From contig NZ_JACHMM010000001.1 in assembly GCF_014204975.1 (NCBI RefSeq), positions 6,200,037 to 6,264,036 of the forward strand: a stretch of 64,000 nucleotides of DNA, written 5' to 3'. Every line of letters begins with the position of its first letter. Positions within the stretch are counted from its first letter, which is position 1. Below, in pieces: positions 1-64,000 of this stretch. The notes beneath the pieces are model-generated. The model did no database searches, was not told where the DNA came from, and was given only the letters and a program-made list of their open reading frames with translations. Both the position numbers and the translations under genes were made by a program. This DNA is from Jiangella mangrovi. Its GTDB lineage: Bacteria; Actinomycetota; Actinomycetes; Jiangellales; Jiangellaceae.

Positions 1-2
1 AG

Positions 3-548
3 ATGCTGGACTGGGCGGACCGGACGACGCCGTCGTTCTTCCTGTCCGGGCACGACCTCGACCTGATCCTGTGGTGCTTCGAGGACCACGTGGTCGAGGT
101 CTACGCGACCGCGGTGCACGGCGTGCTCCGCGACCGCGGCATCGACACCCCCGACGCCGTCCAGGCCCAGCTCCGGCTGTCCGGCGGCGCCGTCGTCACC
201 CTCGAGGCCTGCTGGATCTACCCCGACACGTTCCCCACCATGACGGACTCCTTCCTCGAGCTCGTGTTCAGCGACGCGGTGATCCACCTCGACCGCAAGC
301 ACGAGCAGATCGAGATCGCGACCCACGACGCGTACGCCTACCCGCGCAACCAGCTGGCGGGGCGGGTGGGCGGCAAGCCGTCGGGCTCGATCGCCGGCGC
401 CGTCCAACACTTCGTCGACGCCGTGCTGGACGGCCACCCGCCGATCGTGTCGATCGACAGCTCGGTGCACGTCACCGAGGTCCTCGCCGCCATCGACCGG
501 TCCTGGCGCTCCGGCCGGCCGGTCGACCTGACCGTGGAGACAGACTGA
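3..548 (+). CDS. Gfo/Idh/MocA-family oxidoreductase, C-terminal part (5' end outside window)
   Basis: The open frame is already running at the window edge. The 181 visible residues lack the N-terminal NAD(P)-binding Rossmann fold, so the first ATG is probably internal. What is visible matches the C-terminal alpha/beta substrate domain of sugar or inositol dehydrogenases: a GHDLDL segment near residue 16 in the catalytic His/Asp region, then a beta-rich stretch (AQLRLSGGAVVTLEACW) and a C-terminal helix ending in SSVHVTEVLAAIDRSWRSGRPV, typical of the family. Its stop overlaps the start of the lipoprotein gene (TGATG), so it belongs to the sugar ABC transporter operon. The substrate is unknown; oxidation of a sugar, sugar acid or polyol is the usual role. 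Confidence 0.8.
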   Translation: MLDWADRTTPSFFLSGHDLDLILWCFEDHVVEVYATAVHGVLRDRGIDTPDAVQAQLRLSGGAVVTLEACWIYPDTFPTMTDSFLELVFSDAVIHLDRKHEQIEIATHDAYAYPRNQLAGRVGGKPSGSIAGAVQHFVDAVLDGHPPIVSIDSSVHVTEVLAAIDRSWRSGRPVDLTVETD

Positions 549-1912
549 TGAACCGACGATCCATCCTGCGCGGCACCGCCGTCGCGACCGCCGTCATGCT
601 CAGCCTGACGGCGTGCATCACCGGCTCGGACTCCGGCGACGAGCCGGAGACGGAGAACACCGGCGACGCCACCGGCGCGGCCGGCGAGGAGCCGGCGGAG
701 CTCACCGGCGACCTCGAGGTGGTCAGCTTCTACCCCGAGGGCTCCCCCGACCACGAGCGGCTCACCGGCCTGGCCGAGGAGTTCGAGTCGCGGCACCCCG
801 GCGTCACCGTCACGCTGACGTTCGGCGGCGGCCAGGACACCCCGCAGATCGAGGCGCGCTGGCGCGCCGGCGACCCGCCCGAGGTCAACTACGGCTTCAT
901 GGACGCCGCGGCGCCCGACGGCGGCCCCTGGGTCGCGGGCGGCCAGGTCATGTCGCTCGACGACGTCATGCAGGAGCCGCTCGAGGGCTACGACGGCACT
1001 TGGGAGGACGCGATCCTGCCCGGCGTCCGCCCGCTGATCAGCGTCGGCGACGAGATCTACGGCGCGCCGGAGTCGGTGACCACGCTGCAGTTCTTCTACA
1101 ACGCGGCGATCTTCGAGGAGCAGGGCATCGAGCCCCCGCAGACCTTCGACGACCTCGTCGCGGCGGCCGACACGCTGAAGGCGGCCGGCATCGCGCCGTT
1201 CACCGTCACGGGCACGTTCCTGCCGTACCTGCAGATGTACTGGGACTATCTGGCGCTGCGCCACATCGGCCTCGACGGGCTGCAGCAGGCCATCGCCGGC
1301 GAGACGGAGCTGGCCACGCTGCCCGGCGCCGCCGAGGCCGCGGCCGACCTCGAGCGGCTGACGACCGGCGGGTACTTCCTCGACGGCTTCCGCGGCGTCG
1401 ACTTCACCTCGGCGCAGATGTCGTTCTTCCAGGGCGACGCCGCGATGATCCTCATGGGCTCCTGGCTGATCGGTGAGATGGCGGCCGCGATCCCGGCGGA
1501 CTTCCAGGTCGGCACGTTCCCGTTCCCGGCAGTCGACGGCGGCAGCGGCGACCAGGAGGGGCTCTTCGGCGGCACCAACGCGCAGGTCGTCGCGCAGGAC
1601 GCCGAGAACACCGACGCGGCCGTGGCCTGGCTGCAGTTCATCGCCGAGCCCGAGAACCAGTCGGCCTACGTCGAGGGCACCGGCGGCATCTCCGCCTACA
1701 CCGGCGTCGCGGCGCCCGAGGGCTTCGAGGACGTCACCGCCATGCTCGAGGAGGGCGCGGCGTTCGCGCCGTCGTACATGGGTCTGCTGGCACTCAGCCA
1801 GGAGGTCCAGACGGCCTACCAGCAGCCGATCGCCCAGCTGTTCTTCGGCGAGATCGACGGCGCGCAGATGCTGACGGCGATGTCCGACGGCCTGCTGGCC
1901 GCCGCGGGCTGA
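548..1912 (+). CDS. Sugar ABC transporter substrate-binding lipoprotein
   Basis: 454 residues. The N-terminus has basic residues, a hydrophobic segment and a lipobox (LTAC, Cys about residue 22), so the mature protein is lipid-anchored outside the membrane. An acidic Gly/Glu-rich linker follows, then a family-1 (MalE/UgpB-type) extracellular solute-binding fold: LEVVSFYPEGS at the start of the mature domain, the FFYNAAIFEEQGIEPPQT segment and the G(D/E)AAM motif (FFQGDAAMILMGSW). It delivers a carbohydrate, probably an oligosaccharide, to the two permeases encoded next. The start is fixed by the lipobox distance and by overlap with the preceding stop. No ATPase gene is present in the window, so a shared MsiK-like ATPase elsewhere probably powers the importer. 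Confidence 0.93.
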   Translation: MNRRSILRGTAVATAVMLSLTACITGSDSGDEPETENTGDATGAAGEEPAELTGDLEVVSFYPEGSPDHERLTGLAEEFESRHPGVTVTLTFGGGQDTPQIEARWRAGDPPEVNYGFMDAAAPDGGPWVAGGQVMSLDDVMQEPLEGYDGTWEDAILPGVRPLISVGDEIYGAPESVTTLQFFYNAAIFEEQGIEPPQTFDDLVAAADTLKAAGIAPFTVTGTFLPYLQMYWDYLALRHIGLDGLQQAIAGETELATLPGAAEAAADLERLTTGGYFLDGFRGVDFTSAQMSFFQGDAAMILMGSWLIGEMAAAIPADFQVGTFPFPAVDGGSGDQEGLFGGTNAQVVAQDAENTDAAVAWLQFIAEPENQSAYVEGTGGISAYTGVAAPEGFEDVTAMLEEGAAFAPSYMGLLALSQEVQTAYQQPIAQLFFGEIDGAQMLTAMSDGLLAAAG

Positions 1913-1953
1913 GCCGCGGGACCCCGTAGACGATGAGGACGAAGGGAGCGACG

Positions 1954-2853
1954 GTGCCACGCAGCCGGCCCAACCTGCTCGAACGGCAGCGACGCCGGCT
2001 CGTGGTGCCGTTCCTCCTGCCCGCCCTGGTGCTCTACGGGTTGTTCATGCTCTACCCGGCGTTCACCACCTTCTACGTCGCGCTGACGAAGTGGGACGGG
2101 GTGTCCGCGCCGGAGTGGGTCGGGGCCGGCAACTTCAGCCGGCTCGCCGACGACCCGCTGTTCACCAGCACCATCACCAACACGATCGTCTTCACCGTGC
2201 TCGGCGCGCTGGTGCTCTTCCCCGGCGCGATGTTCTTCGGCTATGTGACGCAGCGGCTGAAGTTCGGGCGGCTCTACCGCTTCCTCATCCTGGCGCCGGT
2301 CGCGCTGTCGGTGACGACCGCCGCGCTGCTGTGGAAGTTCCTGGTCGACCCGAACTTCGGCGCGCTGCAGAGCATCCTGCGCGCCGTCGGGCTGGACTCG
2401 TTGGCCTCGATCGAGCTGCTCGGCCGGTCGTCCACCGCCATGGTCATGGTCGTGCTGGCCACCGTCTGGCACGGCATCGGGCTCTGGATGACGTTCTTCG
2501 CCGCCGCGGTCGAACGGGTGCCGGCGGAGATGAAGGAGTCGGCGACGCTCGACGGCGCCAGCTCGTTCCAGGTGTTCCGGTTCGTCGTCTGGCCACTGAT
2601 GTGGGAGGTCACCCGCACGCTGCTGGTGCTCTGGATGATCCAGGGACTCCAGACGTTCGCGTTCATCATCGCGATGACCAACGGCGGCCCGCTGCGCGCC
2701 ACCGAGGTCATCGGGACCTACCTGTACAAGGTCGCGTTCGCGTCGTCGGAGTTCGGCTACGGCGCCGCGATCGCCGTCGTGCTGTTCGCCGCGATCCTCG
2801 TGCTGACCCTGCTCTCCCAGCGACTCACCCGGCGCGAAAGCGAGCAGTACTGA
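1954..2853 (+). CDS. Carbohydrate ABC transporter permease (MalF/UgpA type)
   Basis: 299 residues from a GTG at 1954, chosen because GAAGGGA sits 6-7 bases upstream. An in-frame ATG at 1933 has no such site and would add seven residues. About six membrane helices are visible, beginning with VVPFLLPALVLYGLFMLYP, a typical first helix of MalF-like permeases. The cytoplasmic EAA loop that contacts the ATPase is present in the second half (SATLDGASSFQVFRFVVWPL). It is the first of two permeases, with its stop overlapping the next start. Together with the lipoprotein it forms a type I importer; the substrate is probably a sugar made available by the YetA-like and other enzymes of the same operon. 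Confidence 0.92.
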   Translation: MPRSRPNLLERQRRRLVVPFLLPALVLYGLFMLYPAFTTFYVALTKWDGVSAPEWVGAGNFSRLADDPLFTSTITNTIVFTVLGALVLFPGAMFFGYVTQRLKFGRLYRFLILAPVALSVTTAALLWKFLVDPNFGALQSILRAVGLDSLASIELLGRSSTAMVMVVLATVWHGIGLWMTFFAAAVERVPAEMKESATLDGASSFQVFRFVVWPLMWEVTRTLLVLWMIQGLQTFAFIIAMTNGGPLRATEVIGTYLYKVAFASSEFGYGAAIAVVLFAAILVLTLLSQRLTRRESEQY

Positions 2854-3767
2854 TGACGACCCCGACCACCACCCCGCCGGCCGCCGCCGTCACGCCGTCG
2901 CCGCCGGCGCCGCCGCACCCGTCGCGGCCGCGCAAGCCGGTCCGTCCCGGCCGCGTCCTGACCCACCTGGCGCTCGCGTCGTACTGCCTGACCTCGGTCA
3001 GCGCGTTCGTCTGGTGCGTCATGGTGTCGCTGAAGACGAACCCCGAGTTCTTCTCCACCAGCCCCTGGTCACTGCCGTCGGACCCGCAGTTCGGCAACTA
3101 CGCCGAGGCGTGGAGCAGCGCCCAGATCAGCCGGTTCTTCGTCAACAGCCTCTACGTGACCGTGGCCAGCGTCGGCATCAGCCTGCTGTTCTCGGTGATG
3201 GCGGCGTACGTGCTGGCCCGGGTCGACTTCCCGGGCCGGACGGCGGTCCGGATGGTCTTCCTCAGCGGGCTGATGATGCCCGCGTTCCTGGTGATCGTGC
3301 CGCTGTACTTCCTGCTGCGCAACCTCGGCCTGCTCGGCTCGCTGCACGGCCTGATCCTGGTCTACATCGCCACCCAGATCCCGTTCAGCATCTACCTGCT
3401 GCAGAGTTTCTTCCAGTCGCTGCCGAAGGAGCTCGAGGAGGCCGCCTGCGTCGACGGCGCCTCGCCCACGCGCACGTTCTTCTCCGTCGTGCTGCCGCAG
3501 GTCTCCCCCGCCGTCGCCAGCGTGGCGCTGCTCAACACGCTGACCATCTGGAACGAGTTCTTCTTCGCGCTGGTGTTCCTCACCGACCCGCAACAGCAGA
3601 CGATCCCCGTCGGCGTCCTGGGGCTGTCGGTGAACGCGCAGTACAGCGCGAACTGGGTGCAACTGTTCGCGGGCCTGGTGATCACCATGATCCCGATGCT
3701 CGTGCTCTTCGCCTTCGCGCAGGAACGCATCGCGCGGGGTGTCAGTGTCGGAGCGCTGAAGGGCTGA
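2853..3767 (+). CDS. Carbohydrate ABC transporter permease (MalG/UgpE type)
   Basis: 304 residues. The first 40 or so are a Pro/Thr/Ala-rich cytoplasmic tail, longer than usual, followed by about six membrane helices. The EAA loop is clear (EEAACVDGASPTRTFFSVVLP). The segment ending in IPVGVLGLSVNAQYSANW and the C-terminal GVSVGALKG are signatures of MalG-type subunits, where the C-terminus reaches into the nucleotide-binding domains. The start overlaps the stop of the first permease. It is the second channel half of the importer. Confidence 0.92.
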   Translation: MTTPTTTPPAAAVTPSPPAPPHPSRPRKPVRPGRVLTHLALASYCLTSVSAFVWCVMVSLKTNPEFFSTSPWSLPSDPQFGNYAEAWSSAQISRFFVNSLYVTVASVGISLLFSVMAAYVLARVDFPGRTAVRMVFLSGLMMPAFLVIVPLYFLLRNLGLLGSLHGLILVYIATQIPFSIYLLQSFFQSLPKELEEAACVDGASPTRTFFSVVLPQVSPAVASVALLNTLTIWNEFFFALVFLTDPQQQTIPVGVLGLSVNAQYSANWVQLFAGLVITMIPMLVLFAFAQERIARGVSVGALKG

Positions 3768-3768
3768 G

Positions 3769-5925
3769 ATGACCGACGTGCGGCTGAGCGTCACCGAGGA
3801 GATCGGCGTCCCCCGGAGCGGCGAGGTGGTGCGCTGCGGCGTCCCCTGGGCTGTCGACGGACCGGTGTCGGTGCTGGTGGACGGCATCGAGGTGCCGCAC
3901 CAGGTGCTGTGGCGGCAGGCCGGGTGGGTGGGGCTGGCGTTCCCCGTGACGGTCGGCGCGCTCGGGTCGGTGCCGGTAGTGGTGCGGCCCGGGTCCGGCG
4001 ATGTCCCCGGTGTGCCGGTGGCCGCCTCGGCAACGGTCTCCGAGGTCTCGACGGGGACGGTGTCGGCGGTCGTCGGGCTGGACCCGTTCGCCGTCGCCGT
4101 GCCTGCGCTCGGGCTGCCGGCTACTGAGGTCGTGCTCGTGAGCGACGACGGCGTCCGGCACGCCGCAGTGGTGCCGGACGACGGTGTCACCGTCACTTGT
4201 ACGGGACCGTTGGTGGCGCAGGTGGAGCTCGCCGGGCGGTACGGACCGTCCTGGGGTTTTCGGGCCCGGCTGACGGCGCGCGCGGGGGCCTCGTCGGTGG
4301 ACCTGCAGGTGGCGATCGTCAACGACGACGACGCGCCGGAGAGCGAGGTTGCCGAGTGGGCCGTCGAGCTGTCCACCGGCCCCGTCGACTCCGCCGTCTG
4401 CGGCGTGTTCGGGGCCGCCCACCGCAGCGCGCCGCCGTTCGCCGTCAGCCACCGGGGCGAGGGACACCCGCGCGGGATCTTCGCGACGTCGCAGGTCGTG
4501 GGCGGGTCGGAGTGGGAGGACGCGAGCGAGCCGGACTACGCGACCCGCTGGGAGTGGGCCGAGCTGCACGGCCGGCAGGCGGTGAACTGGCTGGTGGCAT
4601 CGCGGCCGGGTGGGGCTGACGCCGTCACCGTCGCCGTCCACCGGTTCGCCGAGAACCACCCGAGCGACCTGGCGGTGACGCCGTCGGGCGTGACCGTGCG
4701 GTTCTGGCCGGCCGACGCGGGACCGCTGCGGCTGACCCAGGGCGCCGCGAAGACCCGGCTGCTGCGGGTGACCGGCGGCGAGGACCGGCGGGCGGGCGCG
4801 GTGCTGGACTCGCCGCTCGTGCCTGCTGTCGCGTCGATGGTGCCCGGGTATCTGCCGTACCTGCCGGAGCGGTACCCGAACCTCGAGGCGCACATCCGCG
4901 AGGAACTGTCCGGCTGGTACCAGGGCGGGCAGTCGCTGGGCTTCCACGACTTCGGCGACAGCGTCCAGGGCATCACCACCGGGCCGCGCACCGGGTACAG
5001 CGCGAACAACGAGCACGACGCGCTGCTGGCGCTCTCGCTGCATTACCTGAGGTCCGGCGAGCGGGCGTACTACGACTCCGCGCAGGCCTACGCCGACCAC
5101 CTCTGCGACGTCGACCTCATCCACCACAGCGTGCATCCGCACGAGGTCGGCGGGCTGCGGGCGCACGGGCGGGCGCACGTGCACTACGTGACCGCGCGGA
5201 CGCCGTCGGGCCCGGTGCGGACGTCGATCGACACCGGGCACCTGTGGACCGAGGGGCTGGTGCTGTTCGGTCAGGTGTCGGGCGACGGGCGGTATCTCGA
5301 GGCCGCGCGGCGAGTCGCCGACTGCATCGTCGGGCTGACGGATCTGGGCTGGACCCGGCCGGAACCCGGCCCGCGCAACAGCGGCTGGTCGCTGCAGGCG
5401 CTCTGTGCTGTCGCGTCCGCGACCGGTTCGCCGGTGTACCTCGACGCCGCGGCGCGGACGGCGAAGGCGGCGCTGGCCGCGCAGCACCCGGACGGGCGCT
5501 GGCTGATGCGGCTCGGGCTGGTCGACGACTACTGCGCCTGGCAGAACGCGGTGCTGCTGACCGGGCTGGCGCGGTTGCAGGCGCTGTCGCCGTCATCGGA
5601 GGTCGCGGCGGCGTTCGAGGCCGGAGCGCGGGCGCTGCTGACGCTGGGCCGCAACCGCGACGGCAGCTTCGTCTACCTGACCCGGTTCGACTACCGCTGG
5701 GCCAACCGGTCCGCGCTGATCCGCGAGGCGCTGGCGCTGGCGTTCGACGCGACCGGCGACGACGCCTTCCTGCGGGCCGGGCTGGCGGGCGGGTTGCGCT
5801 GGTACCGGCCGCGTGGGGTGGGGGTTGCGCTGAGCAACGACGTCGCCGAATGGCGCGGGCACCTGCCGTTCCTGCGGCGGGCGCACGAGGCCGGGCTGCT
5901 CACCGACCTGCCGGACGCCGGATGA
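3769..5925 (+). CDS. YetA/exo-rhamnogalacturonan lyase-like protein (three-domain)
   Basis: 718 residues, no signal peptide, so probably cytoplasmic. The opening (LSVTEEIGVPRSGEVVRCGVPW) is like the RIFT-barrel N-terminal domain of the PcRGLX/YetA family. Residues about 100-340 are a beta-sandwich, and residues about 370-710 an alpha/alpha toroid with repeated helical-hairpin motifs (NNEHDALLALSLHYLRSGE, HLWTEGLVLFGQVSGDGRY, NRSALIREALALAFDATGD). Family members include an exo-acting rhamnogalacturonan lyase and proteins of unknown substrate. Position directly after a sugar importer, one base past its stop, suggests it acts on imported oligosaccharides. The family call rests on motif recognition. 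An unrelated six-hairpin glycosidase is the alternative. Confidence 0.62.
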   Translation: MTDVRLSVTEEIGVPRSGEVVRCGVPWAVDGPVSVLVDGIEVPHQVLWRQAGWVGLAFPVTVGALGSVPVVVRPGSGDVPGVPVAASATVSEVSTGTVSAVVGLDPFAVAVPALGLPATEVVLVSDDGVRHAAVVPDDGVTVTCTGPLVAQVELAGRYGPSWGFRARLTARAGASSVDLQVAIVNDDDAPESEVAEWAVELSTGPVDSAVCGVFGAAHRSAPPFAVSHRGEGHPRGIFATSQVVGGSEWEDASEPDYATRWEWAELHGRQAVNWLVASRPGGADAVTVAVHRFAENHPSDLAVTPSGVTVRFWPADAGPLRLTQGAAKTRLLRVTGGEDRRAGAVLDSPLVPAVASMVPGYLPYLPERYPNLEAHIREELSGWYQGGQSLGFHDFGDSVQGITTGPRTGYSANNEHDALLALSLHYLRSGERAYYDSAQAYADHLCDVDLIHHSVHPHEVGGLRAHGRAHVHYVTARTPSGPVRTSIDTGHLWTEGLVLFGQVSGDGRYLEAARRVADCIVGLTDLGWTRPEPGPRNSGWSLQALCAVASATGSPVYLDAAARTAKAALAAQHPDGRWLMRLGLVDDYCAWQNAVLLTGLARLQALSPSSEVAAAFEAGARALLTLGRNRDGSFVYLTRFDYRWANRSALIREALALAFDATGDDAFLRAGLAGGLRWYRPRGVGVALSNDVAEWRGHLPFLRRAHEAGLLTDLPDAG

Positions 5926-7559
5926 CCGGGGGTTCGATGCGGGTCGATGCGAACGTCGTGGTCGGCCCGTGGCCGTCGGACGCGTCTGCGTCGTGGACGG
6001 TCGACGACGTCGAGCGGCATCTGGACCGGTTCGGGCTGTCGGCTGCGCTCGTGCGGTCCGCGCTGGCGGTGACGTACGACGCTGCCTTGGGCAACGCTGC
6101 GTTGCTGGCCGACGTCGAGGGGCACCCGCGGCTGCTGCCGTCGTTCGTGCTGGGGCCGCTGGACTGCGGTGAGCACGGCGCCGACCCCGTTGCCGGCGCG
6201 AAGGCGATCTGGCTGCTGCCCGCGCGGCACGGCTGGAGCCTCACTGGACCGGAGGCCGGTTCGCTGCAAGACGTGCTGCGGCGAGCCGGTCTCCCTGTGT
6301 TCATCGACCTCGAGGAGACCGACTGGTCGGCGATCGACGCCCTGTGCGCCGCGTTGCCGTCCGTCGACGTCGTCGTCGCCGGGATCGGGTACCGGACGCT
6401 GCGGCAGGCGTTCCCCGTCATGGACCGGCGCCCTCGCCTGCACGTCGACCTCTCCTACCTCGCGGCGCTGGACGGGCTCGAGCTGTTCGTGTCGCGGTAC
6501 GGGGCCTCGCGGGTGCTGCTGGGCACGGGGGCGCCGGTCCGCGACGACGCCGCGCCGCTGTTCCTGCTCTCGCACTCAGGACTGTCGACCGCCGACCAGG
6601 CGATGGTCGTCGGCGGCACCGCCGCCCGCCTCCTCGGTCTCGCCGCGGATCCGGTCCCGGATCCGGTCGGCGAAAGCACGTTGTCGGTCCCCGCCCTTAG
6701 GGTGGGGACCCTCCCGACCGGGCGGGGACCGAACACCGCGGAACCGCAGGCTGACGCCGTCGTCGATGAGCAGCCGGACATCGTCGACGCGCACGTCCAC
6801 CTGGGTCGCTGGCCGTCGTCCTGGCTGCCGCACCCCGACGCCGACACGCTGCTGACCGCGTACGACCGCACCGGGACCCGGCACGCCGTCATCTCGCACC
6901 TGTCCTCGATCTGGGGCGGCGACACCCCGGCCGGCAACGCCGCCGCGCTGGCCGCCGCCGAGGCGCACCCGGACCGGCTCTCCGTGTGGCTGGTCGCGAA
7001 CCCGAACCGGCCGCAGGACGCCGCGCTCCTGGCGGAGCAACTGCAATCGCCGCTGGTCCGCGGGTTCAAGGTGCACCCCGACACGCACGACTGCCCCATC
7101 GACGACGCCCGGCTGGACTGGGTCTGGCGGCTCGCGGTGGAGGCGTCGGTGCCGGTGCTGGCGCATGGCTTCGCCGGGACGGTGCACAGCGACCCGCTGC
7201 TGTTCGGCGCGGTGGCCGCCCGCTACCCGTCGCTACCGCTGATCGTCGGCCACTCCGGCGCGACCGTCGACGGCTTCCGCCGCACCATCGCCGTCGCCCA
7301 GGAGCACCCGTCGATCCTGGCCGAGACCTGCGGTTCGTGGATGACCGGCCGGTGGCTGCGCCGGCTGGTCTCGGAACTCGGGGCGGACCGGGTGCTGCAC
7401 GGCACGGACGCCTGCCTCATCGACCCGCGGTACGGCGTCGGGCGCGTGCTCGGCGCCGGCCTCTCCGCCGCCGCCCAGGCGCTCGTGCTCGGCGGCAACG
7501 CCCGCCGGGTCCTCGGCCTGTCGGCCCGCTCCCCCTCACCGCTCGCAGGAGGTCACTGA
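5922..7559 (+). CDS. Tandem amidohydrolase fusion: metal-ligand-less N-module plus canonical C-module
   Basis: 545 residues, about twice the usual length of amidohydrolase_2 (PF04909, COG3618-like) enzymes. Two homologous modules are recognisable. The C-module (about 285-545) opens with VDAHVHLGRWP (metal-binding HxH) and keeps KVHPD, VLAHGF, VGHSGA and HGTDA. The N-module (about 1-245) opens with the aligned VDANVVVGPWP but has lost HxH, and its counterparts of the other ligand motifs (FIDLEE, VAGIGY, GTGAP) are also changed. The linker near residues 255-271 is encoded by a palindromic repeat (6684-6732). The gene overlaps both neighbours (ATGA in, TGATG out). The C-module is probably a lactonase or related hydrolase. 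The N-module is probably structural or regulatory, or a metal-free isomerase. Confidence 0.8.
   Translation: MTGGSMRVDANVVVGPWPSDASASWTVDDVERHLDRFGLSAALVRSALAVTYDAALGNAALLADVEGHPRLLPSFVLGPLDCGEHGADPVAGAKAIWLLPARHGWSLTGPEAGSLQDVLRRAGLPVFIDLEETDWSAIDALCAALPSVDVVVAGIGYRTLRQAFPVMDRRPRLHVDLSYLAALDGLELFVSRYGASRVLLGTGAPVRDDAAPLFLLSHSGLSTADQAMVVGGTAARLLGLAADPVPDPVGESTLSVPALRVGTLPTGRGPNTAEPQADAVVDEQPDIVDAHVHLGRWPSSWLPHPDADTLLTAYDRTGTRHAVISHLSSIWGGDTPAGNAAALAAAEAHPDRLSVWLVANPNRPQDAALLAEQLQSPLVRGFKVHPDTHDCPIDDARLDWVWRLAVEASVPVLAHGFAGTVHSDPLLFGAVAARYPSLPLIVGHSGATVDGFRRTIAVAQEHPSILAETCGSWMTGRWLRRLVSELGADRVLHGTDACLIDPRYGVGRVLGAGLSAAAQALVLGGNARRVLGLSARSPSPLAGGH
6684..6732. repeat. Palindromic element inside the coding linker (copy 1)
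   Basis: Thirteen-base perfect arms (TCGGTCCCCGCCC at 6684-6696, its complement at 6720-6732) enclose a second hairpin AGGGTGGGGACCCT at 6699-6712. The element is translated in frame as the linker between the two amidohydrolase modules. A closely matching copy is at 45145-45195 inside an unrelated ABC transporter gene. Over 35 bases (6681-6715 against 45145-45179) the two differ at only two positions. Confidence 0.85.
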
Positions 7560-8422
7560 TGTTCCTCTGCCGTATCCGCACCGACGCCGGCACCGTCCCC
7601 GCCGTCCGGCTCGACGACGAGACGCTGCTCGACCTGTCGCCGCTCGGTGGTGACGACCTCGTGGAGCTGCTGCAGACCCCCGACCTCGAGGCGAAGGTGG
7701 CCGCACTGGCGGCTTCCGCTGCCGGGGTGCGGATTCCGGTCGCGTCGGCGCGGTTCGACGTGCCCGTCGCCCGCCCGCAGAAGATCGTCTGCGTCGCCCT
7801 CAACTACGTCGCCCACGCCGAGGAGGGCGCCCAGGCCGTGCCCACCGAGCCGGTCATCTTCTTCAAGCCGCCGTCGTCGCTGCTCCCCCACGGCGAGACG
7901 GTCCGCTGCCCGGCGCGCTCCGAGCGGCTGGACTTCGAGGTGGAGCTCGCGGTCGTGATCGGGCGCCGTTCCCGGGACGTCGCCGTCGCCGACTGGCGGG
8001 ACGCCGTGCTCGGCTACACCGTCCTCAACGACATGACGGCGCGCGACCTGCAGCTCGTGGCGATCGAGAAGAACCAGCCGTGGGACCACAGCAAGGGCTT
8101 CGACACGTTCGCCCCCTGCGGCCCGTACCTGGTGACGGCGGACGAGATCGCCGACCCGGGGTCGTTGGACCTGTCGCTCACGACCGACGGCGTCGTGCGG
8201 CAGTCGTCGAACACGCGGTACATGGTGTTCGGCGTGCCCGAGCTGATCTCGGTGATCTCGGCCGGCATCACCCTCGAGCCGGGCGACATCATCGCCACCG
8301 GCACCCCGTCGGGCATCGGCAAGGTCGACGACGGCGGCACCATGGTCGCGACGGTCGAGGGCGTGGGCTCGCTGGTGAACACCGCGGCGTACGAACGCGC
8401 GACCGTGGGGGCACCGGTCTGA
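7559..8422 (+). CDS. Fumarylacetoacetate hydrolase (FAH) family protein
   Basis: 287 residues, preceded by a strong AGGAGG. The FAH domain occupies about residues 75-285. Visible signatures are the acidic metal ligands in LDFEVELAVVIG, the NDMTARDLQ motif, KGFDTFAPCGP and the closing GDIIATGTPSGIG loop. Family members are Mg2+-dependent hydrolases, decarboxylases or dehydratases acting on 2-oxo acids, including 2-keto-3-deoxy sugar acids and acylpyruvates. In this operon, hydration or cleavage of a 2-oxo or dehydro sugar acid is likely, but the substrate cannot be read from sequence. It overlaps the upstream and downstream genes by one base each. Confidence 0.88.
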   Translation: MFLCRIRTDAGTVPAVRLDDETLLDLSPLGGDDLVELLQTPDLEAKVAALAASAAGVRIPVASARFDVPVARPQKIVCVALNYVAHAEEGAQAVPTEPVIFFKPPSSLLPHGETVRCPARSERLDFEVELAVVIGRRSRDVAVADWRDAVLGYTVLNDMTARDLQLVAIEKNQPWDHSKGFDTFAPCGPYLVTADEIADPGSLDLSLTTDGVVRQSSNTRYMVFGVPELISVISAGITLEPGDIIATGTPSGIGKVDDGGTMVATVEGVGSLVNTAAYERATVGAPV

Positions 8423-9234
8423 TGGCCGTGACGGTCGCCTGCGCCCAGGTCGCACCGGTCCTGGGCGACGTGCCCGCCAACCTGGCCGCAATCTCGTCGT
8501 CGGCACGTGAAGCCGCGGCGGGCGGCGCATCGCTGGTCGTCCTTCCGGAGTGCGCGGTGACCGGCTATCCCTTCTCCCGCTCCGACGCCGAAGCCGTGGC
8601 GTCACCGGCCGATGGCCCGGTCGCTGAGGAGTTGGGGACGGTGGCCGCCTCACTCGGGGTGCATCTCGCGGCCGGCCACATCGAGTCGTCCGGCGCCGAC
8701 CTGTACGACGCGCTGTCGCTGTTCGGCCCGGACGGCTCGCGGCTCGCGACGTACCGGAAGGCGCACCTGTTCAGCACCGAGCGCTCGGTCTACGCCGCCG
8801 GGCCCGGTCCTCTGGTCGTCGACACCGCGATCGGGCGGCTGGGGCTGACGGTCTGCTACGACCTGATCTTCCCCGAGTACGTCCGCGCGCTGGTCGACGC
8901 CGGCGCCACGATGATCGTGAACGCGACCAACTGGATCACCGATCCGTGGCAGACCGGCATGGGCTGGGACGGGTCGATGGTGCGGTCGCTGGCGCGGGTG
9001 CGAGCGCTGGAGAACGGCGTGCCGGTGGTGATGTCCTGCCTGGCGGGTGCCGGTGGCGGCTTCACCAGCATCGGCCACTCGACCATCGCCTCGGCCTCCG
9101 GCCGAGTCCTTGCATCGCTCGGGTCTGAGGAAGGCGTGACCACCGCCCAGCTCGAGACGGACGACGAGGACACCCGCCGCTGGTCGAGCATCGCCACCTA
9201 CCGCGCCGACCGCCGCCCCGATCTCTATGGTTGA
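8422..9234 (+). CDS. Nitrilase-superfamily carbon-nitrogen hydrolase
   Basis: 270 residues. The Glu-Lys-Cys triad is visible: Glu in VVLPECAVTGYP, Lys in TYRKAHLF, Cys in GLTVCYDLIFPEYVR. The length suits aliphatic amidases and N-carbamoyl hydrolases of the nitrilase superfamily; a cytoplasmic amidase is more likely than a true nitrilase. It is the last gene of the importer operon. Its stop codon lies inside the left arm of the hairpin at 9227-9274, so transcription very probably ends there. The amide substrate is unknown. Confidence 0.88.
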   Translation: MAVTVACAQVAPVLGDVPANLAAISSSAREAAAGGASLVVLPECAVTGYPFSRSDAEAVASPADGPVAEELGTVAASLGVHLAAGHIESSGADLYDALSLFGPDGSRLATYRKAHLFSTERSVYAAGPGPLVVDTAIGRLGLTVCYDLIFPEYVRALVDAGATMIVNATNWITDPWQTGMGWDGSMVRSLARVRALENGVPVVMSCLAGAGGGFTSIGHSTIASASGRVLASLGSEEGVTTAQLETDDEDTRRWSSIATYRADRRPDLYG

Positions 9235-9274
9235 GGGATCGGTGTAGCTCTGGCGACACTGATCCCTCAACCAT
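9227..9274. terminator. Hairpin at the end of the catabolic operon (GGATC-core palindrome)
   Basis: Nineteen-base arms (9227-9245 and 9256-9274, one mismatch) with a 10-base loop. The left arm includes the nitrilase stop codon and the core GGATCGGTG, shared with the palindromes at 26801 and 27855. No U-tract follows, as is usual for actinobacterial hairpin terminators. The converging gene at 9350 could use it too. Confidence 0.75.
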
Positions 9275-9295
9275 TCACCATCCGGGTTCAGCGCG

Positions 9296-9341
9296 TGGCG
9301 GGTGGTTTGGTGGGGCTATAGCACCACCAAACCACCCGCCA
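9296..9341. terminator. Second hairpin between convergent genes
   Basis: Perfect 18-base arms (9296-9313 and 9324-9341) with a 10-base, itself palindromic, centre (GCTATAGC). It lies just past the stop of the minus-strand propeller gene ending at 9350 and probably terminates it. Its sequence is unlike the GGATC family but it shares the 10-base loop. Confidence 0.75.
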
Positions 9342-9349
9342 TCAGTGCA

Positions 9350-11380
9350 CTACGGGGTCCAGCGCATGACGTGGGTGCCGCTGCCCCAGTAGACCCGCCC
9401 GGAATCGTCGAAGGCGATGGTGCGGTAGTAGCCACCACCCACCTCGGCGAGGGTCGTGACCGAGTCATCTGCCGGGTCGATGCGGAACAGGGCGCCGCCC
9501 GAGGTCCCGTACACGAGGCCGTCCGGACCGGTCGCCAGTGCCAGAGCCGACCCCAGCGGGAACGAGCCCAACACCGTCACCACGCGCGTCGACGGGTCGA
9601 AGCGGAACCAGTCGCCCTCGAGCGTCGACCCGTAGACGACACCGTTCCCGGCCACGGTGAGCGACGCGATCCATTCCGAGCCGGGCACCGGGACCACGGA
9701 ATACGTCACCGTCGACGACGCCTCGTCGAACACCAGCAGCTGAGCCGGGCCCGTCGCCGTCACGCCGTCGCCGTGGGTGGTCGAGCCCACATACACCTCA
9801 CCGGAGCCTGCGGCCAGGGCGAACAGGTTGTGGTCGCCGGCCAGGCCGCGCCACGACGACACCGCATGGGTGTCGCCGTCGATCCGCGACAGCGCGCCAC
9901 CCAGCTGCCCGTACGCCGCGCCCGATGCCAGATAGACGTCGCCGGACGAGCCCTGGACCATGTCCCACGGACGGTACTGCTCCTCCCCCACGGGCCCGAG
10001 ATCGACCGGGTTCGATACCAACGGATCGACCCCGGGCGCCCACGGCCGCGAAGGGTCGTACACCGTCACCACGTTGTGCGTGTACGAGCCCATGTAGAGC
10101 TCGGAGTCGGTCGACGCCAGCGACAGGATCTCGCCGCTGCGCCCCGCGGCCACCCCACCCAGCACCGTTGTCGCCCCGGAACCAGGATCGATCCGGAACA
10201 GCGCATTCGTCTCGTAGGTGCCGCCGTAGATCGCGCCGTCCGGGCCGGTGCGCAGAGCCGTGACGTTGCTGCCGGAGCCCGCGAACGTGAGCTGTGCCGT
10301 CACCACCTCGCCGGTCGCAGGGTTGAAGCGGCCGAACAGGCCCTTCTGGCCGACGCCGACCAGCCACTCCGACCCGTCGATCGTCGCCCGCGAGATCTGC
10401 CCGGACACCCAGGACGCGTCCGTCAGGTACGAGCAGGATCCAGAACTGAAGGAGTGCCGGACGATCCCGAACGCCGAGCCCGGGCAGGTCCCGACGGCGT
10501 AGGCCTCGTTCGCGGAGATCGGCACGATCCCGGTCCCGGTCAGTCCCGGGACCTCGCCGAGGAACTCGGTGCGGGTGCCACGCAGCCCGAAGCGGAGCAC
10601 CCGCTGGTCCGGCACGACTAGCTGCACCAGCAGGTTGTTGCCGACGACCGCCGCGTTGTACGCGAACGAGTAGTCGGCGTACTGCTCCGGCAGGATGGAC
10701 GTCGCGACGCCGGTGCGGGTGTCGACGATGTTGGCCGACGCGGGGGTGCCGCCGCCGACGAAGACCCGCCGGCCGTCGAGCGGCACGATCGCCTTCGCAT
10801 AGAGCCGGTCCGCCTGCACGACACCGAGATCGCGAAGCTCCGCCGACTCCTGGTCGTACGAGAAGAGCTTCCCCGACGGGTAGGTGCCGAGGTACGTCTT
10901 GCCGCCGCGGCCGGCGCCGACCCCGAAGAAGAACGTGTGGCCGATGTCGGTCTCGTCGGTGGTCGCGACGATCCCCAGCTGCTCGGTTTCCGGGTCGTAG
11001 CGCCACAGGTGCGCCAGGCCGTCGCCGTGCTGGGTGGCGAGGTAAACGCGGCCGTCGGAGCCGATCGAGGTGTGGTAGCCACCCCACGAGTCGGGCATCG
11101 GGAGCTCCTTGACCAGCTCACCGGTCTCGACGTCGATCGCGAAGAACGTCACGCCGGGCGAGCTGGCCGCGTAGGTGCTGCCGTAGAGCATCGGGCGTCC
11201 GTCGCGGTCGGCGCCGACAACGCTGTCGAGGATGAGGAAGTTCGTGATCGGGACGCCGAGGTCCTCGACCGTGCCGATGGCGGCAGGACCGATGGCGGCT
11301 GGGGCGACGGGGGCGGCTGCGGCCGTCGCCCCCGTGGCCATGAGGACGGCGGCGAGCAGAGCGGTGAGCCGTCTGAGCAT
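9350..11380 (-). CDS. Secreted multi-bladed beta-propeller protein
   Basis: 676 residues from an ATG at 11380 with AGAGGAGG seven bases upstream. The first 28 or so residues are a Sec signal peptide (MLRRLTALLAAVLMATGATAAA). The rest consists of repeated propeller blades with phrases such as YGSTYA, GPDGAIYGGTYETNALFRIDP and GPDGLVYGTSGGALFRIDP. No catalytic motif was found; extracellular binding or scaffolding is plausible. It is clearly paralogous to the longer protein encoded at 15791-18145, with shared ELPMP(D/G)(S/A)WGGYH and YGG(T/S)YETNALF segments, but lacks that protein's C-terminal Ig-like extension. It is divergent from the deacetylase-like gene. Confidence 0.8.
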   Translation of the reverse strand: MLRRLTALLAAVLMATGATAAAAPVAPAAIGPAAIGTVEDLGVPITNFLILDSVVGADRDGRPMLYGSTYAASSPGVTFFAIDVETGELVKELPMPDSWGGYHTSIGSDGRVYLATQHGDGLAHLWRYDPETEQLGIVATTDETDIGHTFFFGVGAGRGGKTYLGTYPSGKLFSYDQESAELRDLGVVQADRLYAKAIVPLDGRRVFVGGGTPASANIVDTRTGVATSILPEQYADYSFAYNAAVVGNNLLVQLVVPDQRVLRFGLRGTRTEFLGEVPGLTGTGIVPISANEAYAVGTCPGSAFGIVRHSFSSGSCSYLTDASWVSGQISRATIDGSEWLVGVGQKGLFGRFNPATGEVVTAQLTFAGSGSNVTALRTGPDGAIYGGTYETNALFRIDPGSGATTVLGGVAAGRSGEILSLASTDSELYMGSYTHNVVTVYDPSRPWAPGVDPLVSNPVDLGPVGEEQYRPWDMVQGSSGDVYLASGAAYGQLGGALSRIDGDTHAVSSWRGLAGDHNLFALAAGSGEVYVGSTTHGDGVTATGPAQLLVFDEASSTVTYSVVPVPGSEWIASLTVAGNGVVYGSTLEGDWFRFDPSTRVVTVLGSFPLGSALALATGPDGLVYGTSGGALFRIDPADDSVTTLAEVGGGYYRTIAFDDSGRVYWGSGTHVMRWTP

Positions 11381-11516
11381 CCGGGGGCCTCCTCTGACGA
11401 TGGTTGCCCCGGACGGTAGACGGTGCGGCACGCCCCGGCCCAGGCGCGTGATTGCGCACTTCAGAGGGCAAGAATCCACCCTGTGCGCCGCCGCCGCGCT
11501 CCCTATCGTGGCGGCA

Positions 11517-13214
11517 ATGATCCGCATCGTCACCGATCAGAAGGGCGCCGACGCGGCCCGGCGCGAGGGGCGGGACGTCTGGTCGGCGCCGGCCGCTGCC
11601 GAAGCGCTGAGCATTCTCGGCGTCCCCGCGACCGTCCATGACGGGCTCCCGCCGATGGACGACGGCGTCAGCCTGCCGGTTCTCGTCGTCGACGAGCCGG
11701 ACCCGGACACCGCCGCCGCCCTGCTCGACTGGGCCGACGGCGGCGGCGCGCTCGTGGTGTGCGGTCACGACCCGGGCTGGACCGGCCTGACGGCGACACC
11801 GGCACCCGCCGAGGCGCTCGTCCACGTCGGCGACGACCGGCTGCGCGCGTTCGGCGGCTGGTCGCTCGCCGTGCCCGACGGCGGCAGCGTCGGCGCCCGC
11901 TGGGCCCACGACCAGAGCCCCGCCATCGTCACGACCGCGCGCGGGCATGGCGCGGTCGCCGTCGTCGGGCCGGATCTCTGGCACACGCTGGTGCGGATCA
12001 CGCAGGGTCATCCGGTGCACCGCGACGGGGTTCCGCCGGCCGACGGGTCCGCGCCGATCGACGACGGGTTGCTCAAGTGCGACGACGGCATCGCGCTCTC
12101 GTGGGCCGAGGACCGGACGACCGCCGACGGCGGCACACCGGACGCCGCCTACGAGCACGACCACCCGCCCACGCGCAGCCTGCCGTTCTTCGGCGCGGCG
12201 CAGGCCGACCGGTGGCGCGAGGTGCTGCTGCACCTGCTGCTCGACCTGGCCGGCGAGGCCGGCACCGTCCTGCCGCTGGTGGCGCCGTGGCCGGACGGCG
12301 CGCCCGCCGCGGCGCACGTCAGCCACGACTCCGATGCCAACGACGACCCGTCGGCCCGCGCCGCGCTGGACGCGTTCGCCGCCGCCGGCATCCCGGTGAC
12401 CTGGTGCTTCCTGTATCCGGGCGGCTACTCGCAGGACGTGTACGACGAGGTGGTCGCGGCCGGGCACGAGCCGGCGCTGCACTACAACGCGATGCTCGAC
12501 ACGCCGGACTGCACGTGGGGCTTCGAGCGGCTGCGTGAGCAGCTGGCCTGGGCGACCCACCAGGTGCGCGGCGCGCCGATCGTCACGAACAAGAACCACT
12601 TCACCCGGTGGGAGGGGTGGGACGAGTTCCACCTGTGGTGCGAGGATCTCGGCCTGCGGGTCGACCAGAGCCACGGGCCGAGCGTCCAGGGCGCGATCGG
12701 GTTCCCGTTCGGGACCTGCCACCCGCACCATCCGCTGACGAGCGCCGCCCACGGCAACCGGCCGGCCGACGTGCTCGACCTGCCACTGCAGACGCAGGAC
12801 CTCTGGCTGACCTGCACACTCGAGGTCCGCGACGCCTTCGTCGGCGAGGTGCTGCGCCGGCACGGCCTGGTGCACCTGCTCTTCCACGGCCAGCACCTGC
12901 AGCACCACGTCGAGGTCCGGTCGGCGCTGGCCGAGACGGTGCATCGGCTGCGCGCCGCCGGAGTCGGGTTCCACACCAGCGCCGCACTGGCGGACTGGTC
13001 GGAGCGACGGCGGCAGCTGCGGCTGCGGGTGAGCGAGCAGGAGGACGGCGCCGTGACAGTCACCGTCGAGGGAGACGTCGACGGCGTCGCGCTGCTGTTC
13101 CCGGCGCACCTCCGGCCCGGTGGCGGCGAGGCGCACGAGCGGGTCGTCCGCTACGGCCGCGCCTTCACGCAGGTCCGGCTCGACGGCCGCGCCCTCAGGC
13201 TGGTCCCGGCGTGA
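11517..13214 (+). CDS. Polysaccharide deacetylase-like protein of unknown substrate
   Basis: 565 residues, no signal peptide. Residues 1-250 resemble a Rossmann/class-I glutamine-amidotransferase-like fold (VLVVDEPD, GALVVCGHD, GAVAVVGPDLW). Residues about 265-470 look like a NodB-type (beta/alpha) barrel: AHVSHDSDAND has the His/Asp pattern of the first metal motif, HEPALHYNAM the second region, and HGLVHLLFHGQHLQHH a His-rich late strand. The last 90 residues are beta-rich. It overlaps the DegT aminotransferase gene (GTGA), so the two probably act together on a sugar or glycan-like molecule. Family membership is moderately supported; activity is unknown. Confidence 0.55.
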   Translation: MIRIVTDQKGADAARREGRDVWSAPAAAEALSILGVPATVHDGLPPMDDGVSLPVLVVDEPDPDTAAALLDWADGGGALVVCGHDPGWTGLTATPAPAEALVHVGDDRLRAFGGWSLAVPDGGSVGARWAHDQSPAIVTTARGHGAVAVVGPDLWHTLVRITQGHPVHRDGVPPADGSAPIDDGLLKCDDGIALSWAEDRTTADGGTPDAAYEHDHPPTRSLPFFGAAQADRWREVLLHLLLDLAGEAGTVLPLVAPWPDGAPAAAHVSHDSDANDDPSARAALDAFAAAGIPVTWCFLYPGGYSQDVYDEVVAAGHEPALHYNAMLDTPDCTWGFERLREQLAWATHQVRGAPIVTNKNHFTRWEGWDEFHLWCEDLGLRVDQSHGPSVQGAIGFPFGTCHPHHPLTSAAHGNRPADVLDLPLQTQDLWLTCTLEVRDAFVGEVLRRHGLVHLLFHGQHLQHHVEVRSALAETVHRLRAAGVGFHTSAALADWSERRRQLRLRVSEQEDGAVTVTVEGDVDGVALLFPAHLRPGGGEAHERVVRYGRAFTQVRLDGRALRLVPA

Positions 13215-14452
13215 CCCGGCTCGCGCTCGACGGCGGCAGGCCGGTGCGGACCCGCCCGCTGCCCACCGTCCTCGTCCCGGCCGGGCGGACGTTCGGCGCG
13301 GAGGAGCGCGCGGCCGTCCTCGAGGTGATCGACAGCGGGGTGCTCAACGCGTCGTGCGGCGGACCGTGGCTACGCGAGCTCGAGGCGACCATGGCGGACC
13401 TGCACGGCATCGGGCACGCCGTCGCCAGCTCGTCCGGCACGGCCGCACTGCACCTCGCCGTCGCTGCCGTCGATCCGGAGCCGGGCGACGAGATCATCAC
13501 CACTCCCCTGACCGACTGGGGCACGATCGCCGCGATCCTCGCCCAGAACGCGGTCCCCGTCTTCGCCGACGTCGACCCGCTGACCGGCAACCTCGACCCT
13601 GCCTCGGTGGCCGCGTATCTCTCGCCGCGGACCCGGGCGATCCTCGTCGTGCACCTGTTCGGCGCGGCCGCGGCGGTCCGCGAGCTCCGGGCGCTCGCCG
13701 ACCGCGCCGGCGTCCCGCTGATCGAGGACTGCGCCCAGGCCTACCTCGCCCGCCCTGCCTCCGGCGCCCCGCCCGTCGGCACGTACGGCGCCGTCGGCTG
13801 CTTCAGCCTGCAGCAGTACAAGCACGTCACCGCCGGCGACGGCGGCCTCTGCATCACCGACGACCCCGCGGTGGCGGAACGGATGCGGCTCTTCGCCGAC
13901 AAGGCCTGGCCGCGCGACGAGGGCCGGTTCCACCGCTTCCTCGCCCTGAACTACCGCATGACCAACCTCACCGCGGCCGTCGCCGGCGTCCAGCTGCGCC
14001 GGCTCCCCGACGTGGTGGAACGACGGCGTCAGCATGCGGCCCGGCTGCTCGACGCCGTCGGCGACCTCCCGGGCGTCCGCTTCCCACCGGAGCCGGACCT
14101 GCACGCCTGGTGGGTCCTCCCTCTCATCGTCGACGGCAGCAACCACCGCAACCGACGCTGGGCCGAGGCGCTCACCGCCGAGGGGATCCCGGCGGTCGCG
14201 GGCTGGCTGCAGTCGCCGGTCTACCTCTACCCGGCACTGACCGAGCGGCGCACGTACGGGCAGTCCGCGTTCCCCCTGACCAGTCCCCCGGCCCGGAGGG
14301 ACTGGACCTTTCACCGAGGTCTCTGCCCCCAGGCCGAGCGGCTCGTCGACGACACTCTCGTCGTGCTGCAGTGGAACGAGAACTACACCGACGCCGACGT
14401 CGACGACATCGCCGCCGCCCTCACGAAGGTGGCGGCGGCGATGTCGGACTGA
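13211..14452 (+). CDS. DegT/DnrJ/EryC1/StrS-family PLP aminotransferase
   Basis: 413 residues from a GTG overlapping the previous stop. Fold-type I PLP features are visible: ASSSGTAALHLAV for cofactor phosphate binding, IEDCAQAYLA (Asp for the pyridine nitrogen), and the Schiff-base Lys in QQYKHVTAGDGG. A late NRMWAEALxxEGIP-like segment (NRRWAEALTAEGIPAVAG) is typical of sugar aminotransferases. These enzymes usually aminate nucleotide-linked keto-sugars or scyllo-inosose-type cyclitols. Its partner here is the deacetylase-like gene. It converges on the propeller gene ending at 14460, with only seven bases between. Confidence 0.88.
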   Translation: MTRLALDGGRPVRTRPLPTVLVPAGRTFGAEERAAVLEVIDSGVLNASCGGPWLRELEATMADLHGIGHAVASSSGTAALHLAVAAVDPEPGDEIITTPLTDWGTIAAILAQNAVPVFADVDPLTGNLDPASVAAYLSPRTRAILVVHLFGAAAAVRELRALADRAGVPLIEDCAQAYLARPASGAPPVGTYGAVGCFSLQQYKHVTAGDGGLCITDDPAVAERMRLFADKAWPRDEGRFHRFLALNYRMTNLTAAVAGVQLRRLPDVVERRRQHAARLLDAVGDLPGVRFPPEPDLHAWWVLPLIVDGSNHRNRRWAEALTAEGIPAVAGWLQSPVYLYPALTERRTYGQSAFPLTSPPARRDWTFHRGLCPQAERLVDDTLVVLQWNENYTDADVDDIAAALTKVAAAMSD

Positions 14453-14459
14453 CCGATCC

Positions 14460-15794
14460 CTACGTCGGGGTGTAGGTGAGGTAGTCGAGCCGGGTGAAGG
14501 CCGACGAGCCGGTCGGGCGGGTCGAGAGCAGCATCCGGATCCCGCTCCCGGCGTCGGGCACCCAGGAGCCGGTCTCCTTGCGCTCGAGGTTCGGCGAGTA
14601 CACCTGCGCCGCCCCGCTGACCGGGAACGTCTCCGTCGCCCACGACGTCCCGGTCGTCGACCGCAGGACGTGCAGCGATCCGGAGCCGGCCGCCGGTGTG
14701 CCGAGCACGAACCGCTCACCCGACGCCGCGACCGCCAGCTGCGCGTGGTTCTCGTAGGTGCCGAGGTCGACCGGGCTGCCGGGCAGCGTCACCGAACCGG
14801 CGTTGCCGCGCCAGTAGTACAGGTGCGACACCCCGGAGATCATCTTGTAGAACAGGACGTGTGGCTGGTTGGACCCGTCGACCACCAGGTCCGCCGCGTC
14901 GCACCAGTTCGACACCCCGTCCGGCGACGGACACGAGGCGACCATGTAGCGCTGGCCCGACGGGAACGAGGCGCCGCCGTCGGTCGACCGCCACAGTTGC
15001 ACGCCGTGGATCGTCGCGCTGCTGCCGGTGTTGAGCACCGTCTGGTTGAACAGCAGCCACACCTCGCCGCTCGACGTGCCCGGCCGGACCCGCGGATACA
15101 GGTACGCCTCGTCGACCCCCGGGTTGGCCACCAGCGTGCTCGTCTCGGTGTTGGTCCAGGTGTCGAACCGGCTGACGTTCAGGCTCCAGTCGGCCTTGCT
15201 GTAGGCGTGGTAGATGTAGCGGCGGTCGTTGTCGATCGCCATGCCGCCGTAGTACCGCTCCGCGCCGGCCGAGCGCACCGACTGGTCGCTCCACGAGCCG
15301 AAGTCGAACGACCCGTCCCCCAGCCGCGTCGAGAACTGCAGGCGGGTCAGGTAGACGCGCTCCATGGACGCGCCACTGGCGGCGGCGACGCCCGGGTAGC
15401 ACTGGCCGCCGGTGTAGCACGGGACGGTCAGCCAGAGCCTGTTGCCCGAGTCCAGCAGCAGCGACGGCGGCTGGTAGACCCACTGGTTCAGCGTGACGGC
15501 GAGGGTCCAGTTGACGCCGTCGGGCGACTTCCAGATGCGCGAGATCCACGGGTAGGAGGTGCCGGAGCCGTCCAGCGTCACGGCATAGCGCCAGCCGTTC
15601 GAGTCCTGGACGATCTTCGGCAGTTGCGGGCTGTGCATCGGCGTGACGTTGGTGGCGCCGATGGTGGACGAGATGGTCGAGACGGTGGTCGACGACGCCG
15701 CGGCGGGCGCGATCGGCCCGGCGACGGCCGTGGTGACGAGGGTCGCGACGGCGAGGACGGCGGAGATCAGCCTGCGTCCGGACACGGTCCTCAC
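14460..15794 (-). CDS. Secreted sialidase-fold (BNR/Asp-box) protein
   Basis: 444 residues. The N-terminal 34 residues form a signal peptide (LISAVLAVATLVTTAVAG). The remainder resembles a six-bladed sialidase or glycosyl-hydrolase propeller, with Asp-box-like motifs (WKSPDGVNWT, WRSTDGGASF) and paired cysteines (VPCYTGGQCYP, SCPSPDGVSNWC) compatible with disulfides outside the cell. The start is a GTG overlapping the stop of the larger propeller gene (GTGA-type), so both are made from one transcript. Sialidase Arg-triad residues could not be assigned, so enzymatic activity is uncertain. Confidence 0.72.
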   Translation of the reverse strand: MRTVSGRRLISAVLAVATLVTTAVAGPIAPAAASSTTVSTISSTIGATNVTPMHSPQLPKIVQDSNGWRYAVTLDGSGTSYPWISRIWKSPDGVNWTLAVTLNQWVYQPPSLLLDSGNRLWLTVPCYTGGQCYPGVAAASGASMERVYLTRLQFSTRLGDGSFDFGSWSDQSVRSAGAERYYGGMAIDNDRRYIYHAYSKADWSLNVSRFDTWTNTETSTLVANPGVDEAYLYPRVRPGTSSGEVWLLFNQTVLNTGSSATIHGVQLWRSTDGGASFPSGQRYMVASCPSPDGVSNWCDAADLVVDGSNQPHVLFYKMISGVSHLYYWRGNAGSVTLPGSPVDLGTYENHAQLAVAASGERFVLGTPAAGSGSLHVLRSTTGTSWATETFPVSGAAQVYSPNLERKETGSWVPDAGSGIRMLLSTRPTGSSAFTRLDYLTYTPT

Positions 15795-18145
15795 CGCCCC
15801 GGCCCGACGATGACCCGCACCGGCGCGGACGTGCTGGGCGCGTGCGCCAGGTCGCCGCCGTACACGGCGACCAGCGAGTACCGGCCCGGCCCGCCCACAT
15901 CGGATGCGCTGGCGGTCACGACGGCGGTGCCGTCGGCCAACGACGCCGACGCGACGGCCTCGCCCACCCCACCATCAGCACGAACACGGTGCAGCGTGAC
16001 GGTGCCCTGCGGCTCCCCCGGCGGGCTGTCGACCCGGACGGTCACGGAGGCCGGCCCACCGGCCGCCGCCGGCCGCAGCCCGGTCGACGCCGCGGTGGAC
16101 GTCGCAGCCGGCGCCACGTCCGGCAGCACCCGCAGCAACGCCGCGCCACCGCCCCAGTACGCCCGGTCCGACCCGTCGAACGCCAGCGTCCGGTAGTAGC
16201 CGCTGCCCGGCGTCGCCACCGTCTCGACGGTGTCCGTGCCGGCCGGGATGCGGACGATCGCGCTGCCCGTGTGGCCGTACAGGTCGCCGCCGGGACCGTC
16301 GATCAGGCCCAGCAGCTGCCCGCCCGGGAACGCGCCCAGCACGGTCACCGCACCGGACACCGGGTCCATCCGGAACCACGAGCCGTCCGCCGACCCGTAC
16401 AGCGTCCCGTCGGCCGCCGTCTCCAGCGACAGGATCCGGGTCGCGCCCGGCACGGGGACGACCGAGTCGATCACCGTCCCGTCATCGGGGTCGACGGTGA
16501 GCACCTGCGCGTCGCCGCCGGCGTCGGTGTCGTCGCCGTAGCGGGTCGTGCCGCCGTAGATGACGCCGTCGCCGGCCGCCACGGCGAAGAAATGCTGGTT
16601 CCCGGCCAGCCCGCGGAACGACTCGACGTCGTACGTCACCGGGTCGATCGCCGTCAGCGCACCCTGCAGCGCACCGTACGCCGCCGACGACGCGACCCAG
16701 ACCCGCCCGTCGGGACCGACCTCCATGTCCCAGGGCCGGTACTGGTTGTCGCCGACGGGGCCCAGGTCCCGCGGGTTCGAGGTCGCCGAACTGCCCGGGT
16801 TCCACGGCTCCGACGGGTCGAACACGGTCACCACATTGTTGATGTACGACCCGATGAAGATCTTGTCGCCGGCCGTCGCCATCGACAGGATCTCGCCGGT
16901 CCGCCCGGGCGCGACGTTGCCGTAGACGGTGGTGTCGCCGGTGCCGGGGTCGTAGCCGAACAGCGCGTTCGTCTCGTACGTGCCGCCGTACACCGACCCG
17001 TCGGGGCCGGTGACCAGCGCGGTGATGTTCGTCGGGTTGCCGGGCAGCGCGAGCTGGTGGGTCCAGACCTCGCCGGTCGCCGGGTTCCAGCGCCCGAGCA
17101 GGCCGCCGCTGCCGACGCTGGTGAACCACTGCTGCCCGTCGATGGTCACCGGCCACATCCGCGCGGCCGACACGAACGACGGCGGCGTCCCGGTGTCGGT
17201 GGTGGCGAGGGTGTCGCCGTCGACGGCGATGATGCTGGTGCCGCCGGCGCCGCCGCCGATCGCGTAGAAGTCGTTCGGATCGGCGCCGCCCTGTGGGGCG
17301 AACCCCATGCCGGTGATGCCCGTGACTTCGGCGTCGAACGTCATCGTCGCCGCGTCGAACCGGATGATCCTCGAGTCCGGCGTCACCAGCTGCACGTACA
17401 CCCAGTCGCCGATGCGCAGGGAGTTGTAGGCGAACGAGTAGTGCTGGTACGCCGCCGGCAGCACCTCCGTCGTCGCGCCGGTGGCGATGTCGACGACGAG
17501 GACGCTCGCGTCGGTGCCCTGCGCGACCACGAGCCGGTTCGCGTCGAGCACCGTCAGGCCCTTGGGATAGGTGCGGGTCGCGACGACGAGCCGGACGGCG
17601 TCCGTGGCCGGGTCGTACTCGTAGACGCCCGTGCCGGAGTGCACGCCGCAGTAGACCTTGCCGGTGTACGGCGACACGGTGATGCCGAAGCACATGATGC
17701 CGCTGGGCATCGTCGCCGCCAGCGTGACGGTGTCGGCGACCGGGTCGTACTCCCAGATCTGCGACGCGCTGGACGAGTTCAGCGGGCCGAGGAAGACGTG
17801 CCCGTTCGGCGCCGCGGCGACGTGGTACCCGCCCCACGCGCCGGGCATCGGCAGCTCGGTGCGGACGGCGCCGGTCTCGGGGTCGACGCCGAAGAAGGTG
17901 ACGGCGTCGCTCGGCGCGTTGTAGGTGCTGCCGTAGAGCGTCGGGTCGCCGTTCGCGTCGTCGGACAGGACGGTGTCGAGGACGAGGTAGGTGGAGATCG
18001 GGATGCCGAGGTTCTCGACGACACCCGGGTCGGACTCGGGCGCGGCGGGTGCCGACGCCGCGGGCACCAGCAAGGCGCCCGCGGCGGCCACCGCCAGGGC
18101 GGCGAGGGATCGACGTCGTGGGAATCGTGCGCGCAGGAAGGGCAT
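15791..18145 (-). CDS. Secreted beta-propeller protein with C-terminal Ig-like domain
   Basis: 784 residues, with AGGAG five bases before the ATG. An Arg-rich N-terminus (FLRARFPRRRSLAALAVAAAGALL) could be a Tat or Sec signal. The body is a repeat-rich propeller paralogous to the protein at 9350-11380. After about residue 670 there is a bacterial Ig-like (Big_3 type) domain (SVTVRVDSPPGEPQGTVTLHRV to YSLVAVYGGDLAHAPSTS). First gene of a two-gene operon with the BNR protein. An extracellular glycan-binding or degrading role would fit the neighbouring catabolic loci, but no catalytic site was identified. Confidence 0.8.
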   Translation of the reverse strand: MPFLRARFPRRRSLAALAVAAAGALLVPAASAPAAPESDPGVVENLGIPISTYLVLDTVLSDDANGDPTLYGSTYNAPSDAVTFFGVDPETGAVRTELPMPGAWGGYHVAAAPNGHVFLGPLNSSSASQIWEYDPVADTVTLAATMPSGIMCFGITVSPYTGKVYCGVHSGTGVYEYDPATDAVRLVVATRTYPKGLTVLDANRLVVAQGTDASVLVVDIATGATTEVLPAAYQHYSFAYNSLRIGDWVYVQLVTPDSRIIRFDAATMTFDAEVTGITGMGFAPQGGADPNDFYAIGGGAGGTSIIAVDGDTLATTDTGTPPSFVSAARMWPVTIDGQQWFTSVGSGGLLGRWNPATGEVWTHQLALPGNPTNITALVTGPDGSVYGGTYETNALFGYDPGTGDTTVYGNVAPGRTGEILSMATAGDKIFIGSYINNVVTVFDPSEPWNPGSSATSNPRDLGPVGDNQYRPWDMEVGPDGRVWVASSAAYGALQGALTAIDPVTYDVESFRGLAGNQHFFAVAAGDGVIYGGTTRYGDDTDAGGDAQVLTVDPDDGTVIDSVVPVPGATRILSLETAADGTLYGSADGSWFRMDPVSGAVTVLGAFPGGQLLGLIDGPGGDLYGHTGSAIVRIPAGTDTVETVATPGSGYYRTLAFDGSDRAYWGGGAALLRVLPDVAPAATSTAASTGLRPAAAGGPASVTVRVDSPPGEPQGTVTLHRVRADGGVGEAVASASLADGTAVVTASASDVGGPGRYSLVAVYGGDLAHAPSTSAPVRVIVGPGR

Positions 18146-18279
18146 GAGTGCTCCTGACGGCCGGGGGGGGACGATTCGGATGAAGCCAGGACGCTTGCCG
18201 CGAACCTAGGTGCGCGGCGGGCGGCGGCAACAGCCGGATAGTTGCCCGGCGGACCGGAGACTTGCCCCGTTGCCCGCGG

Positions 18280-19197
18280 TCAGGGGGTACCGAAGAACCG
18301 CTTCCAGTTCTCGTGGACGATCTGGTCCTGCACATCGACCGGCAGGGTCGGCAGCGGTGTCCCGGCGACGACGTCGTTCACGCGGTGCAGCCCCTCGAGC
18401 GTCTGCGCGACGGTCGCGCTCGGGAAGTCCGACGCGAACAGCAGCTTCCCCGTCACGCCGTACTCGAACGCCGTCGTCATCGCGTGCCAGAACCGGTACG
18501 GCCGGTAGTGCAGGGCGGAGATGTCGGCCCAGACGTTCGGCGCCTTGCGCATCAGCGCGACGACGTCCTCCTCCCACGGGTGCCCGAGGTGCGCGATGAT
18601 CACCCGCAGCGCCGGGAACCGCATGACCAGCCGTTCCAGCAGCAGCGGCTGCGCGTACTCCAGCCGCGCCGTCGTCGGGAACGTCGTGCCCTGGTGGATG
18701 ATCACCGGCAGGTCGTGGCGCTCGCAGTACTCGAACACGCCCCACAGCGACGGGTCGCGCGGGTCCCAGTGCTGGTACGTCGGGCCGACCTTGAGCCCGC
18801 GCAGGCCGCGGTCCTCGACGCAGCGGACCAGTTCGTCGACGGCGTCCGGCTCCCCCGGGTTGACCGACGCCCAGCCCTCGAGCCGCTCCGGGTGCTCGGC
18901 GACGTAGTCGGCGATGACGTCGTTCGGCACGTCGAACCCGGTCGGCTTGGCGGCCAGCCCGAAGACGACGACGCGGTCGGCCTGCTGTGCGGCCGCCCAG
19001 TGCTCGGCCGGCGTGGAGTCGTAGCAGTGCAGGTCGAGGTGGGCGGCGTTGGTGAGCCCGCCGCTGCGCTCGAGCTTGACCAGCTTCGCCGCCTGCGCCT
19101 CGCCGGCGGTCTGCTCGCTGATGTGGTCGGGGTACCACATGACGTGGGTGTGGACGTCGACGATCCGCGCGTCGTCGGACCCCAGCCCGGCGGGCAT
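18280..19197 (-). CDS. Amidohydrolase-family metal-dependent hydrolase
   Basis: 305 residues, amidohydrolase_2 (PF04909) type. The metal site is intact: VDVHTHVMWYP (HxH), GLKVGPTYQHW, PVIIHQGTTFP, VIIAHLGHPWEED and LFASDFPSA. It is related to the modules at 5922, 21388 and 22134, making this the fourth family gene within 17 kb. Its start overlaps the AraC stop by one base (TGATG), so it is co-transcribed downstream of that regulator and is the natural target of its control. Lactone hydrolysis or decarboxylation of a ring or sugar acid is likely. Confidence 0.87.
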   Translation of the reverse strand: MPAGLGSDDARIVDVHTHVMWYPDHISEQTAGEAQAAKLVKLERSGGLTNAAHLDLHCYDSTPAEHWAAAQQADRVVVFGLAAKPTGFDVPNDVIADYVAEHPERLEGWASVNPGEPDAVDELVRCVEDRGLRGLKVGPTYQHWDPRDPSLWGVFEYCERHDLPVIIHQGTTFPTTARLEYAQPLLLERLVMRFPALRVIIAHLGHPWEEDVVALMRKAPNVWADISALHYRPYRFWHAMTTAFEYGVTGKLLFASDFPSATVAQTLEGLHRVNDVVAGTPLPTLPVDVQDQIVHENWKRFFGTP

Positions 19198-20390
19198 CAG
19201 CCCACCGCCCGCAGCACCGGCGTCGTGACCTGGCGGCGGTACTCGCTGGGCGTCACGTGGAAGGTCCGCTTGAACAGCTCGCGGAAGCGCTTCGGCGCCT
19301 GGTAGCCGACCTGCTCGGCGACCAGCTCGACCGGCAGCTCGGTGTCGGCGAGCAGCCGCCGACCGTGGCGCATGCGCACCGCCGTCAGGTACTTGAGGAA
19401 CGTCGTGCCCAGCTCGCGCTGGAACAGGTGGCTGATGTAGTACGGGCTGACGAAGACGGCCTCGCTGACGGTGACCAGCCGCAGGTCGTCGGCGTAGTGG
19501 TCCTGGATGTAGCGCTCGACGACGGCGAGCACGTGCCGGGCCGGCGACGGCGCCTCGTGCGACGCGACGATCCGCGGCAGCAGTTGCTCGAGCCAGAGCA
19601 CCAGGTACGACCGGTCGTGGATGTCGTACATCTCGACCACCTCGTTGAGCGGGAGCCTCGAGCAGGCCGCGATCCAGTCGGTGGACCCGTCGGACAGCCG
19701 CCGCTGCCCCGCCACCTCCAGCGCGTACAGCACCTCCGCGGCCAGCCACTCGCGCAGCACGTCGGGGGTGACGCCGTCGACGGCGCTGACGCGGTCGATC
19801 CACGAGCGCAGCGTGGCCACCGCGCCGGTCGCGTCGCCGCGCCGGACGCACTGCGCGAGCCGCTCCTCGACGCGGTCCGGCACCGGTACCGGAGCGCCTC
19901 CGGTGCCGCGGGCCGAGCGCACCTCGGCGAGGTCGTACACCGCGTCGCCGCCGCTCACGAGCTTGTGATCCAGCGCCGACACCGCCTCGGCCGTCGCCGC
20001 CTCGACCCGGGCCGAACCCGAGCTGGGCCGGCTGATGCCCACCGTCACGGCCACCCCGCAGGCGGCCTGCACGCGGTCGCGCACCAGCGCGGCGAACCGG
20101 CGCCCGGTGGCCCGCAGCTCGGTGGCGTCGTCGCCGTGGAAGGTCACCATCCACGCGTCCGGCGGGACCGCGACGACGGGGCCGTGCTTGTCCGGGGCGT
20201 AGCTCGCGGCGCACCGTTCGACGGCGGCAGCGGCGGCCTCCAGCATCCTCGACGCCCACTCGTCGCCGCGGGCCAGCCGGCTGACCTCGAAGTCGTCGAC
20301 GTCGGCCAGGACGACGAGGACGTGGCCCTCGTCGGTCTCCTGCTCCGGCACGGCGATCGGCTGGCCGAGAACGGTCGCGTGGTGTCGCAT
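19197..20390 (-). CDS. AraC-family regulator with degenerate GGDEF-like N-domain
   Basis: 397 residues. The C-terminal ~100 residues hold two AraC helix-turn-helix motifs (LRLVTVSEAVFVSPYYISHLFQ, and PVELVAEQVGYQAPKRFRELFK). The N-terminal ~140 residues look like a nucleotide-cyclase/GGDEF fold (HVLVVLADVDDF at the first strand, VAVTVGISRPSS late, ALDHKLVSGGDAVYDL at the end), but the GGDEF loop position reads PPDAWMVTF, so cyclase activity is not expected. YesN-type regulators have such domains, usually with a receiver domain that is missing here. It diverges from the aldolase operon across 80 bases and probably regulates the linked amidohydrolase gene. Confidence 0.85.
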   Translation of the reverse strand: MRHHATVLGQPIAVPEQETDEGHVLVVLADVDDFEVSRLARGDEWASRMLEAAAAAVERCAASYAPDKHGPVVAVPPDAWMVTFHGDDATELRATGRRFAALVRDRVQAACGVAVTVGISRPSSGSARVEAATAEAVSALDHKLVSGGDAVYDLAEVRSARGTGGAPVPVPDRVEERLAQCVRRGDATGAVATLRSWIDRVSAVDGVTPDVLREWLAAEVLYALEVAGQRRLSDGSTDWIAACSRLPLNEVVEMYDIHDRSYLVLWLEQLLPRIVASHEAPSPARHVLAVVERYIQDHYADDLRLVTVSEAVFVSPYYISHLFQRELGTTFLKYLTAVRMRHGRRLLADTELPVELVAEQVGYQAPKRFRELFKRTFHVTPSEYRRQVTTPVLRAVG

Positions 20391-20417
20391 GGCTCCTCCA
20401 GTCAGCGGGCTGTTCAG

Positions 20418-20442
20418 TACCAGCTGATGTCTGATATACCAG
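20418..20442. promoter_or_regulatory. Candidate operator: TACCAG direct repeat between divergent operons
   Basis: TACCAG occurs at 20418-20423 and 20437-20442, a 19-base period (about two helical turns), around CTGATGTCTGATA. The second copy overlaps an AT-rich GATATACC suitable for a -10 region. Both an AraC protein (encoded to the left) and a GntR protein (encoded in the right operon) are candidate binders. GGTATA-type half-sites are known for some GntR-FCD regulators. Confidence 0.4.
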
Positions 20443-20470
20443 AGCTCTCCCTTCGAGGAAAGGCCAATCC

Positions 20471-21388
20471 GTGGACCTGCAGACCTTGCGCACCTCGTTG
20501 CGCGGCGTCCTCGCCTTCACCCCGACGTGCCTGCTCGACGACGGCGCCCTCGATCTCGACGGCCAGCGCAGCCACGCGGCCTTCCTCGCCGGCAGCGGCG
20601 TCGGGGCGGTCGTGGTCGCCGGCGGTGTCGGCGAGTTCTACGCCCTCGACGAGGCCGAGTACGCCGACCTGGTCCGCGAGACCGTCGACGCCGTCGGCGG
20701 GCGGGTCCCGGTGCTGGCCGGCGTCGGACACGCCACCGACATCGCGACCCGGCTGGCCCGCATCGCGGCCGGTGCCGGCGCCGACGGGCTCATGGTCAAC
20801 CCGCTCTACTTCGTGACCCCGGACGCCGACGGCATGGTCCGCCACTACCGCGAGATCGGCGCGGCCTCCGGGCTCGGGATGATCGTGTTCAGCACCGACG
20901 GCGCCGTCTACGACGAGGCCGACCTCGAGCGGCTGGCCGAGGTCGAGGCCGCCGTCGCCGTCAAGGACGAGGCCGGCGACCAGGCGCTGTTCGCCCGCTG
21001 CGTCGACCGGCTCGGCGACCGCTACGTCTGGATCAACGGCATGGCCGAGCTGCCCGCCGTCGAGTACGCCCGCATGGGCGCCGTCGCCATGACCTCGGGC
21101 CTGGTCAACCTCGACCCGAACGTGGCGCTGGACGTGTGGGCGGCCGCGCTCGACGGCGACGCCGACCGGCACGCGACGCTGGTGAAGGAGCGCATCGCCC
21201 CCATCGCCGCCCTGCGCACCGCCCGCCCCGGCTACCACATCACCGTCATCAAGGAGGCCATGGCTCTGCTCGGACGGTGCGGGCCGGCGGTCCGGCTGCC
21301 GCTGCTGCCGCTGCGCCCCGAGGACCGCGCCGCGCTGGCCGAGCACCTGGACCGCTGCGGCTACCGGCGCCCGGAACCCGTCGCTTGA
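20471..21388 (+). CDS. DHDPS/NAL-superfamily aldolase, KdgD-like
   Basis: 305 residues from a GTG with GAGGAAAGG upstream. TIM-barrel lyase of the dihydrodipicolinate synthase family. The Schiff-base Lys is in AVAVKDEAGD. The segments GVLAFTPTCLLDDGALD, GADGLMVNPLYFVTPDADG and GMIVFSTDGAVYDEADLERLA resemble 5-dehydro-4-deoxyglucarate dehydratase (KdgD) more than lysine-pathway DapA. KdgD decarboxylates and dehydrates a glucarate-derived acid to 2-oxoglutarate semialdehyde. First gene of a six-gene overlapping operon with amidohydrolases, so aldarate or lactone catabolism is the leading idea. Other 2-keto acid aldolases of the superfamily remain possible. Confidence 0.75.
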   Translation: MDLQTLRTSLRGVLAFTPTCLLDDGALDLDGQRSHAAFLAGSGVGAVVVAGGVGEFYALDEAEYADLVRETVDAVGGRVPVLAGVGHATDIATRLARIAAGAGADGLMVNPLYFVTPDADGMVRHYREIGAASGLGMIVFSTDGAVYDEADLERLAEVEAAVAVKDEAGDQALFARCVDRLGDRYVWINGMAELPAVEYARMGAVAMTSGLVNLDPNVALDVWAAALDGDADRHATLVKERIAPIAALRTARPGYHITVIKEAMALLGRCGPAVRLPLLPLRPEDRAALAEHLDRCGYRRPEPVA

Positions 21389-22137
21389 TGAACACCGTCG
21401 TCGACGCCCACGTCGCCGCCGGCGAGCATCCGAGCCTGCCCACTCTCGGGGTCGACGCCCTGCTGCAGGCAATGGACGACGGCGGCATCGAGCGCGCCGT
21501 CGTGGGCGCGGTCGGCCGCTGGGTCGCCGTCGACAACGCGGAGGGCAACCGCACGCTGGCCGGCTGGGCGCAGGCGCACCCGGACCGGCTGGCGTTCTGG
21601 GCGACGGTGAGCCCTTGGTACGGAGCCCGGGCGTGCGCCGAGCTGGAACGGGCGTTCGCCGACGGCGCGTGCGGGCTGAAGCTGGCGCCGTCGGTCCAGG
21701 GGTTCGGGCTGCTGTCGCCGCTGCTCGAGCCGGTGCTCGACGTCGCCGAGGAGCACGGCCGGCCGGTCTACGTCGTCACCGGGGTGCCGGTCGCGAGCGA
21801 GCCGCTGCAGCTGGCCGAGCTGGCACTGCGCCGGCCCGGGCTGACGTTCGTCATGGGCCGGTCCGGGCGCACCGACTTCTCCCTCGACCTGCTGCCGGCG
21901 CTGACGACCGGGCCGAACCTGGTCGCGGAGACGGCCTACAACGGCGCCTCGCTGATCGCCACGCTGGTGGCGACGCTGGGGGCCGATCGGGTGCTGTTCA
22001 GCAGCGACGCGCCGTTCAACGACGCCGGGCTGGAGCTGGCGCGGGCCGAGCGGGCCGGGCTGGCCGACGCGGACCGGGCCGCCGTGCTGGGCGGTTCCGC
22101 CACGAAACTGCTGCTGGGCGGGGGTGCGTCGCGATGA
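21388..22137 (+). CDS. Amidohydrolase-like protein with incomplete metal site
   Basis: 249 residues, amidohydrolase_2 fold. The N-terminal motif reads VDAHVAAG, so the second His of HxH is absent. The later His positions are also changed (VYVVTGVP in place of a VxxHG motif, VMGRSGR in place of GHSG), while an Asp remains in LFSSDAPF. The gene overlaps the aldolase stop and the start of a canonical amidohydrolase. The pair mirrors the two halves of the fusion at 5922-7559. It may be a metal-independent lactone isomerase or hydrolase, or a non-catalytic partner. Confidence 0.75.
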   Translation: MNTVVDAHVAAGEHPSLPTLGVDALLQAMDDGGIERAVVGAVGRWVAVDNAEGNRTLAGWAQAHPDRLAFWATVSPWYGARACAELERAFADGACGLKLAPSVQGFGLLSPLLEPVLDVAEEHGRPVYVVTGVPVASEPLQLAELALRRPGLTFVMGRSGRTDFSLDLLPALTTGPNLVAETAYNGASLIATLVATLGADRVLFSSDAPFNDAGLELARAERAGLADADRAAVLGGSATKLLLGGGASR

Positions 22138-22886
22138 CGTTCGTCGACATGCACACGCACCTGCCGGCCGCGACGTCGCCGGACTGGGCCCGCTGGCGGC
22201 AGGCCGACGTGCTGGCCGCCATGGACCGCCACGGCGTCACCCGGGCGGCGGTGATGACGCTGGATGGGCTCGGCTTCGACGCGGTGGCCGGCAACGACGT
22301 CGTCGCGCAGGCCTGCGCCGGGTCGGACGGGCGGCTGATCCCGCTCGGCACCGTCGACCCGCGCCGCCCCGATGCCGCCGCCGAGGTGCACCGCTGCGCG
22401 GACCGCGGCTTCCGGGCGCTCAAGCTGCACCCGTGGATGCAGGGGTTCTCGCCGCTCGAGGCGTACATGGACCCGGTCGCGGAGGCCGCCATCGAGCACG
22501 GGCTGCCGTTCGTCGTCCACGACGGCACGCCGCCGTACGCGTCGCCGCTGCAGATCGCCCGGCTGGCCGCGCGCTTCCCGGAGCTCACGGTGGTGCTGGC
22601 GCACGGCGGGCTGTTCGACCTGTGGGAGGACGCCGTCGCCGCCGCACTGCGCTACCCGAACGTGCACGTCACGATGTGCGGGACGGCGCCTGGGGCGATC
22701 TTCCGGCAGATCGTGGCGCAGGTGCCGGTCGAGAAGCTGAGCCTCGGCACCGACAGCGGCTTCGGCGACCCGGACCTTCCCCGGCACCGGCTGTCCGTCC
22801 ATCGTGCGATCCTGGCCGAACTGCCCGGCGACGACGCCGCGGCACTGGCGCACCGCAACGCCGAACGACTCCTGGGGCTGCCGTGA
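22134..22886 (+). CDS. Amidohydrolase-family hydrolase (canonical site)
   Basis: 250 residues. It has a complete set of amidohydrolase motifs: VDMHTHLPA (HxH), ALKLHPWMQGF, PFVVHDGTPPY, VVLAHGGLFD and LGTDSGFGD. It starts four bases before the end of the degenerate paralog (ATGA overlap), a spacing typical of translationally coupled subunits. In size and order the two equal the split form of the fused protein of region 1. Probable lactonase or related ring-opening hydrolase in the same pathway as the KdgD-like aldolase. Confidence 0.87.
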   Translation: MTFVDMHTHLPAATSPDWARWRQADVLAAMDRHGVTRAAVMTLDGLGFDAVAGNDVVAQACAGSDGRLIPLGTVDPRRPDAAAEVHRCADRGFRALKLHPWMQGFSPLEAYMDPVAEAAIEHGLPFVVHDGTPPYASPLQIARLAARFPELTVVLAHGGLFDLWEDAVAAALRYPNVHVTMCGTAPGAIFRQIVAQVPVEKLSLGTDSGFGDPDLPRHRLSVHRAILAELPGDDAAALAHRNAERLLGLP

Positions 22887-23917
22887 GCACTGCTGACACC
22901 GCTGGGACCCTGCGCGTGGTCCAGGTGGGCTGCGGCGACATCGCGACGACGGGGCACCTGCCGGCGCTGGACCGCTCCCCCGATGTCGAGCTCGTCGCCG
23001 TCGTCGACGTGGTCGCTTCGCATCGCGAGGCCGCCGCGGCGAAGTACGGCGTGCCGGCGTGGGACTCGCTCGAGGCGGCGCTGGCCGCCGGCGTGGGCGC
23101 CCAGGCCGCCGTCGTCGCCGTCCCGCCGCATGTCGCGCCGTCGCCGACGATCGCCGCGGTCGAGGCCGGGCTGGACGTGCTCTGCGAGAAGCCGATGGCC
23201 GTCGACCTCGCGTCCGCCCAGCGGGTGCACGACGCGGGACGGCGGACCGGGCGGATCGTCCAGATCGGCTTCAAGAACCGGTTCTCGCCGCTCGTCCGGG
23301 CCGCGCGGCGCTGGCTCGACGACGGCCTGATCGGCTCGCCCGTCGTCTACACGCTCGGCGGCTTCGACGAGCGCTACGACGCCGCCGACACCGTCCACGT
23401 CGGGCGGATCCAGGACTTCCTCGCCCACGGTCCGTCGTACCTGCACGAGGGTGCGCACCTGGCCGATTACCTCGCCTACCTGACCGGTGCGGCGCCGGTG
23501 TCCGTGCGGGCGGCGGGGGTCCGGTCACAGCCGTCGTTCCACGGCGAGAACTTCGTGTCCGCCCTGGTCGACTACGACAACGGCGACGTCGCGCGCATGG
23601 AGGTGGGCTGGTTCTTCCCCACCTCGCCGAAGGGCGAGTTCCGCATCCTCGGCCCGCGCGGCGTCGCGCTGATCGACCGTCCCGAGCAGGTTGCGACGCT
23701 CACGACCCGCGACGACGACGGCGCGCTGCGGACCGAGGAGGTCCGGTTCGAGCGGCCGTGGAACGACGAGTGCTTCGACCGGCAGCTGGCCCACTTCGTC
23801 GAGTGCGTGCGCACCCGCACGGAGCCGGAGACGTCGACGGCGGCGGGCCTCGCCTCGCTGCGGCTCGGGGCCGCCGTCACCGAGGCCCTGCGCGAGGGGA
23901 CGGTGGTCCGATGGTGA
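22883..23917 (+). CDS. Gfo/Idh/MocA-family oxidoreductase
   Basis: 344 residues from a GTG that overlaps the previous stop. The Rossmann N-domain is complete: VVQVGCGDIATTGHLPAL (GxGxxA/G nucleotide motif), an acidic VVDVVAS end of strand 2, and the family motif CEKPMAVDL (EKP). The C-domain carries the catalytic-region HEGAHLADYLAYL and a beta-sheet with ARMEVGWFFPT. It oxidises a sugar, cyclitol or sugar acid with NAD(P). It is the complete counterpart of the truncated gene at the window start, supporting parallel pathways in regions 1 and 3. Confidence 0.9.
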   Translation: MSTADTAGTLRVVQVGCGDIATTGHLPALDRSPDVELVAVVDVVASHREAAAAKYGVPAWDSLEAALAAGVGAQAAVVAVPPHVAPSPTIAAVEAGLDVLCEKPMAVDLASAQRVHDAGRRTGRIVQIGFKNRFSPLVRAARRWLDDGLIGSPVVYTLGGFDERYDAADTVHVGRIQDFLAHGPSYLHEGAHLADYLAYLTGAAPVSVRAAGVRSQPSFHGENFVSALVDYDNGDVARMEVGWFFPTSPKGEFRILGPRGVALIDRPEQVATLTTRDDDGALRTEEVRFERPWNDECFDRQLAHFVECVRTRTEPETSTAAGLASLRLGAAVTEALREGTVVRW

Positions 23918-24600
23918 CCGACCAGCAGCCGAGAATGCCGCTGATCCAGGAGGCGCCGCTGATCCGCGACCAGGTGTACCAGGTGCTCCTGACGAAGCTG
24001 ATCAGTGGCGAGCTGGCGCCGGGCGACAAGATCACCGAGCGGCTGACGGCCAGCGAGCTGGGCATCAGCACCACGCCGGTCAAGGAGGCGCTGCGCCGGC
24101 TCGAGAACGAGGGCTTCGTGCGCACCATCCCGCGCCGCGGCATCGTGGTCGGCGAGAACGCGCTCACCTCGTTCGAGCAGGTCATCACGGTCCGGGCCTG
24201 GCTGGAAGGGCTGGCGGCCCGGCTCTGCGCGGTCCGCGTCGCGGCCGGGGAGATCGACGGCCCGACCCTCGAAGCGCTGACCGTGCCGCTGGCGCTGATG
24301 AAGGACCCGATCCTGCGGCCGGTCGACGAGATCGTCGGCATCAACGCCAGCTTCCACGAGGCGATCCGCGAGCTGTCCGGCAACCGCGTGATCGTCCAGT
24401 TCGTCGGCACGCTCCTCGGCGTCGACGCCGCGGTTCGCAAGCGCGCCCTCGCCGACCCCGAGGAGCTGCAGCGCGGCAACGCCGAGCACATCGACGTCGG
24501 CGACGCGATCCTCGACGGCGACGCCGACCGCGCCGAGGCGCTGATGCGCAGCCACGTGCTGCGATCGGGCGACCACACACTGCACGCGGGGCCCTCGTGA
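23911..24600 (+). CDS. GntR-family transcriptional regulator (FCD type)
   Basis: 229 residues. The N-terminal winged helix is clear (IRDQVYQVLLTKLISGELAPGDK, ELGISTTPVKEALRRLENEGFV). The C-terminal FCD helical domain contains metal/ligand-type residues (Asp in VDEIVGINASFHEAI, His in SFHEA and in the late RSHVLRSGDH). FCD regulators commonly sense carboxylic acids or sugar acids. It is embedded in the operon, overlapping its neighbour by seven bases, so autoregulation from the promoter near 20418-20442 is likely. Confidence 0.9.
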   Translation: MVTDQQPRMPLIQEAPLIRDQVYQVLLTKLISGELAPGDKITERLTASELGISTTPVKEALRRLENEGFVRTIPRRGIVVGENALTSFEQVITVRAWLEGLAARLCAVRVAAGEIDGPTLEALTVPLALMKDPILRPVDEIVGINASFHEAIRELSGNRVIVQFVGTLLGVDAAVRKRALADPEELQRGNAEHIDVGDAILDGDADRAEALMRSHVLRSGDHTLHAGPS

Positions 24601-25349
24601 GCCTTCTCTCCGAGTTGACCCGCGCCGCCGTCGCCCAGCGCGCGCCGGACGCGGTCGCCGTCGTCCCCGTCGGCGCCTGCGAACAGCACGGCCCGCACCT
24701 GCCGCTCGGCACCGACCTCATGGTGGCCGAGCACGTGGCGACGGCGGCAGCGGCGCGGCTGGCCGGTGAGCTCGACGTCGTCGTGGCGCCGAGCGTCGCC
24801 GTCGGGTACTCGCCGCACCACGTGCCCATCGGCGCGACCCTGACGGCCGGCGTCGTCACGTTGCTGACGCAGCTGCAGGAGGTGTGCGCGGGGCTGACGG
24901 CCGCCGGGTTCCGCCGGGTGTTCCTGCTCAACGGGCACGGCGGCAACGCCGAGCTGGTCGTCGTCGCGGCCCGCGAGGCCGGGCAGACGCTGCGGGTGCG
25001 GGTGGGCGCGGGCTCCTACTGGGTCATGGCGTGGGACGAGCTGATCGCCGCCGGCGCGCAGGACCGCGGCCGGCTGCCCGGGCACGCGGGCGCGTTCGAG
25101 ACGTCGCTGGCCCTGGCGCTGCGCCCGGACCTCGTCGTCGACCCTCCCCACCGTCCCGGCACCCGGTTCGAGCGCAACCCGGCCGGCTACTTCGGCCGCT
25201 ACCACGTCGAGCAGCCGGACGCGATGGCGAGCGGCGACGGGTTCTCGGACGACCCCTCGGCCGGCACCGCCGAGGACGGCCGCCGCTACCTCGACGCCGT
25301 CGTCACCGCGGTCGCCGCCGGACTGCGCGAGTTCGCAGGACAAGTCTGA
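24597..25349 (+). CDS. Creatininase-family amidohydrolase
   Basis: 250 residues from a GTG overlapping the GntR stop. The family's metal-binding signatures are present: VPVGACEQHGPHLPLGTD (Glu/His/Asp), LLNGHGGNAEL, and GHAGAFETSLAL (late Glu). Members hydrolyse cyclic amides (creatinine) or related C-N bonds, including steps of riboflavin/F420 and mycofactocin metabolism. In this operon a lactam, lactone or amide of a sugar acid is the likely substrate. Last gene of the operon; 67 bases separate it from the next gene. Confidence 0.85.
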   Translation: MSLLSELTRAAVAQRAPDAVAVVPVGACEQHGPHLPLGTDLMVAEHVATAAAARLAGELDVVVAPSVAVGYSPHHVPIGATLTAGVVTLLTQLQEVCAGLTAAGFRRVFLLNGHGGNAELVVVAAREAGQTLRVRVGAGSYWVMAWDELIAAGAQDRGRLPGHAGAFETSLALALRPDLVVDPPHRPGTRFERNPAGYFGRYHVEQPDAMASGDGFSDDPSAGTAEDGRRYLDAVVTAVAAGLREFAGQV

Positions 25350-25416
25350 GCCTGTCGCCGTCGACCCCCGGTCCGTAGCCTCGAAACCGACACGACGTCA
25401 CCCCCTGGAGGACACC

Positions 25417-26796
25417 GTGCAGGAGCACGCCGACTACCGCACGCTGGACGAACGGCTCGCCGAGTGGCGCACCGAGATCCTCACCCGCATGGACCGGCTC
25501 GACGAGCTGCCCGTGCTGCCGACGTTCCCTCGGGTGAACCTGGCCCGCGAGGCCGGCGCGACGACGCGGGTCGACAGCTTCCTCGGGACCGCCAACGCGC
25601 ACGCCGTCGGCGACGTCTACTACGACCTGCAGGCGCCCGGCGCGACCGCGCTGCCGTTCACCTCGGAGGACCCGGACCACCCGGTTCTTGCCGAGTTGCG
25701 GGAGCGGTTCCCGCTCGAGGAGGTGGCCGGCGAGGGCACCGACGTCGAGAAGGCCATCCGGCTGCGCGACTGGATCAAGTCGCTGTTCCCGCACCACATC
25801 CCCTACCGGATGCCGGAGTGGAACGCGCTGCTGATCCTCGACCGTGGCTCCCGCGGCGTCGAGCACTTCATCTGCGTGCACTACTCGGTGTCGCTGGTGC
25901 AGTGCTGCCTCGCGCTCGGGCTGCCGGCCCGGATGATCAACCTGCACCGCGGCCTCTCCGACCACTACCGCATCGGCGACGAGGCCGTCGCCGACCCGCC
26001 CGTCGACGAGCACGTCGTCGCCGAGGTCTGGGCGTCGGAGCTGGACAAATGGGTCATGATGGACACGGACTTCGACGTCCACTACCAGCGCGACGGGATT
26101 CCGCTGTCGGCCTGGGAGATCCACGAGGCGTTCGCCGAGGACGAGCTGGCCAAGATCGAGCCGCAGCGCGGTCCACACTCGCTGTCGTTCAACGCCTACG
26201 GCGAGCGGCTGCCCGACGAGGACGACTTCTTCGCGACCGGCCTGCCGGCCTACTACGCGCACGTCACCGTGCTCATGCGCAACGACTTCCTCAGCGACAC
26301 CGACGGCCCGGTCACCATGGCCCACCTCGTCGACGACACCGCGACGCCGCTGCTGTGGCACCGCGGGTCGGACAACCGGCTGCAGCCGCACCTCATGGGC
26401 CCGGTCGTTGTAGCCCAGCCCTACACCGACGTGACGCCGGTGCTGACGGACGGCAACCGCCGGACCAGCTGGGCGTCTGCCGACTCGGCGGCCGAGCACA
26501 CGGTCGAGATCGCGCTGGCCGGGCCGCGCCTACTCGGTCGCGCCGTCCTGCACTGGCCGGAGTACCAGCTCAGCTACCACAGCAGCGCGACCTACCGGCT
26601 CGAGACCCGCGACGGCGACGACGGCGCCTGGGAGCCCTGGGTCGAGGTGACGTCCGGCCCGGAGACGCCGTACTCGGTCCACGACGCTCCTGCCCGCCGT
26701 GCGACGCACGTCCGGCTGGTGCAGCCCGCGGGTGGCGGCTCGGCCGGCTTCCCGGAGCGGCTCTGGCTCACCCAGGTCGAGCTCTACGCCCCCTGA
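25417..26796 (+). CDS. Transglutaminase-like protein with C-terminal discoidin-type domain
   Basis: 459 residues from a GTG with CTGGAGGA upstream, no signal peptide. Residues about 110-220 fit a transglutaminase-like cysteine-peptidase core: the Cys region HFICVHYSVSLVQCCLALG, the characteristic LGLPARMINL strand, a His in DEHVVAEVWA and an Asp in KWVMMDTDFD. Residues about 330-459 resemble an F5/8 C (discoidin/CBM32-like) beta-sandwich (VLTDGNRRTSWASADSAAEH, RLLGRAVLHWPE, ATHVRLVQPAGG). The combination suggests processing of a glycan- or peptide-linked molecule. The hairpin at 26801 probably ends the transcript. Confidence 0.7.
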   Translation: MQEHADYRTLDERLAEWRTEILTRMDRLDELPVLPTFPRVNLAREAGATTRVDSFLGTANAHAVGDVYYDLQAPGATALPFTSEDPDHPVLAELRERFPLEEVAGEGTDVEKAIRLRDWIKSLFPHHIPYRMPEWNALLILDRGSRGVEHFICVHYSVSLVQCCLALGLPARMINLHRGLSDHYRIGDEAVADPPVDEHVVAEVWASELDKWVMMDTDFDVHYQRDGIPLSAWEIHEAFAEDELAKIEPQRGPHSLSFNAYGERLPDEDDFFATGLPAYYAHVTVLMRNDFLSDTDGPVTMAHLVDDTATPLLWHRGSDNRLQPHLMGPVVVAQPYTDVTPVLTDGNRRTSWASADSAAEHTVEIALAGPRLLGRAVLHWPEYQLSYHSSATYRLETRDGDDGAWEPWVEVTSGPETPYSVHDAPARRATHVRLVQPAGGGSAGFPERLWLTQVELYAP

Positions 26797-26800
26797 CATT

Positions 26801-26856
26801 CCATGATCATCAAGGATCGGTGGGGTCCTGCCCACACCGATCCTTGATGATCATGG
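26801..26856. terminator. GGATC-core palindrome, perfect 22-bp arms
   Basis: Arms 26801-26822 and 26835-26856 are perfectly complementary with a 12-base centre. It starts five bases after the transglutaminase stop and ends immediately before a DnaA-box word and the DUF559-type gene. The word TGATCATCAAGGATC recurs at 27858 and 40523. It acts plausibly as a terminator but also belongs to a repeat family. Confidence 0.8.
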
Positions 26857-26865
26857 TTGTCCACA
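26857..26865 (+). promoter_or_regulatory. DnaA-box-like TTGTCCACA upstream of DUF559 copy 1
   Basis: TTGTCCACA is a preferred DnaA box of Streptomyces-type actinomycetes. It lies 52 bases upstream of the start codon at 26917, directly after the palindrome. The equivalent position of the second paralog has ATATCCACA (48771-48779). A single isolated box can arise by chance; conservation in two copies makes it notable. Confidence 0.4.
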
Positions 26866-26916
26866 GATCGCGATTCGGGCCTGGCGCGCGGCCCATCGCC
26901 CGATCAGGCTTGACGG

Positions 26917-27885
26917 GTGACCGATCTCGATGAGCTGGCCGGTGCCCAGCAGGGCATGGCGAGCCGCGCCCAGGTGCTCGCGTCCGGCCTGACGGTCGAG
27001 GCGCTGCGCTGGGCGGTGCGGTCCGGGCGGTGGCAGCGGGCGCACGCCGGTGTGTACGCGATGTTCTCCGGCCCGCTGCCGTTCGAGGCGCAGGTGTGGG
27101 CGGCGCTCCTGCGCGCCGGTCCGGGCGCCGTCGCCAGTCACCGCACGGCCGCCTACCTCGACGGGCTGTGCGACGAGCCCGGCGAGGTCATCCACGTGAC
27201 CGTTCCCGCCGACCGGTACGTGGAGCCGCGCATCGACGGCGTGCGGGTCCACTTCGCGCACCGTCTCGCGCGGACCCGACACCCGTCGAAGAACCCGCCG
27301 CGCACCCGGGTCGAGGACACCGTCCTGGACCTCGTCGACGCGGCGTCGCACCCGCGCGAGGCAGAAGGCTGGGTGACGGCGGCCTGCCAGCGCCGCCTCA
27401 CCAGGCCCGACCGGCTGGCCGGGGCGCTGGCGCGGCGGAAGAAGATCCGCTGGCGAGCCATGGTCGAGGCCATGCTCGACGACGTGGCGTCCGGGGCACA
27501 GTCGCCGCTGGAACTGCGGCACCTGCGCCGGGTCGAACGCGCCCACGGCCTGCCCACCGGCTGCCGCCAACGCCGCGTCGCCGGCCAGCGCGTCAGCTGG
27601 ATCGACGTCGACTACGAGCAGTATCGGGTGCGGGTCGAGCTCGACGGCCGCCTCGGCCACACCGGCGAAGGACGCTTCCGCGACCACCACCGCGACAACG
27701 ACGCCACCGTCGACGGCCGCGCCACGCTGCGCTACGGCCACGCCGACGTGTTCGGCAACCCCTGCGCCGTGGCCGCCGAACAGGCCCGCGTCCTCACCGC
27801 CCGCGGCTGGACCGGAACCGCCCGCAGGTGCAGGCCCGGCTGTCCCGTCCGGTCCCATGATCATCAAGGATCGGTGGTGCCCTGA
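26917..27885 (+). CDS. AbiEi-like wHTH plus DUF559/Vsr-like nuclease protein (copy 1)
   Basis: 322 residues from a GTG. The N-terminus (ASRAQVLASGLTVEALRWAV, then GRWQRAHAGVYA) is the winged-helix AbiEi_4-type domain also found in AbiE antitoxins. The C-terminus carries a DUF559/Vsr-like PD-(D/E)xK fold: WIDVDYEQYRVRVELDG, then FRDHHRDNDATVDG and LRYGHADVF. The final residues after CRPGCP are encoded by the left arm of the palindrome at 27855, with the stop codon in its loop. No toxin partner is adjacent. Multi-copy genes of this type are common in actinobacteria and their role is not established. A full-length paralog is at 48831-49796. Confidence 0.82.
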   Translation: MTDLDELAGAQQGMASRAQVLASGLTVEALRWAVRSGRWQRAHAGVYAMFSGPLPFEAQVWAALLRAGPGAVASHRTAAYLDGLCDEPGEVIHVTVPADRYVEPRIDGVRVHFAHRLARTRHPSKNPPRTRVEDTVLDLVDAASHPREAEGWVTAACQRRLTRPDRLAGALARRKKIRWRAMVEAMLDDVASGAQSPLELRHLRRVERAHGLPTGCRQRRVAGQRVSWIDVDYEQYRVRVELDGRLGHTGEGRFRDHHRDNDATVDGRATLRYGHADVFGNPCAVAAEQARVLTARGWTGTARRCRPGCPVRSHDHQGSVVP

Positions 27886-27910
27886 CCCCATCAATCCTTG
27901 ATGATCATGG
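27855..27910. terminator. GGATC-core palindrome encoding two convergent C-termini
   Basis: Arms 27855-27877 and 27888-27910 (23 bases, two mismatches) with a 10-base loop. The left arm codes the last residues of the DUF559-type protein, and its stop is in the loop. The right arm codes the last residues (AMIIKD) of the GNAT protein read on the other strand. A bidirectional terminator inside coding ends is the simplest reading. Confidence 0.8.
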
Positions 27911-28427
27911 CGACGAGGGGTGGCCAGCCGGGGCGGCGCCAGGATGGGCAGGCGGTGCCGGCGACGACCCAGCCGTGGGACTCGTACCAGCGCTGGACGG
28001 TCGCGGTCGGGCCCATGGGGAAGAGGTCGAGGCACGGCGCGAGGTCGTGGGCGCGGATCCAGCCGACCGCGGCGGTCAGAAGAGCGGTTCCGTGGCCCAG
28101 TCCGGCCCGGTCCGGGTCGACGAACAGGCGGCCGATCGTGGCGCATTCCTCGACCGGCCGGCCGTGGGCGGCGCTCCAGGCCTGCCGCAGGGCCGAGCCC
28201 GCGCCGCCGTGGTCGGTGGCGGCGGCCGGCTCGATGCCGACCTGGCCGACCACGCGACTACCCCCGTCGACGTCGACAGCGACGAAGGCGGCCAGGTCGG
28301 CGGGGCCGGCGATCCAGGCCTCGGGGTCGTCCGGCAGGACGTGCGGGTACCCCGTCGCCGCGTGCAGGCGGACCAGCACCTCGGCCAGCGGCTCCACGTC
28401 GGCCGGTCGCCGCTCCCGCACCGTCAT
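27891..28427 (-). CDS. GNAT-family N-acetyltransferase
   Basis: 178 residues from the ATG at 28427, preceded by GGTGGG; an in-frame ATG at 28451 would add eight residues. The acetyl-CoA-binding region is visible: GRLFVDPDRAGLGHGTALLTAAV (motif A, R/QxxGxG/A type) with a following helix, and the late YESHGWVVAGTA strand. It acetylates an unknown small molecule or protein amine. Its stop is inside the palindrome shared with the converging DUF559-type gene, five bases away. Divergent from the VOC-merR pair. Confidence 0.87.
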   Translation of the reverse strand: MTVRERRPADVEPLAEVLVRLHAATGYPHVLPDDPEAWIAGPADLAAFVAVDVDGGSRVVGQVGIEPAAATDHGGAGSALRQAWSAAHGRPVEECATIGRLFVDPDRAGLGHGTALLTAAVGWIRAHDLAPCLDLFPMGPTATVQRWYESHGWVVAGTACPSWRRPGWPPLVAMIIKD

Positions 28428-28463
28428 CCGCCCACCGTAGGCGACACCCACAAGAAACCCGGC

Positions 28464-28494
28464 TTGACCCTCACGCTACGTCAGACCTCAGCAT
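28464..28494 (+). promoter_or_regulatory. Candidate MerR-type promoter/operator
   Basis: TTGACC (28464-28469) and CAGCAT (28489-28494) are separated by 19 bases, the elongated spacing typical of MerR-controlled promoters. The spacer has the partly symmetric CTCACGCTACGTCAG. It precedes a VOC gene and a MerR-TipAS gene in the same direction, consistent with autoregulation. Confidence 0.5.
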
Positions 28495-28501
28495 CGACGG
28501 C

Positions 28502-29008
28502 ATGACCGACACTTTCAACGCCTTCGAGATCAGTCCCGTCCCGGAACCGGGCCCCGACGCCGTCGCGCCGGAGGTCTATCGGGGTATCTACGGCATGCCG
28601 ATGTTCGTCATCGTCCCGACGGAGGACCTGGCAGCGTCGGTGGACTTCTGGACGAACGGTCTGGGGTTCATCGACCTCTTCACGGTTCCTGGCGGCGTGA
28701 CCCACCTGCGCCGCTGGGCCTTCCAGGACGTCCTGCTGGTGCCGGGCCCGGCGGCGTCCGAGCGGCCGACGATGACGGTGAGCTTCTCGTGCGTCGAGAG
28801 TCAGCTCGACGGCCTCGTGCGGTCCTGCGAGGCGACCCTGCCCGGGAGCACGACCGGACCGGAGCCGACGCCGTGGAACTCGCTCGAGCTGCACGTCGTC
28901 ACGCCGGAGCGGGCCCACGTCGTCATGACGGCGGCCCGGCCGTGGGATCCGGACTCCGACCTGGCCGCGAACTGGCGGGCGGTCGGCATCGAGGCTCCCC
29001 CGGCGTGA
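28502..29008 (+). CDS. VOC-family (glyoxalase/bleomycin-resistance) protein
   Basis: 168 residues. The beta-alpha-beta-beta-beta module begins at GMPMFVIVPTEDLAASVDFWTNGLGF, typical of VOC proteins, and a second half ends with a strand around LELHVVTPERAHVVMTAA. It may bind or inactivate a small toxic ligand, or be a dioxygenase. It lies just downstream of a MerR-type promoter and directly upstream of the MerR-TipAS regulator, so a drug-inducible resistance role is reasonable but unproven. The start is near the expected transcription start, so the mRNA may be nearly leaderless. Confidence 0.78.
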   Translation: MTDTFNAFEISPVPEPGPDAVAPEVYRGIYGMPMFVIVPTEDLAASVDFWTNGLGFIDLFTVPGGVTHLRRWAFQDVLLVPGPAASERPTMTVSFSCVESQLDGLVRSCEATLPGSTTGPEPTPWNSLELHVVTPERAHVVMTAARPWDPDSDLAANWRAVGIEAPPA

Positions 29009-29034
29009 CGGCGGCAGCTGCCAGACTGGGGGGC

Positions 29035-29853
29035 GTGACCAGCCCGGGCCCCGACGACGAGCGTGGCGACGACGGACTCACCGTCGCCGCCACGGCGGCG
29101 CTGGTCGGCGTCACCGTCCGCACCCTGCACCACTGGGACGCCGTCGGGCTGGTCTCGCCGTCCGGCCGCACCGCGAGCGGCTACCGCCTGTACGACGCGG
29201 CCGCCGTCGCCCGGATCCACCGCGTGCTCGTGTACCGCGAGCTCGGCCTGCCGCTCGAGCGCATCGCCGAACTGCTCGACGAGCCGTCGCTCAGCGCGGC
29301 CGTGCCCCTGCGCGATCAGCGCGAGCAGCTGGTCGCCCGCATCGACCGGCTGCGCGGCATGGTCGACGCCGTCGACCGCATGATCGAGGCGGAAGAGGGC
29401 GGCGTGCTGCTGACCCCCGAGGAGCAGGTGGCGCTGTTCGGCACCGACTGGCGGCCGGAGTGGGCCGGCCAGGCGCGCGAGCGGTGGGGCGACACCCCGC
29501 AGTGGCGCCAGTTCGCCGAGCGCTCCGCGACCCGCACCGCCGACGACTGGCGCGAGATCGCGGCCGGCGTCACCGCCCTGTACGAGGACCTCGCCGCCGC
29601 ACACCGCGACGGCGTGGCGCCGGGCAGCCCGGCCGCCAACGCTCTGGCCGAGCGGCACCGGGCCAGCATCGGCGCCTACTTCGACTGCACCCACGCCATG
29701 CACGTCGCTCTGCTGCGCTGCCAGGCCGACGACCCGGAGTTCGTCGCCCACTACGAGCAGTTCGGAGCCGGGCTCGCCGGCTGGCTACGCGAGGTGGTCG
29801 ACGCCAACGCCGCCGCCCACGGCGTCGACCCCGCGACGGCGACCTGGGAGTGA
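29035..29853 (+). CDS. MerR-family regulator with TipAS drug-binding domain
   Basis: 272 residues from the GTG at 29035, which has a G-rich ribosome site; a GTG at 29005 would add ten residues. The N-terminal MerR winged helix is clear (LTVAATAALVGVTVRTLHHWD, GYRLYDAAAVARIHRVLVYRELGLPLERI). A long coiled helix follows, then a TipAS helical domain (LTPEEQVALFGTDW, RWGDTPQWRQFAERSATRT, and RHRASIGAYFDCTHAMHVAL). TipAS domains bind thiopeptide and other antibiotics and trigger promoter activation. It probably controls the VOC gene and itself. Confidence 0.9.
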   Translation: MTSPGPDDERGDDGLTVAATAALVGVTVRTLHHWDAVGLVSPSGRTASGYRLYDAAAVARIHRVLVYRELGLPLERIAELLDEPSLSAAVPLRDQREQLVARIDRLRGMVDAVDRMIEAEEGGVLLTPEEQVALFGTDWRPEWAGQARERWGDTPQWRQFAERSATRTADDWREIAAGVTALYEDLAAAHRDGVAPGSPAANALAERHRASIGAYFDCTHAMHVALLRCQADDPEFVAHYEQFGAGLAGWLREVVDANAAAHGVDPATATWE

Positions 29854-29866
29854 GCAGGCTCGCCGG

Positions 29867-30781
29867 TCAGCCGAACGTGAACGCGTAGGCCTCGGCGCCG
29901 GCGTCGAGGAAGACGACCTCGACGGTGCGCTCGCGGACGCCGTCGTGCACGCGGACGAGCTGGTACATGCGCCCGTCGTCGACGATCCCGTTCCCGTCCG
30001 CGTCGACGTCGGCGCCGTGCGACGGGCCGGGCGCGGCGCCGTCGAGGAGGACCCGGAACCGCACCGGACCGCCGCCAGCACCGGGTGACAGGACCAGGTG
30101 CGCGTCGCGGGCGTGGAAGCGGATGGCGACGCTGCCGCCCGGCGCACCGAGCACGACGCACTCGCCGCCGACGGTCCACTCACCGCGCAGCGTCCACTGC
30201 TGGTGGCGCAGCCGCTCGGGCGGCACGTCCGCCCGGCGCTCGCCGCGCCACGAGCCGAGGTACGTCTCACCGGTGCGCAGCCGGTCCCAGTCGGCCTCGG
30301 CCTCGTCACCCTCCCCCGCGACGGTGACCAGCTCGCGTTCCACGCCGAGCAGCTTCTGCAGCAGCCGCTCCGACCACGCGTAGCGGCCCTCGCCGAAGTG
30401 CTGGTCGCGGACGAGCCCGCCCGTGTCGGCGAAGTAGAGCGCCGGCCAGTAGTGGTTGTCGAAGGCGGACCAGATCCGGTAGTCGCTGTCGACGGCGACG
30501 GGGTACTCGATCGACCGGCGCGCCGTCGCCCGCCGCACGCGGTCGCCGTCGTGCTCGAAGGAGAACTCCGGCGTGTGGACGCCGACCACGACCAGCCCGT
30601 CGTCGCGGTACGCCCGGGCCCAGGCGCGGACGTAGGGCGCCGTGCGCAGCCAGTTGATGCAGGTCAGCGTCCAGAAGTTCACCAGGACCACGTGGCCGTG
30701 CAGGTCGGCGGGGCGCAGCGGCGCGGAGCCGATCCACGCCACCGCGCCGTCGAGCGCGGGCAGTTGCCGCCGTGCGGACAT
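29867..30781 (-). CDS. Thioredoxin-like (DipZ C-terminal type) protein with single active-site Cys
   Basis: 304 residues, no signal peptide. Residues about 10-140 are a TlpA/DipZ-like thioredoxin fold (LHGHVVLVNFWTLTCINWLRTAPY, VVGVHTPEFSFE, YPVAVDSDYRIWSAFDNHYWPALYF). Family proteins normally have CxxC (CINC). Here the second Cys is Trp (CINW), so disulfide exchange by the usual two-Cys route is not possible. Residues about 170-304 are a beta-rich domain like that following DipZ thioredoxin domains. It lies downstream of helD but is separated from it by a strong hairpin. Confidence 0.8.
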   Translation of the reverse strand: MSARRQLPALDGAVAWIGSAPLRPADLHGHVVLVNFWTLTCINWLRTAPYVRAWARAYRDDGLVVVGVHTPEFSFEHDGDRVRRATARRSIEYPVAVDSDYRIWSAFDNHYWPALYFADTGGLVRDQHFGEGRYAWSERLLQKLLGVERELVTVAGEGDEAEADWDRLRTGETYLGSWRGERRADVPPERLRHQQWTLRGEWTVGGECVVLGAPGGSVAIRFHARDAHLVLSPGAGGGPVRFRVLLDGAAPGPSHGADVDADGNGIVDDGRMYQLVRVHDGVRERTVEVVFLDAGAEAYAFTFG

Positions 30782-30797
30782 CGGGCACCCCCTTCGC

Positions 30798-30840
30798 GCG
30801 GTGCGGGCGCGCGCACTCCTCAGCGTCGCGCCCGCACCGC
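30798..30840. terminator. Hairpin after helD
   Basis: Perfect 14-base GC arms (GCGGTGCGGGCGCG at 30798-30811, its complement at 30827-30840) with a 15-base loop, located 40 bases past the helD stop and before the thioredoxin-like gene on the same strand. Confidence 0.75.
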
Positions 30841-30879
30841 CCGCTCGCACCCGTGGGCGTCCCTGGTGCGACCCCGGGC

Positions 30880-33030
30880 TCAGGAGCTGGTCAGGACGAC
30901 CAGCTGCTGGGTGGCGCGGGTCATGGCCACGTAGCGGTCGACCGCGCCCTCGATGCCGGTGCCGAAGTCCTCGGGGTCGACGAGGACGACGAGGTCGAAC
31001 TCGAGGCCCTTCGCCAGCTCCGGGGTCAGCGACCGGACCCGGGTCGTCGGCGCGAACGCCGGGTCGCCGATGACGCAGGCGACGCCGTCGACGTGGGCGG
31101 CGAGCCAGGTGTCGAGGATCGTCCGCAGCTCCGACACCGGCCCGTGCGTGACAGGGACGCCGGTGCTGCGGATGGACGTCGGCACGTTGGCGTCCGGGAG
31201 GGCGGCCCGGATGACCGGCTCGGCCTCGGTCATGACCTCTTCGGGCGTGCGGTAGTTGATGCTCAGCGCGGCGATCTCGACGCGGTCGAGGCCGATCCGC
31301 GCGAGCCGCTCCTGCCACGTCTCGGTGAACCCGTGGCGGGCCTGCGCGCGGTCGCCGACGATGGTGAAGCTGCGCGACGGGCAGCGCTGCAGCAGCATCT
31401 GCCACTCGGCGTCGGTCAGCTCCTGGGCCTCGTCGACGACGACGTGGGCGAACGGGCCGGCGAGCTCGTCGGGGTCGAGGTCGGGCAGCACGGCGGCGTC
31501 GACCAGGGCGCCCTGCAGGTCCTGTCCGCGCAGCATCGACATCAGCGCCATCTCGGAGTCGTCGGTCTCGATGAGGTGGTCGACGACGTCGGCCATGTTC
31601 GCGCGGCGGGCGGCCACCTCGGCCTCCTGCCGGCGCCGGCGCCGCGAGGTCTCGGGGTCGCCGAGCCGCAGCCGCGCGGCGTCGAGCAGCGGCAGGTCCG
31701 GCACCGTCCACGCCTGCGCCTCGGCCCGCTGCAGCAGCTTCACCTCGTCTGCGCCGAGCCACGGCGCGCACAGACGCAGGTAGGCGGGCACGGACCACAG
31801 GTCGCCCACGACGTCGGCCGCCTCGAGCACCGGCCAGGCCCGGTTGAACGTGGTGACCAGCGGCCGGTTCTGCCGCAGCGACGCCGCGAACCGGTCTTCG
31901 GGGACGTCCTCCTTCTGCCGGTCCAGCAGGATCGCGACCAGCGCTGACCAGATCTCCTCGCGCGCCTCGTTGTGCGGCATGCCGGGGTCGGCGGCCTCGA
32001 ACGCCTCGGCCCAGTCCTCGGCGCTGAGCCGCACGTCGTCCCAGAGGGTGGTGACGGTCATGGCCTCGGTCGGCGGCTCCTCGTAGAACCGGACCGCCTT
32101 CTCGATCGCCTTCACCATGTCGACGGACGACTTCAGCCGGGCGACGACGGGGTCCGGCTCGGCCGCCGCCTTGTGGCCGTCGGGGACGAGGTCGCGCAGG
32201 GTGCAGGTGCGCACGCCCTCCTCGCCCAGGCTCGGCAGCACGTCGGCGACGTAGGCGAGGTACGGCTGGTGCGGCCCGACGAACAGCACCCCGCCGCGCC
32301 GGTGCCCGAGCCGCGGGTCGGAGTAGAGCAGGTACGCCGTGCGGTGCAGCGCGACGACCGTCTTCCCCGTCCCCGGCCCGCCGTCGACGACGAGGGCGCC
32401 GCGCGAGCCCGCGCGGATGATGGCGTCCTGATCGGCCTGGATGGTCCCCAGCACGTCGCGCATGCGCCCGGACCGGGTGCCGCCGAGGCTGGCGATGAAC
32501 GCCGACTGGTCGTCGAGCGCCGCGGCGTGCCCGTCGAAGTCGTCGGCGGCGAACACCTCGTCCCAGTAGTCGCCGACCTTGCCGCGGGTCCAGCGGTACC
32601 GGCGGCGGCTGGCCAGGCCCATGGGGTTCGCGTGCGTCGCACCGAAGAACGGCTCGGCCGCCGGGGCACGCCAGTCGAGCAGCAGGCGGTGGCCCGCGCG
32701 GTCGGTGAGGCCGAGGCGGCCGACGTAGACGGGCTCGGAGTGGTCGGCGGTGACCATGTGCCCGAGGCAGAGGTCCAGCCCGAACCGGCGCAGCGTGCGC
32801 AGGCGGCTGGTCAGCCGGTGGACCTCGAGGTCGCGGTCCATGGCCTCCTGGCCGCTGCCGCCGGGCCGCTTCAGCTCGGCGGCCAGCCGCTCGTCGAGCT
32901 CGGCGATGGTCTCTTCGAGGCTCTCGCGGATGCGGGCGAAATGCTGGTCGTCGGCGGCGATCAAGGCCGGGTCGGCTTTGTGGGCGAGGTGGCCGGGAAG
33001 GTCGAATGCGCTGGTCGTCAAGGGATTCAC
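30880..33030 (-). CDS. helD: HelD-type UvrD/Rep helicase-like RNA polymerase recycling factor
   Basis: 716 residues from a GTG with GGAG eight bases upstream. An N-terminal antiparallel coiled coil (about 28-85) precedes superfamily-1 ATPase motifs: Walker A GGPGTGKTVVALH near residue 220, a VVDEAQELTDAEWQML Walker B, GDRAQARHGFTETWQ, INYRTPEEV and AMTRATQQLVVLTSS at the C-terminus. The layout fits class II actinobacterial HelD, which binds stalled RNA polymerase, can release it from nucleic acids and in some species protects against rifampicin. It is monocistronic, with its own AT-rich upstream region and a terminator. Confidence 0.88.
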   Translation of the reverse strand: MNPLTTSAFDLPGHLAHKADPALIAADDQHFARIRESLEETIAELDERLAAELKRPGGSGQEAMDRDLEVHRLTSRLRTLRRFGLDLCLGHMVTADHSEPVYVGRLGLTDRAGHRLLLDWRAPAAEPFFGATHANPMGLASRRRYRWTRGKVGDYWDEVFAADDFDGHAAALDDQSAFIASLGGTRSGRMRDVLGTIQADQDAIIRAGSRGALVVDGGPGTGKTVVALHRTAYLLYSDPRLGHRRGGVLFVGPHQPYLAYVADVLPSLGEEGVRTCTLRDLVPDGHKAAAEPDPVVARLKSSVDMVKAIEKAVRFYEEPPTEAMTVTTLWDDVRLSAEDWAEAFEAADPGMPHNEAREEIWSALVAILLDRQKEDVPEDRFAASLRQNRPLVTTFNRAWPVLEAADVVGDLWSVPAYLRLCAPWLGADEVKLLQRAEAQAWTVPDLPLLDAARLRLGDPETSRRRRRQEAEVAARRANMADVVDHLIETDDSEMALMSMLRGQDLQGALVDAAVLPDLDPDELAGPFAHVVVDEAQELTDAEWQMLLQRCPSRSFTIVGDRAQARHGFTETWQERLARIGLDRVEIAALSINYRTPEEVMTEAEPVIRAALPDANVPTSIRSTGVPVTHGPVSELRTILDTWLAAHVDGVACVIGDPAFAPTTRVRSLTPELAKGLEFDLVVLVDPEDFGTGIEGAVDRYVAMTRATQQLVVLTSS

Positions 33031-33115
33031 CTCATGAGCTCCGTTCCGAGGTACGCCACCTTAGATCCAAATTTTCTGGCTCATGAGATCGCCGGAACTC
33101 TGCTATAAAAGAATG
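33031..33115 (-). promoter_or_regulatory. AT-rich helD leader with repeated CTCATGAG
   Basis: The palindromic word CTCATGAG occurs at 33031-33038 (partly within the ribosome-binding region) and 33080-33087. The stretch 33061-33115 is unusually AT-rich for this window (CAAATTTT, CTATAAAAG). No rifamycin-associated element of the published type was recognised. The two words could be a regulator site; unproven. Confidence 0.35.
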
Positions 33116-33180
33116 GGAGCACGTGGCCATCTTTCGCCCCCGCACCCTCCACTCATCGACATCCTCGGTGGGCCGCCGGA

Positions 33181-33792
33181 TCAGCGGGACTGCAGCGCGT
33201 CCAGCGCCACCGCCATGGCCGCGCCCAGCCGCCAGTCGAGGCGGGAGCCGTCGGGCAGGGCGGGCAGCTCGACGTCGTAGGCGTCGCGCAGGGTCTTGCG
33301 ACGCTCCGAGGACATGACGAGCGTGCCGTCGGCGGTGGTGAAGTCGAAGTGGAACCGCCACGGGCCGGGAACGTCGTTGAGCACGATGTCCCAGACGCGC
33401 CGCACGATCGCCACCCCCTGGCTGCGCTCCCGGCCGACGGCCTCCAGCCCCAGCGACGGCTCGCCGAGCGTCCAGGTCGACCGGGTCAGCGACTTGCGGA
33501 ACTCCTTCTTGAACCAGCCGATCGGCTCGCCGGCCGGGCCGGTGACGTCGTGGCCGGCGCCGACGTCGAGTCGTGAGCGGGCCTTGAACGCGAACAGCGG
33601 CGGGTCCGAGCGGTCCTCGTCGGCGTAGAAGGTGACCTGCTCCTTGAGCGCCATGCGCTTCTGCTGCGCGAACGCGATCAGCTCGCCCTCGCGGCCGTCG
33701 ATGCCGAGGGTGTGGACGGCGTACCGGTTGACCATCGGTGTGATGCGCTGGTGCACGGTGAGACGCTCGTACATCACACCAGCATCGGCCAT
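33181..33792 (-). CDS. LURP-one-related/tubby-like family protein
   Basis: 203 residues from the ATG at 33792; a second ATG at 33774 would give 197 and starts closer to the conserved region (MYERLTVHQRITPMVNRY). The sequence matches the beta-barrel LURP-one/scramblase-like fold: repeated strand motifs such as LIAFAQQKRMALKEQVTFY, LFAFKARSRLDVGAG and GEPIGWFKKEFRKSLTRSTW. Function in bacteria is not known. It follows the VOC gene by ten bases and is likely co-transcribed with it. Confidence 0.75.
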   Translation of the reverse strand: MADAGVMYERLTVHQRITPMVNRYAVHTLGIDGREGELIAFAQQKRMALKEQVTFYADEDRSDPPLFAFKARSRLDVGAGHDVTGPAGEPIGWFKKEFRKSLTRSTWTLGEPSLGLEAVGRERSQGVAIVRRVWDIVLNDVPGPWRFHFDFTTADGTLVMSSERRKTLRDAYDVELPALPDGSRLDWRLGAAMAVALDALQSR

Positions 33793-33802
33793 GACCCGCG
33801 AT

Positions 33803-34225
33803 TCAGTACCAGAACACCTCGGGCGGAATCGTCTGCGGCACGTCCTCCTCGCCGTCGTGGTGGACGAAGACGACCCGCTGCCCGTCGGGGTCCCAGGTGC
33901 TGACCAGTGTGGTCGGGTCCTCGGCGAGCACGTGCCGGGTCGACTTGGCGCCCAGGCCGGCGAGTTGCTGCTCGATCCGGTCCAGCCGGTCGAGACTCGC
34001 GACCCGCCAGACCAGCGCCTGCACCGTCCGGTCGGTGACCCGGCGGACCGGCCGTTGGCGCAGCGCCAGCGAGAAGGCGCCGGCCCGGGTCGCCAGGATG
34101 ACGGCGTCAGCGGTGCGGCGGGCGACCTCGAGCCCCAGCAGCTCGGTGTAGAACGCGGTCGCCGGCTCGAGGTCGCTGACATGCAGGACGGCGCCCTGGA
34201 TGCGCGGCTCGGAGTCGTTGGTCAT
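33803..34225 (-). CDS. VOC-family (glyoxalase-like) protein
   Basis: 140 residues, a single VOC domain: IQGAVLHVSDLEPATAFYTELLGLEVARR opens the first beta-alpha module, and STWDPDGQRVVFVHHD closes the second. No fused domain is present. It heads a two-gene operon with the LURP-one-related gene. The ligand is unknown; metal-ligand His/Glu positions are only partly evident (VLHVSD, late FVHHDGEED). Confidence 0.78.
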   Translation of the reverse strand: MTNDSEPRIQGAVLHVSDLEPATAFYTELLGLEVARRTADAVILATRAGAFSLALRQRPVRRVTDRTVQALVWRVASLDRLDRIEQQLAGLGAKSTRHVLAEDPTTLVSTWDPDGQRVVFVHHDGEEDVPQTIPPEVFWY

Positions 34226-34360
34226 GGCCTCACCCTTCCAGCCGGTGCGCTGGCGGCGGGCGGGACCAGCCGCGGTCTGCTTGACGCCTACCCCGGGACG
34301 TCTGCTCGGACCCGAAGCCGTCTGAAACCCGGTCTCCCACTCTTACCTCGCGGCTCGGCC

Positions 34361-34378
34361 AGTGCACTCGGATGCACT
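34361..34378. promoter_or_regulatory. Small inverted repeat between minus-strand genes
   Basis: AGTGCA and TGCACT flank a 6-base spacer. It lies about 135 bases upstream of the VOC gene and 46 bases past the DoxX stop. It could be an operator or a weak hairpin. The rest of 34226-34424 shows no other feature. Confidence 0.25.
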
Positions 34379-34424
34379 ACTGACCGACCATAGCCGCGGA
34401 ACGTGACAATGAGCGGCGACGGCG

Positions 34425-34847
34425 TCAACTGCTGCCGCCCTCGCGGTGCGCCCCCTCGGCCAACTGGGCCAGGGCGAGGGCGCCGATCAAGAGGCCGAAG
34501 TCGCGCAGGGCGATGTCGTAGAAGTCCGGGATGGTCAGCAGGTTCACGATGATGCCGGCCAGCCACAGGGCCACCACGTAGCCGCCGATGCGGGGTGCGA
34601 CGGCGACCAGGAGGCCGGCCGCGATCTCGACGACGCCCACGATCTTCATGGCGTCGGCCGCGCTCCCCGGCACGATGTCGTTGATCCAGGGCGCCAGGTA
34701 GATCGGCCAGTCGACCATCCAGTTCAGGAACTTGTCGAGGCCGAACAGGATCGGCGCGACGGTGAAGGCCGTGCGCAACAGGAGGAAGGCGCGGCCGGTG
34801 GGGGTGCTCCACGTCCGCGACAGAGTGGTTCCGCTGGTCTGGGCCAT
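34425..34847 (-). CDS. DoxX-family membrane protein
   Basis: 140 residues with about four membrane helices (AFLLLRTAFTVAPILFGLDKF, IVGVVEIAAGLLVAV, IGGYVVALWLAGIIVNLLT, DFGLLIGALALAQLA). This is the usual size and topology of DoxX/YphA proteins, which are linked to thiol and oxidant stress at the membrane in some actinobacteria. It diverges from a COG2345-type regulator gene, and an inverted repeat starts ten bases from its start codon, so repression by that regulator is likely. Confidence 0.85.
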   Translation of the reverse strand: MAQTSGTTLSRTWSTPTGRAFLLLRTAFTVAPILFGLDKFLNWMVDWPIYLAPWINDIVPGSAADAMKIVGVVEIAAGLLVAVAPRIGGYVVALWLAGIIVNLLTIPDFYDIALRDFGLLIGALALAQLAEGAHREGGSS

Positions 34848-34856
34848 GTTGACTCC

Positions 34857-34886
34857 TTCTAACGGATTGATCTCTCTACGTTAGAA
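34857..34886. promoter_or_regulatory. Operator between doxX and its divergent regulator
   Basis: Perfect 8-base inverted repeat TTCTAACG (34857-34864) / CGTTAGAA (34879-34886), spacer 14 bases (centre-to-centre about two turns). AT-rich and close to the doxX start, as expected of a regulator binding site, probably for the COG2345 protein encoded at 34949. Confidence 0.6.
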
Positions 34887-34948
34887 TTACCAGCGCCTAT
34901 CGTCAAGGGATCCGTTCGATACGACTCGAGACGACCGAGGGAGCCACC

Positions 34949-35668
34949 GTGGCGGAGTTCGAGGATCACGTCGCCGGCATCGGCGCGCTGGCCGACGACA
35001 CCCGGCGCGAGCTCTACCTCTACGTCTGCGCCCAGCCCGGCCCCGTCGGCCGCGACCAGGCCGCGGCGGCGCTGGAGCTCCCGCGTCACCAGGCCAAGTT
35101 CCACCTCGACCGGCTCGAGGAGGCCGGCCTGCTCGAGGCCGAGTACGCCCGGCTGACCGGCCGCACGGGCCCGGGCGCGGGCCGCCCGGCCAAGCTGTAC
35201 CGGCGCGCCGCCGAGCGGGTCGCCGTCTCGCTGCCGGATCGCCGCTACGAGCTGGCGGCCGACCTCATGGCCCGCGCCATCAGCGACGCGGCCGCCACCG
35301 GCGCCCCCGTCGGCGAGGCCCTGACCCGCGTCGCCCGCGAGCACGGCCGCCGGCTGGCCGGCGCGGCCACCACGCCGAAGACCACGGACCCCGACCACGC
35401 GCTCCACCTGGCCGCCGACACGCTGAGCGAGAACGGCTACGAGCCGCGCCGCCAGGATCACACCGTCGTGCTGGCCAACTGCCCGTTCCACCCGCTCGCA
35501 CAGACCCACACCGAGCTGGTCTGCGGCATGAACCACGCCCTGCTCGCCGCCCTGGCCGACGAACTCGCGCCCGGCACCCTCGAGGCCCGCCTCGACCCCG
35601 CCGAAGGACGCTGCTGCGTCCTGCTCACCGCAGGCCGGCTCACTGCAGGCCGGCGCGGACCGACGTGA
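34949..35668 (+). CDS. COG2345-type (SufR-like) winged-helix regulator with C-terminal cysteines
   Basis: 239 residues from a GTG with AGGGAG upstream. N-terminal winged helix: ADDTRRELYLYVCAQPGPVGRDQAAAAL and LPRHQAKFHLDRLEEAGLLEAEY. The C-terminal part has Cys residues in LANCPFHPLAQTH, ELVCGMNH and GRCCVLL, resembling the cysteine pattern by which SufR-like members bind an iron-sulfur cluster; redox sensing is therefore plausible. It is divergent from doxX across the operator at 34857-34886. Its last 29 bases overlap the converging CoA-binding protein gene and contain a 15-base tandem duplication. Confidence 0.82.
   Translation: MAEFEDHVAGIGALADDTRRELYLYVCAQPGPVGRDQAAAALELPRHQAKFHLDRLEEAGLLEAEYARLTGRTGPGAGRPAKLYRRAAERVAVSLPDRRYELAADLMARAISDAAATGAPVGEALTRVAREHGRRLAGAATTPKTTDPDHALHLAADTLSENGYEPRRQDHTVVLANCPFHPLAQTHTELVCGMNHALLAALADELAPGTLEARLDPAEGRCCVLLTAGRLTAGRRGPT
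35624..35653. repeat. 15-base tandem duplication in overlapping gene ends
   Basis: CTCACCGCAGGCCGG is followed directly by CTCACTGCAGGCCGG (one difference). It encodes the LTAGR-LTAGR end of the regulator and, on the other strand, the final codons and stop of the CoA-binding protein, so duplication probably created the overlap. Confidence 0.8.
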
Positions 35669-36134
35669 TGCGCTGAGTGTTGAACCCGAGCCAGTGCATG
35701 CGCCCGACGTAGCGGGCGTGCTCGACCTTGAGGCAGCGGTCCATGACGACCGTCAGGCCGCCCTCGTCGGCGATGCGCGCGCCCTCCTCGCTGACGACGC
35801 CGAACTGGCACCACATCGACTTGGCGCCGACGGCGACCGCTTCGGTGGCGATGCCGGGCACGGCGTCGGGCGCGCGGAAGACGTTGACGATGTCGATCGG
35901 CTCCGGCACGTCGCGCAGGCTCGGGTAGCTCTTCTCGCCCAGGATCGTCGTCTCGCGCGGGTTCACCGGGATGACGTGGTAGCCGTGGCGCTGCAGGTAG
36001 TAGCCGACGAAGTAGCTGGCCCGCAGCTCGTTGGCGGACAGGCCGACGATCGCGATGGTCTTGGCCCCGTTCAGGACCCGCTGGATGGTCAGCGGGTCCT
36101 GGTAGCGCGCGAGGTCGAGGTCGAGGTCCGTCAT
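35640..36134 (-). CDS. CoA-binding (Rossmann) domain protein
   Basis: 164 residues, single CoA_binding_2 domain: TIAIVGLSANELRASYFVGYYLQRHGYHVIPVNP is the nucleotide-binding beta-alpha-beta unit, followed by YPSLRDVPEPIDIVNVF and a late ARIADEGGLTVVMDRCLKVEH. Small proteins of this family bind CoA, but their reaction is not established. It overlaps metY by four bases and is commonly found beside sulfhydrylase genes, suggesting a link to sulfur amino acid metabolism. Confidence 0.88.
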   Translation of the reverse strand: MTDLDLDLARYQDPLTIQRVLNGAKTIAIVGLSANELRASYFVGYYLQRHGYHVIPVNPRETTILGEKSYPSLRDVPEPIDIVNVFRAPDAVPGIATEAVAVGAKSMWCQFGVVSEEGARIADEGGLTVVMDRCLKVEHARYVGRMHWLGFNTQRITSVRAGLQ

Positions 36135-37444
36135 GCCGTCGCCACCTTCCGGACGTGCGTGAAGCCCTGTTCGAGGTCCCAGATGAGGTCGTCGACGGAC
36201 TCGGTGCCGACCGACAGCCGCACCGTCCCCGGCGCCACGCCGGCCGCCGTCAGCTCGTCGTCGCTGAGCTGGCGGTGTGTGGTACTGGCGGGGTGGATGA
36301 CCAGGCTCTTCGCGTCGCCGACGTTGGCCAGGTGGGACCAGAGCGACATGCCGCGGATCAGCTCCTGTCCCCCGTCGCGGCCGCCGGCGCAGTCGAACGA
36401 GAACACCGCGCCCGCCCCGCCCGGCAGGTACTTCGCGACCAGCGGCGCGTACCGGCTGGATGCGAGCCCGGCGTAGGTGACGTTGGACGCCAGCTCGTGC
36501 GCGTCGAGGTAGGCCGCGACGGCCGCCGCGTTGGTGACGTGGCGCTCCATGCGCAGCGACAGCGTCTCGAGGCCCTGCAGGAACAGGAACGCGTTGAACG
36601 GCGACATCGCGCCGCCGAGGTCGCGCAGGGTCTCGGCGCGCAGCTTCATGAGGTAGCCGTACATGCCGAAGGTCTCGTGGAACTTCAGGCCGTGATAGGC
36701 CGGCGACGGCTCCGCGACCACGGGATAGCGCCCGTTCGACCAGTCGAACGTGCCGGCCTCGACGACGACGCCGCCGATGCTGGTGCCGTGACCGCCGAGG
36801 AACTTGGTGGCGGAGTGGACGACGATGTCGGCGCCCCACTCGATGGGCCGGCACAGGTACGGGGTGGCGAACGTGTTGTCGACGATCAACGGCAGCCCGT
36901 ACTCGTGGGCGACGGTCGCGACGGCCTCGATGTCGAGCACGTTGCCGGCCGGGTTGCCGATGGTCTCGGCGAAGAACGCCTTCGTGTTCGCCCGCACGGC
37001 GCCGCGCCAGGCGTCGACGTCGTCGGGGTCGACCCAGGTCAGCTCGACGTTCATCTTGCGCAGCAGGTGCTTGAGCTGGTTCACCGTGCCGCCGTAGAGC
37101 GCCGACGACGAGACGACGTGGTCGCCGGGCTCGAGCAGCGTGAACAGCGCGGCGGCCTGCGCGGCGATGCCGCTGGCGAACGCTACGGCGCCGGCGCCGC
37201 CCTCGAGGTTCGCGACGCGCTCCTCGAACACCGCGACGGTGGGGTTCATGATGCGGGAGTAGGTGTTGCCGTACTCCTGCAGGTTGAAGTAGGCCGCCGC
37301 GGACTCCGGGTCCTCGAACACGTAGCTCGTGGTCTGGAAGATCGGCACGGCGCGGGCGCCGGTGTTGGGGTCGGGCCGCTGCCCGGCGTGCAGCTGCCGG
37401 GTCTCGAACCCGAACGTCCGGTCCTGTTCGACGCGGTCGGTCAC
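36131..37444 (-). CDS. metY: O-acetylhomoserine aminocarboxypropyltransferase (sulfhydrylase)
   Basis: 437 residues from a GTG overlapping metX by four bases. Cys/Met-metabolism PLP enzyme: FETRQLHAGQRPDPNTGARAVPIFQTTSY at the start, the phosphate-binding region GGAGAVAFASGIAAQAAAL, IVDNTFATPYLCRP (Asp), and the Schiff-base Lys in VVHSATKFLGGHG. The length and the FHETFGMYGYLMKLR insertion favour O-acetylhomoserine sulfhydrylase over cystathionine gamma-synthase. It makes homocysteine from O-acetylhomoserine and sulfide, using the product of MetX encoded immediately upstream. Confidence 0.93.
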   Translation of the reverse strand: MTDRVEQDRTFGFETRQLHAGQRPDPNTGARAVPIFQTTSYVFEDPESAAAYFNLQEYGNTYSRIMNPTVAVFEERVANLEGGAGAVAFASGIAAQAAALFTLLEPGDHVVSSSALYGGTVNQLKHLLRKMNVELTWVDPDDVDAWRGAVRANTKAFFAETIGNPAGNVLDIEAVATVAHEYGLPLIVDNTFATPYLCRPIEWGADIVVHSATKFLGGHGTSIGGVVVEAGTFDWSNGRYPVVAEPSPAYHGLKFHETFGMYGYLMKLRAETLRDLGGAMSPFNAFLFLQGLETLSLRMERHVTNAAAVAAYLDAHELASNVTYAGLASSRYAPLVAKYLPGGAGAVFSFDCAGGRDGGQELIRGMSLWSHLANVGDAKSLVIHPASTTHRQLSDDELTAAGVAPGTVRLSVGTESVDDLIWDLEQGFTHVRKVATA

Positions 37445-38640
37445 TGTCCCTCCAGGAACCGTTGGATGATCGGGGTCTGCCGGGCTTCCTCGAGGAGGAA
37501 GCAGTCGTGGCCGTACGGCGCGTCGATGACGTGCAGCTCGGCCGGCAGGCCCTGCTCGGTGAGCGCGCCGGCCAGCTCCTCGGACGCGGCCGGCGGGTAG
37601 AGCCAGTCGGAGCTGAACGCGATGAGCAGCGTGCGCGCCCGCACCCCGGCCAGGGCCGCGGCCAGCGAGCCGTCGCCGTGCTGGCGTGCGAGGTCGAAGT
37701 AGGTGAGCGCCCGCGACATGGTCAGGTAGGTGTTGGCGTCGAACCGCTGCACGAACGTCTCGGCCTGGTGGCGCAGGTAGTTCTCGACCTCGAACTCCGG
37801 CTCGGTGAGCGTGTAGCGGACGTCGTCGGCGAACTGCAGCCGCCGGCCGAACTTGTCCTCGAGCGCCGGCGCGGACAGATAGGTGATGTGCCCGACCATG
37901 CGCGCCACGCCCATGCCTGCGTCGGGTGCCCGGCCGGTGCCGTGGTAGCGCCCGCCCTGCCAGTCGGGGTCGCGCATGATCGCCTCGCGTGCGATGGCGT
38001 TCCAGGCCACGCCCTGCGGGTGCAGCGCGTGCGTGCTGGCGATGACCACGACGGCGTCGACGGCGTCCGGGTACAGCACCGCCCACTGCAGCGCCTGCAT
38101 GCCGCCGAGCGAGCCGCCCGCGACCGCGGCCAGCCGCTCGATGCCGAGCTCGTCGAGGAACGCGCGCTGGGTGCGCACCATGTCGGCGACGGTGACGACC
38201 GGGAAGTCCGGGCCGTACGGCTCCCCCGTCGCCGGGTCCGTGGACGACGGCCCCGTCGTGCCGCGGCAGCCGCCCAGCAGGTTGGTCGAGACGACGAAGT
38301 AGCGGTCGGTGTCGAACGCCTTGCCCGGGCCGATCATGCCGTCCCACCAGCCCAGTGCCTTGCCGGCCGAGCCGTCGCGGTCGTCGGCCCCGAAGCCGTC
38401 GCGCGTGCTGGCAGCTGCCGCCGTCGCCGACACTCCGGCCGCATGGGCGTCGCCGCTGAGCGCGTGACAGACGAGGATCACGTTGTCGCGGGCCGGCGCC
38501 AGGGTGCCGTAGGTCTCGTACGCGACGCGCACCGGGTGCAGCTCGCCGCCGGAGTCGAGCCGCACGGGCGCCGGCAGGTCGACGAAGTGGGTCTCGACGG
38601 TGCCGGCCGAGCCGGCCGCGAGGGTCGAAGCCGGCGTCAT
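37441..38640 (-). CDS. metX: Homoserine O-acetyltransferase
   Basis: 399 residues from the ATG at 38640 (GGGGG just upstream); an ATG at 38652, also with a GGGGA site, would add four residues. Alpha/beta-hydrolase fold with nucleophile Ser in VAGGSLGGMQALQWA, Asp in FSSDWLYPP and His in APYGHDCFLLE. NVILVCHALSGDAHAAG and STNLLGGCRGTTGPSS are MetX signatures. It acetylates homoserine with acetyl-CoA in methionine synthesis. First gene of the metX-metY-CoA-binding operon; about 100 bases divergent from the osmC-like gene. No SAM riboswitch was recognised upstream. Confidence 0.94.
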   Translation of the reverse strand: MTPASTLAAGSAGTVETHFVDLPAPVRLDSGGELHPVRVAYETYGTLAPARDNVILVCHALSGDAHAAGVSATAAAASTRDGFGADDRDGSAGKALGWWDGMIGPGKAFDTDRYFVVSTNLLGGCRGTTGPSSTDPATGEPYGPDFPVVTVADMVRTQRAFLDELGIERLAAVAGGSLGGMQALQWAVLYPDAVDAVVVIASTHALHPQGVAWNAIAREAIMRDPDWQGGRYHGTGRAPDAGMGVARMVGHITYLSAPALEDKFGRRLQFADDVRYTLTEPEFEVENYLRHQAETFVQRFDANTYLTMSRALTYFDLARQHGDGSLAAALAGVRARTLLIAFSSDWLYPPAASEELAGALTEQGLPAELHVIDAPYGHDCFLLEEARQTPIIQRFLEGQ

Positions 38641-38739
38641 GCCCCCGATCATAAGCAGTCCCCACTTTCGGCCGCCGCGGTGTATTGTCCAGCAAGACCG
38701 TAGGGAATCTCGGGTACCGGCGAGAGGGGCATCGGCGAG

Positions 38740-39285
38740 ATGACGATCGACAACGGGGTCAACGTGCAGGCGCTGCTCGACGCGCGCGACGTGCTGAAGG
38801 GCGCGCCCGAGGCCGCCCAGTTCACGTGGCGGGCGCAGTCGACGTGGAGCAACGGCGTGCACAGCCAGACGCGGATCCAGAACTTCTTCGGCCTCGGCGC
38901 CGAGCAGACGCACAAGAGCGAGGCGGTGTTCGACGCCGACCACCCCGAGGTCTTCGCCGCCCAGGACAACGGCATCACGCCCATCGAGTACCTGCTCGTC
39001 GGCCTGGCCAGCTGCCTCACCGCCGGCGTCGCCTCCGTCGCGCAGAACCGCGGCATCCAGCTGCGCTCCGTCGAGGCGACCGTCGAGGGCAACCACGACA
39101 TCCGCGGCATCCTTGGCGCCGACAGCGACGTCCGCAACGGCTTCAACGACGTCCGGGTGACCTTCAGCATCGACGCCGACGCCTCCCAGGAGGAGATCGA
39201 GGCGCTGGTGGCGCAGTCGCAGAAGCGCTCCGCCGTCTTCGACGCGCTGACCAACCCCACGGACGTCTCCGTCACGGTCGCCTGA
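38740..39285 (+). CDS. OsmC-family protein with a single cysteine
   Basis: 181 residues. OsmC/Ohr-fold features include TPIEYLLVGLASCLTAGVASVAQNRGIQL, where the Cys occupies the peroxidatic position, and a C-terminal VAQSQKRSAVFDALTNPTDV. In Ohr/OsmC peroxidases that last region has a resolving Cys, replaced here by Ser. It may work with an external thiol or have another function. The TTG-started monooxygenase gene follows after one base, so co-transcription is likely. Confidence 0.85.
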   Translation: MTIDNGVNVQALLDARDVLKGAPEAAQFTWRAQSTWSNGVHSQTRIQNFFGLGAEQTHKSEAVFDADHPEVFAAQDNGITPIEYLLVGLASCLTAGVASVAQNRGIQLRSVEATVEGNHDIRGILGADSDVRNGFNDVRVTFSIDADASQEEIEALVAQSQKRSAVFDALTNPTDVSVTVA

Positions 39286-39286
39286 G

Positions 39287-40525
39287 TTGGCCGGCCGGGA
39301 CGCCGGCCGGGTCGACGTCGTCGTCATCGGGGCCGGTCACGCCGGCCTCGCCGCCAGCCACTTCCTGAGCGAGCGGTCGATCGACCACGTCGTGCTCGAG
39401 CGCGGCGAGGTGGCGAACTCGTGGCGGCACGAGCGCTGGGACTCGCTGCGGCTGCTCACGCCGAACTGGCAGAGCGGCCTGCCCGGGCTGCCCTACGACG
39501 GCCCGGACCCGGACGGCTACCTGTCGATGGGCGAGGTCGTCGGGTTGCTGGACCGCTTCGCGCGGTTCTCGCATGCGCCGGTGCGGACGGGGACGACGGT
39601 GACCTCGGCGCGCCGGTCCGATGACGGCTACGTGGTGGCGACCGACCAGGGCCCGGTCGAGGCCAGGGCCGTCGTCATCGCGAGCGGCGCCTGCAACCGG
39701 CCGGTCGTACCGGCTCTGGCGGACGCCGTGCCGAAGGAGATCGAGCAGCTCACGTCGTTCGACTACCGCGACCCCTCCGCCCTGCCCGACGGCGGCGTCC
39801 TGGTCGTCGGAGCGTCGGCCACCGGCGTGCAGCTGGCGGCCGAGATCCAGCGCTCCGGCCGCCCGGTCACCCTGTCGGTCGGCGAGCACGTCCGGCTGCC
39901 GCGCGTCTATCGTGGGCGCGACGTGCTCTGGTGGATGGACGCGTCGGGCGTGTGGGACCAGCGCCACGACGAGATCGACGACCTCGAGCGGGCCCGGCGG
40001 CTCCCGTCACCACAGCTCGTCGGGACCCCCGAGCGTTCGACGCTGGACCTCAACGCGCTCTCGGCGCTCGGAGTGGAGCTGGTCGGCCGGTTCGCGGCGG
40101 TGCGCGACGGCCGGGCGCTGTTCTCCGGCGGCCTGCGCAACGTGTTCGCGCTGGCCGACCTGAAAATGGACCGGCTGCTGGGGACGTTCGACGAGTGGGC
40201 CGGCGACGGCGCCGCTGGCGAGCGTTTCGAGCCGACCCGCGTGCCCGCCGCCCCGCGTTTGCAGCTGGACCTGCGCAGCGGCGAGATCCGCACCGTGGTC
40301 TGGGCGACGGGCTACCGCCCCGACTACTCCTGGCTCGACGTCCCCGTGGTCGACGAGAAGGGCCGCCTCCGCCACGACGGCGGCGTCGTCGCCAGCCCGG
40401 GCCTCTATGCGCTCGGCCTCCCCGTCCTCCGCCGTCGCCGGTCGACCTTCATCCACGGCATCGAGGACGACGCCCGCGCAGTGGTGGCCCACCTCGCCGC
40501 CCACCTCGCCTCCCCCTCCCCGTGA
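39287..40525 (+). CDS. FAD/NAD(P)-binding flavin monooxygenase-like protein
   Basis: 412 residues; the likely start is a TTG one base after the OsmC stop, since no ATG or GTG precedes the FAD motif. VVVIGAGHAGLAASHFLSE is the FAD Rossmann motif, GVLVVGASATGVQLAAEI the NAD(P) motif, and VVWATGYRPDYSWL the late ATGY segment of flavin monooxygenases and related TrkA-C/CzcO-like oxidoreductases. Substrate unknown. Its stop codon is the first part of the palindrome at 40523. Confidence 0.85.
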   Translation: MAGRDAGRVDVVVIGAGHAGLAASHFLSERSIDHVVLERGEVANSWRHERWDSLRLLTPNWQSGLPGLPYDGPDPDGYLSMGEVVGLLDRFARFSHAPVRTGTTVTSARRSDDGYVVATDQGPVEARAVVIASGACNRPVVPALADAVPKEIEQLTSFDYRDPSALPDGGVLVVGASATGVQLAAEIQRSGRPVTLSVGEHVRLPRVYRGRDVLWWMDASGVWDQRHDEIDDLERARRLPSPQLVGTPERSTLDLNALSALGVELVGRFAAVRDGRALFSGGLRNVFALADLKMDRLLGTFDEWAGDGAAGERFEPTRVPAAPRLQLDLRSGEIRTVVWATGYRPDYSWLDVPVVDEKGRLRHDGGVVASPGLYALGLPVLRRRRSTFIHGIEDDARAVVAHLAAHLASPSP

Positions 40526-40572
40526 TCATCAAGGATCCGACCACCTATAGGGGGTCGAATCCTTGTTGATCA
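40523..40572. terminator. GGATC-core palindrome beginning at a stop codon
   Basis: Twenty-base arms (40523-40542 and 40553-40572, two mismatches) with a 10-base centre (CCTATAGG is itself palindromic). The left arm starts with the TGA stop of the monooxygenase gene and contains TGATCATCAAGGATC, identical to the words at 26804 and 27858. Confidence 0.78.
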
Positions 40573-40625
40573 TGGAGAAGGTCGGCTCAACAGCGCCTCG
40601 GAAACCGACCTTCTCCATGATCAAC
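40565..40625. terminator. Second, overlapping palindrome with perfect 21-bp arms
   Basis: Arms 40565-40585 and 40605-40625 are perfectly complementary with a 19-base loop. The left arm shares TTGATCA with the right arm of the preceding palindrome, so only one of the two hairpins can form at a time. The remaining 185 bases to the next gene hold an AT-richer promoter-like stretch near 40700-40745 and a CAGGGAG ribosome site. Confidence 0.75.
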
Positions 40626-40810
40626 AGTGAGCGGCCGGCGGAGCCGTCTCGCGCGCGTGACAACTATCCGCACTAGTAGTCGCCACCGCGGTTCTCGTGG
40701 GCGATTTCTGACGTTATCGATCTCGTCGGTAGGAATTCAGCCCTGTCGGGAAGAGTCGCTCGGGCCGGTCACCCCCGGCCGGCACCCGACGACTACAGGG
40801 AGAAGCCTGC

Positions 40811-42673
40811 ATGTCTTCGAGAAAGCGCACCCTCGTGGCGGTGGCGACCGTCGTCGCCGTCGGAGCGGCCGTCGCGGCGCCCGGCGCCGCCGCGTCCGGG
40901 CGGCACCAGGACTGGGACCGGACCGCCTACCGTGGCCAGATCGAGGTCGTCCGCAGCGACGACGGCCCCGCCGACCCGACGGTGCTGAACGGCACCGTCT
41001 TCGACGACCGCGACCGTGACAGCCGCCACGACCGGAGCGAGCGCGGCATCGCCGGCGTCGAGGTGTCCAACGGGCGCGACGTCGCCACGACCGACTCGCG
41101 CGGGCGCTACCGGCTGCCCGTCTACGACAACATGACCGTCTTCGTCACCCAGCCCGCGGGCTACCAGGTGCCGGTCGACGAGTTCAACGTCGCGCAGTTC
41201 CACTACAACCACCTGCCCGCGGGGTCGCCCACCCTGCGCTACGGCGGCATCAGCCCGACCGGCGCGATCCCGGACGCGGTGAACTTCCCGCTGGTGGAGA
41301 GCAGGCTCACCGACGACCGCCAGCTCAGCTGCATCATGGCCGGCGACCTGCAGACGTACAACATCACCGAGGTCGAGTACGCGCGCAAGGGCGCGATCCG
41401 CGACCTCGCGCGGCGCAACGACTACCAGGGCTGCGGCAGCCTCTTCCTCGGCGACGTGGTCGGTGACGACCTCTCGCTGTACGACGAGGTGAAGGAGCTG
41501 ACCGCCCAGACGAACGGGCCGGCCCGGTTCCTCCCCGGCAACCATGACCTCGACTTCGACTCCGCCACGCCGGAGCACTCGTTCGACACGTTCCGCGCGC
41601 AGCTCGCGCCGGCGTATTTCTCCTACGACGTCGGCGAGGCGCACATCATCGCGCTGAACACCGTCCGCTACCCGTGCACGCCGGAGCTCGACAACGCCGA
41701 CGGCCGGCACCCAGAGTGCAACAACCCGACGACCCGGCCGCGCTACAACGGCCGCATCGACGACACCCAGATGGAGTGGCTGCGCCGCGACCTGGCCAAG
41801 GTCGACCGCGACAAGCTCATCGTGATCGCCGGCCACATCGCGCTGATGAACTACGCCGACGAGGGCAGCATGATCCACCAGGTCGACCAGGCCAACGAGG
41901 TGTACGCCATGCTGGAGGGCCGCCGGGCGGTCGCGCTGGCCGGGCACAGCCACTCGATCGAGAACATGCGTACCGGCGACCTCATGAAGGGGTGGAGGGA
42001 CCTGTTCGGCCTCGAGGGCCTGCCCTTCCCGCACCTGACCGCGGGCGCGATCGCGGGCGACTGGTTCTCCGGCCGGGTCACCGAGGACGGCTATCCCACC
42101 GCGCTGCAGCGTGACGGCGGCCGGCCGGGTGTCCTGACGCTCGACCTGAACGACAACCGCTTCCAGGAGCGGTTCACGGTCACCGGCGAGAACGACCGGG
42201 TGCAGACCCAGCTCGGCCTCAACAGCCCCACCTACCGGGAGTGGTACGTCGCCCGCGACGCGTGGAACGACGAGGACGAGCCCACCACGCCGGCGCCGGA
42301 GCTCGGCGACCCGCTCGTCATCGACCGGGCCGACCTGGCCGGCACGACCTGGCTCACCACGAACTTCTTCATGGGCTCCACCGGCTCCACGGTGAGCGTC
42401 CGCATCGACCACGGCCGGCCCCGTCAGGCCGTCCGCACCCAGCCGATGCGCGGCGAGGACCAGCTCGTCGGCCCGGAGTACTCCGACCCGGCCGCGATCG
42501 CGGAGCAACTGGTCCACGGCGGCGGCCCCGCCGACCGGACCATGCACCTGTGGCGCTTCGAGCTCCCTGCCGACCTGCGCGCGGGCACGCACCGGGCGCA
42601 CGTGACCGCGACCGACGTCTACGGCCGCAAGTTCACCGACACCCTCATCTTCCGCGTGGTCGAGCAGCGCTGA
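40811..42673 (+). CDS. Secreted calcineurin-like phosphoesterase (MetallophosN-Metallophos-MetallophosC)
   Basis: 620 residues. A signal peptide (RKRTLVAVATVVAVGAAVAAPGAAA) leads to an SdrD/carboxypeptidase-like N-domain (VFDDRDRDSRHDRSERGIAGV, TTDSRGRYRLPV). The catalytic domain has the metal motifs MAGDLQTYN, FLGDVVGDD, LPGNHDLD, IAGHIALMN and LAGHSHSIEN. A C-terminal MetallophosC domain follows (VRIDHGRPRQAVRTQ to GRKFTDTLIF). Such proteins are extracellular phosphodiesterases or phosphomonoesterases; the substrate is unknown. Monocistronic, ended by the strong hairpin at 42681. Confidence 0.9.
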   Translation: MSSRKRTLVAVATVVAVGAAVAAPGAAASGRHQDWDRTAYRGQIEVVRSDDGPADPTVLNGTVFDDRDRDSRHDRSERGIAGVEVSNGRDVATTDSRGRYRLPVYDNMTVFVTQPAGYQVPVDEFNVAQFHYNHLPAGSPTLRYGGISPTGAIPDAVNFPLVESRLTDDRQLSCIMAGDLQTYNITEVEYARKGAIRDLARRNDYQGCGSLFLGDVVGDDLSLYDEVKELTAQTNGPARFLPGNHDLDFDSATPEHSFDTFRAQLAPAYFSYDVGEAHIIALNTVRYPCTPELDNADGRHPECNNPTTRPRYNGRIDDTQMEWLRRDLAKVDRDKLIVIAGHIALMNYADEGSMIHQVDQANEVYAMLEGRRAVALAGHSHSIENMRTGDLMKGWRDLFGLEGLPFPHLTAGAIAGDWFSGRVTEDGYPTALQRDGGRPGVLTLDLNDNRFQERFTVTGENDRVQTQLGLNSPTYREWYVARDAWNDEDEPTTPAPELGDPLVIDRADLAGTTWLTTNFFMGSTGSTVSVRIDHGRPRQAVRTQPMRGEDQLVGPEYSDPAAIAEQLVHGGGPADRTMHLWRFELPADLRAGTHRAHVTATDVYGRKFTDTLIFRVVEQR

Positions 42674-42680
42674 CCCCGCC

Positions 42681-42720
42681 GGGACGGGGCCGCCGCAGTG
42701 CCGGGCGGCGGCCCCGTCCC
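42681..42720. terminator. Bidirectional GC hairpin between convergent genes
   Basis: Perfect 16-base arms (GGGACGGGGCCGCCGC at 42681-42696, its complement at 42705-42720), 8-base loop, directly between the ends of the phosphoesterase gene and the ABC exporter operon. Unrelated to the GGATC palindromes. Confidence 0.85.
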
Positions 42721-42725
42721 ACCCC

Positions 42726-44429
42726 TCACGTGACGGTGACGACACCGTCGTCGACCCGGACGACGGTGGCGTGCCGGGCGATCGTCTCGGGCCGGTGCGC
42801 AACGAGGATCAGCGTGCGGCCCGCGCGGATCCGGTCGACGGCGGTCTCGATGCGGGCGGCGACTCCAGGGTCGAGGTCGGCCGTCGCCTCGTCGAGAATG
42901 AGGACGGCCGGGTCGACCAGCGCCGCCCGGATGATGCCGACCAGCTGCTGCTCCCCCGCCGACAACGCGCCGCCGTGCGAGCCGACCAGCGTCTCCAGCC
43001 CGTCGGGCAGCCCGGCCAGCCAGGCGCCCAGCTCGAGCCGCTCGGCCGCGTCGCGCATCTCCTCGCGGGTCGGCGCGTGTGGGACCAGCGCGAGGTTGTC
43101 GGCAAGCGTGCCGGTGACCAGGTGCACCTGCTGCGGGACCAGCACGATCCGCCGGCGCACCTCGCCCTCGGGCACGTCCGCGAGGTCGACCCCGGCGAAG
43201 GTGACGCTGCCGCCGTCGGGCCGGTAGAGGCCGCTGGCCAGCTTCACCAGCGTGCTCTTCCCCGACCCCGTCGGACCGGCGATCGCGACGTGCGCGCCGT
43301 GCGGGAACGTCACGTCGACGCCGGCCAGCACGTCGACGCCGTCGCGGTAGGCGTAGCGCAGCCCTCGCAGGACGAGGTCACCGGCGGCGGGCAACTCCGG
43401 CGCCGAGGGCGACGACGGCGACGCCTGCCGTGCCGCCGGGGTCGCCGTCCGGTCCAGCAGGTCGAGCAGCCGGGCCAGGCTGACCGCCGTCGACTGCAGC
43501 TCGCCGAGCACCTGCGACAGCCGCAGCACGCCCTCGAACAGGTTCGCGACGGCGAGCACGAACACCGCGACCGTGCCGATGGTGACCCGTCCGGACCCGG
43601 CCAGCCAGGCGCCCGCCACCAACAGCACCGCCACGGACAGGCCTTCGAGGAAGCCGACCCCGCGCAGCCGCAGCTCGACGTCCACGGTGTGGTCCTCGAC
43701 GGCGCGCAGCTCGGCGTTGCGGGCGGCGAACCGGCGCCGCCGGTCGGCCATGCCGCCGATGAGGTGCAGCGTCTCGCGGCCGGTCAGCGTCTCGGTGAAC
43801 ATCGCGGCCAGCCCGGCCCGGCCCGTCGCGGCCGCAGCGTACGCCGTCGTCGCGTCGCGCCGGAACCAGCGGATGACCAGCCAGGTCGCCGGCAGCGTCA
43901 CCGCCAGCGTGATCAGCGTCAGCTGCCACGAGTACGACACCAGCACCACGAGCGTGAGCAGCAGCGACAGCGACAGGTTCACGACGTCGGGCAGCTGCTG
44001 GCGGACGAAGTCGGTGACGACGGCGACCTCGCCGGTCGTGCGCTGCAGCAGGTCGCCGACCCGGTGCGACTCGATGAACCGCAGCGGGGCCGACGCGATC
44101 CGGGCGACGGCGGTGTCGCGCAGCTCGCGGACCACCCGCTCGCCCACGCGCGTGAGCAGCACCTCCGACGTCCGCAGCAGGAAGATCCGGGCGACCACGA
44201 CGACGGCGAGCACGGCCACCGTCGTGAACAGGCCGGACCGGGACCGCTGCACGAGCTCGTCGATCGCGCGGCCGATGAGCGGCGCCATCGCCACCAACGA
44301 GCCGGCGCTGAGGACGCTGACGGCGAGCGCGCCGACGGCCTCGCGGCGGTGCGGCCGGGCGAACGCGGCGAAGCGCCGGAACGCACCGCGGGTGGGCGGC
44401 GCCTCGGCGAGGACCGGCGCCTCAGCCAT
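42726..44429 (-). CDS. ABC exporter half-transporter, canonical ATPase
   Basis: 567 residues: a six-helix type IV membrane domain (about 20-320) fused to a nucleotide-binding domain. Walker A GPTGSGKSTLVKL, Q-loop VPQQVHLVTG, signature GGALSAGEQQLVGI (LSAGE in place of LSGGQ), Walker B VLILDEATADLD with catalytic Glu, and H-loop LVAHRPET. It overlaps the partner gene by eight bases. Since the partner has Asp in place of the catalytic Glu, the two probably form a heterodimer with one degenerate ATP site. The cargo may be a drug, lipid or siderophore. Confidence 0.9.
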   Translation of the reverse strand: MAEAPVLAEAPPTRGAFRRFAAFARPHRREAVGALAVSVLSAGSLVAMAPLIGRAIDELVQRSRSGLFTTVAVLAVVVVARIFLLRTSEVLLTRVGERVVRELRDTAVARIASAPLRFIESHRVGDLLQRTTGEVAVVTDFVRQQLPDVVNLSLSLLLTLVVLVSYSWQLTLITLAVTLPATWLVIRWFRRDATTAYAAAATGRAGLAAMFTETLTGRETLHLIGGMADRRRRFAARNAELRAVEDHTVDVELRLRGVGFLEGLSVAVLLVAGAWLAGSGRVTIGTVAVFVLAVANLFEGVLRLSQVLGELQSTAVSLARLLDLLDRTATPAARQASPSSPSAPELPAAGDLVLRGLRYAYRDGVDVLAGVDVTFPHGAHVAIAGPTGSGKSTLVKLASGLYRPDGGSVTFAGVDLADVPEGEVRRRIVLVPQQVHLVTGTLADNLALVPHAPTREEMRDAAERLELGAWLAGLPDGLETLVGSHGGALSAGEQQLVGIIRAALVDPAVLILDEATADLDPGVAARIETAVDRIRAGRTLILVAHRPETIARHATVVRVDDGVVTVT

Positions 44430-46038
44430 CGGCCCTCCCCGCGGTGACCGGCTCGAGGAGGTCGACGACGCGGTCGGCTCGCTCCCGGATCTGCGAACGG
44501 TGCGAGACCGCGACGATCGCCGTCTCCGGCAGGTCGGCGCGCAGCCGGTCCAGGATCGCCCGCTCGGTGACCACGTCGATGGCCGAGGTGACGTCGTCGA
44601 GCAGCAGCACCTTCGGCCGCCCGAGCACGGCGCGGGCCAGCGCGAGCCGCTGCACCTGCCCGCCGGACAGCGTCGTCCCCCGCTCGCCGACCGCCGTCTC
44701 GTACCCGCCGGGCAGCTCGCCGACGAAGCCGTCGGCGCCGGCCACCGCGCAGGCCCAGGCGACCTCGTCGTCGCCGGCGTCGCGTCCCAGCCGCACGTTG
44801 TCCAGGACGGTGCCCGTCAGCACGAGTGGGCGCTGCGGCACGTAGCCGAGCCGCGCCCACCACTCCTCGCGGCCGGCCAGCGCGAGGTCGACGCCGCCGA
44901 AGCAGACGGTGCCCGCGGCCGGCGCGTCCAGCCCGGCCACGACGCGCAGCAGCGACGACTTGCCGCTGCCGACCGGCCCCCGCAGGACCACCAGCTCGCC
45001 GGGCGCCGCCGTCAGCCGCAGCGGCGGCGTCGGCGCCCCGTCCGCGCCGGTCCGGGCGGACAGGTCGATCAGCCACAGCTCGCCCCGGTCCGGCAGGACG
45101 GAGGGAACGTCCGGCGGGTGCGCGTTCCCGCTCGGTTCCGGCGGTTGTCGGTGCCCGCCCGTAGGGTGGGGACCCTCCCTCACGGGGCGGGGCACGTCCA
45201 CCTCCACCTCCACGTCCAGCACCGCCGCGATCCGCGTCCCGGACACCTCGGCGTCGCGCCGGTTCGACACCAGCAGCACCAGGAAGCTCAGCGCGATCGT
45301 GAGCATGGTCATCCACGACGTGTAGGCGATCAGCCCGCCGATGCTGAGGTCGCCGTCCAGCACCGCCAGCCCACCGGCGGCCAGCCCGGCGGCGATCGCG
45401 AGCCGCGGTACCGACGGCGGCACCGCGGCCCACCAGGCGGCGATCCGGGCCAGCGCCAGGGTCTGCCGCGAGACCTCGGCGCTGGCGTCGGCGTGCCGGC
45501 GGACCAGGCGTCCGGTGCCGCCGAGGCCGCGCACCGCACCGAGCGCCGACAGCAGCTCCTCGACGGCGCCGGCCCGCTGCGCGTGGGCGCCGGCGACCCG
45601 CTCGGCGGCCGCCCCGTAGCGGCTCGGGAAGATCAGCTGGGTCAGGACGACCAGCGGCGCCATGACGGCGGTGACGACGAGCAGCCGCGGGTGCAGCGTG
45701 GCCATGGCCGGGACCACCACGAGGATGGTCCCGATCGCCAGCGTCCAGTAGGTGAGCTTGTCGACCCAGTCGGCGACGGCGGCGACGTCGCGTTCGGCGC
45801 GCGAGGCCAGGTCGCCGCGGTCGAAGCGGGCCGCCACGGCTCCGTCGGCGGCGCCGGCGCGGTCCAGCAGCCGCTCGCGCAGGTCCTGCGCCGTCGCGTT
45901 GGCCGCGTGCCGGGTCAGCCGCTCCCCCAGCAGCCCGCCCACCAGCACCACTAACGCAGTCGCGACGACGGCGGCAGCCCACCCGGCCGCCCGGCCCGGC
46001 TCCCCCGCGTCCAGGCCGTCGTCGACGGCGCGCTGCAC
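44422..46038 (-). CDS. ABC exporter half-transporter, frameshifted N-terminus, degenerate ATPase
   Basis: 538 residues from a GTG at 46038, the only start in this frame. The open frame continues upstream through a first membrane helix (RRRRRVLVAGLACGLAGQ region) to an in-frame stop at 46189-46191 without any start codon, while a plausible beginning (MPTPTRGPGRSLLSEV, ATG at 46169) is in another frame. A one-base indel near 46120 is likely. The nucleotide-binding domain has Walker A GPVGSGKSSLL, signature TTLSGGQVQRLALA and Walker B VLLLDDVTSAID (Asp for Glu). The linker between membrane and ATPase domains is encoded by palindromic repeat copy 2. Confidence 0.82.
   Translation of the reverse strand: MQRAVDDGLDAGEPGRAAGWAAAVVATALVVLVGGLLGERLTRHAANATAQDLRERLLDRAGAADGAVAARFDRGDLASRAERDVAAVADWVDKLTYWTLAIGTILVVVPAMATLHPRLLVVTAVMAPLVVLTQLIFPSRYGAAAERVAGAHAQRAGAVEELLSALGAVRGLGGTGRLVRRHADASAEVSRQTLALARIAAWWAAVPPSVPRLAIAAGLAAGGLAVLDGDLSIGGLIAYTSWMTMLTIALSFLVLLVSNRRDAEVSGTRIAAVLDVEVEVDVPRPVREGPHPTGGHRQPPEPSGNAHPPDVPSVLPDRGELWLIDLSARTGADGAPTPPLRLTAAPGELVVLRGPVGSGKSSLLRVVAGLDAPAAGTVCFGGVDLALAGREEWWARLGYVPQRPLVLTGTVLDNVRLGRDAGDDEVAWACAVAGADGFVGELPGGYETAVGERGTTLSGGQVQRLALARAVLGRPKVLLLDDVTSAIDVVTERAILDRLRADLPETAIVAVSHRSQIRERADRVVDLLEPVTAGRADG
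45145..45195. repeat. Palindromic element inside the coding linker (copy 2)
   Basis: It contains the same central hairpin AGGGTGGGGACCCT (45163-45176) and flanking GTGCCCGCCC / GGGCGGGGCAC arms with one bulged base. It lies on the same DNA strand orientation as copy 1 (6684-6732), but the host gene here is on the minus strand, so the two copies are translated in opposite senses (REGPHPTGGHRQ here). It falls between the membrane and ATPase domains. Confidence 0.85.
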
Positions 46039-46169
46039 CAGCGCCGGTGTCGCCAGGTAGGCGAGCTGGCCGGCCAGCCCGCAGGCCAGGCCGGCGACGA
46101 GGACGCGCCGCCGCCGGCGGACACCTCGCTCAGCAGGCTGCGGCCGGGGCCGCGGGTCGGGGTGGGCAT
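46039..46169 (-). other. Displaced N-terminal coding segment of the ABC half-transporter
   Basis: From the ATG at 46169 the frame gives MPTPTRGPGRSLLSEV and then loses similarity. From about 46119 down to 46039, the frame of the main gene gives an Arg cluster and first membrane helix. Joining them needs one additional base (or removal of two) in the CGCCGGCGG-rich stretch near 46110-46125. This could be a real mutation, a sequence error in a GC-rich run, or programmed slippage. Confidence 0.6.
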
Positions 46170-46174
46170 CACGC

Positions 46175-46196
46175 CAGGTTAGGGTCGACTAACCTG
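46175..46196. promoter_or_regulatory. Inverted repeat between divergent ABC exporter and AraC genes
   Basis: CAGGTTAG (46175-46182) and CTAACCTG (46189-46196) with a 6-base spacer, placed at the presumed start of the exporter operon. The half-sites resemble DtxR/IdeR boxes (AGGTTAG-CTAACCT), but those have a shorter centre, so an AraC or other site is equally possible. CAGGTCGCACCTG follows about 20 bases downstream. Confidence 0.45.
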
Positions 46197-46269
46197 ATGG
46201 GGTCCAACCCAGCGGTCAGGTCGCACCTGGGCGCGGACACATCGTCGACGATCGTCACGGGAGGTACGG

Positions 46270-46974
46270 GTGTTCGCGCGGTCGTTCGGCGCCGGTATCG
46301 ACGACCCCGAGGCGTTCCACCTCTCCCGGTTCGACCTCCCCCGGCAGAGCGGCTTCGGCACCCACGAGCATGCCGAGCACCAGCTGTCCTGGGTCGCGCA
46401 CGGCCAGCTCGCGGTCGAGGCCGCGGACGGCAGCTGGACCCTGCCGCCGTCGCACGCGGTCTGGATCCCCGGCGGAACGCCGCACGCCCTGCGCGCGACC
46501 CGGCCGACCCAGCTCTACTGCCTCTACCTCCTGCCGGCCGACTGCGTCGTCGACTGGACCGCCACCACCGTCGTCGCCGCCCAGCGGGCCCGCGCGCTCC
46601 TCGTCGACCTGCTCCGTCCCGACCCGGGCCCGGCGCCCGACGTCCCGATGCCCGTCGATGCGCCGGCCCGCGCGCTGGCGGAGGCGATCGTCGCGCAGCC
46701 CGCCGACGGCCGCGGGCTGCGCGAGTGGGCCACCGCCCTGCACGTCAGCGAGAAGACCCTGCGCCGCGCGTTCCTCGCCGAGACCGGCATGACGTTCACC
46801 GACTGGCGCACGCGGGTCCGGCTGCGCGCCTCGCTGCCGCTGCTGGCCGACCAGCTGCCGGTCGCCGCGGTTGCGGCCCGGGTCGGCTACCGCAGCGCCA
46901 ACGGCTACATCGGCGCGTTCCGCCGGCACTTCGGCCGCACCCCCGGCAGCTACGCCGCCCGCCTCACCGCGTGA
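46270..46974 (+). CDS. AraC-family regulator with cupin N-domain
   Basis: 234 residues from a GTG with GGGAGG upstream. The N-terminal cupin barrel is visible (FGTHEHAEHQLSWVAHGQL, PPSHAVWIPGGTPHAL). The C-terminal AraC DNA-binding domain has LREWATALHVSEKTLRRAFLAETG and LPVAAVAARVGYRSANGYIGAF. It is divergent from the ABC exporter pair, with inverted repeats between, so it probably controls that operon in response to a small ligand bound by the cupin. Confidence 0.88.
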   Translation: MFARSFGAGIDDPEAFHLSRFDLPRQSGFGTHEHAEHQLSWVAHGQLAVEAADGSWTLPPSHAVWIPGGTPHALRATRPTQLYCLYLLPADCVVDWTATTVVAAQRARALLVDLLRPDPGPAPDVPMPVDAPARALAEAIVAQPADGRGLREWATALHVSEKTLRRAFLAETGMTFTDWRTRVRLRASLPLLADQLPVAAVAARVGYRSANGYIGAFRRHFGRTPGSYAARLTA

Positions 46975-46997
46975 GCCCCGATCCGCCGCCGTCACGC

Positions 46998-47027
46998 TGT
47001 CACGCTTCGGCAGGCTGTCCGGTCGTC
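46998..47027 (+). promoter_or_regulatory. Possible ECF41-type promoter upstream of the epimerase-like gene
   Basis: TGTCAC (46998-47003) and CGTC (47024-47027) resemble the ECF41 elements TGTCACA and CGTC. The gap here is 20 bases after the hexamer, about three more than described for that group, so the assignment is tentative. Confidence 0.35.
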
Positions 47028-47077
47028 CTGATGTAGGGCGGTCACCGACCGCGCAGACCCTCGCGAAAGGCAGCACC

Positions 47078-47830
47078 ATGAAGATCGTCGTCATCGGTGG
47101 CACCGGGCTGATCGGCTCCAAGGTCGTCTCGATCCTCGCCGGAGAGGGCCACGAGGCCGTGCCGGCCGCGCCCAACACGGGCGTCAACACGATCACGGGT
47201 GAGGGGCTGTCCGAGGCGCTCGACGGCGCCGACGTCGTCGTCGACGTGTCGAACTCGCCGTCGTTCGACACCGAGCCGGCGATGGAGTTCTTCCGGACGG
47301 CGACCGGCAACATCCTCGCCGCCGAGGAGAAGGCCGGCGTCGGCCACCACGTCGCGCTGTCCGTCGTCGGCACCGAGAAGCTCGCCGAGAGCGGTTACAT
47401 GCGGGCGAAGATCGTGCAGGAGCGGCTGATCACCGAGTCCGCGGTGCCGTTCTCGATCGTCCACGCGACGCAGTTCTTCGAGTTCCTCGAGGGCATCACC
47501 GACGACGCGACGGAGGACGGCGTGGTCCGGCTCGCGCCGGTGTACATCCAGCCGATCGCCGCCCAGGACGTCTCTGCCGCCGTCGCCCGGGTTGCGGTCG
47601 GCGGCCCGCTGAACGGGATCGAGGAGATCGCCGGGCCGGAGCGCTTCCGCCTCGACGAACTCGTCCGCGCCACGCTCGCAGCCCGGCAGGACCCGCGCGA
47701 GGTGCGCACCGACCCGTCGGCGCGGTACTTCGGCGCTCCCCTCGAGGAGACCACGCTGGTCCCGGCCGGCGAGGCCGAGCAGGGCCCGACCACGCTCGCG
47801 GACTGGCAGGCCGCGCAGGCCGCGAGGTAG
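47078..47830 (+). CDS. NAD(P)-binding epimerase/NmrA-like oxidoreductase (ECF41 partner)
   Basis: 250 residues with GAAAGG upstream. It starts with the dinucleotide motif KIVVIGGTGLIGSKVVSIL. The atypical-SDR layout (DVVVDVSNSP, VGHHVALSVVGTEKL, AKIVQERLI, VPFSIVHATQFFEF) matches the NmrA/YesF-like proteins known as the oxidoreductase/epimerase partners of ECF41 sigma factors. The sigma gene follows 24 bases downstream. Its substrate is not known; the pair is a conserved arrangement in actinobacteria. Confidence 0.85.
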   Translation: MKIVVIGGTGLIGSKVVSILAGEGHEAVPAAPNTGVNTITGEGLSEALDGADVVVDVSNSPSFDTEPAMEFFRTATGNILAAEEKAGVGHHVALSVVGTEKLAESGYMRAKIVQERLITESAVPFSIVHATQFFEFLEGITDDATEDGVVRLAPVYIQPIAAQDVSAAVARVAVGGPLNGIEEIAGPERFRLDELVRATLAARQDPREVRTDPSARYFGAPLEETTLVPAGEAEQGPTTLADWQAAQAAR

Positions 47831-47854
47831 TCCTTCCTCCCGTATGTTGAGGGG

Positions 47855-48754
47855 GTGAGCAGGGACGACGTCGCCGAGCCCGACGAGGTCCGCGATGCAG
47901 ACGTCGCGGAGTTCCTCGACGTGCGCCCGCAGCTGTTCGGCATCGCCTACCGCATGCTGGGCAGCGTCGCCGAGGCCGAGGACATCGTCCAGGACGCGTG
48001 GATCCGCTGGCAGGGCGCCAACCGCCGTGAGGTGCGCAACCCGGCCGCGTTCCTCACGACCACGACGACCCGCCTGGCCCTGACGGCGGCGACGTCGGCC
48101 CGCGCCCGCCGCGAGACGTACGTCGGGCAGTGGCTGCCCGAGCCCGTCGACACCAGCGAGGACCCCACGCTGGGCGCGGAGCGGGCCGAGGCGCTCGACC
48201 TCGCCGTCCTGGTGCTGCTCGAGAAGCTCAGCCCCGCCGAGCGGGCCGTCTACGTCCTGCACGAGGCGTTCGACTACTCCTACCGGCACATCGGCGAGAT
48301 CCTCGAGATCTCCGAGGTCAACGCCCGCCAGCTGGCCCGGCGGGCGCGGCAGGCGCTGGAGTCCGGCCGGGCCGCCGAGGTGCCGCCCGAGGTCCGCCGC
48401 GAGCTGCTCGAGACGTTCGTCGCGGCCGCCCGCAACGGCGACCTCGAATCGCTCGAACGGCTCTTCACCCACGACGCGGTCGCCCGCGCGGACGGCGGCG
48501 GCAAGGTGCACGCCTCGAAGATCGACCTGCACGGCGCCGAACGGGTGGTCCTGTTCATCGACAACATCCTGCGCAAGTACTGGCAGGACGCCACCTTCAC
48601 CGTCGTCGACGTCAACGGCGGCGCCGGCATGCTCGTCACCGACCGCACCGGCACACCCCAGGCGATCCTCGCCCTCGACGCCACCGAACGCGGCGTCGAG
48701 CGGATCTTCTTCGTCGTCAACCCCGACAAGTTGCGCCAGTTCGAGCCCCACTGA
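47855..48754 (+). CDS. ECF41-family RNA polymerase sigma factor (SigJ-like)
   Basis: 299 residues from a GTG with a G-rich site. Sigma region 2 (RPQLFGIAYRMLGSVAEAEDIVQDAWIRW) and region 4 (LSPAERAVYVLHEAFDYSYRHIGEIL, VNARQLARRARQAL) are followed by a C-terminal SnoaL-like extension. The two hallmark motifs of ECF41 are present: WLPEP in the linker and NPDKL near the C-terminus. In this family the extension, not an anti-sigma factor, modulates activity. It probably transcribes the upstream epimerase gene. The stop codon is followed by half of a GGATC-type palindrome. Confidence 0.93.
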   Translation: MSRDDVAEPDEVRDADVAEFLDVRPQLFGIAYRMLGSVAEAEDIVQDAWIRWQGANRREVRNPAAFLTTTTTRLALTAATSARARRETYVGQWLPEPVDTSEDPTLGAERAEALDLAVLVLLEKLSPAERAVYVLHEAFDYSYRHIGEILEISEVNARQLARRARQALESGRAAEVPPEVRRELLETFVAAARNGDLESLERLFTHDAVARADGGGKVHASKIDLHGAERVVLFIDNILRKYWQDATFTVVDVNGGAGMLVTDRTGTPQAILALDATERGVERIFFVVNPDKLRQFEPH

Positions 48755-48779
48755 TCCTGGACGAACATCGATATCCACA
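48753..48779 (+). repeat. Half-palindrome and DnaA-box-like word upstream of DUF559 copy 2
   Basis: GATCCTGGACGA (from 48755) equals part of the right arm of the palindrome at 49802-49821. ATATCCACA at 48771-48779 differs by one base from the DnaA box TTATCCACA. Copy 1 of the gene has a full palindrome plus TTGTCCACA in the same arrangement. Confidence 0.55.
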
Positions 48780-48830
48780 GATCACGGAATGGGTCTGGCG
48801 CAGCCCCGTCTGGCCGCGCAGGCTGAGCAG

Positions 48831-49796
48831 GTGTCCGATCTCGATCGCCAGGCAGCCGTCCAGCTCGGCGTGGTGAGCCGTGCCCAGGCGCTGGCTGCCG
48901 GCATGACGGCGGACGCGCTGCGCTGGCTGCTTCGAACCGGAAGATGGCAGCGCGTGCACGCCGGCGTCTATGCGACGTTCACCGGACCGCTGCAGTTCGA
49001 GGCCAGGGTATGGGCGGCGATCCTGCGTGCCGGTACCGGCGCCGTTGCCTGCCACCGCACCGCGGCCTACCTGGACGGCCTGTGTGACGACCCGGGCCCG
49101 GTCATTCACGTGACCGTGCCCGCCGGCCGTTACGTCGAGGCCGGGATCGACGGGGTTCGGGTCCATCTCTCGCGCCGTCTGGCGCTGACGCGGCACCCGG
49201 TGAAGACCCCGCCGCGGACTCGGGTCGAGGCGACGGTGCTGGACCTGGTCGACGCCGCACCGAACCCGGGTGAGGCGGAGGGTTGGGTGACGGCCGCCTG
49301 CCAACGCCGTCTGACCACACCTCGGCGATTGGCGCTCGCGCTGCGGCAACGGAAGCGGATCCGCCGGCGGAGCATGGTCGAGGCGATGCTCAGCGATGTC
49401 GCCGACGGCGCCCAGTCTGCGCTGGAGCTCCACCACCTGCGCCGGGTCGAACGCGCCCATGGGTTGCCGGCGGGCTGCCGGCAGCGCCGTGTCGAGGGCC
49501 GGCGCGTGACCTGGGTCGACGTCGACTATTCCGAATACCAGGTGCGGGTGGAGCTGGACGGCCGGGTCGGGCACACCGGCGAGGGCCGGTTTCGCGACCG
49601 TCGCCGGGACAACCGGGCCACCGTCGACGGTCACGTGACGCTCCGGTACGGCCACGCCGACGTCTTCGGTGACCCGTGTGGGGTCGCGACCGAGCAGGCC
49701 CGCGTCCTCAGCGCCCGCGGATGGACCGGCACCATCCGTACCTGCCGGCCGGGATGCCCGGCCGCGATCCAAGATCGTCCAGGATCACTGGCGTGA
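48831..49796 (+). CDS. AbiEi-like wHTH plus DUF559/Vsr-like nuclease protein (copy 2)
   Basis: 321 residues from the GTG at 48831, the position matching the start of copy 1; an ATG at 48789 would add 14 residues. Same layout as copy 1: wHTH part (VSRAQALAAGMTADALRWLL, GRWQRVHAGVYA) and the nuclease-like part (WVDVDYSEYQVRVELDG, RDRRRDNRATVDG, LRYGHADVFGDP). Residues after CRPGCP come from the palindrome at 49772, and the stop is in its loop, exactly as in copy 1, although the palindrome sequence differs. No partner toxin gene is adjacent; the function is unknown. Confidence 0.82.
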   Translation: MSDLDRQAAVQLGVVSRAQALAAGMTADALRWLLRTGRWQRVHAGVYATFTGPLQFEARVWAAILRAGTGAVACHRTAAYLDGLCDDPGPVIHVTVPAGRYVEAGIDGVRVHLSRRLALTRHPVKTPPRTRVEATVLDLVDAAPNPGEAEGWVTAACQRRLTTPRRLALALRQRKRIRRRSMVEAMLSDVADGAQSALELHHLRRVERAHGLPAGCRQRRVEGRRVTWVDVDYSEYQVRVELDGRVGHTGEGRFRDRRRDNRATVDGHVTLRYGHADVFGDPCGVATEQARVLSARGWTGTIRTCRPGCPAAIQDRPGSLA

Positions 49797-49821
49797 TGGC
49801 ACCAGTGATCCTGGACGATCT
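49772..49821. terminator. GGATC-core palindrome, perfect 20-bp arms
   Basis: Arms 49772-49791 and 49802-49821 (AGATCGTCCAGGATCACTGG and its complement), 10-base loop containing the stop of DUF559 copy 2. It lies 14 bases from the end of the converging MFS gene, so it can terminate both. It has the same layout as the palindrome at 27855, with different but compensating bases. Confidence 0.8.
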
Positions 49822-49835
49822 CCGAGGGCGGTCAG

Positions 49836-51059
49836 CTAACGACGGAGGACGGCGAGGGCCGCGACGGGCAGCAACAGCAGGGTCAGGACACCGCTGATCA
49901 CCAGCCCGCCGGCCGTTCCGGCGGCCTCGATCAGCGGGCCGCCGGCGGCGAGGCCGAGGGGCGCGGCGAGCATCGTGCCGGTCGTCCAGAGCGTCACGAC
50001 CTGCTGCTGCTCGTGCGCCGCCACCCCGGACTGCAGGAAGCTGTACGCGACCGGGGTGAACGGCGCCCACACCAGCCCGCCCAGCCCGAACACGATCATC
50101 GCCACCGTGAGGTCGTCGACGAGGGCGAGCGCGATCGGGCAGAGCGCCCAGAGCCCGATGATCGCGATCAGCAGGTGCCGCTGCGGCAGGTTGCGCAGCC
50201 GGTCGACGAGCGTGGCACCGACGAAGGCGCCGACACCCAGTGCACCCCACAACAGGCCCAGCGACGACGCGTCGCCGCCGAGCGGGTCGCCGACGTAGAG
50301 CGGCAGCGCCACAGCGATCGGCATGTAGAAGAAGTCGAAGAAGAACACGACGACCAGCAGCCGGGCCGCGACCGGGCGGCGGCGCAGGATCCGCCAGCCC
50401 GACTCGACCCCCGCGGCACGCGAGCGGCCGCCGTCGTCGCCCGCCGACCGCGGCACGGTCAGCACCACCGCCACCAGCAGGATCAGCGCCCCGGCCGCAT
50501 CGGCCAGCAGCGCGACCCCGGCGCTCGTCGTCGCGACGATCAGGCCGCCGACCACCGGCCCGACGATGTACAGGGCGAAGGTCTGGTTGACCCCGAGCAG
50601 GCCGTTGACGGCGAACCGGCCCGACTCCCCCGCCATGGACGTGGCCAGCAGCCGGCGGCTGCTCGACCCCGCCACGCGGAACGTCGCGCCGATCAGCAGT
50701 CCGCCGATCAGCACCGGCAGCGTCAGGCGACCCGCCAGCGACAGCCAGCCCAGCACGGCGAACGTCGCCGAGCGCAGCACGCAGTCGGCGACGAGCAGCG
50801 TCCGCGGCGGCACCCGCACCCGGCCCAGCCCGATGGCCAGCGCCAGCATCGTCGACAGCACGAACGGGGCCGCCTCGACCAGCCCGACGGCGATCGCCTT
50901 CGGCATGCTGCCGTGGATCGCCAGCGTCTGCACCGGCATCGCGACGATGATCATGCCGGTGCCGACGTGCGCGAGCAGGTCGCCCACCAGCAGCCCGGCG
51001 ACCCGCCGGTCGCGCAGCACCTCGCGGTACGACCGGTTGACCGGCGAGGCGTCCGTCAT
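49836..51059 (-). CDS. MFS transporter
   Basis: 407 residues with about 12 hydrophobic segments. It resembles MFS efflux carriers of the MFS_3/enterobactin-exporter-like group (VAGLLVGDLLAHVGTGMIIVAMPVQTLAI at the start, LLWGALGVGAFVGATLVDRLRNLP in the central part). Substrate unknown. It follows the DUF3817 gene by five bases and so may belong to the same long minus-strand transcript as the giant genes. Confidence 0.87.
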   Translation of the reverse strand: MTDASPVNRSYREVLRDRRVAGLLVGDLLAHVGTGMIIVAMPVQTLAIHGSMPKAIAVGLVEAAPFVLSTMLALAIGLGRVRVPPRTLLVADCVLRSATFAVLGWLSLAGRLTLPVLIGGLLIGATFRVAGSSSRRLLATSMAGESGRFAVNGLLGVNQTFALYIVGPVVGGLIVATTSAGVALLADAAGALILLVAVVLTVPRSAGDDGGRSRAAGVESGWRILRRRPVAARLLVVVFFFDFFYMPIAVALPLYVGDPLGGDASSLGLLWGALGVGAFVGATLVDRLRNLPQRHLLIAIIGLWALCPIALALVDDLTVAMIVFGLGGLVWAPFTPVAYSFLQSGVAAHEQQQVVTLWTTGTMLAAPLGLAAGGPLIEAAGTAGGLVISGVLTLLLLPVAALAVLRR

Positions 51060-51064
51060 GCCGG

Positions 51065-51379
51065 TCAGGCTACGGAGGCCTCCGCGGCCCGCGCTTCTCG
51101 ATTCATGACCCGTCGCTCGAACCAGACCGTCATGAACGGCGGGATCGCCGACGCCAGGCCGAGGATGGTCGTGGAGAAGCTCCACCGCTCGGCCCGCCAG
51201 ACCGCCAGCACCGTGCCGACGTAGGCGAGGAAGATCACGCCGTGGATCGGCCCGAAGATCTGCACCCCGATCTCGTTCTCGACCACGACGTACTTGAAGA
51301 ACATCCCCACGAGCAGGCCGGCCCAGGACACGGCCTCGGCTATCGCGGCGATCCGGAACCATCGAAGAGCAGCACTCAC
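51065..51379 (-). CDS. DUF3817 small membrane protein
   Basis: 104 residues from a GTG with about three membrane helices. The conserved pattern RIAAIAEAVSWAGLLVGMFFKY, FGPIHGVIFLAYV and ASAIPPFMTVWFERRV is that of DUF3817, a family of unknown function common in actinobacteria. It starts ten bases after the stop of the 1213-residue protein gene and ends five bases before the MFS gene. Confidence 0.87.
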   Translation of the reverse strand: MSAALRWFRIAAIAEAVSWAGLLVGMFFKYVVVENEIGVQIFGPIHGVIFLAYVGTVLAVWRAERWSFSTTILGLASAIPPFMTVWFERRVMNREARAAEASVA

Positions 51380-51389
51380 CCGCGCAACC

Positions 51390-54300
51390 CTACGGGCCGG
51401 GCACCGGCACTATGACTTGGGCCCGCTCGCCGTCCGGGGCGACGAGGGTCAGGGTAACCAGCAGCGGCGGGGCGAGCTGGACCAGCACCTGGTACTCGTG
51501 CGGCTCGGACGTCGTGACGCGGACGGCCTGGATGACGGTGCCCGCGGGGAAACCGCCGGCCCGGGTGGGAATGTCGTCGAGCTCGAAGCGGGCACGGACG
51601 GGCGGCGGTGGCGGGGCGATCGGGAACGGACGGCGGGTCCGCTGCGCCTGGACGAGCAGCACGTACGGCGGCTCGGCCTCGATGTCGGCGTCGGAGCGGA
51701 TCCGGAGCACCACGCCGCGCCCGACGATCGTCATGACGTCGATCAGCTCGAGCGACGGCGGCTCGTCGGCCACCGGAGGGACGGTGACGCGCTGCTCGGT
51801 GAGCCGGCTCAGCGGGTCGGCCAGCCGGACGACGACGTCGAGGGGCTGGTGCGGGTCGGCGCGGGTGAGCCAGACGGCGAGCGGCGTCCGCCCGCCCGAC
51901 CGCGGACCGGACACCAGGACCGCGCCCGGGTCGGCCCCCGCGGGCGGTCCGCCGGCGCCGTCGGCCACCGGACCGGCCGGGACCGACTCCAGCGGCAACG
52001 GCGCCGCCGGCGCGATCCCGCCCGCTCCCGGACCGGCGACCTCCACCGAAACGCGGTGACTGCCCAGCCCCACCGCCCGCGCGGGCGCCGCCGTCGACGT
52101 CGTGACCAGCACGAGCGAGCCGGCACCCAGCGGCGACGCCACCAGCGGCGCCAGGTCGGGACCGGCCGCCGGCAGGACGGTGACGACCACCGGCTCGCAG
52201 GCGGGCGACGGCCGGCCGCGGACCGCCTCGACCGGGACGGCGTCGACGGGCACCGCGACCGCGCGGACGAACCAGTCGTCCCAGGAGGCGTCGAACGGAC
52301 CGGACCATTCCGCCGCGTACGCCGACCCACCAGCAGGCACCGCCGGCACGACCGCGAACGGCGGCCCCATCGACTCGTACGACCGCGCCGCCACCGCGGA
52401 CCGCGACCGGAACACCCGGAACTCGCGCACTGGGATCCGGCTCTCCGAGGACAGCGACAGCGTCACCGTCCCGCCCGCGCCGATCACCGAGGCCACCCGA
52501 GGCTCCGACGGCGCCCGCACCCGTGGCGCCGCGACCGCCTGCAGGTGCTCGTGCGCGTCCTGCCCGGCCGTCGGCGCCGGCCAGGGCGACTCGACGCCGG
52601 ACCGGGACAGGGTCGTGACGGTAAACAGGTGGATGTCCGCCGACCCCTTCGGCAGCGGGACGTCGGCCTCACGGGAGGACCCCGGCAGCACCGTCAGCCG
52701 GCGGAACAGCGCCCGGCGCCGGTCCTGGGACAGCGCGTCGTAGGCGTCCCAGAGCTGCTGCAGCCGCACGCCCGGCAGCGTCCCCTCGGGCGCCTGCGGC
52801 GGCAGGCCGACGGACTGGCGCAGCGACGTCTCGGCGACCTCCCACACGATGACGCCGCGCGACGGGTCCAGGTCGGCCCCGCCCGGCACCGACCAGTGCA
52901 CCCGCACGTGCGACCGGCCCTGCGCGTCCGGCGCGCTGCCCATCGGCACGCCCGGGGGCAGCGGCGGGGGGATCGGCGCGACCGGCACCGGGCTGGCGGC
53001 GCTGGTCAGGGCCGGCGACCCGGCCGACGGCGACAGCCCCGACGGGATGCCGATCGCCAGCTGGGTCCGCGTCCACAGCGCGATCCCCCACCGCTGCGTC
53101 GTGGCGAAGTCCAGCACGGGGACGGCGAACCGCAGCCGGTACCGCCGCCCCTCCTCACCCTGTGCCGGACCGGGCGCCACGACGTTCTCGCCGGCGGAGT
53201 CGAGGTGCTCGACGGTGACACCGGCGCCCCCGCTCAACGTCGCGCCGCTGAACGTCAGCACGGCGTCGCGCCGGAAGCACCCCGGCGGCGCCGCCCCGAA
53301 CGGGGTCACGCCGGCCGGCGGCGACGTCGTCGACGACAGCATGGGGAACAGCACCGCCCGCACCTCGAGCGCCGACGGCGTCCGCTCCTCCCAGCCGACG
53401 GCGACCTCGAGCTCCAGCGTGGCGGGGCACACCGGCGAGCCCGCGAACACCGACGTCAGCGCCATCGCCACCAGACGGGGCCGCGGCGGCGCCGGCTCCG
53501 TCCCCGCGTACAGCGCGTCCTGCCAGCGCGACCAGACGCCGAACACGTCCTGCCAGGCGACGGGGTAGCCGGGCTGCCGCCCGCCGCTGCCGATCGAGAT
53601 CTCGGCGACGGCGTCGACCATGCCGGTGCGGCGGAAGCCGGGCTCGCCGCGCTCGCCGTCGGGCACCGGCAGCAGCGGCCGGAAGTCACCGGCCGCCCTC
53701 ACCGGCAGCAGGCACTCAGCCCCGACATCGGAAGGAGACGAGAACCGCGCCAGAGAAGCGCCCGTCCCCTGCCCCAGCGCCGCCGTCGGCTCCGGCCGGT
53801 CCCACGAGACCCGGATCGTCTCGCGCCACGGCCCGTCGACGACCTCGGGCGCGCCCAGCCCGTCGCGCACCGCCGTCACCGTCGTCGGCGTCGCGGTCGA
53901 GACGTGCCGGGGCGCGGACGGCACGTACGCGGCCATCGTCGCCGGCCCGCTGCGGTCGGGCAGGTCGGTGTAGTCGGCGGTCACCATGAGGTCGTCGCCG
54001 CCGACGGCGGGCAGGTCGAACCGCGGCTCCTCCAGGTACGACGTGCCGAACCCGAGTGCCAGCGCGAGGAACGGATCGCCGGCCGCGGGCAGGGTGAGCA
54101 GCGACAACGGCGGCAGCTGTGCGGTCGCGGGGAGCGAGGACCCCTCCGGCCCGTCGACCGGCGACGTGTCCAGAACCTCGTGCTGCTGCCACGGCGGCAG
54201 TGCCGGACGATAGATGCGCTCGATCCGCGGCAGCGTCTCGCTGCGCACCTCCTTCAGCAGCCGCTCGTAGTCCGGCGGCACCCACACCGGGGCGGTCCGC

Positions 54301-55031
54301 GCGGTGCTGGTCACCGGGTACCAGCCCAGCGGCGGCCCGCCGCGCTGCAGCCGTCGAATCGCCGCCTCGACCGGGTCGACGGGGTCGTCGGCCAGTCCCT
54401 GCTCACGGGTGTCGTAGGAGGTGCCGGGCCAGGGGTCGTCGACCGGCAGTCCGACCCGCTCGAACGGCTTCCAGCCGTCGTCCTCGATGACGCGCTGCAG
54501 CGTGACGATCCGGACCGTCGGGTTGAACCCGTTGACCAGCAGCGCCCGGGTGCCGCCCGGGCAGCGCACCGTCAGCGTGACCCGCGACCCGCCGCCGGGC
54601 GGGACGGCGTCGGCGCCGACGGTCTCGCGCAGGCCGATGCCGCCGCGGGTCACCAGCAGCCCCACGGCGCGCGTCGGGTTGATGACGTCGCACTCGACCT
54701 CGACGTACGCGGCGACGCGGCCCCACGACAGCGCCAGCCCGCCGTGCGCGAGCCGCTGCCGGACGTCGACCTCGCGCGGCTCGTCGCGGCGGTCGCGGCG
54801 CCAGACGACGAACGGCTCGGCCGGGACGCCCAGCTCCTTCGCGCAGGCCCAGCGGAGCTGGATCTCGGTGGGCCGCAGCTCGCGGATGGTCTTGAGGCGT
54901 TCGAGGACGCGCGGGTCCACGTCGACGCCGTGCTGGCGGATCTGCGTCAGCTGGAGGTCGGCGATGGCGGGCCAGACGAGCTTGGCCGACTCCGCGCGGA
55001 ACCAATAGGGCCAGGCGATGCGACGGGCCAT
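51390..55031 (-). CDS. Giant unknown protein, 1213 aa, beta-rich with Fn3-like segments
   Basis: 1213 residues; the ATG at 55031 overlaps the stop of the 2262-residue gene (TGATG), so the two are coupled. No signal peptide, membrane helix or enzyme motif was found. The N-terminal 140 residues are more helical and Trp/Arg-rich (IAWPYWFRAESAKLVWPAI, IRELRPTEIQLRWACAKELG). The rest is Pro/Val/Gly-rich and beta-strand-like, with Fn3-like pieces (TIRVSWDRPEP, VPVREFRVFRSRSAVAARSYES-like, DDWFVRAVAVPVD). A structural or adhesive partner of the larger protein is plausible. Function unknown. Confidence 0.75.
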   Translation of the reverse strand: MARRIAWPYWFRAESAKLVWPAIADLQLTQIRQHGVDVDPRVLERLKTIRELRPTEIQLRWACAKELGVPAEPFVVWRRDRRDEPREVDVRQRLAHGGLALSWGRVAAYVEVECDVINPTRAVGLLVTRGGIGLRETVGADAVPPGGGSRVTLTVRCPGGTRALLVNGFNPTVRIVTLQRVIEDDGWKPFERVGLPVDDPWPGTSYDTREQGLADDPVDPVEAAIRRLQRGGPPLGWYPVTSTARTAPVWVPPDYERLLKEVRSETLPRIERIYRPALPPWQQHEVLDTSPVDGPEGSSLPATAQLPPLSLLTLPAAGDPFLALALGFGTSYLEEPRFDLPAVGGDDLMVTADYTDLPDRSGPATMAAYVPSAPRHVSTATPTTVTAVRDGLGAPEVVDGPWRETIRVSWDRPEPTAALGQGTGASLARFSSPSDVGAECLLPVRAAGDFRPLLPVPDGERGEPGFRRTGMVDAVAEISIGSGGRQPGYPVAWQDVFGVWSRWQDALYAGTEPAPPRPRLVAMALTSVFAGSPVCPATLELEVAVGWEERTPSALEVRAVLFPMLSSTTSPPAGVTPFGAAPPGCFRRDAVLTFSGATLSGGAGVTVEHLDSAGENVVAPGPAQGEEGRRYRLRFAVPVLDFATTQRWGIALWTRTQLAIGIPSGLSPSAGSPALTSAASPVPVAPIPPPLPPGVPMGSAPDAQGRSHVRVHWSVPGGADLDPSRGVIVWEVAETSLRQSVGLPPQAPEGTLPGVRLQQLWDAYDALSQDRRRALFRRLTVLPGSSREADVPLPKGSADIHLFTVTTLSRSGVESPWPAPTAGQDAHEHLQAVAAPRVRAPSEPRVASVIGAGGTVTLSLSSESRIPVREFRVFRSRSAVAARSYESMGPPFAVVPAVPAGGSAYAAEWSGPFDASWDDWFVRAVAVPVDAVPVEAVRGRPSPACEPVVVTVLPAAGPDLAPLVASPLGAGSLVLVTTSTAAPARAVGLGSHRVSVEVAGPGAGGIAPAAPLPLESVPAGPVADGAGGPPAGADPGAVLVSGPRSGGRTPLAVWLTRADPHQPLDVVVRLADPLSRLTEQRVTVPPVADEPPSLELIDVMTIVGRGVVLRIRSDADIEAEPPYVLLVQAQRTRRPFPIAPPPPPVRARFELDDIPTRAGGFPAGTVIQAVRVTTSEPHEYQVLVQLAPPLLVTLTLVAPDGERAQVIVPVPGP

Positions 55032-58000
55032 CAGTCCTCCACCTCCCACGGTGCCTTGTCCAGCACGATCCGCAGGGCCTCGGCCCGCTGCTCGGCGCTG
55101 CCGGCCAGGGCATCGCCGGCGACGACGAGGTCCAGCCGCAGCTCCGCGCCGCGCGAGCCGGGTGCGAGCAGCACGACCGCCCGCGTCCCGCCCGGCCCGC
55201 GGACCAGCCGGGTGATGCCGGCCCGCGGCGGATCACCGCCCGCCGGGACCGCGGTGCTCGGCTGCAGCGACAGCCAGTCCGCCTCGACCGCGGCCCACCA
55301 CTGGTGCCCGGGTCCGGCGGACGGGTCCGGCGGCCCGGCGACGACGGCGGGCATCGGCCGCGACCGCCACATCGCCTCGCTGCTCTCGACGACGACGGCG
55401 ACCGGCTGCGGCACCGCGTCGCCGGACCAGAGCACGTGCACGACGGGGTACCGGGGCACTTCGGGCACGGCCAGCCCGGCCGCCTGGTACGCCGCGTCGA
55501 GCACGTCGCCGGCCGGCGCGACCGGCAGCGAGCCGAGGCCCGACGGCGTCGGCACCAGCCGCAGTTCGCGCGGCGCCAGCCGGATCAGCTCGGCCAGGTC
55601 CGCCACCGTGGCGAACCGCGACGTCGTGAACCCGACCCGGTGCACCCGGCGGCCGGTTGCCCCCACGGGCGCGTTCTTCGGCACGGCCTCGACGTCGAGG
55701 AGGTAGTCGGTGAGCGGCTGCAGGTCGTACGGCAGCGTCACGATGGTCCCGTAGGACCGGCTGCCGCCGCTGCTGGTGCAGGGCAGCTCGTCGAGCAGCT
55801 CGGTCGCCGCCTGCTGCCAGGGCGTCATCACCCCGGCCAGCGCCGGCGTCAGCGCGCCCAGCACCCCGCCCACGCCGACCGGCAGCGTCAGCGCCCCGCC
55901 CGCCGGCCCGCCGCCGGGCGGCTCGGGGTGGAAGCCCGACGCCGCCTGGACGCTGACGCGCAGCTCCTCGCCGTAGGCGTCGAACAGGGCGGTGACGTTC
56001 TGCGTGGCCAGCGCGATCCGGATGGGCTCCGCGCACAGCACGCCGGTCTCGCCCATGGACGGCGCGCTGGCCAGCAGCCAGCCGCCGAGGTCGGCCGGCG
56101 CCTCGTCCGGGCCGTCGGCGCCGAACCGGAACTCCTGCACCTCCTCGGGACCCCAGTTCTCCGTCGCGGTGGCCGACGGCTTGGCCTCCTGCTGGACGGA
56201 TTCCGCCCGCCAGCTCACCCGGACGGTGTACTGCTCCGACGGCACCAGCAGCGCGACGTCGGTCGGGTCCTGGCTGACGGTCGACTCCAGCAGGTCGCGC
56301 TCGGTGGTGACGACGCGGCTGTCGTAGTCGAAGCGGTAGCGCTCGGCGCTGGTCAGCCCGACGGCGGCGATCAGCCAGTACGGCGTGCCGACGAGGTTCT
56401 CCTCGCTCCGGTCGGCGCCGATCTCGACCACCGTGACGGGACCGGGCACGTCGACGACGACGCGGCTCAGCAGCAGGTCGCGCTGGTTGGCGACGACCCG
56501 CGCGGCGAGCCGGCCGGCCCGCTCGATCGGGTCGGCCCACGGCCGGTCCGGGTCGGTCCACTCGGCCGGCAGCGGGTTCGACGAGGTCACCATGCTGTCG
56601 CCGGTGACCGGCTGCCGCGCGACCTCGGCGCCGGACGCGTCGCGGCAGACGATCGTCAGGCCCTCGTTCAGCATCCGTTCGGAGACGAGCAGCAGCAGCT
56701 CGAGCGCCTCGACGCCGTCGTCGCAGCGCAGCCGCAGGCAGTTGGCCAGCTCCGACGGGCTGAAGCCGGTCTCTTCCCAGGCCCGCTTCACCAGCGCACG
56801 CTCGTCCTCGGGCGCGTCCGGGGCGACCTCGGGCTCGTCGCCGGACGGCGAGCGCAGTACCCGGCCCTGGCAGCGCAGCGGCGTGCGCGAGAGCTCCTTG
56901 TCCCATGCGGTGTCGACCCAGGTGGCGGCGACGTCGGCCAGCGACGCGCCCGCGGCCATCAGCTCGACGACGTCGCCCAGCGCGTCGCCGCTGGTGGGCA
57001 GCGCGCCGTTGCCGTACTCGAGCGGGTTGCCGGCGTCCCAGTCGTGGACGGACTCGACCAGCCGGATCCGCCCCTTCGGGCACGGCACGACGTCGCCGAC
57101 GACGATCGCCGGGTCGGTCCCCTGCAGCAGGTCGGCGACGGCGTCACCGGTGCGCCACGCCTCGGTGACGTCCAGAGCGGCCCGCACGTCCGCCGTCCGG
57201 AACGCCCCGTCCGGGTCCGGCCAGGGCACGCCGTCGAGCAGCCAGCCGGGCGGGTTCGGGCCAGGGGGCTTGCCGTCGAACGTCCACAGCACGAAGGCGG
57301 GCGGCGCGACCTCGGCGCAGATGTGCCCCCAGCGCTCGCGGACGCTGGTCGTCAGGCTCTCGCCGTAGGGCACGGCCCGCGGCGTCGGCGTCGGCAGCCA
57401 GGACAGCAGCGCGAGCGCCGGGCCCAGCTGACTCTGACCGGGGGCGTTGCGGGCCCACCAGGTGGCCGGGGTCTTGCCGGCGGGCGGGTCCGGCTGCAGG
57501 TCGCCGGCCAGCTCGATCCGGGTCACCTGGTAGCGCCACCAGCGGTCGCCGCGGCGGACCCACGGGTCGGCGCCGACGCCGGACTCGCCGCGCGCCACGC
57601 CGCCGAGGACGACGTCGCCGGACGCGACCATCGGCGGGACGTCGAACAGCACCACCGGCACGGCGTCCAGCGGCACGGTGGGAAGCGGCTCTCCGGAACC
57701 CGCCCCGAGCGCGTCGGCCAGCTTCCCGTCGACCGCCCGGTCCGTCGCGCTGCCCTCGATCAGCGCGGGCGAGCGGCTCACCAGCGACACGCCCGCCACC
57801 AGCGGCGGCGCGGGCGGCGGCGACGGCTCGGACTCGCCGATGGTCAGCTCGATGCAGCCCTCGATGTCGAAGAAGAACAGGTCGACCTTGCCGCAGACCT
57901 CGCCGTGGATGTACGTGCGCTCGACCTCGACGCCGTTCTCGAGCTGGCGACCGACGAGCACCGTCAGCTCGGCCTTCGCGGAGACGCCGACGACCCAGAG

Positions 58001-61000
58001 CCGCAGCTCGCCGCGGGCGTAGATCTTGCCGCCGATGGCGAACGGCTCGAACGAGATCAGCGCGTCGAACCCGGCGGCGACCTCGAAGTACAGGCCGACG
58101 GCCTTGCTGCCCATGAGCACGGCCTGCAGGTGGAAGCCGATGGCGATGGCCAGGCCGCTGGTGACGATCGGCAGGTCCGGGTTCGCCAGCGTGGTGCCGT
58201 CGCCGTGGATCATCAGGTAGCCGGTGCCCTTGAAGACGTCGAGCACACGGACGGTGACGGGGTCGTCGTAGCGGCCGAGGTCGATGAACCAGTCCTTCGA
58301 CTCCGTCAGGTCGAAGAACGCCGTCACCGGGACCCGGATGTGCACGAGGTCGACGACGTCGTACTCGGCGACGATGCCGATGGTGATGGTTCCGCGGCCG
58401 AAGTCGAGGTCGAGGACGGCGAGGAAGGTCGCGCTGCTCTGCGACTTCAGCACCGGCGGCAGGCTCAGCACGTCGGCCTTCATCATCAGCAGCAGCCGCG
58501 GCCCCGGCACCTCGACCAGCACGATGCCCTTGAGGTGCAGCAGGAACCCGCCCTCGGCCGTGCCCAGCATGACGCCCGCCGCGATGGCGAACGAACCGCC
58601 CGCCAGCTCCCAGCCGGCCGGGTGCATGACGTTGAACCCGCGCGCCGGCGTGAGCTGCGCCTCCAGCCACTTCAGCGCCGGCGCCTGCACGCCCGTCGGC
58701 TCCAGCCGGCGGTAGTTCACGCCCACGCCGCCGAGGAACCCGAAGATGCCCAGGCCGGAGTTGCCCAGCGGCAGCGGCACCGGGAACTCGACCTCGGCGC
58801 CGACCAGCACGCCAGTCGTCCCGGCCCGGCTCTCCAGCGCCAGGATCGCCGCCGCGCGCAGCCCGACCGACGGGAAGGTCAGGTCGAACGCGCCTTTGAA
58901 GCCGAACTCGGTGATCTCGAGGTAGCCGGTGCCGTGGACGGCACCGGGGATGTCCAGTGTCGCGCCGAGCTTGGTCAGCTGTGGCGCCTCGTCGGCGTCG
59001 AGCCGGAGCCGGACCCGGACGGTGTCGACCTCGACGATGCCCAGGTCGACGCCGAGGCCCACCTCGACCTCGAGGTAGGTCGGGTTGAGCCGGCTGACCT
59101 TCACCCCGAGGACGCGCAGCAGCGAGTCCAGCGGCGGGGCGGCCGCCAGCGACCCGGCCGGGACGTCGAGGGTGTAGCCGCGGCTGGGGTCGAAGACCGG
59201 GAGCGGGACGTACTCGACGGTCCCGTCCCCGTCGGTCCGGGTGTCCCACGAGCTGCGGACGCCGACAGCTTTGTACCGGGTGACGATCGGCTTGGCCGGG
59301 TCGACCCGGATGAAGCCGAGGTCGAACGAGAACGCCGTCTCGAGGTCCAGCAGCACGCTGACCTGCGTCGTCGTCGGCCCGCTGCCGGTCGCCGGGTCGA
59401 TCAGGCCGTCGGTGACGATCAGCTCGCCGCCGCGCAGGATCACCGACTGCGCCTGGATCCGCCCGGCCGCGCCGAGCCCGACAGCGGCGCTGCCCAGGAC
59501 CACCAGCGGCACCAGCTCGCCCGCGGTCGGGCTGGGCGGCGTGGCGGCGGCCAGCAGCGGCGACAGCGCGGCGACGGCGCCCAGGACGTTCAGCGCGGTG
59601 TTCGAGCCGGTGGCGGACCGCTCGACCTTCGCCAGGCCGTCGAGGTCGCCCTCGATCGCCCGGAACTCCGCGCTGGCCAGCCAGTTCGCGCGGTCCTCGG
59701 CGATGCGCAGGCGGACCAGGAACGTGCAGATGCCGTCGCTCGGGTTGGTCCGGGCCGGCAGCTCCTCGCTGGTGTGCTCGTCCAGCCGCGCCTCGGCGGC
59801 GGTGCGGACGTCGAACTCGCCGTAGACCTCGGCGCGGACGAAGGTGCCGCGGATCAGCTCGACCCGCACGCCGATCTTGCGGAAGCAGTCCGGCACCAGC
59901 GGGCGCTGCGGCTCCGGGTCGACGTCGCCGGTCTCGGCCGGCGGCCGGGTCAGCTCGGCGGTGATCGTCTCGACGGTGTCGTCGGCCGGCTCCGGGGTCG
60001 CGGTCGCGCGCCACCAGTCCGACGCGCCGGGCGCGGGCGCCGTCGACCCCTTGGCCTCGCCCTGGCCGTGCGCGGTGCCGGGGGTGACGGCCGTGAACTC
60101 CAGCCTCGGGTGGGTGGTGAGCAGGTGGATCAGGGCGTCGCGACGGCGCTCGCTCAGCTCCTGGTTCCAGTCGACGGTGTCGGCGTCGTCCTTGTTCTCG
60201 TAGGACGCGAAGCCCTCGACCTCGATCGGGGTGTCCTTCGGCAGCTGCTCGAGCCGGGCCAGCGAGTCCTCACCCAGGAACGACGGCGTGCTCCCCCAGC
60301 CGTCCCGCGACGACGCCGGCGCCGTGCCGACGTTCACCGGGTTGCGGGTCCAGTCGTTGGCCGGCGGCGACGGGAACTCCGCCTTCTTCGGCCGGTCGAA
60401 CAGCGTGTACATGCTGAACGGCGCGACCGTCGCCGCCGTCACCGTACGCGTCGCCGTCACGGTCACCGGCGGGCCGGCCGCCACCGGGATCTGCGCCGTC
60501 GGCCCGGTGGCGCTGCCGCCGGGCCAGCTCCAGGCGATGGTGCCGCCGTCGTCGCCGGGGCTGAGCGCGACGGTGGCGTGCGTGTCGGTCTGCCCGAGGA
60601 CGACGACCCGGTGGCCGGTGCTGGTGAGCGTGCGCGGCTTCACCTCCTTCGGCTCCGGCGGGGTGGGCGCGCCGCCGCCGGCGGAGGTCGCTCGGCGGAC
60701 GGTGACGGTGCGGGTGTACTCGTGCAGCCCGGCGTCGGTGACCCGCACGTCCAGCGTCATCGTTCCGGTCGCGGGCAGCAGGATCGTCCGCCGGTCCAGC
60801 GTCGTGGGGTCGTCCCCGTTCACCTGCACGCGGTAGGCGTACGGCGCCAGCCCACCGCCGGCGCTGATGTACAGGGTGGCGCTGTCGGGGAGCTCGACGG
60901 GGCTCAGGACCGGGTCGCCGTCCTGGACGGAGTACCACTCCCCCGCCGGCCCCTGGAACGACAGCCGCACCGTCGGCGACTGCCCGCGGTTGACGACCTC

Positions 61001-61819
61001 GGCCTCGAACAGGCCGGTCACGCCGGCGTGCCGGCCGATGCCGATCCACAGGTCGCGCACGCCGGCGCTGGCAGCCAGGCCCTCCAGCCCGGACGGCGCG
61101 ACGAACAACCGCACCTCCGGCAGGTACAGCCCCTGCCAGTCGTCGGGCTGGGTGCGCGCGTTCGCCGGCACCCCGGCCGGCCCGGCCTCGCCGGTGAGGT
61201 CGAGGGTGGCGCTGCGGAACGCGAACCCGACCACCTCGCCGGGCCCGATCAGCGCGTGCCGCGGCTCCATGCGGATGAAGTCGAAGATCTGGTCCCGCGG
61301 TGGCCCGCCGCCGATGGTGCTGCTCAGCAGGTCGACCTCCATGCCGCCGCCGGACGGGCGCAGCAGCCGGACCCGTATCGCGGGCAGTGTGAAGCGCACG
61401 TCCGGGTTGTCCGGGTCGGCGCGCAGCTGGCCCTGCGCGTCCAGCTTTGCCCCGCGCAGGAACGGCACCCTGACGAACGCGCTCGGCGTGTCGATGACCA
61501 GCCGGACAGTGCCGTCGGGATCGCCGCCCGGCCCGGTCAGGCGCAGGCCCAGCTCCAACCCGACCCGCGGGTCCGGGAACACGACGGGCGTCCCGGTGCT
61601 GATCGCGGCGCTCGGGCTGCGGCTGAACGACCCCGTCGCTGGGTCGACGCTGAGCGGCTGGTCACCGCCGACCGTGGTCGTCCAGATGCGCCACGTGAAC
61701 CCGTCGTCCTCGGTGCGTTCCGTCTCGACCGGCGTGTCGACGCTGTCGAGCACGGGCTCCAGAGAGTCCAGCTGGCCGCCGCTCTTCAGCGACGACGGCA
61801 TGTCGTCCCACAGGCTCAT
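55031..61819 (-). CDS. Giant unknown protein, 2262 aa, with OmpA-like and DUF6603-like regions
   Basis: 2262 residues, no signal peptide. Residues about 100-480 are beta-rich, with a PKD/cadherin-like stretch (TGTMTLDVRVTDAGLHEYTR). Residues about 520-580 look like an OmpA-type peptidoglycan-binding piece (DTPIEVEGFASYENKDD, LSERRRDALIHLLTTH). Residues about 900-1330 are long amphipathic strands (VLVGAEVEFPVPLPLGNSGL, TITIGIVAEYDVVDLVHIRV, GKIYARGELRLWVVGVSAKA) similar to DUF6603. The remainder is again beta-rich. Large DUF6603 proteins have no established role. It is first of a probable four-gene operon with the 1213-aa, DUF3817 and MFS genes. Domain names rest on pattern recognition only. 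Confidence 0.72.
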   Translation of the reverse strand: MSLWDDMPSSLKSGGQLDSLEPVLDSVDTPVETERTEDDGFTWRIWTTTVGGDQPLSVDPATGSFSRSPSAAISTGTPVVFPDPRVGLELGLRLTGPGGDPDGTVRLVIDTPSAFVRVPFLRGAKLDAQGQLRADPDNPDVRFTLPAIRVRLLRPSGGGMEVDLLSSTIGGGPPRDQIFDFIRMEPRHALIGPGEVVGFAFRSATLDLTGEAGPAGVPANARTQPDDWQGLYLPEVRLFVAPSGLEGLAASAGVRDLWIGIGRHAGVTGLFEAEVVNRGQSPTVRLSFQGPAGEWYSVQDGDPVLSPVELPDSATLYISAGGGLAPYAYRVQVNGDDPTTLDRRTILLPATGTMTLDVRVTDAGLHEYTRTVTVRRATSAGGGAPTPPEPKEVKPRTLTSTGHRVVVLGQTDTHATVALSPGDDGGTIAWSWPGGSATGPTAQIPVAAGPPVTVTATRTVTAATVAPFSMYTLFDRPKKAEFPSPPANDWTRNPVNVGTAPASSRDGWGSTPSFLGEDSLARLEQLPKDTPIEVEGFASYENKDDADTVDWNQELSERRRDALIHLLTTHPRLEFTAVTPGTAHGQGEAKGSTAPAPGASDWWRATATPEPADDTVETITAELTRPPAETGDVDPEPQRPLVPDCFRKIGVRVELIRGTFVRAEVYGEFDVRTAAEARLDEHTSEELPARTNPSDGICTFLVRLRIAEDRANWLASAEFRAIEGDLDGLAKVERSATGSNTALNVLGAVAALSPLLAAATPPSPTAGELVPLVVLGSAAVGLGAAGRIQAQSVILRGGELIVTDGLIDPATGSGPTTTQVSVLLDLETAFSFDLGFIRVDPAKPIVTRYKAVGVRSSWDTRTDGDGTVEYVPLPVFDPSRGYTLDVPAGSLAAAPPLDSLLRVLGVKVSRLNPTYLEVEVGLGVDLGIVEVDTVRVRLRLDADEAPQLTKLGATLDIPGAVHGTGYLEITEFGFKGAFDLTFPSVGLRAAAILALESRAGTTGVLVGAEVEFPVPLPLGNSGLGIFGFLGGVGVNYRRLEPTGVQAPALKWLEAQLTPARGFNVMHPAGWELAGGSFAIAAGVMLGTAEGGFLLHLKGIVLVEVPGPRLLLMMKADVLSLPPVLKSQSSATFLAVLDLDFGRGTITIGIVAEYDVVDLVHIRVPVTAFFDLTESKDWFIDLGRYDDPVTVRVLDVFKGTGYLMIHGDGTTLANPDLPIVTSGLAIAIGFHLQAVLMGSKAVGLYFEVAAGFDALISFEPFAIGGKIYARGELRLWVVGVSAKAELTVLVGRQLENGVEVERTYIHGEVCGKVDLFFFDIEGCIELTIGESEPSPPPAPPLVAGVSLVSRSPALIEGSATDRAVDGKLADALGAGSGEPLPTVPLDAVPVVLFDVPPMVASGDVVLGGVARGESGVGADPWVRRGDRWWRYQVTRIELAGDLQPDPPAGKTPATWWARNAPGQSQLGPALALLSWLPTPTPRAVPYGESLTTSVRERWGHICAEVAPPAFVLWTFDGKPPGPNPPGWLLDGVPWPDPDGAFRTADVRAALDVTEAWRTGDAVADLLQGTDPAIVVGDVVPCPKGRIRLVESVHDWDAGNPLEYGNGALPTSGDALGDVVELMAAGASLADVAATWVDTAWDKELSRTPLRCQGRVLRSPSGDEPEVAPDAPEDERALVKRAWEETGFSPSELANCLRLRCDDGVEALELLLLVSERMLNEGLTIVCRDASGAEVARQPVTGDSMVTSSNPLPAEWTDPDRPWADPIERAGRLAARVVANQRDLLLSRVVVDVPGPVTVVEIGADRSEENLVGTPYWLIAAVGLTSAERYRFDYDSRVVTTERDLLESTVSQDPTDVALLVPSEQYTVRVSWRAESVQQEAKPSATATENWGPEEVQEFRFGADGPDEAPADLGGWLLASAPSMGETGVLCAEPIRIALATQNVTALFDAYGEELRVSVQAASGFHPEPPGGGPAGGALTLPVGVGGVLGALTPALAGVMTPWQQAATELLDELPCTSSGGSRSYGTIVTLPYDLQPLTDYLLDVEAVPKNAPVGATGRRVHRVGFTTSRFATVADLAELIRLAPRELRLVPTPSGLGSLPVAPAGDVLDAAYQAAGLAVPEVPRYPVVHVLWSGDAVPQPVAVVVESSEAMWRSRPMPAVVAGPPDPSAGPGHQWWAAVEADWLSLQPSTAVPAGGDPPRAGITRLVRGPGGTRAVVLLAPGSRGAELRLDLVVAGDALAGSAEQRAEALRIVLDKAPWEVED

Positions 61820-61958
61820 ACCTGCCCCCCGAAGGTTTCGCCTAGCCGGGTGATCTATCAGAAAACGGGCGGGTTGGTAAGCCCTTGACGATCACCAATC
61901 CCGACGGGCGAGACCGACCCTGGCGCATGTGCCGCATCGTGGCATAGCGTGCTGCATC

Positions 61959-63074
61959 ATGGACCTCGATCTCGACACCGCCCTGCGGATCCTCGACGTC
62001 GGCCCGGACGCCCGGGTCGACCCGGACGAGCTGGTCCGGGCGGCCATGCGCTGGCACTTCGGCCCCGAGACCGGTACGCCCTTCTGGCTGCGCCGGGCCG
62101 CGACGCTCGGGTTCGACCCGGTCGCCGACGTGCGGACCTGGGCGGACCTGCGGCTGTTCCCGAACGTCACCGACGAGCTGCGCGACGTCGCGGTGGCGGA
62201 CCTCATCCCCCTGGGCTTCGGCCCGCACCCCGACGTCGTCTCCGTCATCGAGAGCGGCGGCACCACGGGCGCGCCGAAGCGGATCCCGCTGCTGCGCCCG
62301 TTCGCCGACCTGTTCTCGCACCGCGAGGCCGGCGTCCTGACCGCCGCGGGCCTGGGGCCCGGCACGCACTGGCTGGCCATGCTGCCGGCCGGCCCGCACG
62401 GCGCGTTCGAGCAGGTCAAGCGCGCGGCGTCGGCGCACAGCCGGGGCAGCCTGGTGTTCGGCATCGACCTCGACCCGCGGTGGGTGAAGAAGCTGGCCGG
62501 CGCCGGCCAGGGCGTCGACGCCTACGTCGACCACCTGCTCGACCAGGCGGCGTTCGTCCTGCTGCAGCAGCCGGTCTCGGCCATGCGGATCACGCCGCCG
62601 GTGCTGGCCCGGCTGACCGAGCGCGACGACCTCCTCGAGGCGGTCCAGCAGAAGATCCGCTACCTGGTGTGGGGCGGCGCGTCCATGGACCCGGAGGCGC
62701 GGCACTACTACCGCACAGAGCTGCTGCCGGACGCCGTCCTGTCCTGCCGCTACGGCACGACGATGGCTCTGGGCGCCGGCGGCGCCGAGCGGCCCGGGCT
62801 CGACGACGACGCGCCCTGCGCCCTCGACCCGTCGGTGTCGCCGTACGTGACGCTGAGCGTCGTCGACGCCCAGACGGGCGAGCCGGTGCCCTACGGCGAG
62901 CGTGGCCGGCTCGTCGTCCACCACGTGAGCAAGTCGTTCCTGCTGCCGAACAACGCCGAGCGCGACACCGCGACCCGGCTCGAGCCGCTGCCCGGCCACG
63001 TCGGCGACGCGATCGCCGACGTCGCGCCGCTGGCGGAGTTCGGCGGCGTGGCCGTCGTCGAAGGGGTGTACTGA
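61959..63074 (+). CDS. EhpF-like adenylate-forming enzyme
   Basis: 371 residues, shorter than full acyl-CoA ligases and without the mobile C-terminal domain. The AMP-binding core is recognisable: ATP-loop VVSVIESGGTTGAPKR, LVWGGASMDPE, and SCRYGTTMALG for adenine/acyl contacts, then a GERGRLVVHHVSKSF segment. The size and motifs resemble EhpF of phenazine (griseoluteic acid) biosynthesis, which adenylates an aromatic acid. The next gene encodes an aldehyde-dehydrogenase-like partner, as EhpG does. It is divergent from the giant genes across a 139-base gap with a TTGACG word but no clear -10. The aromatic substrate is an inference. Confidence 0.65.
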   Translation: MDLDLDTALRILDVGPDARVDPDELVRAAMRWHFGPETGTPFWLRRAATLGFDPVADVRTWADLRLFPNVTDELRDVAVADLIPLGFGPHPDVVSVIESGGTTGAPKRIPLLRPFADLFSHREAGVLTAAGLGPGTHWLAMLPAGPHGAFEQVKRAASAHSRGSLVFGIDLDPRWVKKLAGAGQGVDAYVDHLLDQAAFVLLQQPVSAMRITPPVLARLTERDDLLEAVQQKIRYLVWGGASMDPEARHYYRTELLPDAVLSCRYGTTMALGAGGAERPGLDDDAPCALDPSVSPYVTLSVVDAQTGEPVPYGERGRLVVHHVSKSFLLPNNAERDTATRLEPLPGHVGDAIADVAPLAEFGGVAVVEGVY

Positions 63075-64000
63075 TGACGACCGACGCCCTCGTGCAGGTC
63101 GACGCGCTCGGCCCGGCCGGCGCCTACCGGGCCCGGTACCGCGAGCCGGTCACCGACGTCACCGGCCGCACCGTCGCCGAGGTCGGCCTGGTTCCGGACC
63201 CGTACGTCGCCCGCGCCATGGCCGCGCTGCGCAAGGGCACGACCGCCCCGCTCGAGCAGCGCCGGGCCATGCTGCGGACGGCGGCCGGGCTGTTCGGGTC
63301 CGCGACCCTGCTGGGCCTCGGCCCGGACGACTACCAGCACCTGGTCAGCCGGGTCGCCGGACTGGGCATCACCGCGGTCCGCGCGTCGACGGAGAAGATC
63401 GTCGCCCGCTGCGCGTCGGCGTGGGAGGACGCCCAGGCGGCGCGCCCGGCCGGCGCCGTCACCGGCTGGCGCGACCCCGAGGCCCGCGACGGCGCCGCGC
63501 TCTGGTCCCGCCGCGGCGACGTGTTCGGGGTGCACGCCGCGGGCAACCATCCGTCCGTGCACGCCGCCTGGATCCAGGCGCTCGCCCTGGGCTACCGGGT
63601 CGCCGTCCGGCCGTCGCGCAAGGAGCCGTTCACCCCGGCCCGGCTGGTCGCGGCGCTGCGCGAGGCCGGCTTCGGCGCCGACGCCGTCGTTCTGCTGCCC
63701 ACCGACCACGCTGTGTCCGCCACGATGCTGCGACTGGCCGACCTCTCGATGGTCTACGGCGGCGACGCGGTGATCCAGCGCTACGGCGCCGACCCCACGG
63801 TGCTCCCCCAAGGCCCGGGCCGGACGAAGATCCTGCTCGCCGCCGACGCCGACTGGCGCGACCACGCGGACCTCGTCGACCTGGTCGCCGACTCCGCCGC
63901 CCGCAGTGGCGGCGCGGGCTGCACCAACGTCACCGGCGTGCTGGTCGAGGGCGGCGCGGACGAGGCCCGGGCCTTCGCGACGGCGCTCGCGGACCGGCTC
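63074..64000 (+). CDS. Aldehyde dehydrogenase/acyl reductase-like protein (EhpG/LuxC-like), 3' end outside window
   Basis: 309 residues are visible and the frame runs off the window. It starts at an ATG overlapping the EhpF-like stop. Aldehyde-dehydrogenase-fold segments: GDVFGVHAAGNHPSVHAAWIQALALGYRVAVRPSRKEP for cofactor binding and the likely catalytic Cys in RSGGAGCTNVTGV near residue 286. It probably reduces the acyl-adenylate or acyl ester made by the partner to an aldehyde with NAD(P)H. It may be the start of a larger biosynthetic or degradative operon beyond the window. Confidence 0.68.
   Translation, partial: MTTDALVQVDALGPAGAYRARYREPVTDVTGRTVAEVGLVPDPYVARAMAALRKGTTAPLEQRRAMLRTAAGLFGSATLLGLGPDDYQHLVSRVAGLGITAVRASTEKIVARCASAWEDAQAARPAGAVTGWRDPEARDGAALWSRRGDVFGVHAAGNHPSVHAAWIQALALGYRVAVRPSRKEPFTPARLVAALREAGFGADAVVLLPTDHAVSATMLRLADLSMVYGGDAVIQRYGADPTVLPQGPGRTKILLAADADWRDHADLVDLVADSAARSGGAGCTNVTGVLVEGGADEARAFATALADRL

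Follow-up and report, generated by a model that had tools for sequence, protein, structure and literature searches.

Two units in the genome of Jiangella mangrovi, each with a nuclease-like gene next to palindromes, suggest that palindrome, gene and palindrome form one movable cassette which recurs in actinobacteria, that is, a selfish element distinct from the systems known to spread palindromes. In the reading that we prefer, with a probability of roughly 0.6, two copies of one 50–60 bp palindrome surround a gene whose protein reads that palindrome, and the whole is a selfish cassette; no binding, cleavage or movement data are available for it. As far as sequence comparison goes, the reading is based on the bracketing of the gene, the dispersal of the palindromes, the agreement of their arms, a conserved box, the exchange and inversion of units, empty sites, and covariation between protein and palindrome. 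Both units lie in the 64,000-nucleotide stretch of DNA analysed here (the window), which belongs to a 7.16 Mb genome on a single contig (G000).

Direct reading of the window bore out the layout given in a preliminary description, in which a full or half palindrome, a DnaA-box-like word, a gene with a GTG start and a palindrome holding the stop codon occur twice (Table 1). In both copies, the order is hairpin, TCCACA box, gene and hairpin, and the loop of the last hairpin contains the stop codon. The two palindromes of copy 1 have identical arms, and the surviving upstream half of copy 2 equals its downstream arm by eye. When folded as single-stranded DNA, the stretches over the three full palindromes all scored better than shuffles, and convergent ORFs were found on either side of both units.

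Table 1. Features of the two units in the window (positions counted from the first letter of the window).
Feature	Position	Strand	Evidence
Copy 1, upstream palindrome, arm CCATGATCATCAAGGATCGGTG	26801..26856	.	Sequence, hairpin search; ssDNA fold z -9.0
Copy 1, DnaA-box-like box TTGTCCACAG	26857..26866	+	Sequence; TCCACA and TTRTCCACA enrichment over control windows
Copy 1, gene, 322 aa: AbiEi-type wHTH, NTase-like part and EDxHD/Vsr-like nuclease (predicted); GTG start at 26917	26917..27885	+	ORF, Pfam, AlphaFold, structure matches
Copy 1, downstream palindrome, arm same as upstream; stop codon TGA 27883-27885 in loop	27855..27910	.	Sequence, hairpin search; ssDNA fold z -3.8
Copy 2, upstream half palindrome TGATCCTGGACGA, overlapping the stop codon of the upstream gene	about 48752..48764	.	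By eye; matches the arm of 49772-49821
Copy 2, box ATATCCACAG	48771..48780	+	Sequence; TCCACA enrichment
Copy 2, nuclease gene, GTG start 48831; in-frame ATG at 48789	48831..49796	+	ORF, Pfam; protein 77% identical to that of copy 1
Copy 2, downstream palindrome; stop codon TGA 49794-49796 in loop	49772..49821	.	Sequence, hairpin search; ssDNA fold z -8.0

The preliminary description had also assigned the gene product to an AbiEi-like winged helix (wHTH) joined to a DUF559/Vsr-like nuclease. In Pfam searches of the window proteins, AbiEi_4 passed the cut-off, but DUF559 remained below it (E 0.11, 12.8 vs. 20.6 bits), so that the first half of this assignment stood, while for the second a Vsr/EDxHD type is supported by the predicted fold. 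In detail, the AlphaFold model of copy 1 had a mean pLDDT of 90.1, with residues 244–254 poorly modelled (numbering begins at the residue after the GTG). Residues 1–190 matched the AbiEi antitoxin 6y8q_A (Foldseek E 3.9e-7, Z 12.6) and Rv2827c (1zel_B, Z 8.8), and residues 189–298 matched the putative endonuclease NGO0050 (3hrl, Z 9.2), the EDxHD homing endonuclease I-Bth0305I (3r3p_A, Z 7.7), AbaSI (Z 6.1) and Vsr (1vsr, Z 5.7), a Z under 8 being weak when taken alone. The protein is thus predicted to be an AbiEi-antitoxin fold joined to an EDxHD/Vsr-type nuclease. PADLOC AbiEi models matched it as well, and PHROGs and NCBIfam gave no match. Residues E198, D229, E240, D242, H247 and D255 were invariant in 45 sequences, and therefore the nuclease site appears to be kept; E198, D229, D242, H247 and D255 were assigned by us to the EDxHD motif, with the reservation that the model is poor at residues 244–254.

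When the genome was searched with the copy 1 protein, 12 matches were obtained, six of them at 62–100% identity to copy 1. By reading, five of these six genes carry palindromes on both sides, including one at G000:2988738 that has a TAG inside the matched frame, and the sixth, copy 2 of the window, has one and a half. The arms are common to both palindromes within a unit and different between units. The best named homologs came from Jiangella. Elsewhere in this genome, a 340-aa ORF (G000:C1:1404775-1405865; L057:8775-9868) is flanked by a pair of identical TGATCATCAACCTTTCGTGCTG palindromes that begin 1041 bp from each other; the ORF had no Pfam match and was absent from the nuclease matches of the genome.

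Six loci of this genome and 80 from named records were then compared (86 in all; 42 from Jiangellaceae and 44 from others). Hairpins on both sides were found at 35 of the 86 homologs, i.e., 27/42 in Jiangellaceae and 8/44 in the others, vs. 0/264 control windows, five of which had an upstream hairpin. Units without a hairpin at the threshold (e.g., L108, L109, L116, L123, L127 and L142) were counted as misses, and the very long upstream hairpin of L112, at the end of a contig, is possibly an artefact of assembly. A shared end sequence was present at 54 of the 86 loci (33/42 and 21/44, respectively), and neither feature at 4/42 and 13/44. Based on 27/42 vs. 8/44, palindrome bracketing is usual in Jiangellaceae and less evident in the other loci; the expectation that homologs keep the palindrome pair was thus met within the family, while it was clear at only those 8 loci elsewhere. 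Further, upstream and downstream flanks matched with a score of ≥20 in 50 of 85 units (one flank of the 86 loci was too short for scoring) vs. 4/268 shifted control windows. In the permutation within and between units, the observed value for the whole set was 2709 vs. a maximum of 1774 in 10,000 permutations, whereas that for the Jiangellaceae subset alone (1543) fell below the permutation maximum of 1673. The latter failed because the flanks of inverted orthologous units match one another, and for this family we therefore relied on the shifted-window controls and the comparison of orthologous flanks.

A second AbiEi-DUF559 family was also assayed, and up/downstream repeats were found at 17 of 26 usable loci vs. 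0/49 control windows (four of the 30 loci were left out as lying at contig edges); nine of the 17 repeats were clearly self-complementary (≥0.3 on the scale used), the rest weakly or not. For this family, one protein of the J. mangrovi genome served as the query, and of the 118 genomes searched in the class, 67 had whole or partial matches. A plasmid search with the unit protein gave no match, and a phage search gave two unannotated faecal records, MT835975.1 and MT837139.1, which encode homologs of 30–37.5% identity.

The TCCACA word, which we take to match the DnaA-box consensus, occurred ≤200 bp upstream in 88 of 95 units vs. 42/1612 control windows (2.6%), and the longer TTRTCCACA in 53/95 vs. 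0/1612 (95 of the 97 deduplicated units were counted). The word is thus nearly always kept with the homologs, as the preliminary description had anticipated, and together with the hairpin pairs these counts sustain its claim that the arrangement is a unit rather than chance. Two TCCACA words exactly 29 bp apart were noticed upstream of six AbiEi_4 proteins of the J. mangrovi genome that look nuclease-bearing by eye (L228, L233, L238, L239, L240 and L007); another AbiEi_4 protein, L241, had one. For three AbiEi-only proteins of this genome, the word was absent in two and single, 198 bp upstream, in one. Since the box is constant in subfamilies with quite different wHTHs, a reader of host origin is inferred; it is probably a factor such as DnaA, which would tie expression to replication. 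In L062, L069, L111, L112, L115 and L120 an inverted box (TGTGGA) was seen just inside the downstream hairpin, similar to a terminal inverted repeat; the counts were 6/96 units vs. 21/1686 control windows.

Palindromes of the unit type were also found away from the gene. The pattern TGATCATSN{20,50}SATGATCA had 135 matches in the J. mangrovi genome and its reversed control none. Over 40 genomes, this one included, the 22 of its family held 1–161 matches each, while 17 of the 18 genomes from other families held 0–2 and one, G026, held 13 (the reversed control gave 0 in 39 of the 40 genomes and 1 in G039; the pattern also picks up a few non-palindromic coding stretches). G026 carries the closest homolog among those 18 (59% identity, E 2.6e-107), and by eye eight of its 13 palindromes have the TGATCATGAAG-type arm of its own unit, one of them being the unit's own. 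The next-closest homologs are in G028 and G034 (49 and 44% identity), with 1 and 2 palindrome matches. Against a simple rule, G012 and G018 held 161 and 74 matches despite having only distant homologs. For 57-bp palindromes of the GGAGAAGG type in the J. mangrovi genome (e.g., C1:394754-394854, 404537-404637 and 953828-953928), no partner gene is known; they are often fused to a 50-bp palindrome via one shared TGATCA (at least seven pairs listed). One palindrome, G018:C1:363197-363245 (L059), lies by eye inside an open frame resembling a dehydrogenase E2 gene, between domains.

To follow solo palindromes between species, six reference loci were compared with 20 orthologous regions, both flanks aligning in 12 of the 20 (score over 100). 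A pattern palindrome of the reference type was kept in 0/20 and one of another type in 1/20 (L217); L220 had a different hairpin without TGATCA. Judged by their sequences, the solo palindromes behave as dispersed REP-like members. According to the preliminary description, identical palindromes following unrelated genes equally often would have counted against a unit; taken literally this condition is fulfilled, since palindromes are also present apart from the gene, as the 135 matches show, but their dispersal is REP-like and in G026 mostly of the own-arm type.

Units of different Jiangella species share the same sites, with flanks 78–96% identical (both flanks were compared where the contig allowed, and one only where a locus lay at a contig end, as for L111 and L112). 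The unit was inverted in some species at sites 1, 2, 3, 5 and 7, while its orientation agreed in 5/5 at site 4; sites 6, 8 and 9 were mainly outside Jiangella. The protein tree tracked arm type more than site. In detail, the five resident units of site 2 formed one clade (support 0.88), and the two inverted units there, L112 and L118, fell in clades known from sites 3/5 (0.90) and 5 (0.93, L118 with L117), respectively. For the 27 units at sites 1, 2, 3 and 5, the tree required 9 site changes, where 3 would suffice if units were static and shuffled site labels gave a minimum of 11 and a mean of 15.3. These values indicated that exchange occurs, with some memory of the site, and therefore that movement is not frequent. 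Inversions without a change of clade were also observed (L071 vs. L089/L109, L110 vs. L114; sites 3 and 7). L141 and L170 were lost to a length filter, L170 being covered by other comparisons.

Twelve flank pieces were searched against 12 genomes for empty sites, and 20 regions were compared. Site 3 was cleanly empty in three genomes (G000, G011 and G002; spacer 9–17 bp) and site 7 in two (G010 and G004; 19 bp); species lacking the unit thus exist, the preliminary description having proposed to look for empty sites in sister strains. None of these five clean empty sites had a pattern palindrome or a TGATCA. At site 1, G001 had one CATGATCATC, which is a target or else a footprint, and decayed genes still lay between palindromes at site 1 in G003 and at site 7 in G007; the remaining regions held other genes. 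At site 7 of G002, two palindromes belonging to different subfamilies enclose a gene that is ArsR-like by eye (L205; G002:C1:974300-978200). TGATCA stands at both palindrome ends, and among gene-less loci one TGATCA was found at L187 and none at six others; a fixed target-site duplication of TGATCA, as in an IS element or MITE, finds no support at the five clean empty sites, where the word is absent.

At copy 1 of the window the comparison was not exact. The unit was missing in G003 and G010 along with the adjoining gene, GNAT-like by eye (window 26795-28459); in the same region, about 3.07 kb was missing in G011 and a solo palindrome of another type was present in G009. The two flanks of copy 2 were not adjacent in other genomes among the matches listed.

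Covariation between the protein and the palindrome arm was quantified on 53 deduplicated Jiangellaceae units that were obtained full-length, not on all listed homologs. Arms were taken as the words after GATCA, which in a few units (WIN2, L123 and L107) are not the hairpin arm and add noise. Arm distance correlated with whole-protein distance with r 0.43, vs. a permutation maximum of 0.29. Given the rest of the protein, the partial r of the wHTH (residues 1–52) was 0.26 (0/1000 permutations), vs. 0.06 for residues 53–190 (169/1000) and 0.07 for residues 191–298 (150/1000); with medoid arms, the respective values were 0.33 (0/1000), 0.04 (257/1000) and 0.02 (410/1000). In 12-residue windows the signal peaked at 19–36 and 37–54, which in the model are the recognition helix and the wing, and a weaker one was found in window 91–102 (r 0.14, 0/300). 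Residues 25–36 were followed by arm positions 1–4 and 10–14, and not by 5–9 (r -0.02). After thinning to 42, 26 and 23 proteins, the wHTH partial r was 0.30, 0.21 and 0.21 (0, 6 and 21/1000), and in the smallest set (23 proteins under 80% identity) residues 53–190 rose to r 0.17 (69/1000). Pairs from different sites only gave 0.27 for the wHTH. Recognition of the palindrome arm by the wHTH is thereby supported, though binding is not proved.

From these data a mechanism can be proposed, most of which is inferred. The N-terminal AbiEi-type winged helix would bind a palindrome arm, for which covariation is the only evidence and no experiment exists, and two protomers on one palindrome may unite two EDxHD/Vsr-type nuclease domains. 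I-Bth0305I is reported to act as a dimer on a DNA target almost 60 bp long (PMC3943268), which a dimer on a 50–60 bp palindrome would fit. Cleavage at palindromes, either at cassette ends or at a resident cassette, might start repair or strand transfer, by which the whole cassette, or an end palindrome alone, would be copied elsewhere. The expected outcome would be solo palindromes, replacement of cassettes at the same site in either orientation, and clean empty as well as decayed sites, all of which were seen. Dimer binding, cutting, the copying of cassette or palindrome and the link to DnaA are inferred. Likewise, the preliminary suggestion that the nuclease spreads the element remains an inference, although a better supported one, now that the wHTH has been found to covary with the arms and cassettes to be exchanged between sites. 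We would put about an even chance on the full statement that these units are a new class of mobile palindromic element, in which a wHTH–EDxHD nuclease dimer recognises its own 50–60 bp palindrome and mobilises the cassette or the palindrome alone, arm specificity co-evolves with recognition helix and wing, coupling to replication comes from a DnaA-type box, and AbiEi-DUF559 genes drive the REP-like repeats of actinobacteria.

Other explanations have to be weighed against the selfish cassette. A plain terminator beside a gene is rejected, since the arms are alike at the two ends of a unit but not across units, and since the wHTH covaries with them. A self-regulating host or defence protein, whose AbiEi wHTH binds palindromes only as operator- or terminator-like elements, whose nuclease hits phage or foreign DNA, and for which solo palindromes are scattered binding sites, is unlikely without being negligible. 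It would accommodate the AbiEi-type fold, the PADLOC matches, and window units placed between convergent ORFs with a stop codon in the hairpin, and wHTH–arm covariation, which would look alike for an operator, fits it equally well; but it is opposed by paralogs of one genome that differ in their arms, with like arms at the two ends of each unit, by inverted and exchanged cassettes, clean empty sites and the fast turnover of solo palindromes, and by a window without abiEii.

The palindromes are far more numerous than the units, the 57-bp type lacks a known partner, two genomes (G012 and G018) are palindrome-rich and have none but distant homologs, and palindromes also enclose an unrelated ORF (L057) and the ArsR-like gene (L205), all of which favors REP- or MITE-like palindromes moved by some other, unidentified enzyme, with the nuclease gene as a frequent cargo between two of them. 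This is nevertheless distinctly improbable, as the arm covaries with that part of the protein which reads DNA, something not required of a cargo, repeated ends recur in the second AbiEi-DUF559 family, and a Y1 transposase, the only transposase family covered, was present in none of 12 genomes. Ordinary homologous recombination, or an invertase, acting on the bracketing repeats around a stable resident gene whose wHTH simply tracks its operator would make no new sites, empty sites or dispersed palindromes, and the two inverted units of site 2 belong to clades known from other sites; even though the inversions without clade change (L071 vs. L089/L109, L110 vs. L114, site 7) and a site memory better than random agree with it, this explanation appears highly improbable.

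REP-like palindromes are common in bacteria. Since those described here occur with an unrelated enzyme and without a Y1 transposase, a second, independent way of spreading palindromes may exist. In our reading, the nuclease spreads its own cassette and probably the solo palindromes, similar to a REPtron but with unrelated enzyme chemistry, where cutting and transposition are inferred. If true, this would give a role to AbiEi-DUF559 genes, which had whole or partial matches in more than half of the genomes searched in the class (67/118), and would account for the strongly conserved DnaA-box-like element upstream of them. The wHTH–arm covariation predicts which protein pairs with which palindrome, so that the idea is testable with purified proteins and oligonucleotides.

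No such system, nor DUF559 and AbiEi together, was found in the literature, which was accessible only in part (most subscription journals and bioRxiv outside PMC were not covered), and in the available part of a Jiangella genome paper palindromes appear only within the name CRISPR (PMC5292007). With AbiE type IV toxin–antitoxin systems the unit shares the AbiEi fold of residues 1–190 (wHTH and NTase-like part), but it has no adjacent AbiEii and carries an extra nuclease domain; AbiEii was found at four places in the J. mangrovi genome and at none in the window. The three AbiEi-only proteins of that genome adjoin AbiEii genes and have no paired hairpins, the one with TCCACA 198 bp upstream having one upstream hairpin and the other two none. 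Vsr/DUF559 proteins share the C-terminal fold (1vsr, Z 5.7; DUF559 scores weak and below cut-off), whereas the unit protein is fused to an AbiEi part and bracketed by palindromes. EDxHD homing endonucleases have in common with it the nuclease fold (3hrl, Z 9.2; 3r3p_A, Z 7.7), the conserved acidic and His residues and, for I-Bth0305I, an extended DNA-binding part, which in the unit is instead an AbiEi-type wHTH; further, no intron or intein was seen at the units. Homing genes are typically placed so as to destroy their own target, while the units retain two intact palindromes, if the palindrome is the target.

A further parallel is with REPtrons. According to two reports, palindromes accompany or flank the REPtron gene and recur elsewhere in the genome, each enzyme goes with its own palindrome type, and palindrome ends can provide stop codons for adjoining ORFs (PMC8266576, PMC3733652); a given tnpAREP is mostly single copy and evidence for its mobility is lacking (PMC8266576), and GTAG REPs have a dedicated HUH/Tyr transposase, while CGTC REPs apparently have none (PMC3733652). 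As far as those sources reach, the unit shares cognate palindromes on both sides of the gene, with further copies scattered over the genome (in Jiangellaceae; outside often not clear), the matching of enzyme and palindrome, and palindromes that supply stop codons. It differs in its enzyme, an AbiEi-type wHTH with an EDxHD/Vsr-type nuclease vs. HUH/Tyr, in palindromes of about 50–60 bp without a GTAG (or CGTC) foot and with ends mostly of the TGATCA type by eye, and in having several units per genome (six in J. mangrovi) that are exchanged and inverted, vs. a mostly single-copy and, in what is accessible, immobile tnpAREP. Y1 transposase (PF01797) was found in 0/12 Jiangella genomes, while the same search was positive in 5/14 control genomes; with the AbiEi-like and Vsr-like fold, this rules out membership in the RAYT/REPtron group, and the preliminary comparison with REP-associated transposases holds only as an analogy. 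With cutting and transposition inferred, the unit works like a REPtron but is not one.
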